Below are positions 1 to 14,180 of a DNA stretch of 14,180 nucleotides, piece after piece. The position numbers and the translations under genes are program-made. A model generated the notes under the pieces. That model made no database searches. It was not told the DNA's origin and was given only the letters and a program-made list of their open reading frames with translations. The DNA lies in assembly GCA_002331625.1 (NCBI GenBank), contig DCZN01000130.1, forward strand, positions 1 through 14,180, written 5' to 3'. This DNA comes from Nitrospira sp. UBA2083. Its GTDB lineage: Bacteria; Nitrospirota; Nitrospiria; Nitrospirales; Nitrospiraceae. Position 1 is the first letter of the stretch; each line of letters opens with the position of its first letter.

Positions 1-1386
1 TGGGCGCGCTGGTCTCGTCCCTGGACGACCGTCGCCTGGTGTTTTTTGACGGTTGGGATTGCGATGGGAAGCGGTTGGGCCTACTACGAGTTAGGATGGG
101 GTGGGTGGTGGTTCTGGGATCCGGTCGAGAATGCGTCATTTATGCCGTGGCTGGCTGGAACGGCGTTGGTTCACTCGCTGGCCGTGACCGACAAGCGGGG
201 AGGGTTCAAGGTGTGGACTGTCCTGCTCGCGATCATGGCTTTTTCACTCAGTCTTCTTGGGACATTTCTTGTTCGTTCCGGTGTGTTGACGTCGGTGCAT
301 GCCTTTGCGACCGATCCCAAGCGCGGTCTGTTCATTTTGACTTTTTTGGCCATCGTGATCGGAGGGTCACTCGCCCTCTATGCCTGGCGGGCGCCACGTG
401 TCGGGTTGGGCGGCAGCTTTGCCATGATGTCTCGTGAGGGGATGCTACTGGCCAACAATGTGTTGTTGGTGGCGGCAATGGGCTCGGTGCTGCTGGGGAC
501 GTTGTACCCCTTGTTCCTAGACGCACTCGACCTTGGGAAAATTTCCGTCGGACCTCCCTATTTCGACTCCGTGTTTGTTCCCTTGATGGCACCGGCGATC
601 TTTTTGATGGGAATCGGTCCACTGGCTCAATGGAAGAAGGCCAGTGTGCCGGATCTGGCGAAGCGGTTGAAGTGGGCATTCGGCGTGAGTGTGGTGACCG
701 CGCTGACCTTGCCAATGGTCATGGGAAATTGGACACCCTTACTGAGCCTCGGTCTGCTTCTGGCGATCTGGATCGTGACGACGGCAGTGGTGACGCTGCG
801 GGAGCGGTTGACGCATGCCAACGGGAACAGTCTGATGGAACGTTTGGCGTCGGTGCCCAGATCCTACTGGGGCATGCTTGTGGCGCACTGCGGCATTGCG
901 GTGTTTATCGTCGGCGTGACCATGGTGAAAGGTTTCGAGACTGAAAAGGACGTGCGGATGAATGTGGGGGAGACGACGACCATCGGGGACTACACGTTCC
1001 GATTCGATGGGGCCCAGGATGTCGTCGGCCCGAACTACACGGCAGCCCGCGGGACTTTCTTCGTGAGTCGTGACGGCCGTGAAACGACGACCCTCTATCC
1101 GGAGAAGCGACGGTATGCTGTTCAAAATCAAGTCATGACCGAAGCCGCCATTGATCCAGGCTTGTTACGCGATCTCTATGTGTCGTTGGGAGAACCGCTG
1201 GACGAAGGTGCCTGGAGCGTAAGACTCTACCACAAGCCGTTCGTCGATTGGATTTGGGGCGGGTGCTTCATCATGGCGCTAGGTGGCGTGCTTGCGATCA
1301 GCGATCGCCGGTATCGGATCGCATGGCGCCGTCAAGAGCCGGTGGTCCCTGCGTCGACCAGAGCGGCAAGGCGAAAAGTGGCATGA
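1..1386 (+). CDS. ccmF: CcmF, cytochrome c heme lyase subunit (5' end missing)
   Basis: CcmF is the large membrane subunit of the System I heme lyase. It takes heme from CcmE and, with CcmH/CcmI, attaches it to CxxCH motifs of apocytochromes on the periplasmic side. The frame is open from the first base, so the gene starts outside the window; 461 residues are visible against roughly 650 usual for the family. Near the visible N-terminus is the tryptophan-rich WWD heme-handling motif (GWGGWWFWDPVENASFMPW, bases 91-147). Many hydrophobic helices follow. A later helix carries a histidine (AHCGIAVFIVG, bases 883-915) that matches a conserved heme-ligand position. A periplasmic soluble domain comes next, then a last membrane helix before the basic C-terminus. 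The stop overlaps the ccmG start as ATGA (1383-1386), implying coupled translation. A TTG at base 46 is not the start, because the conserved sequence runs through it. Confidence 0.97.
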   Translation, partial: WARWSRPWTTVAWCFLTVGIAMGSGWAYYELGWGGWWFWDPVENASFMPWLAGTALVHSLAVTDKRGGFKVWTVLLAIMAFSLSLLGTFLVRSGVLTSVHAFATDPKRGLFILTFLAIVIGGSLALYAWRAPRVGLGGSFAMMSREGMLLANNVLLVAAMGSVLLGTLYPLFLDALDLGKISVGPPYFDSVFVPLMAPAIFLMGIGPLAQWKKASVPDLAKRLKWAFGVSVVTALTLPMVMGNWTPLLSLGLLLAIWIVTTAVVTLRERLTHANGNSLMERLASVPRSYWGMLVAHCGIAVFIVGVTMVKGFETEKDVRMNVGETTTIGDYTFRFDGAQDVVGPNYTAARGTFFVSRDGRETTTLYPEKRRYAVQNQVMTEAAIDPGLLRDLYVSLGEPLDEGAWSVRLYHKPFVDWIWGGCFIMALGGVLAISDRRYRIAWRRQEPVVPASTRAARRKVA

Positions 1387-1910
1387 ATCGGTTTCTTCTG
1401 CCACTGTCCATTTTTATCGTGGTCGTGGTGTTTCTCGGGATCGGGCTCAAACTCAATCCACGTGAAATTCCCTCTCCCTTGGTCGGAAAGGCCGCACCGG
1501 AATTCTCCCAACCGCAGCTCCTCGATCCCGCAAAGGTGTTTTCGCCGGCTGATCTCAAGGGGAAAGTGTGGCTGTTGAATTTTTGGGCCTCCTGGTGTAG
1601 CGGGTGTAAAACGGAACATCCGGTGCTCATGGACCTTGCCAAGTCTGGGGCCGTGCCGATCTATGGAATGGACTACAAAGATCAACGGGACGAAGCCATG
1701 ACCTGGTTGAGCCGGTGGGGCAATCCCTATCCGGTCGTCGGCGTCGATGACGCCGGTCGGGTTGGGATCAACTACGGCGTTTATGGGGTTCCCGAGACCT
1801 ATGTCATCGACAAGCAAGGCGTCATTCGTTATAAACAGATCGGGCCGTTGGATCCCGACACCATCGAGAAGAAGATTCTTCCCCTCGTGAAACAGCTCGA
1901 ATCACAATGA
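1383..1910 (+). CDS. ccmG: CcmG/DsbE, periplasmic thiol:disulfide oxidoreductase for cytochrome c maturation
   Basis: This is a membrane-anchored thioredoxin-fold protein of 175 residues. In the Ccm pathway such proteins keep apocytochrome heme-binding cysteines reduced before heme attachment. Residues about 4-22 form an N-terminal signal-anchor. The redox site is WCSGC (C72, C75). The segment GVYGVPETYV holds the cis-proline expected opposite the active site and is typical of CcmG/DsbE. Many CcmG proteins have WCPxC; the serine after the first cysteine is a mild departure that could shift its redox potential (inference). The start is the ATG at 1383, inside the ATGA overlap with the ccmF stop. 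The frame is open further upstream, but that stretch overlaps ccmF coding and lacks the hydrophobic N-terminus. The end overlaps ccmH, again by ATGA (1907-1910). Confidence 0.95.
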   Translation: MNRFLLPLSIFIVVVVFLGIGLKLNPREIPSPLVGKAAPEFSQPQLLDPAKVFSPADLKGKVWLLNFWASWCSGCKTEHPVLMDLAKSGAVPIYGMDYKDQRDEAMTWLSRWGNPYPVVGVDDAGRVGINYGVYGVPETYVIDKQGVIRYKQIGPLDPDTIEKKILPLVKQLESQ

Positions 1911-2371
1911 ATTGGCTGATCCTCATCATGATGCTGCTGTGGTCCGGACCGGTGTGGGCGGGAGAAGCCAGACCGCTGGCCGATGACCCTGTCGCAGAGG
2001 CGCGGCTCAAGCATCTGGCCGTCGAGTTGCGATGTCTGGTCTGTCAAAATCAAACCTTGGCCGACTCCAATGCGCCGCTGGCGGAGGATCTCCGTCGAGA
2101 AGTTCGGGAGATGATCGCCAAAAATATGAGCGACCGGGAGATCATTGAGTTTCTGACCGCCCGGTACGGAGACTTTGTGCTGTACCGTCCTCCGCTCAAG
2201 GCGACGACCAGCGTGCTCTGGATTGGTCCGTTCGTTCTCTTGACCGTGGGAGCTGTCGTGCTCGTCATCACATTGAGGCGTCGGGCTCGCAAGGTGGTCG
2301 ACGTGCCGGTAACGGAGGAGGAGCATCGTCGAGTCGAACAACTATTAGCCGAAGGAGGCAAGCGATCATGA
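1907..2371 (+). CDS. ccmH: CcmH, thiol-reducing subunit of the heme lyase complex
   Basis: CcmH is a 154-residue membrane protein of the CcmH/CycL/NrfF family. It resolves disulfides on apocytochrome c and works with CcmF. A signal peptide covers residues 1-18, with probable cleavage after VWA. The family motif LRCLVCQNQ (C43, C46) follows, then a run containing AEDLRREVREMI and a segment with FLTARYGDFVLYRPP, both characteristic of the family. A membrane helix lies around residues 100-122, followed by an RRRAR basic stretch facing the cytoplasm. The length fits the short CcmH form, with the TPR part encoded separately as ccmI next door. Both ends overlap neighbours by ATGA (1907-1910 and 2368-2371). 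Confidence 0.95.
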   Translation: MNWLILIMMLLWSGPVWAGEARPLADDPVAEARLKHLAVELRCLVCQNQTLADSNAPLAEDLRREVREMIAKNMSDREIIEFLTARYGDFVLYRPPLKATTSVLWIGPFVLLTVGAVVLVITLRRRARKVVDVPVTEEEHRRVEQLLAEGGKRS

Positions 2372-3657
2372 CAGCGACCTTTTGGGCGATCGTGTCGGCC
2401 ATGACCGCGTCCATTCTGGGACTGTTGCTGTATCCCCTGTTGAAGCGGCCTGCGCAGACAGGAAGCGAACGGGAAAAAACGCTCCCGGTGTATCGACAGC
2501 AATTCTCCGAGCTGGAACAGGATCGAGCGGATGGATTACTGACGGATGAGCAGTACCAAGCTGCGCGAAGCGAGCTGGAACGCCGTGTCCTGGAGGAGAC
2601 CACCACGGCCGAATCGCCGGCAGCAGTTGTTGGAGGGCTCGTGAATCTCCGTATGGTTGCCCTCTCGTTGGCGTTGCTCATTCCGGCTTCCAGCGGCGTA
2701 CTCTATTGGACATTAGGCAATCCGGCTGCCATGACGCACCCGGGGGTGGCATCGGCGTCTCAGGGCGGTGCCGGGGACGATGCGCAGATGGCGGATAGTC
2801 TCAATACGCTGATTGAACAGTTGAGAAAGAAGCTTGAGCAGAATCCGAACGACGCTGTTGGGTGGGGGCTCCTGGCCCGGTCGTACATGGCGATGGAGCG
2901 GTATGCTGACGCTGTGCCGATTTTTGAAAAGGCCACCAAGCTCGATCCGAACAATGCTGGTCTGCTGGCCGATTATGCGGATGCTCTCGGTGTTCATCAG
3001 GGGCGTAAGTTGGATGGAAGACCGGAGACGTTGATTCAGAAAGCGCTGAAGCTTGATCCGCACAACGTCAAAGCGTTGATGTTGTCAGGGACGATCGCCT
3101 ACAACCGAAAGGATTTTGCGCGTGCGGCCAAGGAGTGGGAGGATGCTCACGCTCATCTCCCCCCCGACGATCAGGAGTCATCCGATCAGCTGAAAGCCAG
3201 CATTGCCGAAGCCAAGCGGCGTCTCGGCGGCGGTCCCAGTATGAGCATGATGGTCGCAAATCCGCCAATGGAAGCGGCCAAGCCCGCGAAACCAGCGACA
3301 CCATCAGGACAGTCTCGTGCGATCACCGGGAAAGTGGTATTAGGGCCGAATTTCGCAGGCAAAGCTTCTCTGCCGGACACGTTATTTGTGTTCGCGAAGG
3401 ATGTCGCCGGTCCACCAATGCCGGTGTCGATTGTGCGGGCATCGAGAAAGGATCTGCCGTTTACATTTAGGCTCGATGATTCCACGAGCCCCATGCCGTC
3501 CAGGAAATTATCCGATATCGATACGGTCGTGATCGTGGCCCGGTTGTCGAAATCTGGAAAAGCGATGCCGGAAAGCGGAGACTTGGAAGGAATGAGTCAA
3601 CCGATTAAGCCGGGGGCCGAGAATATCACTGTAGTGATTGATCATGAACGACCGTAA
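2368..3657 (+). CDS. ccmI: CcmI, TPR-containing apocytochrome c chaperone of the heme lyase
   Basis: CcmI holds apocytochromes c and presents them to CcmF/CcmH. The 429-residue product has a membrane helix near residues 5-24. A cytoplasmic loop rich in charged residues follows, with EQDRADGLLTDEQY, typical of the CcmI N-terminal domain. A second helix lies near residues 92-115. The periplasmic part has tetratricopeptide-like helices (about residues 145-262), with recurring GLLARSYMAMERYADAV and KATKLDPNN type segments. An Ala/Pro/Lys-rich linker leads to a C-terminal beta-rich domain (about residues 315-429) like that of long CcmI proteins. It is the last gene of the coupled ccmFGHI set. I see no clear intrinsic terminator between its stop and the hao promoter, so some read-through into hao is possible. 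Confidence 0.92.
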   Translation: MTATFWAIVSAMTASILGLLLYPLLKRPAQTGSEREKTLPVYRQQFSELEQDRADGLLTDEQYQAARSELERRVLEETTTAESPAAVVGGLVNLRMVALSLALLIPASSGVLYWTLGNPAAMTHPGVASASQGGAGDDAQMADSLNTLIEQLRKKLEQNPNDAVGWGLLARSYMAMERYADAVPIFEKATKLDPNNAGLLADYADALGVHQGRKLDGRPETLIQKALKLDPHNVKALMLSGTIAYNRKDFARAAKEWEDAHAHLPPDDQESSDQLKASIAEAKRRLGGGPSMSMMVANPPMEAAKPAKPATPSGQSRAITGKVVLGPNFAGKASLPDTLFVFAKDVAGPPMPVSIVRASRKDLPFTFRLDDSTSPMPSRKLSDIDTVVIVARLSKSGKAMPESGDLEGMSQPIKPGAENITVVIDHERP

Positions 3658-3730
3658 GGATGACTAAATTCCCATGGTCCTCTGCTAAATTGCATAAGAT
3701 TTTTCATGACAGTAATGTGTTGAAAATTTC

Positions 3731-3759
3731 TTGACTCTCTATGAGGGCTAAGCTATATT
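3731..3759 (+). promoter_or_regulatory. Sigma-70-like promoter for the hao operon
   Basis: TTGACT at 3731-3736 and TATATT at 3754-3759 are separated by exactly 17 bases, close to the consensus for a housekeeping promoter, in an A/T-rich stretch. Transcription would begin near base 3766. This gives a leader of about 120 bases before the start I favour for hao (3889), or about 27 bases before the alternative ATG at 3793. It is the only strong promoter match I see in the gap between ccmI and hao. Confidence 0.55.
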
Positions 3760-3870
3760 TCGCCGCCATTCTTTTTTGAGAAGTTTGTCCAAATGAGCCA
3801 AGACAAAAATAAAACAGGAAGTCCATCAAGTAAGTCTTTTTTGAAGGACAAGAGCGCACCGCCCATCAAC

Positions 3871-3878
3871 GGAAGGAG
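3871..3878 (+). promoter_or_regulatory. Ribosome binding site that decides the hao start
   Basis: GGAAGGAG at 3871-3878 is a near-perfect Shine-Dalgarno sequence. It sits 10 bases before ATG 3889 and 7 bases before the in-frame GTG 3886. The in-frame ATG at 3793 has no comparable site. A start at 3886 or 3889 places a clean signal peptide at the very N-terminus, as a periplasmic cytochrome needs. Confidence 0.7.
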
Positions 3879-3888
3879 TCAAACTGTG

Positions 3889-5586
3889 ATGGTGAAAAAT
3901 CTGGTGAAGTATGCGCTGGTGGTCTGCGGCGTATTGGCTGCAGTCCAGGCCCAGGCGAATTTCCCCACCGTGCCCAAGGAGACCTACGAGGCGCTCAAGA
4001 TCGATCGATCTGCCTCGCCGAAGGAACTGTATGAAGCGCTCCTCAAGCGCTACCTGGACCCGCAAGTCGGACAAGGGAAAGGGAAGTACGGAGACTATTG
4101 GCAACCGGTGTCGTTCAGCCGGTATTTTGATCCGCACACCTTCTATAAGCCGCCGCAAGCGGTGAAAGAAGTGGCGAGCCGTGAACAGTGCGTGAAGTGC
4201 CACACGGATGAATCGCCAGGGTGGGTGGCCGCGTGGAAGAAGAGCACCCATGCCAATCTCGATAAGATCCGCAAGCTGACCCCGAAGGATGATACCTTCT
4301 ATAAGAAGGCCAAGCTGGAAGCCGTGGAAGAGAACCTGCGTTCGATGGGGAAGTTGGGCAAGGGCGAGAAGCTGAAAGAAGTCGGCTGTATCGACTGCCA
4401 CTTTGACATCAACACCACGAAGAAGGCGGATCACCGCAAGGACATCAAGTTGGCCACGGCCGACACCTGCGGCGTGTGTCACCTGCAGGAGTTTGCGGAG
4501 CGGGAATCGGAGCGGGACACGATCACGTGGCCAAAGGATCAGTGGCCGAAGGGTCGTCCGTCTCACGCCTTGGACTACAAGGCGAACGTGGAAGTCGAAG
4601 TGTATGCCGGTATGCCGCAGCGGGAAATTGCCGATGGCTGCACCGGTTGCCACGTCAATCAGAACAAGTGCGATACCTGCCATGCGCGGCACGATTTCAA
4701 CGTCGCTGAATCCCGAAAGCCGGAAGTCTGTGCCCAGTGTCACAGTGGCGCGGACCACAACAACTGGGAAGCCTACAGCTTATCGAAGCACGGCTTGAAG
4801 TATCAGCGCGATAAAGATAAGTGGAACTTCAACATTCCGATCAAGGAAGCCATGGCCAAGGGCGCAGAAACCGCCCCGACCTGCCAATACTGCCACATGG
4901 AGTATCAAGGCAAGATTGCGCATAACATTGTGCGGAAAGTGCGTTGGGCCAACTATCCCTTCGTGCCGGGCATCCGTGAGAACATCAAGACCGAGTGGTC
5001 TGAGAAGCGGAACGATGCCTGGGTGAAGACCTGTACCAATTGCCACTCAGAGACGTACGCCCGCGCCTGGATGGAATTCATGGACAACGGGACCTTCTCC
5101 GGTCTCGATAAGTACGATGAAGCCCATCATGTCGTCGAAGAGCAGTACAAGAGTGGGCTGTTGACGGGACAGAAGACCAATCGGCCGGCTCCACCGGCGC
5201 CGGAGACCGACGGGTTTGAGAAGTTCTTCCAGATCTATTGGTCGAAGGGGAACAACCCAGCGGCCAATGAGTTGAAGCTGTTTGAAATGGCCGAAGACCA
5301 CTTGGTGCAATTGCACGTGAGCTTGGCCCACCAGTATTGGGGCTATACCTATACGGTGGGATGGGCCGCGATGAACCGCGCCTATGTGGAGATCATGGAT
5401 GACGACACGCGGCTGAAGGAGAAGCTCGATCTTCAAGCGCGTGTTGCCAAGCTTGAGGGCCAGATGAAGCATAGTCTGCTGGATCTGGACAGCGATGGCG
5501 GCAAGATCTCGCTCGGCGGGATCGGCGGCGGCATGATGCTGGCCGGGACGCTGGCGATTGCTGGATGGCGACGTAGCAAGAAGTAG
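3889..5586 (+). CDS. hao: Hydroxylamine dehydrogenase (octaheme HAO)
   Basis: HAO oxidises hydroxylamine in the periplasm during ammonia oxidation. From ATG 3889 the product is 565 residues, close to the Nitrosomonas precursor. A signal peptide (residues 1-23, cleavage after AQA) is followed by eight CxxCH heme sites with first cysteines near 101, 167, 194, 251, 261, 281, 332 and 382. The fourth (CTGCH) corresponds in order to the catalytic P460 heme. The aromatic segment [12 protein letters not shown] (481-492) holds the tyrosines among which the P460 cross-linking Tyr should lie (Y483, Y486 or Y488; I cannot say which). The C-terminus (about 541-559) is a Gly-rich hydrophobic helix followed by WRRSKK, a likely membrane anchor. 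An in-frame ATG at 3793 would add 32 hydrophilic residues in front of the signal peptide and has no good ribosome site. haoB follows two bases after the stop. Confidence 0.98.
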
Positions 5587-5588
5587 CA

Positions 5589-6629
5589 GTGCCTGTCACG
5601 TCGTCCCTGAGCGAAGCCGTGTCACAGCAGTCAGGGGCTAAAATCCTCCCGTCACTAGGTATACTCCTGGTGACGGGAGGTATTTTTCTGCTCGGATGGT
5701 TTGCCTACCTTTGGTTTAAGCCCGCGCCCCTTCCTTACAGCTATCAATTGGTTGATGAGGGTGGGATCTCAAAGTTTCAGAATCTTCCATTGCAGGCGTG
5801 GCCAGACTTAAAAATTAGTAAATATGAACTGAGAGTTCAGTCGGTCGATAAGCCAGTTGCCATTGCCTATCGCGCCAGTAAGCAGGGTGGGGCACCGATC
5901 TTATTAAACTGGGAAAATCTAGTCTCAGAACCGGTTGGATTCATAGGGGCGGATCTTTCTGAGCTGGCCACCATTGCGGCGGATCTCACCAAGCATGTGC
6001 CGAAAGAGGCTGTCATTCTGGCCTGGTGGGATCTTTCAAGGCAGCTGAGTCTCTTATCTGATCGCAATACATTATTCACGTCTCATCTGGGCCAGCCGCT
6101 CATTATTCCATCGTATTGGAAAGATCGCACCACAGTGATCGCTGACTATGAGCGACAATTTTGGGGCGCATCTGGATCCTCAGAGGAAGCACATAAATTT
6201 GAACAGTTCATCGATGCACTGTCTTCTGAAGCGAGTAAGGGCACCAGCCTACTGCGGCAGTTGGTCGGATCTCGCGAAGCCTATATCGTTGTGCACCCTT
6301 CGGATCTCTACAAGTTAGGACTGTTACGGCCAGATCGAATGGATATTGCCTTTAAAGACTTTCCATTGACGGGAAACGTCCATGGTCTTGCCAATCAAGT
6401 CAAAGCGTGGATGAAGGAAAATGATTACGATACGTATACGCTCCAATCTCTTTCTGAGAAAGTTGTCCGTGCCTATTTTTTAAACCAAAAGAAAAATGGA
6501 AAGCTCTTATTAACGCAAATGCTCCCGCTGATGAATTCTACACCTATTGATTTTGAGGCATTGCAGGCGGTTCATAAACACGGTGGCTATTGGGTGTACA
6601 AAGTCCCGGCTGCTCAAGATCCCTCCTGA
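5589..6629 (+). CDS. haoB: HaoB, HAO-cluster protein of unknown biochemical role
   Basis: The assignment rests mainly on position (directly after hao, before the c554 and cM552 genes) and on architecture: about 346 residues, one N-terminal membrane helix (about residues 21-43) and a large soluble domain that should face the periplasm. There are no CxxCH motifs, so it is not a cytochrome. The start is a GTG two bases after the hao stop, with no strong ribosome site, which suggests coupling to hao translation. The gene is visibly richer in A/T than hao and shows less codon bias, consistent with lower expression. A terminator-like hairpin lies within codons 19-31 (see 5645-5686). HaoB is known as a conserved partner in hao clusters of ammonia oxidisers, but its function is not established. 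Confidence 0.85.
   Translation: MPVTSSLSEAVSQQSGAKILPSLGILLVTGGIFLLGWFAYLWFKPAPLPYSYQLVDEGGISKFQNLPLQAWPDLKISKYELRVQSVDKPVAIAYRASKQGGAPILLNWENLVSEPVGFIGADLSELATIAADLTKHVPKEAVILAWWDLSRQLSLLSDRNTLFTSHLGQPLIIPSYWKDRTTVIADYERQFWGASGSSEEAHKFEQFIDALSSEASKGTSLLRQLVGSREAYIVVHPSDLYKLGLLRPDRMDIAFKDFPLTGNVHGLANQVKAWMKENDYDTYTLQSLSEKVVRAYFLNQKKNGKLLLTQMLPLMNSTPIDFEALQAVHKHGGYWVYKVPAAQDPS
5645..5686 (+). terminator. Terminator-like hairpin inside the start of haoB
   Basis: The arms 5645-5659 and 5666-5680 form a 15-bp continuous stem (14 Watson-Crick pairs and one G.U) closed by a six-base loop, TATACT. The stem is followed at once by TATTTTT (5681-5687). This is the form of an intrinsic terminator, 58 bases after the hao stop, yet it lies inside the haoB reading frame. 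It could act as a partial terminator or as a 3' stabiliser of the hao transcript. Ribosomes translating haoB would disrupt it. Its presence is seen directly in the sequence; the function is inferred. Confidence 0.65.
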
Positions 6630-6795
6630 GTTGTATGATCTCGAATATCAGGCTGGCAGTCAGGAAACCGCTCATGGTACACTGTTGTGACTGTACGCTG
6701 ACAATGAAGACACTTAATCAGGAACTATCAAGTATTCTGGACATAGAAGAGATCGTCGGGTACCTCATTCATACATTCATGGGAAAGGAGACGCC

Positions 6796-7524
6796 GTGAA
6801 TCACCGCATTCTTTTCGCATTTGCCGCTGTCGCGGTATTTGTATCAATGGCAGGGATAGCCTCTGCTGAAGGGACATTTGAAGGTAGGAAGAAATGTTAT
6901 AACTGTCATAAAGGTGAGGGTGAGACTTGGGACAAGACTCTACATGCTAAGGCAATGGAGTCGCTGAAGCCCAGCAGAGGCAAGAAGAAGGACGAGGCGA
7001 TGGTCAAGGCCAAGCTGGACCCCAAAAAGGACTATACAAAAGATAAGGATTGTGTTGGATGCCACGTCGATGGGTTCGGCAAGGAAGGTGGCTACATCAT
7101 CGAAGAGCCGGAAAAGTTCCTGACCGGTGTCGGTTGTGAATCTTGCCATGGAGCCGGCAGCGATTATCGAAAGATTCACCGAAAAGCCGGAGAAGCCTAC
7201 GAGAAATCACAGAAAACGATGGAACGAGCCAATCTGGTTGAAGCAGGGCAGGAGTTTGAGTTTCAGGAAAAGTGCAATGCCTGCCATTTGAATTACGAGG
7301 GGTCAGGGTGGAAAGGCGTGAAGAAACCATACACTCCCTTCACCCCAACGGTTGACAAGAAGTACTCGTTTGATTTTGAGAAGTATGTGCGAGACGACAA
7401 GGCCATGCACGCGCATTTCAAACTCGCTGGAACATTCACTGGCCCACCGACGCCGAAATTCCACGAGGAATTCCAAAAAAATGCCAAGCCGCCGGTAAAG
7501 TCGGACAAGGCTGGGGAAGAATAA
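6796..7524 (+). CDS. cycA: Cytochrome c554, tetraheme electron acceptor of HAO
   Basis: Cytochrome c554 is the periplasmic protein that takes electrons from HAO and passes them toward the membrane. The 242-residue precursor has a signal peptide (residues 1-24, cleavage after ASA). Its four CxxCH heme sites are C34 (CYNCH), C86 (CVGCH), C114 (CESCH) and C160 (CNACH). Spacing and length fit c554, a relative of the pentaheme NrfA/octaheme fold group. The start is GTG 6796, set by GGAAAGGAG at 6782-6790 five bases upstream. The 166 bases between haoB and this gene hold no convincing promoter, so it is probably transcribed with hao-haoB. The C-terminus is lysine-rich and polar. cycB begins two bases after the stop. 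Confidence 0.95.
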   Translation: MNHRILFAFAAVAVFVSMAGIASAEGTFEGRKKCYNCHKGEGETWDKTLHAKAMESLKPSRGKKKDEAMVKAKLDPKKDYTKDKDCVGCHVDGFGKEGGYIIEEPEKFLTGVGCESCHGAGSDYRKIHRKAGEAYEKSQKTMERANLVEAGQEFEFQEKCNACHLNYEGSGWKGVKKPYTPFTPTVDKKYSFDFEKYVRDDKAMHAHFKLAGTFTGPPTPKFHEEFQKNAKPPVKSDKAGEE

Positions 7525-7526
7525 CA

Positions 7527-8120
7527 ATGCCAAACCTCGGGACGTTAATCACGGGTGCAGTACTTGGGATTGGGCTGATTACCGTCGTTTTTGGCGGTGA
7601 AGCTGCCGTCTCCCGAACGGAATTCTGTATTAGTTGTCATTCTGAAATATATCCTTATGAGGAACTGAAGAAATCCTCACACTGGGGCGCTCTTGGCGCG
7701 GATCCCGGTTGTAAGGATTGCCACGTGCCACAAGGCTTCTCCAACTTCCATAAAGCCATCTACACGCACGTGGTAGACGGAGTGCCCTTCCTCATTAAGG
7801 AGTTCACTACCGACTACTCGACGGTGGAAAAATTCAATGAGCATCGCCCAGAGGCGGCATTTCGTGCTCGTATGAAGCTTAAAGAATGGGACAGTCTGAC
7901 CTGTCGGGCTTGCCATAAGAATGTGAAGGCTCCAGGTGCGTCAGCCAAAGCCGCGCATGCGAAGATGCAAAGCGAAGGCGCGACCTGTATTGATTGTCAC
8001 CAAAATCTTGTGCATAAAAAGGTGCCTGAGCATGATCTCAATGCAAGTCTTGCTCAAGGGAAGCCTGTGATCAAAGAAGTGAAGAAGAAGGCAGACGACG
8101 ACGAAGACGAGAAAGATTAG
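7527..8120 (+). CDS. cycB: Cytochrome cM552, NapC/NirT-family tetraheme quinone-interacting protein
   Basis: This membrane-anchored tetraheme cytochrome is thought to pass electrons from c554 into the quinone pool. The 197-residue protein has an uncleaved N-terminal membrane helix (about residues 5-23). Directly behind it comes the first heme site C34 (CISCH), then C62 (CKDCH), C126 (CRACH) and C154 (CIDCH). The helix placed just before heme 1 is the NapC/NirT arrangement. The last 20 or so residues are a highly charged Lys/Asp/Glu tail without heme or membrane features, perhaps for docking c554 or HAO (inference). A purine-rich ribosome site, GGGGAAG, precedes ATG 7527. It is the last gene of the hao operon, followed by a strong hairpin at 8152-8186. 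Confidence 0.93.
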   Translation: MPNLGTLITGAVLGIGLITVVFGGEAAVSRTEFCISCHSEIYPYEELKKSSHWGALGADPGCKDCHVPQGFSNFHKAIYTHVVDGVPFLIKEFTTDYSTVEKFNEHRPEAAFRARMKLKEWDSLTCRACHKNVKAPGASAKAAHAKMQSEGATCIDCHQNLVHKKVPEHDLNASLAQGKPVIKEVKKKADDDEDEKD

Positions 8121-8151
8121 TCTTCTGTAGAGGAAATCAATCGGGTCAACC

Positions 8152-8186
8152 TAAGGGCTGCATCACTAAGGGTGGTGCAGCCCTTA
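8152..8186 (+). terminator. Hairpin terminator after cycB, possibly bidirectional
   Basis: The arms 8152-8166 and 8172-8186 form a 15-bp stem with one G.U pair and a five-base loop (TAAGG). It starts 32 bases after the cycB stop. The T-run behind it is short (ATTTG), so termination may be weaker than the stem suggests. The MOSC gene ends at 8226 on the other strand, so the hairpin lies between two convergent genes and could serve both. A competing 6-bp hairpin (8182-8187 with 8194-8199) shares the right arm. Confidence 0.75.
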
Positions 8187-8225
8187 CGCATTTGTAAGGT
8201 TGTAAAGGGTACGACGATCTGATTG

Positions 8226-8957
8226 TTAGGTTGCTTTTGGTCGTCCCTCTAGCCTTGCAGTCCAATCCTCAATAGCTCCTGTCTTCACACGGCGCTCGAG
8301 CTTCGCCCTCCACCGTGAGGCGAGATACGTGCAGTCGGCAAGATCACGGGTAGCCTGCTGGTCGGTTAGGTCGTGATGCATCACCTGATTGGCTGCTGAA
8401 ACTGTCCATCGTGGAGAGGGGCGTTCAACGAGGATGAGGGAATTTCCTGCCTGCAGACGTCCTTCCCTCAGTACCCTGAAATACCACCCCGTCCGCCCGG
8501 TTTCTTGAACACGCAGGGCCAGATCTTTCGTATTCCATCGCCTTGCGAGTTTCCAACAGGGTTGTCGAGGCTGGGATATTTGAACCAGAGCTTCACCAAT
8601 TTCAAACACGTCTCCGATACAGACATCTGACTCTAAAATCCCTTCGGTCGTGAAGTTTTCTCCAAAAGCTCCTGGCTGTAGGTGGGGGAAGCCCACTGTT
8701 CGTTTCCAATAGGGATAGTGCTCAATTGGGTAGACGTTCACGGCTTTATCAGGTCCACCATGATTCACAAGATCGGCTTGGCCATCACCGACCAGGTTCG
8801 TGCGTTCTAAGAGAATCGATTCAGATACGGTATCTTTAAGGAAGCCGGTCGTCCAACTCTGATCCGTGGGGTGGCCCAATTCAACCCTGCTGACAGTCCG
8901 TGGCTTCCCAACTTGTACTGAAACAAGACGAGCTTCAACCTTGGTGTGATCGGACAT
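8226..8957 (-). CDS. MOSC-domain protein of the YiiM type (molybdenum cofactor family)
   Basis: The 243-residue product resembles E. coli YiiM along its length. Shared segments include HGGPDKAV (near residue 66), YPIEHYPYW, GAFGENFTTEG (near residue 96), GDVFEIGEALVQISQPRQPC and a C-terminal GAIEDWTARLEG. C134 in QPRQPC is the conserved MOSC cysteine expected to bind molybdenum. YiiM and its relatives use molybdenum cofactor to reduce N-hydroxylated compounds and protect E. coli against N-hydroxylated base analogues. There is no signal peptide, so it should be cytoplasmic. I start it at ATG 8957, where GGAGG lies just upstream and homology begins; the frame stays open to 9128, but that extension looks unlike the family. 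A weak extended -10 (TGG-TATGAT, complement of 8986-8994) would give a short leader. It is convergent with cycB. Confidence 0.88.
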   Translation of the reverse strand: MSDHTKVEARLVSVQVGKPRTVSRVELGHPTDQSWTTGFLKDTVSESILLERTNLVGDGQADLVNHGGPDKAVNVYPIEHYPYWKRTVGFPHLQPGAFGENFTTEGILESDVCIGDVFEIGEALVQISQPRQPCWKLARRWNTKDLALRVQETGRTGWYFRVLREGRLQAGNSLILVERPSPRWTVSAANQVMHHDLTDQQATRDLADCTYLASRWRAKLERRVKTGAIEDWTARLEGRPKAT

Positions 8958-9205
8958 GTGCCTCCAACGAAAATAATATTGCTGGATCATACCAAACAAC
9001 ACAGCGAAAGACATCGTGCAACGATGTGTGGAGCACCATGTCTTCCTGGAAATGAAACGGAATCTAACTGGTTTCAGATGAGAAATCTGAATAAATTGGA
9101 CCTTCCCTAGGGATGATGTGGTTCCCATGATGGGCTCGTAGATGTGATTCTGGCTCCTTCAAAACTTGCTCGTTGGTGTTCTTGCATCCTCTGGGCAAAG
9201 ACTTC

Positions 9206-9222
9206 TAGTCATCCAATGACTA
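9206..9222. repeat. Perfect dyad TAGTCAT-CCA-ATGACTA, candidate operator
   Basis: Two perfectly complementary 7-base arms are separated by three bases, located between two divergently transcribed genes and about 75 bases upstream of the + strand promoter. Short spaced dyads like this often bind dimeric regulators. No T-run follows on either strand, so it is not a terminator. No regulator gene is visible nearby. Confidence 0.4.
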
Positions 9223-9297
9223 ACTGCCTATTGGTGATCACGCCTCCCGAATTATTCAGGGAGCTCTACCCCAATCCTTTCTGAACCGCTGTTTCCT

Positions 9298-9326
9298 TTG
9301 ACGAACGCTGCTAGGGCCTCTATCTT
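9298..9326 (+). promoter_or_regulatory. Sigma-70-like promoter for the gene at 9393
   Basis: TTGACG (9298-9303) and TATCTT (9321-9326) are 17 bases apart. Transcription would begin near 9333, about 60 bases before ATG 9393. Confidence 0.5.
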
Positions 9327-9392
9327 TAGTTCCGGGCCACTATTGTTCGGTCAGAGATGAAGACCAATTAGAAGCCGTAACCAAAGGGCGTT

Positions 9393-9701
9393 ATGCAAAG
9401 AAATAACCAGATTCGGATTATCAGTGCCGTGTTGCTGATACTTGCTTTCACTGGGCTGCTGTTTGCATTTGAAGCAGCAGGGGCTGATCTTTCCGCTCGC
9501 CCAGCTGCCGAATTGCAACAGCAATGGAATCGCATGATGCTTGAAGGCCGCTTTGGACGGCTCTACAACGGCCAGTTTTACGAGTTCTATCAGAGAGGGC
9601 AGAGAGGGGCGAGCAACTCTGCTATTGACCCGACCACGTCTTTTTCGGACATGGCCCATGGTTGGGTACATGACGCGTACACGCCATGGGAATCGAGGTA
9701 A
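9393..9701 (+). CDS. Small exported or membrane-anchored protein, unrecognised
   Basis: This 102-residue product matches no family I know. Residues about 9-26 are a strongly hydrophobic helix after a basic N-terminus (MQRNNQIR), and AGA at 29-31 is a possible signal-peptidase site. The rest is polar, with an aromatic/glutamine-rich stretch (RLYNGQFYEFYQRGQRG) and no cysteine. The ribosome site (AAAGGG at 9383-9388, four bases away) is weak. Its last 16 bases overlap the next reading frame. This small protein could be the signal-peptide half of a longer gene whose second half is the frame at 9686, split by a real or sequencing frameshift. Equally, it may be a small gene translationally coupled to that one. 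Confidence 0.6.
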   Translation: MQRNNQIRIISAVLLILAFTGLLFAFEAAGADLSARPAAELQQQWNRMMLEGRFGRLYNGQFYEFYQRGQRGASNSAIDPTTSFSDMAHGWVHDAYTPWESR

Positions 9702-10639
9702 CTGCACTGAAAGAGCGCCGATATCTGATCAGGAGCAACGGTGGGTGGGAATTGAAAGGCGGATTGCTTCAAAGACTACACGTGGGGGAAAGCCAAATCG
9801 AGTTGTATGGCAAGACCATCACCCGTCATGAACCCTATCTAAATCCATTGCCCCACGTATGGTTCTGGAATGAGTCGTGGCAGCTGAGCCATGAATTCTT
9901 TCTCGTGTCTCGAACGAAAGCTCGTGGACCCGCAACCGTCCTTCGCCAGTGGGTCATTGCCGATGTCCATGGCGCAGGCGACCTCACTCCTCGTGGCTTA
10001 TTGGAGTACGATAACGTGTCGGACGCGCTAATGGTCACAGTAACTCACGGTCAATATGTAGGGCTGTTCAGAGAGCGAGTAAATCTTATGACAGCTTCAA
10101 CAATAGATGTGACTCGAGAAGACGCACTCAGGAGCGCCGGTGACCCGCACACCCACGAGATGCTCCTGCGGCTCATCACAACACCCATTCAGGGAGAAAC
10201 AGCGTTGCAGACCAATTTGGTGGAACATCAAGGATATGCGTCATTTGAAGAGGCGGATGGCTGGGTCAATTGGGCATTGCGGTCGAAAGAATCCATCCAG
10301 GCAGAGACGTCGCCGCGGCAACGGATCTGTGCGGGTCTCATTCGCCGGACGGAAATCAACAACGGCCGTTCGTTAGAACTCTATGCCAGGGTGAGGGACT
10401 GCGGCGGGTATACATCGCTGAAAGATTTCTTCCTGTTTCTGATCCCGAGCCCGCATGCCACAGCTATGTTGTTGCGCCACTGGACGGTGCCACGCGAGGG
10501 ACCAGGGAAGTTGTTCCAGAGGGCCTTCCTTGACTACGACTCTGGTTCAGGCCTGGCGCAGGTCCGGGTGAACGAGGGGTTTGAACCACCTACTGGTTGG
10601 GATCTCATCAAAGACGCTGTTCCAGTGCCTCTACAGTAA
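9686..10639 (+). CDS. Unrecognised 317-residue protein with an internal repeat, overlapping the preceding frame
   Basis: I do not recognise the family. Two stretches look like copies of one module, about residues 71-118 and 248-295. Both run FF-L, about 12 residues, then A-T-x-L-L/V-R-x-W, then L-x-Y-D, then a hydrophobic strand. No signal peptide or membrane helix is evident in this frame. Two cysteines (C215, C239) could form a disulfide if the protein is exported. The ATG at 9686 is the only start after the in-frame stop at 9671, has no ribosome site, and lies inside the end of the 9393 frame. It would be translated either by coupling or as the continuation of that frame after a -1 shift. 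If joined, the product would be a secreted protein of about 415 residues. It ends facing the membrane protein gene at 10793. Confidence 0.72.
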   Translation: MGIEVTALKERRYLIRSNGGWELKGGLLQRLHVGESQIELYGKTITRHEPYLNPLPHVWFWNESWQLSHEFFLVSRTKARGPATVLRQWVIADVHGAGDLTPRGLLEYDNVSDALMVTVTHGQYVGLFRERVNLMTASTIDVTREDALRSAGDPHTHEMLLRLITTPIQGETALQTNLVEHQGYASFEEADGWVNWALRSKESIQAETSPRQRICAGLIRRTEINNGRSLELYARVRDCGGYTSLKDFFLFLIPSPHATAMLLRHWTVPREGPGKLFQRAFLDYDSGSGLAQVRVNEGFEPPTGWDLIKDAVPVPLQ

Positions 10640-10691
10640 GCAAAGACCCCAGACGTTAATGGGGGAGCCTCGCCGTTTTGCTCAGCCGGAT

Positions 10692-10729
10692 GGCTCTCTC
10701 AGAAAGCGTGTGGTCCCTCTGGGAGAGTC
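10692..10729. terminator. Hairpin between convergent genes, possible weak bidirectional terminator
   Basis: The arms 10692-10703 and 10718-10729 form a 12-bp stem with two G.U pairs (as read on the + strand) and a 14-base loop, midway between two convergent genes (ends at 10639 and 10793). There is no clear T-run on either side, so it may slow polymerase or protect transcript ends rather than end transcription by itself. The rest of the 153-base gap holds nothing I recognise. Confidence 0.35.
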
Positions 10730-10792
10730 AATGCCATACTTCTCAAGGAGAAAAATAAGTTAAAGGAAAAGACCGGTGGGGTAGCGACTCAT

Positions 10793-11599
10793 TCACGAGC
10801 CATTTGTTCTCTCTAAAACATTATTTGCATTTGACCACGCATACAATCGTTTCATGCCGTTGAGAAATGGTCCTGCGCCTCCAATGGCTACGGCATCAAC
10901 CAAGCAATACCAGGCTCCTACGCCGCTGGGCGGGTTGCCCTGAGCCCAACCGAGTAGGGGGTCTATTGCAGCCCATTGCCAGGCACCGACGGCGGTGCCG
11001 ATGAGTTCGAGCCAGGTGGTAATAAAAAACGCGGCCAGGTAGACCATTGGAGAACGGCCGATCATCAGCCAGACGAGAAAAATGCAGAACAACAATGCGC
11101 CCACTGCATCACCACGGTCCGGATACCCGCTGATGCCCCACAGTGACCAGGTCCCCCATACGCCAACTACAAATACCATGATCTTTCTGGGGTGACGCAC
11201 AAAGAACCCTGATCGAGCTAAGGCTACCGCGGTAAGATACACCATTCCATGGCCCGGCGGGACGTACGCCGGCACATCCTCGAAACGGTAGGTGTATCCT
11301 CCCATGTAGATCGAGGCAAAGTACTCACCGACGGTGGCAAACAAGACGGCAATAACGACCTGGGTCCGTGTTTCTCGGTTTTCTCCGAGGAGCAGTCCTA
11401 TAAGGAAGATCCACGCCAGAATACCTAGGAGCTGTTGTTTCTCCAAACTTCCTCTGATCTCAAGGAGTAAACACACTCCAACACTGAAGAAGGTAAAACC
11501 CGCGATGACGTAATCCCGCATTCGGTGGGGCGGATGAAACATGCCTCCTTGGGGGAAATGGCGGAAAACGATACGTTCTAAGGTATGAAGCCAAGACAT
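10793..11599 (-). CDS. Multi-pass inner-membrane protein downstream of amoB, unrecognised
   Basis: The 268-residue protein has about seven to eight hydrophobic helices (roughly residues 30-47, 57-72, 80-98, 118-131, 139-156, 165-180, 183-200 and 225-242). Two halves share a pattern: a glutamate followed by Gly, aromatic-x-aromatic (GEYFASIYMGGYTYR, 91-105; LELIGTAVGAWQWA, 187-200). Each is followed by a PP-Gly-Gly-aromatic segment (VPPGHGMVY; NPPSGVGAWY). This suggests an internal duplication. The first pattern recalls motifs in carotenoid-related membrane families such as CruF/DUF422, but I cannot confirm a link. The ATG at 11599 has no good ribosome site; M20, one base behind AAGGAGG, is too close to it to be a better start. 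The gene lies beyond the amoB terminator, behind its own probable promoter. Whether it has a role in ammonia oxidation is unknown. Confidence 0.82.
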   Translation of the reverse strand: MSWLHTLERIVFRHFPQGGMFHPPHRMRDYVIAGFTFFSVGVCLLLEIRGSLEKQQLLGILAWIFLIGLLLGENRETRTQVVIAVLFATVGEYFASIYMGGYTYRFEDVPAYVPPGHGMVYLTAVALARSGFFVRHPRKIMVFVVGVWGTWSLWGISGYPDRGDAVGALLFCIFLVWLMIGRSPMVYLAAFFITTWLELIGTAVGAWQWAAIDPLLGWAQGNPPSGVGAWYCLVDAVAIGGAGPFLNGMKRLYAWSNANNVLERTNGS

Positions 11600-11711
11600 G
11601 GAGTGGGTGTTACGGATGGTGCGTCCATCTATTCATATGCCGATGGGTGATAGTAGAGGGTGCGAACTGTGTCGTCATAGAACACGGTACTCGGTTGTGA
11701 ATCGCATCGGC

Positions 11712-11740
11712 ATCATACAGGAGCACTGTGAGGTGGGCAA
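11712..11740 (-). promoter_or_regulatory. Sigma-70-like promoter for the membrane protein at 10793-11599
   Basis: Read on the - strand, TTGCCC (complement of 11735-11740) and TATGAT (complement of 11712-11717) are separated by 17 bases. Transcription would start near 11705, about 105 bases before the ATG. It lies after the amoB terminator, so this gene can be expressed apart from the amo operon. Confidence 0.45.
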
Positions 11741-11856
11741 GATCTAGCCGTTCAGATGATGTTCTGGAGTGACGCAAAGATGGAGAGTCGCTCGAGAGAG
11801 GAACTGGGGCGTGACTGAGAATGATCGTGAGTGAAAAGGAAGCAGCTACGAATAGT

Positions 11857-11915
11857 AAAAAAACAAAAACGCCGACCCGCCTGGCCATCTTACGATGGGG
11901 GCGGATCGGCGTTTT
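11857..11915 (-). terminator. Intrinsic terminator of the amo operon
   Basis: Read on the - strand, the arms (complements of 11900-11915 and 11866-11881) form a 16-bp G/C-rich stem with one G.U pair. It continues into a 5-bp inner stem (11885-11889 with 11894-11898) and is followed by T-rich sequence ending in seven Ts (complement of 11857-11863). It begins 16 bases after the amoB stop. This is the clearest terminator in the window. Confidence 0.9.
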
Positions 11916-11931
11916 GTTAGTCGCGCGTGCT

Positions 11932-13197
11932 CTAGGTTCCGAGTCTGGTGAAGACTGGGAGGACCGGAGCCGAGATTGAGTTGATGAGGCGTTCGCCGCC
12001 TTCAGTGAACGACATCAACAACCCAGCGAAGCGCTGATCTGGGTCATGGAGAATATCCACGAGCCGCTGAACTTCCCAGAGGACGTCCTTCGACTCAAGC
12101 TTAATGTCGACAGTTTGGCCCGGAAGGATGGGGGCCTCGTTGTCCAACGTCAAGCCAGCAGTTGCTACGAGTTCTGCCGGATATTCTGGATCGAGATTCC
12201 TGGCATTGCCGACCTTGTTCAGGAAGCGAATGCCTGCGGTCGTAAATTCTCCAATGCTCACCGGCTGTGTGCCGTTGTTGGTCACATGGAGATTGATACG
12301 CAGTGCACGACCAGGAACATCATACTCTGCATGGGTCACTTCAACCGCGAACGGATTCGGCTTAATCGGCAAGGGCTTGACCTTCGTCTCACCGGCTTGC
12401 AGAGGCACGCCGACCGGGTACTTGGCCTCAGTGGCCAGATACCCAACCGTCACAACAACCAGAGTGAACAGCAATACTGCTGTTCCCACCTTACGATCGA
12501 CCGGATCGAGTAGGATTTCATCTCCGTATGCTGCAAGCACGCGGGCCCGAACGAGGTACATTGGTCGGATATAGAAGAACCCAACCCAGAAGACGCCGAG
12601 GGCAATCCAGAAAATATGCCACATGACGCCCGTCATCCCACCCATTGTCTCTGACTCGAAGGTTTCACCAGTCAGTGTCTTGATCGGGTTGTTGAAGTCC
12701 TCATAACGCCCAGTGATATCCATCCACCCACCAGGTCCCGCGACCGGACCGGCTTCCTTAATGGCGAGCATGGGGTGGATATGGTGATGGCCCGGGAGTC
12801 TGGCCTTTAACTTTACCTCGTATTCATAGTCACGACCGATCTCCAGAGGGCCTGAATTGAACATCGGGGTCCCGTTCATCTTTGAGCTGAGGCGGACAAA
12901 CACCGAGCTCGGAGATCCGACGTTCAGGAAGGTGCGGTGAGGCTTGACGACCGCACGAGGCCAGTCTTCCGACAAATGGAAACTGCCTTTGAGGTAGGCA
13001 ATGTCGTTCACAGGGGTCGACTTTCCAACCCACTTCGTATCGTACCAGTTCACGGTGCGCATACGCAGAAAGGGTTCCTGCGAACGTTCACCGTGAGCAA
13101 AGGCGGGAGTAACATCAATAACCACTGGCGAGAACGCCAGAGTCGCCACCCCGCAGAATCCCAATATGAGCCGTGTAATGAGGTGTTTGGCGTTCAT
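11932..13197 (-). CDS. amoB: Ammonia monooxygenase subunit B
   Basis: AmoB is the subunit of the copper monooxygenase with two periplasmic cupredoxin domains. The 421-residue precursor has a signal peptide (residues 1-34, cleavage after AFA). This makes H35 the first residue of the mature protein, as in the PmoB/AmoB copper site where the N-terminal histidine is a ligand. The other ligands lie in the cluster GHHHIHP (H137-H141). The first cupredoxin domain is followed by two membrane helices (about 188-210 and 237-255) and the second cupredoxin domain. The product matches the usual AmoB length. The start codon overlaps the amoA stop as ATGA (13194-13197), so the two are translationally coupled; the purine-rich GGGGGGAAAG just before it is a usable ribosome site. 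A strong terminator follows the stop. Confidence 0.97.
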
Positions 13198-14033
13198 GCT
13201 TTCCCCCCAGTCGCTTTGTTACCGTGTGCCAACGTGGCATACGCGAACACATCGTACACCTTCGTGGTTTTCTGTCTGTCATCAGTCAGGTAGAAGTAGG
13301 ACGTGCAGAAGAACTTCCCAAACTGCCACCAGAGGACATACATCAGTGAGGATGCAAACGCCGAGAAGAAGGCCGAGATCATGGTGCTGTGACCACCGAA
13401 GGTACGCAGCGAACCGACCTCGATCATCCGGATGTACTCAGGCGTTCCGGTACGGACGTACATGAAGCCCATGTAGTCAGCCCATGACAGCAAGGTACCG
13501 TCGACCACGATCGGTGTATGGCTGTATCCGAAGATCGGCCAGTTGCTTGGGTAAAACAGGATTGCATACATCCATGCCCCGATCACTGCGGTCAAGGTCC
13601 AGTTTCTAGTCAATAACAGCGTGATATCGAGGACCAGTGCACTGGGAATCAATGTCGCAGGCATGACGAAGTTTGGTGGATAGTTCGACCACCACCACCA
13701 GGATGTATAAACGGCCACCCATTTCCCAAAACCCAACGCCAGAATGGTGAGCGTTGCACCGAATGGCTGCCGATAGTTCACCCAATTATAATACTGGAGA
13801 GCTGCGCAGAAGGTGATTGTTGTAACCGGCGTGACGATTGGCCACCACTGCCGGTCTTTCCAATCAATCCAGAAATCCCAGTCCCCACAGAGGAGAGCTG
13901 TGTGCATGTGGAAGGTCCCGACGATCGTGACGAACAAGATCGGGAGGAAATAAATGTGATCGATATGCCTGGACATTGCAACGCCTTCAGGCGGCAATTT
14001 CGAGGCCTTAATGATTTCATCGGTTCTAAACAT
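13194..14033 (-). CDS. amoA: Ammonia monooxygenase subunit A
   Basis: AmoA is the integral membrane subunit of ammonia monooxygenase, which oxidises ammonia to hydroxylamine. Family hallmarks are [63 protein letters not shown] and [11 protein letters not shown], spread over about seven membrane helices. The N-terminus ([17 protein letters not shown]) and segments such as [14 protein letters not shown] differ from betaproteobacterial AmoA and fit the comammox Nitrospira type. I choose the ATG at 14033 (279 residues), because GGAGG lies nine bases before it; the ATG at 14042 directly abuts that site and would add only three residues. amoC is expected upstream but is not in the window. Confidence 0.98.
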
Positions 14034-14042
14034 AACTGACAT

Positions 14043-14047
14043 CCTCC
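14043..14047 (-). promoter_or_regulatory. Ribosome binding site deciding the amoA start
   Basis: GGAGG on the - strand (complement of 14043-14047) is nine bases before ATG 14033 and zero bases before ATG 14042. The spacing rules out the upstream ATG as the main start. Confidence 0.7.
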
Positions 14048-14057
14048 GTCATTTCAG

Positions 14058-14104
14058 CCAGCCGAGGCTGGTCTGGATACGCACTCCGCAGAAGCACCCA
14101 GACC
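14058..14104 (-). repeat. Inverted repeats in the amoA leader, candidate mRNA processing or stability hairpins
   Basis: Two adjacent inverted repeats lie in the 5' leader of amoA. A compact CCAGC/GCTGG hairpin with a four-base loop spans 14058-14071. A 7-bp pairing joins 14070-14076 with 14098-14104. They share one or two bases, so they may compete. Hairpins between amoC and amoA are known in nitrifying bacteria as likely processing or stability sites; the role here is inference. Confidence 0.4.
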
Positions 14105-14180
14105 ATCCTGCGATGCTGACCAATGATTCATGTGGACTAGCTAACCATTTACTACTTAGTACACGCTCTTGGAGCCCGGG

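Follow-up and report, generated by a model that had tools for sequence, protein, structure and literature searches.

A convergent amo–hao locus assigned to clade A comammox Nitrospira, and an unnamed membrane-protein gene that recurs beside ammonia and methane oxidation genes

The closest described counterpart of the locus analysed here is the AMO–HAO–Ccm cluster of clade A comammox Nitrospira, for which passages of two reports (PMC12903955, PMC6311188) describe co-located, convergent AMO and HAO–CYC operons with type I cytochrome c biogenesis genes alongside. Two further systems bear on individual genes. YiiM, a 6-N-hydroxylaminopurine reductase, combines a MOSC domain with a three-helix domain, as set out in sections of PMC5818509 and PMC3831636 and in PDB entries 5yhh, 5yhi and 1o65. 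The PmoD/AmoD copper proteins are described in PMC6189053 (PDB 6cpd), and the published PmoD neighbourhood analysis relied on PFAM and TIGRFAM families.

Our window, the whole stretch of 14,180 bases that was analysed, is an entire contig that truncates ccmF at its left edge and lacks amoC at its right edge. It resembles the clade A cluster in its genes, their co-location and convergence, and the accompanying type I cytochrome c biogenesis genes, and differs from the published cluster in having an extra, split gene between orf268 and the MOSC gene (Table 1).

Table 1. Features of the window, with the evidence for each assignment.
Feature	Coordinates	Strand	Evidence
ccmF, 3' part	1..1386	+	Pfam CcmF_C, 466 bits; cut by contig end
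ccmG (thioredoxin-like)	1434..1910	+	Pfam Redoxin, AhpC-TSA; named from position in ccm cluster
ccmH	1907..2371	+	Pfam CcmH, 8.8e-52
ccmI	2368..3657	+	Pfam Ig_CycH, TPR_CcmH_CycH
haoA, octahaem hydroxylamine dehydrogenase	3793..5586	+	Pfam, PDB; 8 CxxCH
haoB	5589..6629	+	NCBIfam TIGR04392, 350.9 bits (cut-off 200)
cycA, cytochrome c554	6796..7524	+	NCBIfam NF043010, 415 bits (cut-off 400); 4 CxxCH
cycB, cytochrome cM552 (NapC/NirT type)	7527..8120	+	Pfam Cytochrom_NNT, 6e-43; 4 CxxCH
YiiM-like MOSC-domain protein, 243 aa	8226..8957	-	Pfam MOSC and YiiM_3-alpha; PDB YiiM 5yhh, 1e-53
Secreted beta-rich protein gene, frameshift-split	9393..10639	+	Five unsplit relatives cover both ORFs
orf268, polytopic membrane protein	10793..11599	-	2051 homologues at E <= 0.001; no Pfam/NCBIfam family
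amoB	11932..13197	-	NCBIfam AmoB_BACT NF041640, 543 bits (cut-off 336)
amoA (clade A)	13194..14042	-	NCBIfam AmoA_BACT NF041557, 362 bits (cut-off 290); tree

Core locus and host

The plus-strand series ccmF (partial)–ccmG–ccmH–ccmI–haoA–haoB–cycA–cycB and the minus-strand pair amoA–amoB converge on a 3.8-kb gap between the stops of cycB (8120) and amoB (11932). A sequence-only reading of this DNA had described hao and amo clusters facing each other about 3.8 kb apart with ccmFGHI on the outer side, and Pfam and NCBIfam matches bear out its gene content, order and strand. Where it counted four or five intervening genes, we find three: the MOSC gene, one frameshift-split gene and orf268. An additional ORF (11610–11888) had no Pfam or NCBIfam match and, among 96 loci, matched its own copy alone; it is therefore probably not a gene. 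The contig stops 138 bp beyond amoA, and the only amoC sequence found was a fragment at the end of another contig, C28, which counts against the module reading. Searches with Pfam and NCBIfam gave no family match for amoD or amoE on the 14,180-base contig, and the 7 kb of contig C28 examined held no PmoD-like match.

Judged on sequence, the family scores of the core genes are too strong to be due to chance. HaoA matched Pfam Multi-haem_cyto at 2e-137 and the HAO entries 6m0p and 1fgj in PDB at E below 1e-250; its true start possibly lies at 3889, directly ahead of a signal-peptide-like stretch. Aligned to 6m0p, the protein retains the C-terminal TYT..GW..MNRAYVE stretch, which we take to carry the P460 cross-linking tyrosine. 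AMO, comprising AmoA, AmoB and an AmoC presumably encoded beyond the contig edge, would turn ammonia into hydroxylamine, which HAO would oxidise; electrons would then reach the quinone pool by way of c554 (CycA) and cM552 (CycB). Haem attachment would fall to the neighbouring ccm genes. Each of these steps is established for the protein families concerned and predicted for the present proteins.

In an AmoA tree that used 37 of 98 AmoA rows, with 24 rows labelled clade A and with Rifle_cladeA (L065) and Rifle_cladeB (L070) as anchors, the window's AmoA groups with the clade A rows, set off by a branch with an SH-aLRT of 94, just below the 95 mark. Clade B is separate (SH-aLRT 100), and both the genome resembling betaproteobacterial ammonia oxidisers (beta-AOB-like; G411) and the methanotrophs also stand apart. 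HaoA likewise groups inside the main clade A group. A part of PMC6311188 places comammox AMO and HAO genes closest to betaproteobacterial ones, which would fit a proteobacterial ammonia oxidiser as the source, or a contig foreign to the bin. However, AmoA is 81–95% identical to Nitrospira clade A loci and 60% identical to that of G411, AMO is carried by 49 of the 79 same-genus genomes, and the same genome encodes NxrA (G000:C67; 1258 bits to NxrA 7b04, 936 residues). Together with the tree, these results make a foreign origin exceedingly improbable and support the comammox Nitrospira host that had been proposed. Neither of the two outcomes named beforehand as refuting that host, AmoA grouping with proteobacterial ammonia oxidisers or a source genome lacking nxr, was observed. 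Taken as a whole, the locus very probably serves a clade A comammox Nitrospira as its ammonia-to-nitrite module.

Comparing gene order across the genus, we found that AMO and HAO converge in 20 of the 23 genomes with both matches on one contig. The order amoA–amoB–orf268–MOSC–cycB–cycA–haoB–haoA–ccmI–ccmH–ccmG is found in L056, L059 and L156. In L075 it extends to haoA and in L094 to haoB, the points at which those loci stop. The core arrangement is ordinary, its co-location and convergence being already published, and the locus contributes one further genome to an established picture. The sequence-only reading had also proposed an island-like grouping, and PMC12903955 notes that certain comammox genomes have transposases upstream of AMO, as might be expected of a recently acquired mobile island. 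By contrast, none of the 16 Pfam-scanned ORFs is a mobile-element gene, no tRNA was found in the window, GC content per 1 kb stays between 0.47 and 0.59 with no step at the cluster edges, and the same gene order is seen repeatedly in clade A. The evidence thus lends no support to a recent mobile island, which we consider very unlikely for the region as a whole.

A YiiM-like gene and a split neighbour

The MOSC and YiiM_3-alpha Pfam domains of the intervening MOSC protein scored 130.2 and 35.6 bits against a cut-off of 22.7 for each, and the invariant MOSC cysteine aligns with that of gsYiiM and ecYiiM. Its 300-aa ORF (to 9128) is mostly unconserved before about residue 52–68, the region in which most strong matches begin. 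Unlike YiiM, the protein sits between amo and hao operons and scores 167.9 bits against the 6-hydroxyaminopurine reductase equivalog NF008577 of NCBIfam, under the cut-off of 294; because it misses this cut-off, we name it YiiM-like only. Within the genus, the close form of the gene occurs in 53 of the 62 genomes that have AMO or HAO and in 2 of the 17 that have neither, and was absent from all six clade B genomes searched; it is therefore not general to the pathway. The most likely role of the protein would be to reduce N-hydroxylated bases, or other adducts of the N-hydroxyl type to which hydroxylamine gives rise, an assignment that we hold to be evenly balanced.

The ORFs at 9393–9701 and 9686–10639 are one gene, with a product of about 406–424 aa, broken by a frameshift. 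Its family is rare (9 proteins in 5.8 billion, the window's own included), and the sole full match in 79 genomes was the window's own. Its presence separates orf268 from the MOSC gene by 1,667 bp, which makes the window the only spacing outlier among the 47 genomes that have the two on a single contig; in each of the remaining 46, the distance is 420 bp or less. The gene might be intact in the living cell and its frameshift an assembly or base-calling error: five relatives of 406–424 aa are unbroken, and draft assemblies commonly contain single-frameshift errors. However, an identical 317-aa product is recorded on two contigs, of which the longer has 219,430 bases (P0121), although this record may derive from the same sample or reads; we regard an error as rather unlikely. 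The split gene would quite likely be a strain-level insertion, probably decaying, that is not part of the pathway. The earlier suggestion that the genes between the operons travel with the pathway thus holds within the genus for orf268 and the MOSC gene and fails for the secreted-protein gene.

orf268 within and beyond the genus

The best Pfam match of orf268 had an E value of 0.097, below the cut-off; NCBIfam gave nothing at 0.01 for the window protein and a best E value of 0.004 among 28 members, and PDB sequences gave nothing at E 1. Its AF2 model is helical, with a mean pLDDT of 71.7. Within the genus, the gene occurs in 56 of 62 genomes with AMO or HAO versus 2 of 17 without. These two carriers, G051 and G057, are the same for orf268 and the MOSC gene and have them on short contigs; the G051 contig holds amoB, cycB, cycA and haoB, so G051 is comammox. 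orf268 lies less than 6 kb from amoA or haoA in 48 of the 58 carrier genomes; for nine of the remaining ten, its contig has no amoA or haoA match, and in the other the distance is 15 kb.

Common descent predicts linkage of this kind inside a single genus, and orf268 and the MOSC gene could be passengers beside AMO and HAO, moved as a block and inherited, with no role in ammonia oxidation. The lack of the close MOSC form in the clade B genomes searched agrees with this, as does the separation of the two genes onto different contigs in six genomes, including G049 (9 contigs). In a gammaproteobacterial sample, moreover, orf268 was missing from 6 of 11 PF02461-bearing genomes and present in three that lack PF02461 (G159, G289 and G398), two of them with housekeeping neighbours. 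It was not found in Methylocapsa, Cycloclasticus or one of the six clade B genomes searched. Not every AMO/pMMO bearer has the gene, and it is not confined to them.

Other observations argue against mere passengers. The orf268–MOSC pair is unbroken in G062 and G017 despite AMO–HAO distances of 19 and 46 kb. Usually on the amo side in clade A, orf268 is the next gene after cycB, on the same strand and 0.3–0.5 kb away, in clade B (L174, L175 and L176), adjoining the hao cluster, and it follows cycB directly in the same way in beta-AOB-like G411. In Methylococcales-type methanotrophs, it is clustered with a PmoD-like gene in all three loci, where cupredoxin-like genes also stand, and the window protein is 66–70% identical to the copies in these genomes, compared with 45–49% for AmoA/PmoA. 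Weighing both sides, we treat the passenger explanation as possible and no stronger than that.

The methanotroph neighbour of orf268 is weakly related to PmoD (E 0.0039). It also has matches among comammox genes arranged in tandem; in the two loci examined, two in every three of these carry the published AmoE or AmoD cysteine motif. Unlike PmoD, orf268 is a polytopic membrane protein and no PmoD homologue; the PmoD-like gene is its neighbour. Its recurrent neighbourhoods are consistent with a tentative reading of orf268 as a conserved, unnamed partner of AMO/pMMO in ammonia and methane oxidation, acting in assembly, copper loading or electron coupling. Specifically, and again as a cautious proposal, it would assist the assembly or copper loading of a copper membrane monooxygenase, or couple it to the membrane redox chain. 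Lacking any Pfam or TIGRFAM model, the gene is readily missed, and the PmoD neighbourhood analysis, built on such families, would not have detected it.

Implications for ammonia and methane oxidisers

Encoded next to the pathway that produces hydroxylamine, the YiiM-like protein suggests a defence of clade A comammox bacteria against damage by this compound. By recurring beside AMO, HAO or PmoD-like genes in four groups, namely comammox clade A, comammox clade B, a beta-AOB-like genome and methanotrophs, orf268 offers a concrete candidate; it may belong to ammonia and methane oxidation in bacteria as an accessory that has been overlooked.

Layout and host of the locus

Contig C21 of the source genome (4.44 Mb, 137 contigs, 89.5% complete) is 14,180 bases long, and the window spans it completely. 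Gene content, order and strand bore out the sequence-only reading of facing hao and amo clusters about 3.8 kb apart, the distance from the cycB stop codon to the amoB stop codon; the four or five genes placed between the operons are in fact three. HaoA carries eight CxxCH motifs, CycA and CycB four each, and the solved aerobic HAO 6m0p aligns near end to end with the window's HaoA.

Features of the window, in order from the left end
Feature	Coordinates	Strand	Position
ccmF (3' part), ccmG, ccmH, ccmI, haoA, haoB, cycA, cycB		+	in this order from left end
YiiM-like MOSC gene	8226..8957	-	fourth inwards from right end
Third intervening gene (about 1.25 kb)	9393..10639	+	between MOSC gene and orf268
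orf268	10793..11599	-	third inwards from right end
amoB		-	second inwards from right end
amoA		-	first from right end

The same reading had proposed a comammox Nitrospira host, and both checks agreed with it. An AmoA tree was built from 37 of 98 rows, with clades labelled by AmoA identity and by the record titles Rifle_cladeA (L065) and Rifle_cladeB (L070). A branch with SH-aLRT 94 set off the 24 rows labelled clade A, including the window; clade B rows grouped separately (SH-aLRT 100), and the methanotrophs and G411, a genome called beta-AOB-like from its amoA copies, hao row and place in this tree, stood apart. The source genome also encodes NxrA on contig C67 (1258 bits to 7b04). The closest AmoA proteins are 95% identical, for example that of Nitrospira sp. 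UW-LDO-01 (L034). L035 (CAADGK010000026.1), titled uncultured Nitrosospira, has an AmoA inside Nitrospira clade A, and its label looks wrong. In a HaoA tree of 40 of 42 rows, the window fell inside a group of 35 rows more than 80% identical to its HaoA (support 99). RSF5 (L079) combines a clade A-type AmoA with a HaoA that groups with clade B (support 95); such placement of clade A2 HaoA is already described in an excerpt of PMC9714041.

Relation to described comammox clusters

Excerpts of PMC12903955 describe comammox AMO, HAO and CYC genes as co-located; the two operons run in the same direction in Ca. N. nitrosa, whereas those of other species converge. According to an excerpt of PMC6311188, the full set of amo and hao genes forms a single cluster together with the type I cytochrome c biosynthesis genes in comammox genomes, apart from named exceptions. 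AMO is present in 49 of the 79 Nitrospira genomes of our genus set. Among the 23 with AMO and HAO matches on one contig, including G024 and G036, where haoA is in pieces on that contig, 20 were convergent and 3 tandem. This count matches the published co-location and convergence. The core finding is thus already known, and the locus is one more representative of a described arrangement.

In L067 (12635-13685; G024, contig C35), the haoA pieces lie directly beyond amoB, and haoB, cycA and cycB are missing from the locus; orf268 and the close MOSC form are missing from G024 as well. This looks like deletion or misassembly. The AMO contig of G036 carries degenerate haoA pieces (C202:24165-25880; about 60% identical, with several stops) that may be left over from an HAO since replaced; an intact haoA (94%) lies on its contig C10. 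Divergent second amoA copies occur in JAMMSM_CMX_2 (L069; 72% identical) and, with an internal stop, in G042 (C133). In the window's own genome, an amoC fragment follows a run of N at the very end of contig C28 (L155) and could supply the gene missing from the head of the amo operon; an excerpt of PMC6311188 reports further amoC copies in other comammox genomes, which makes this join tentative.

The MOSC gene and the third intervening gene

The MOSC protein, about 243 aa in actual length, contains Pfam MOSC and YiiM_3-alpha domains and matches YiiM 5yhh at 1e-53 with the family's invariant cysteine aligned; it does not reach the NCBIfam cut-off for 6-hydroxyaminopurine reductase (168 of 294 bits). 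A close form (>180 bits, our own limit) was found in 53 of 62 genus genomes with AMO or HAO versus 2 of the 17 others, HAO fragments at contig ends being counted as HAO. Six clade B genomes searched gave only a weak match (32-37% identity) and no close form. E. coli YiiM reduces 6-N-hydroxylaminopurine to adenine, according to an excerpt of PMC3831636. The most likely role of the MOSC protein would be to protect the nucleotide pool in hydroxylamine-making cells.

The third gene, encoding a secreted beta-rich protein, belongs to a family of nine known proteins including the window's own, and is the sole full match in the 79 genomes, beside two weak partial ones. Five relatives are unbroken (406-424 aa) and three shorter; the window's copy has a frame break near codon 100. 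An identical 317-aa remnant is recorded with two contigs, of which the longer has 219,430 bases, and the break may therefore be real. A low-confidence AF2 model of one relative combines a helix at the N-terminus with two parts rich in beta structure and has no PDB match. We read the gene as a strain-level insertion that is probably decaying.

Distribution and neighbours of orf268

The product of orf268 is a helical membrane protein with no Pfam or NCBIfam family and no PDB relative by sequence search or by Foldseek at E <0.001; it has 2051 homologues at E up to 0.001, the best 120 of which were listed. Within the genus, 56 of 62 AMO-or-HAO genomes carry orf268, against 2 of the 17 others (Fisher p 1e-9, uncorrected for kinship). 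In those two, G051 and G057, the gene's contigs measure 6.3 and 5.3 kb; the former also holds amoB, cycB, cycA and haoB, the latter AmoD-like matches. In 48 of 58 carriers, orf268 is less than 6 kb from amoA or haoA (for G061, counting a fragment at a contig end); of the other ten, nine have no amoA or haoA match on that contig and one has it at 15 kb. Spacing to the MOSC gene is at most 420 bp in 46 of 47 genomes with both on one contig, the window (1,667 bp) being the sole exception. The two are on separate contigs in six further genomes; the separation is clear in G049, where orf268 accompanies amo and the MOSC gene accompanies hao.

Outside the genus set, orf268 was found in five of six clade B genomes, one match being partial. 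In three clade B loci (L174, L175, L176) it comes after cycB, within 0.3-0.5 kb and in the same orientation, and in L177 it adjoins a cycB fragment; the partial match (L178) has different neighbours. Of four selected proteobacterial genomes that have AMO/PMO-family genes, two carry it, both from Methylococcaceae; it was not found in the Methylocapsa and Cycloclasticus genomes searched. Among 369 genomes evenly sampled from the class of G086, the centre of the sample and picked for having both, orf268 occurred in 8, PF02461 in 11 and both in 5 (Fisher p 4e-7; 9e-6 without G086). Among these five genomes, G411 holds three copies of amoA and has haoA-haoB-cycA-cycB-orf268 consecutively on one strand. 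G085, G086 and G337 share the order orf268, VTT-like (below Pfam's cut-off), cupredoxin-like and PmoD-like. The PmoD-like protein has a weak match to 6cpd (E 0.0039). It also matches three genes in tandem in each of the comammox loci L033 and L065; two of the three show the cysteine motif published for AmoE or AmoD, and the third does not. The three partners also adjoin monooxygenase genes in Cycloclasticus, without orf268; there the methanotroph cluster (L172, L173, L199) recurs in L085 and L087-L090.

The window's orf268 is 66-70% identical to those of Methylococcales-type genomes, 62% to that of G411 and 59-65% to those of clade B, compared with 45-49%, 60% and 58-62%, respectively, for AmoA. 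The best orf268 tree places methanotrophs nearest comammox (94/89); an AOB-like row nearest comammox was not rejected by the AU test (p 0.107).

Two relatives (51-55% identity) lie in genomes without PF02461: that in L200 (G289) adjoins Tex, HopJ-family and inositol monophosphatase genes, that in L201 (G159) their homologues. Against an accessory role count the 6 of 11 PF02461 genomes in the 369-genome sample that lack orf268, and the 3 of 8 carriers that lack PF02461, two with housekeeping neighbours. Tentatively, and with rather more doubt than confidence, orf268 may encode an accessory protein of bacterial AMO/pMMO or HAO that has gone unrecognised; it is the part of the locus worth pursuing.
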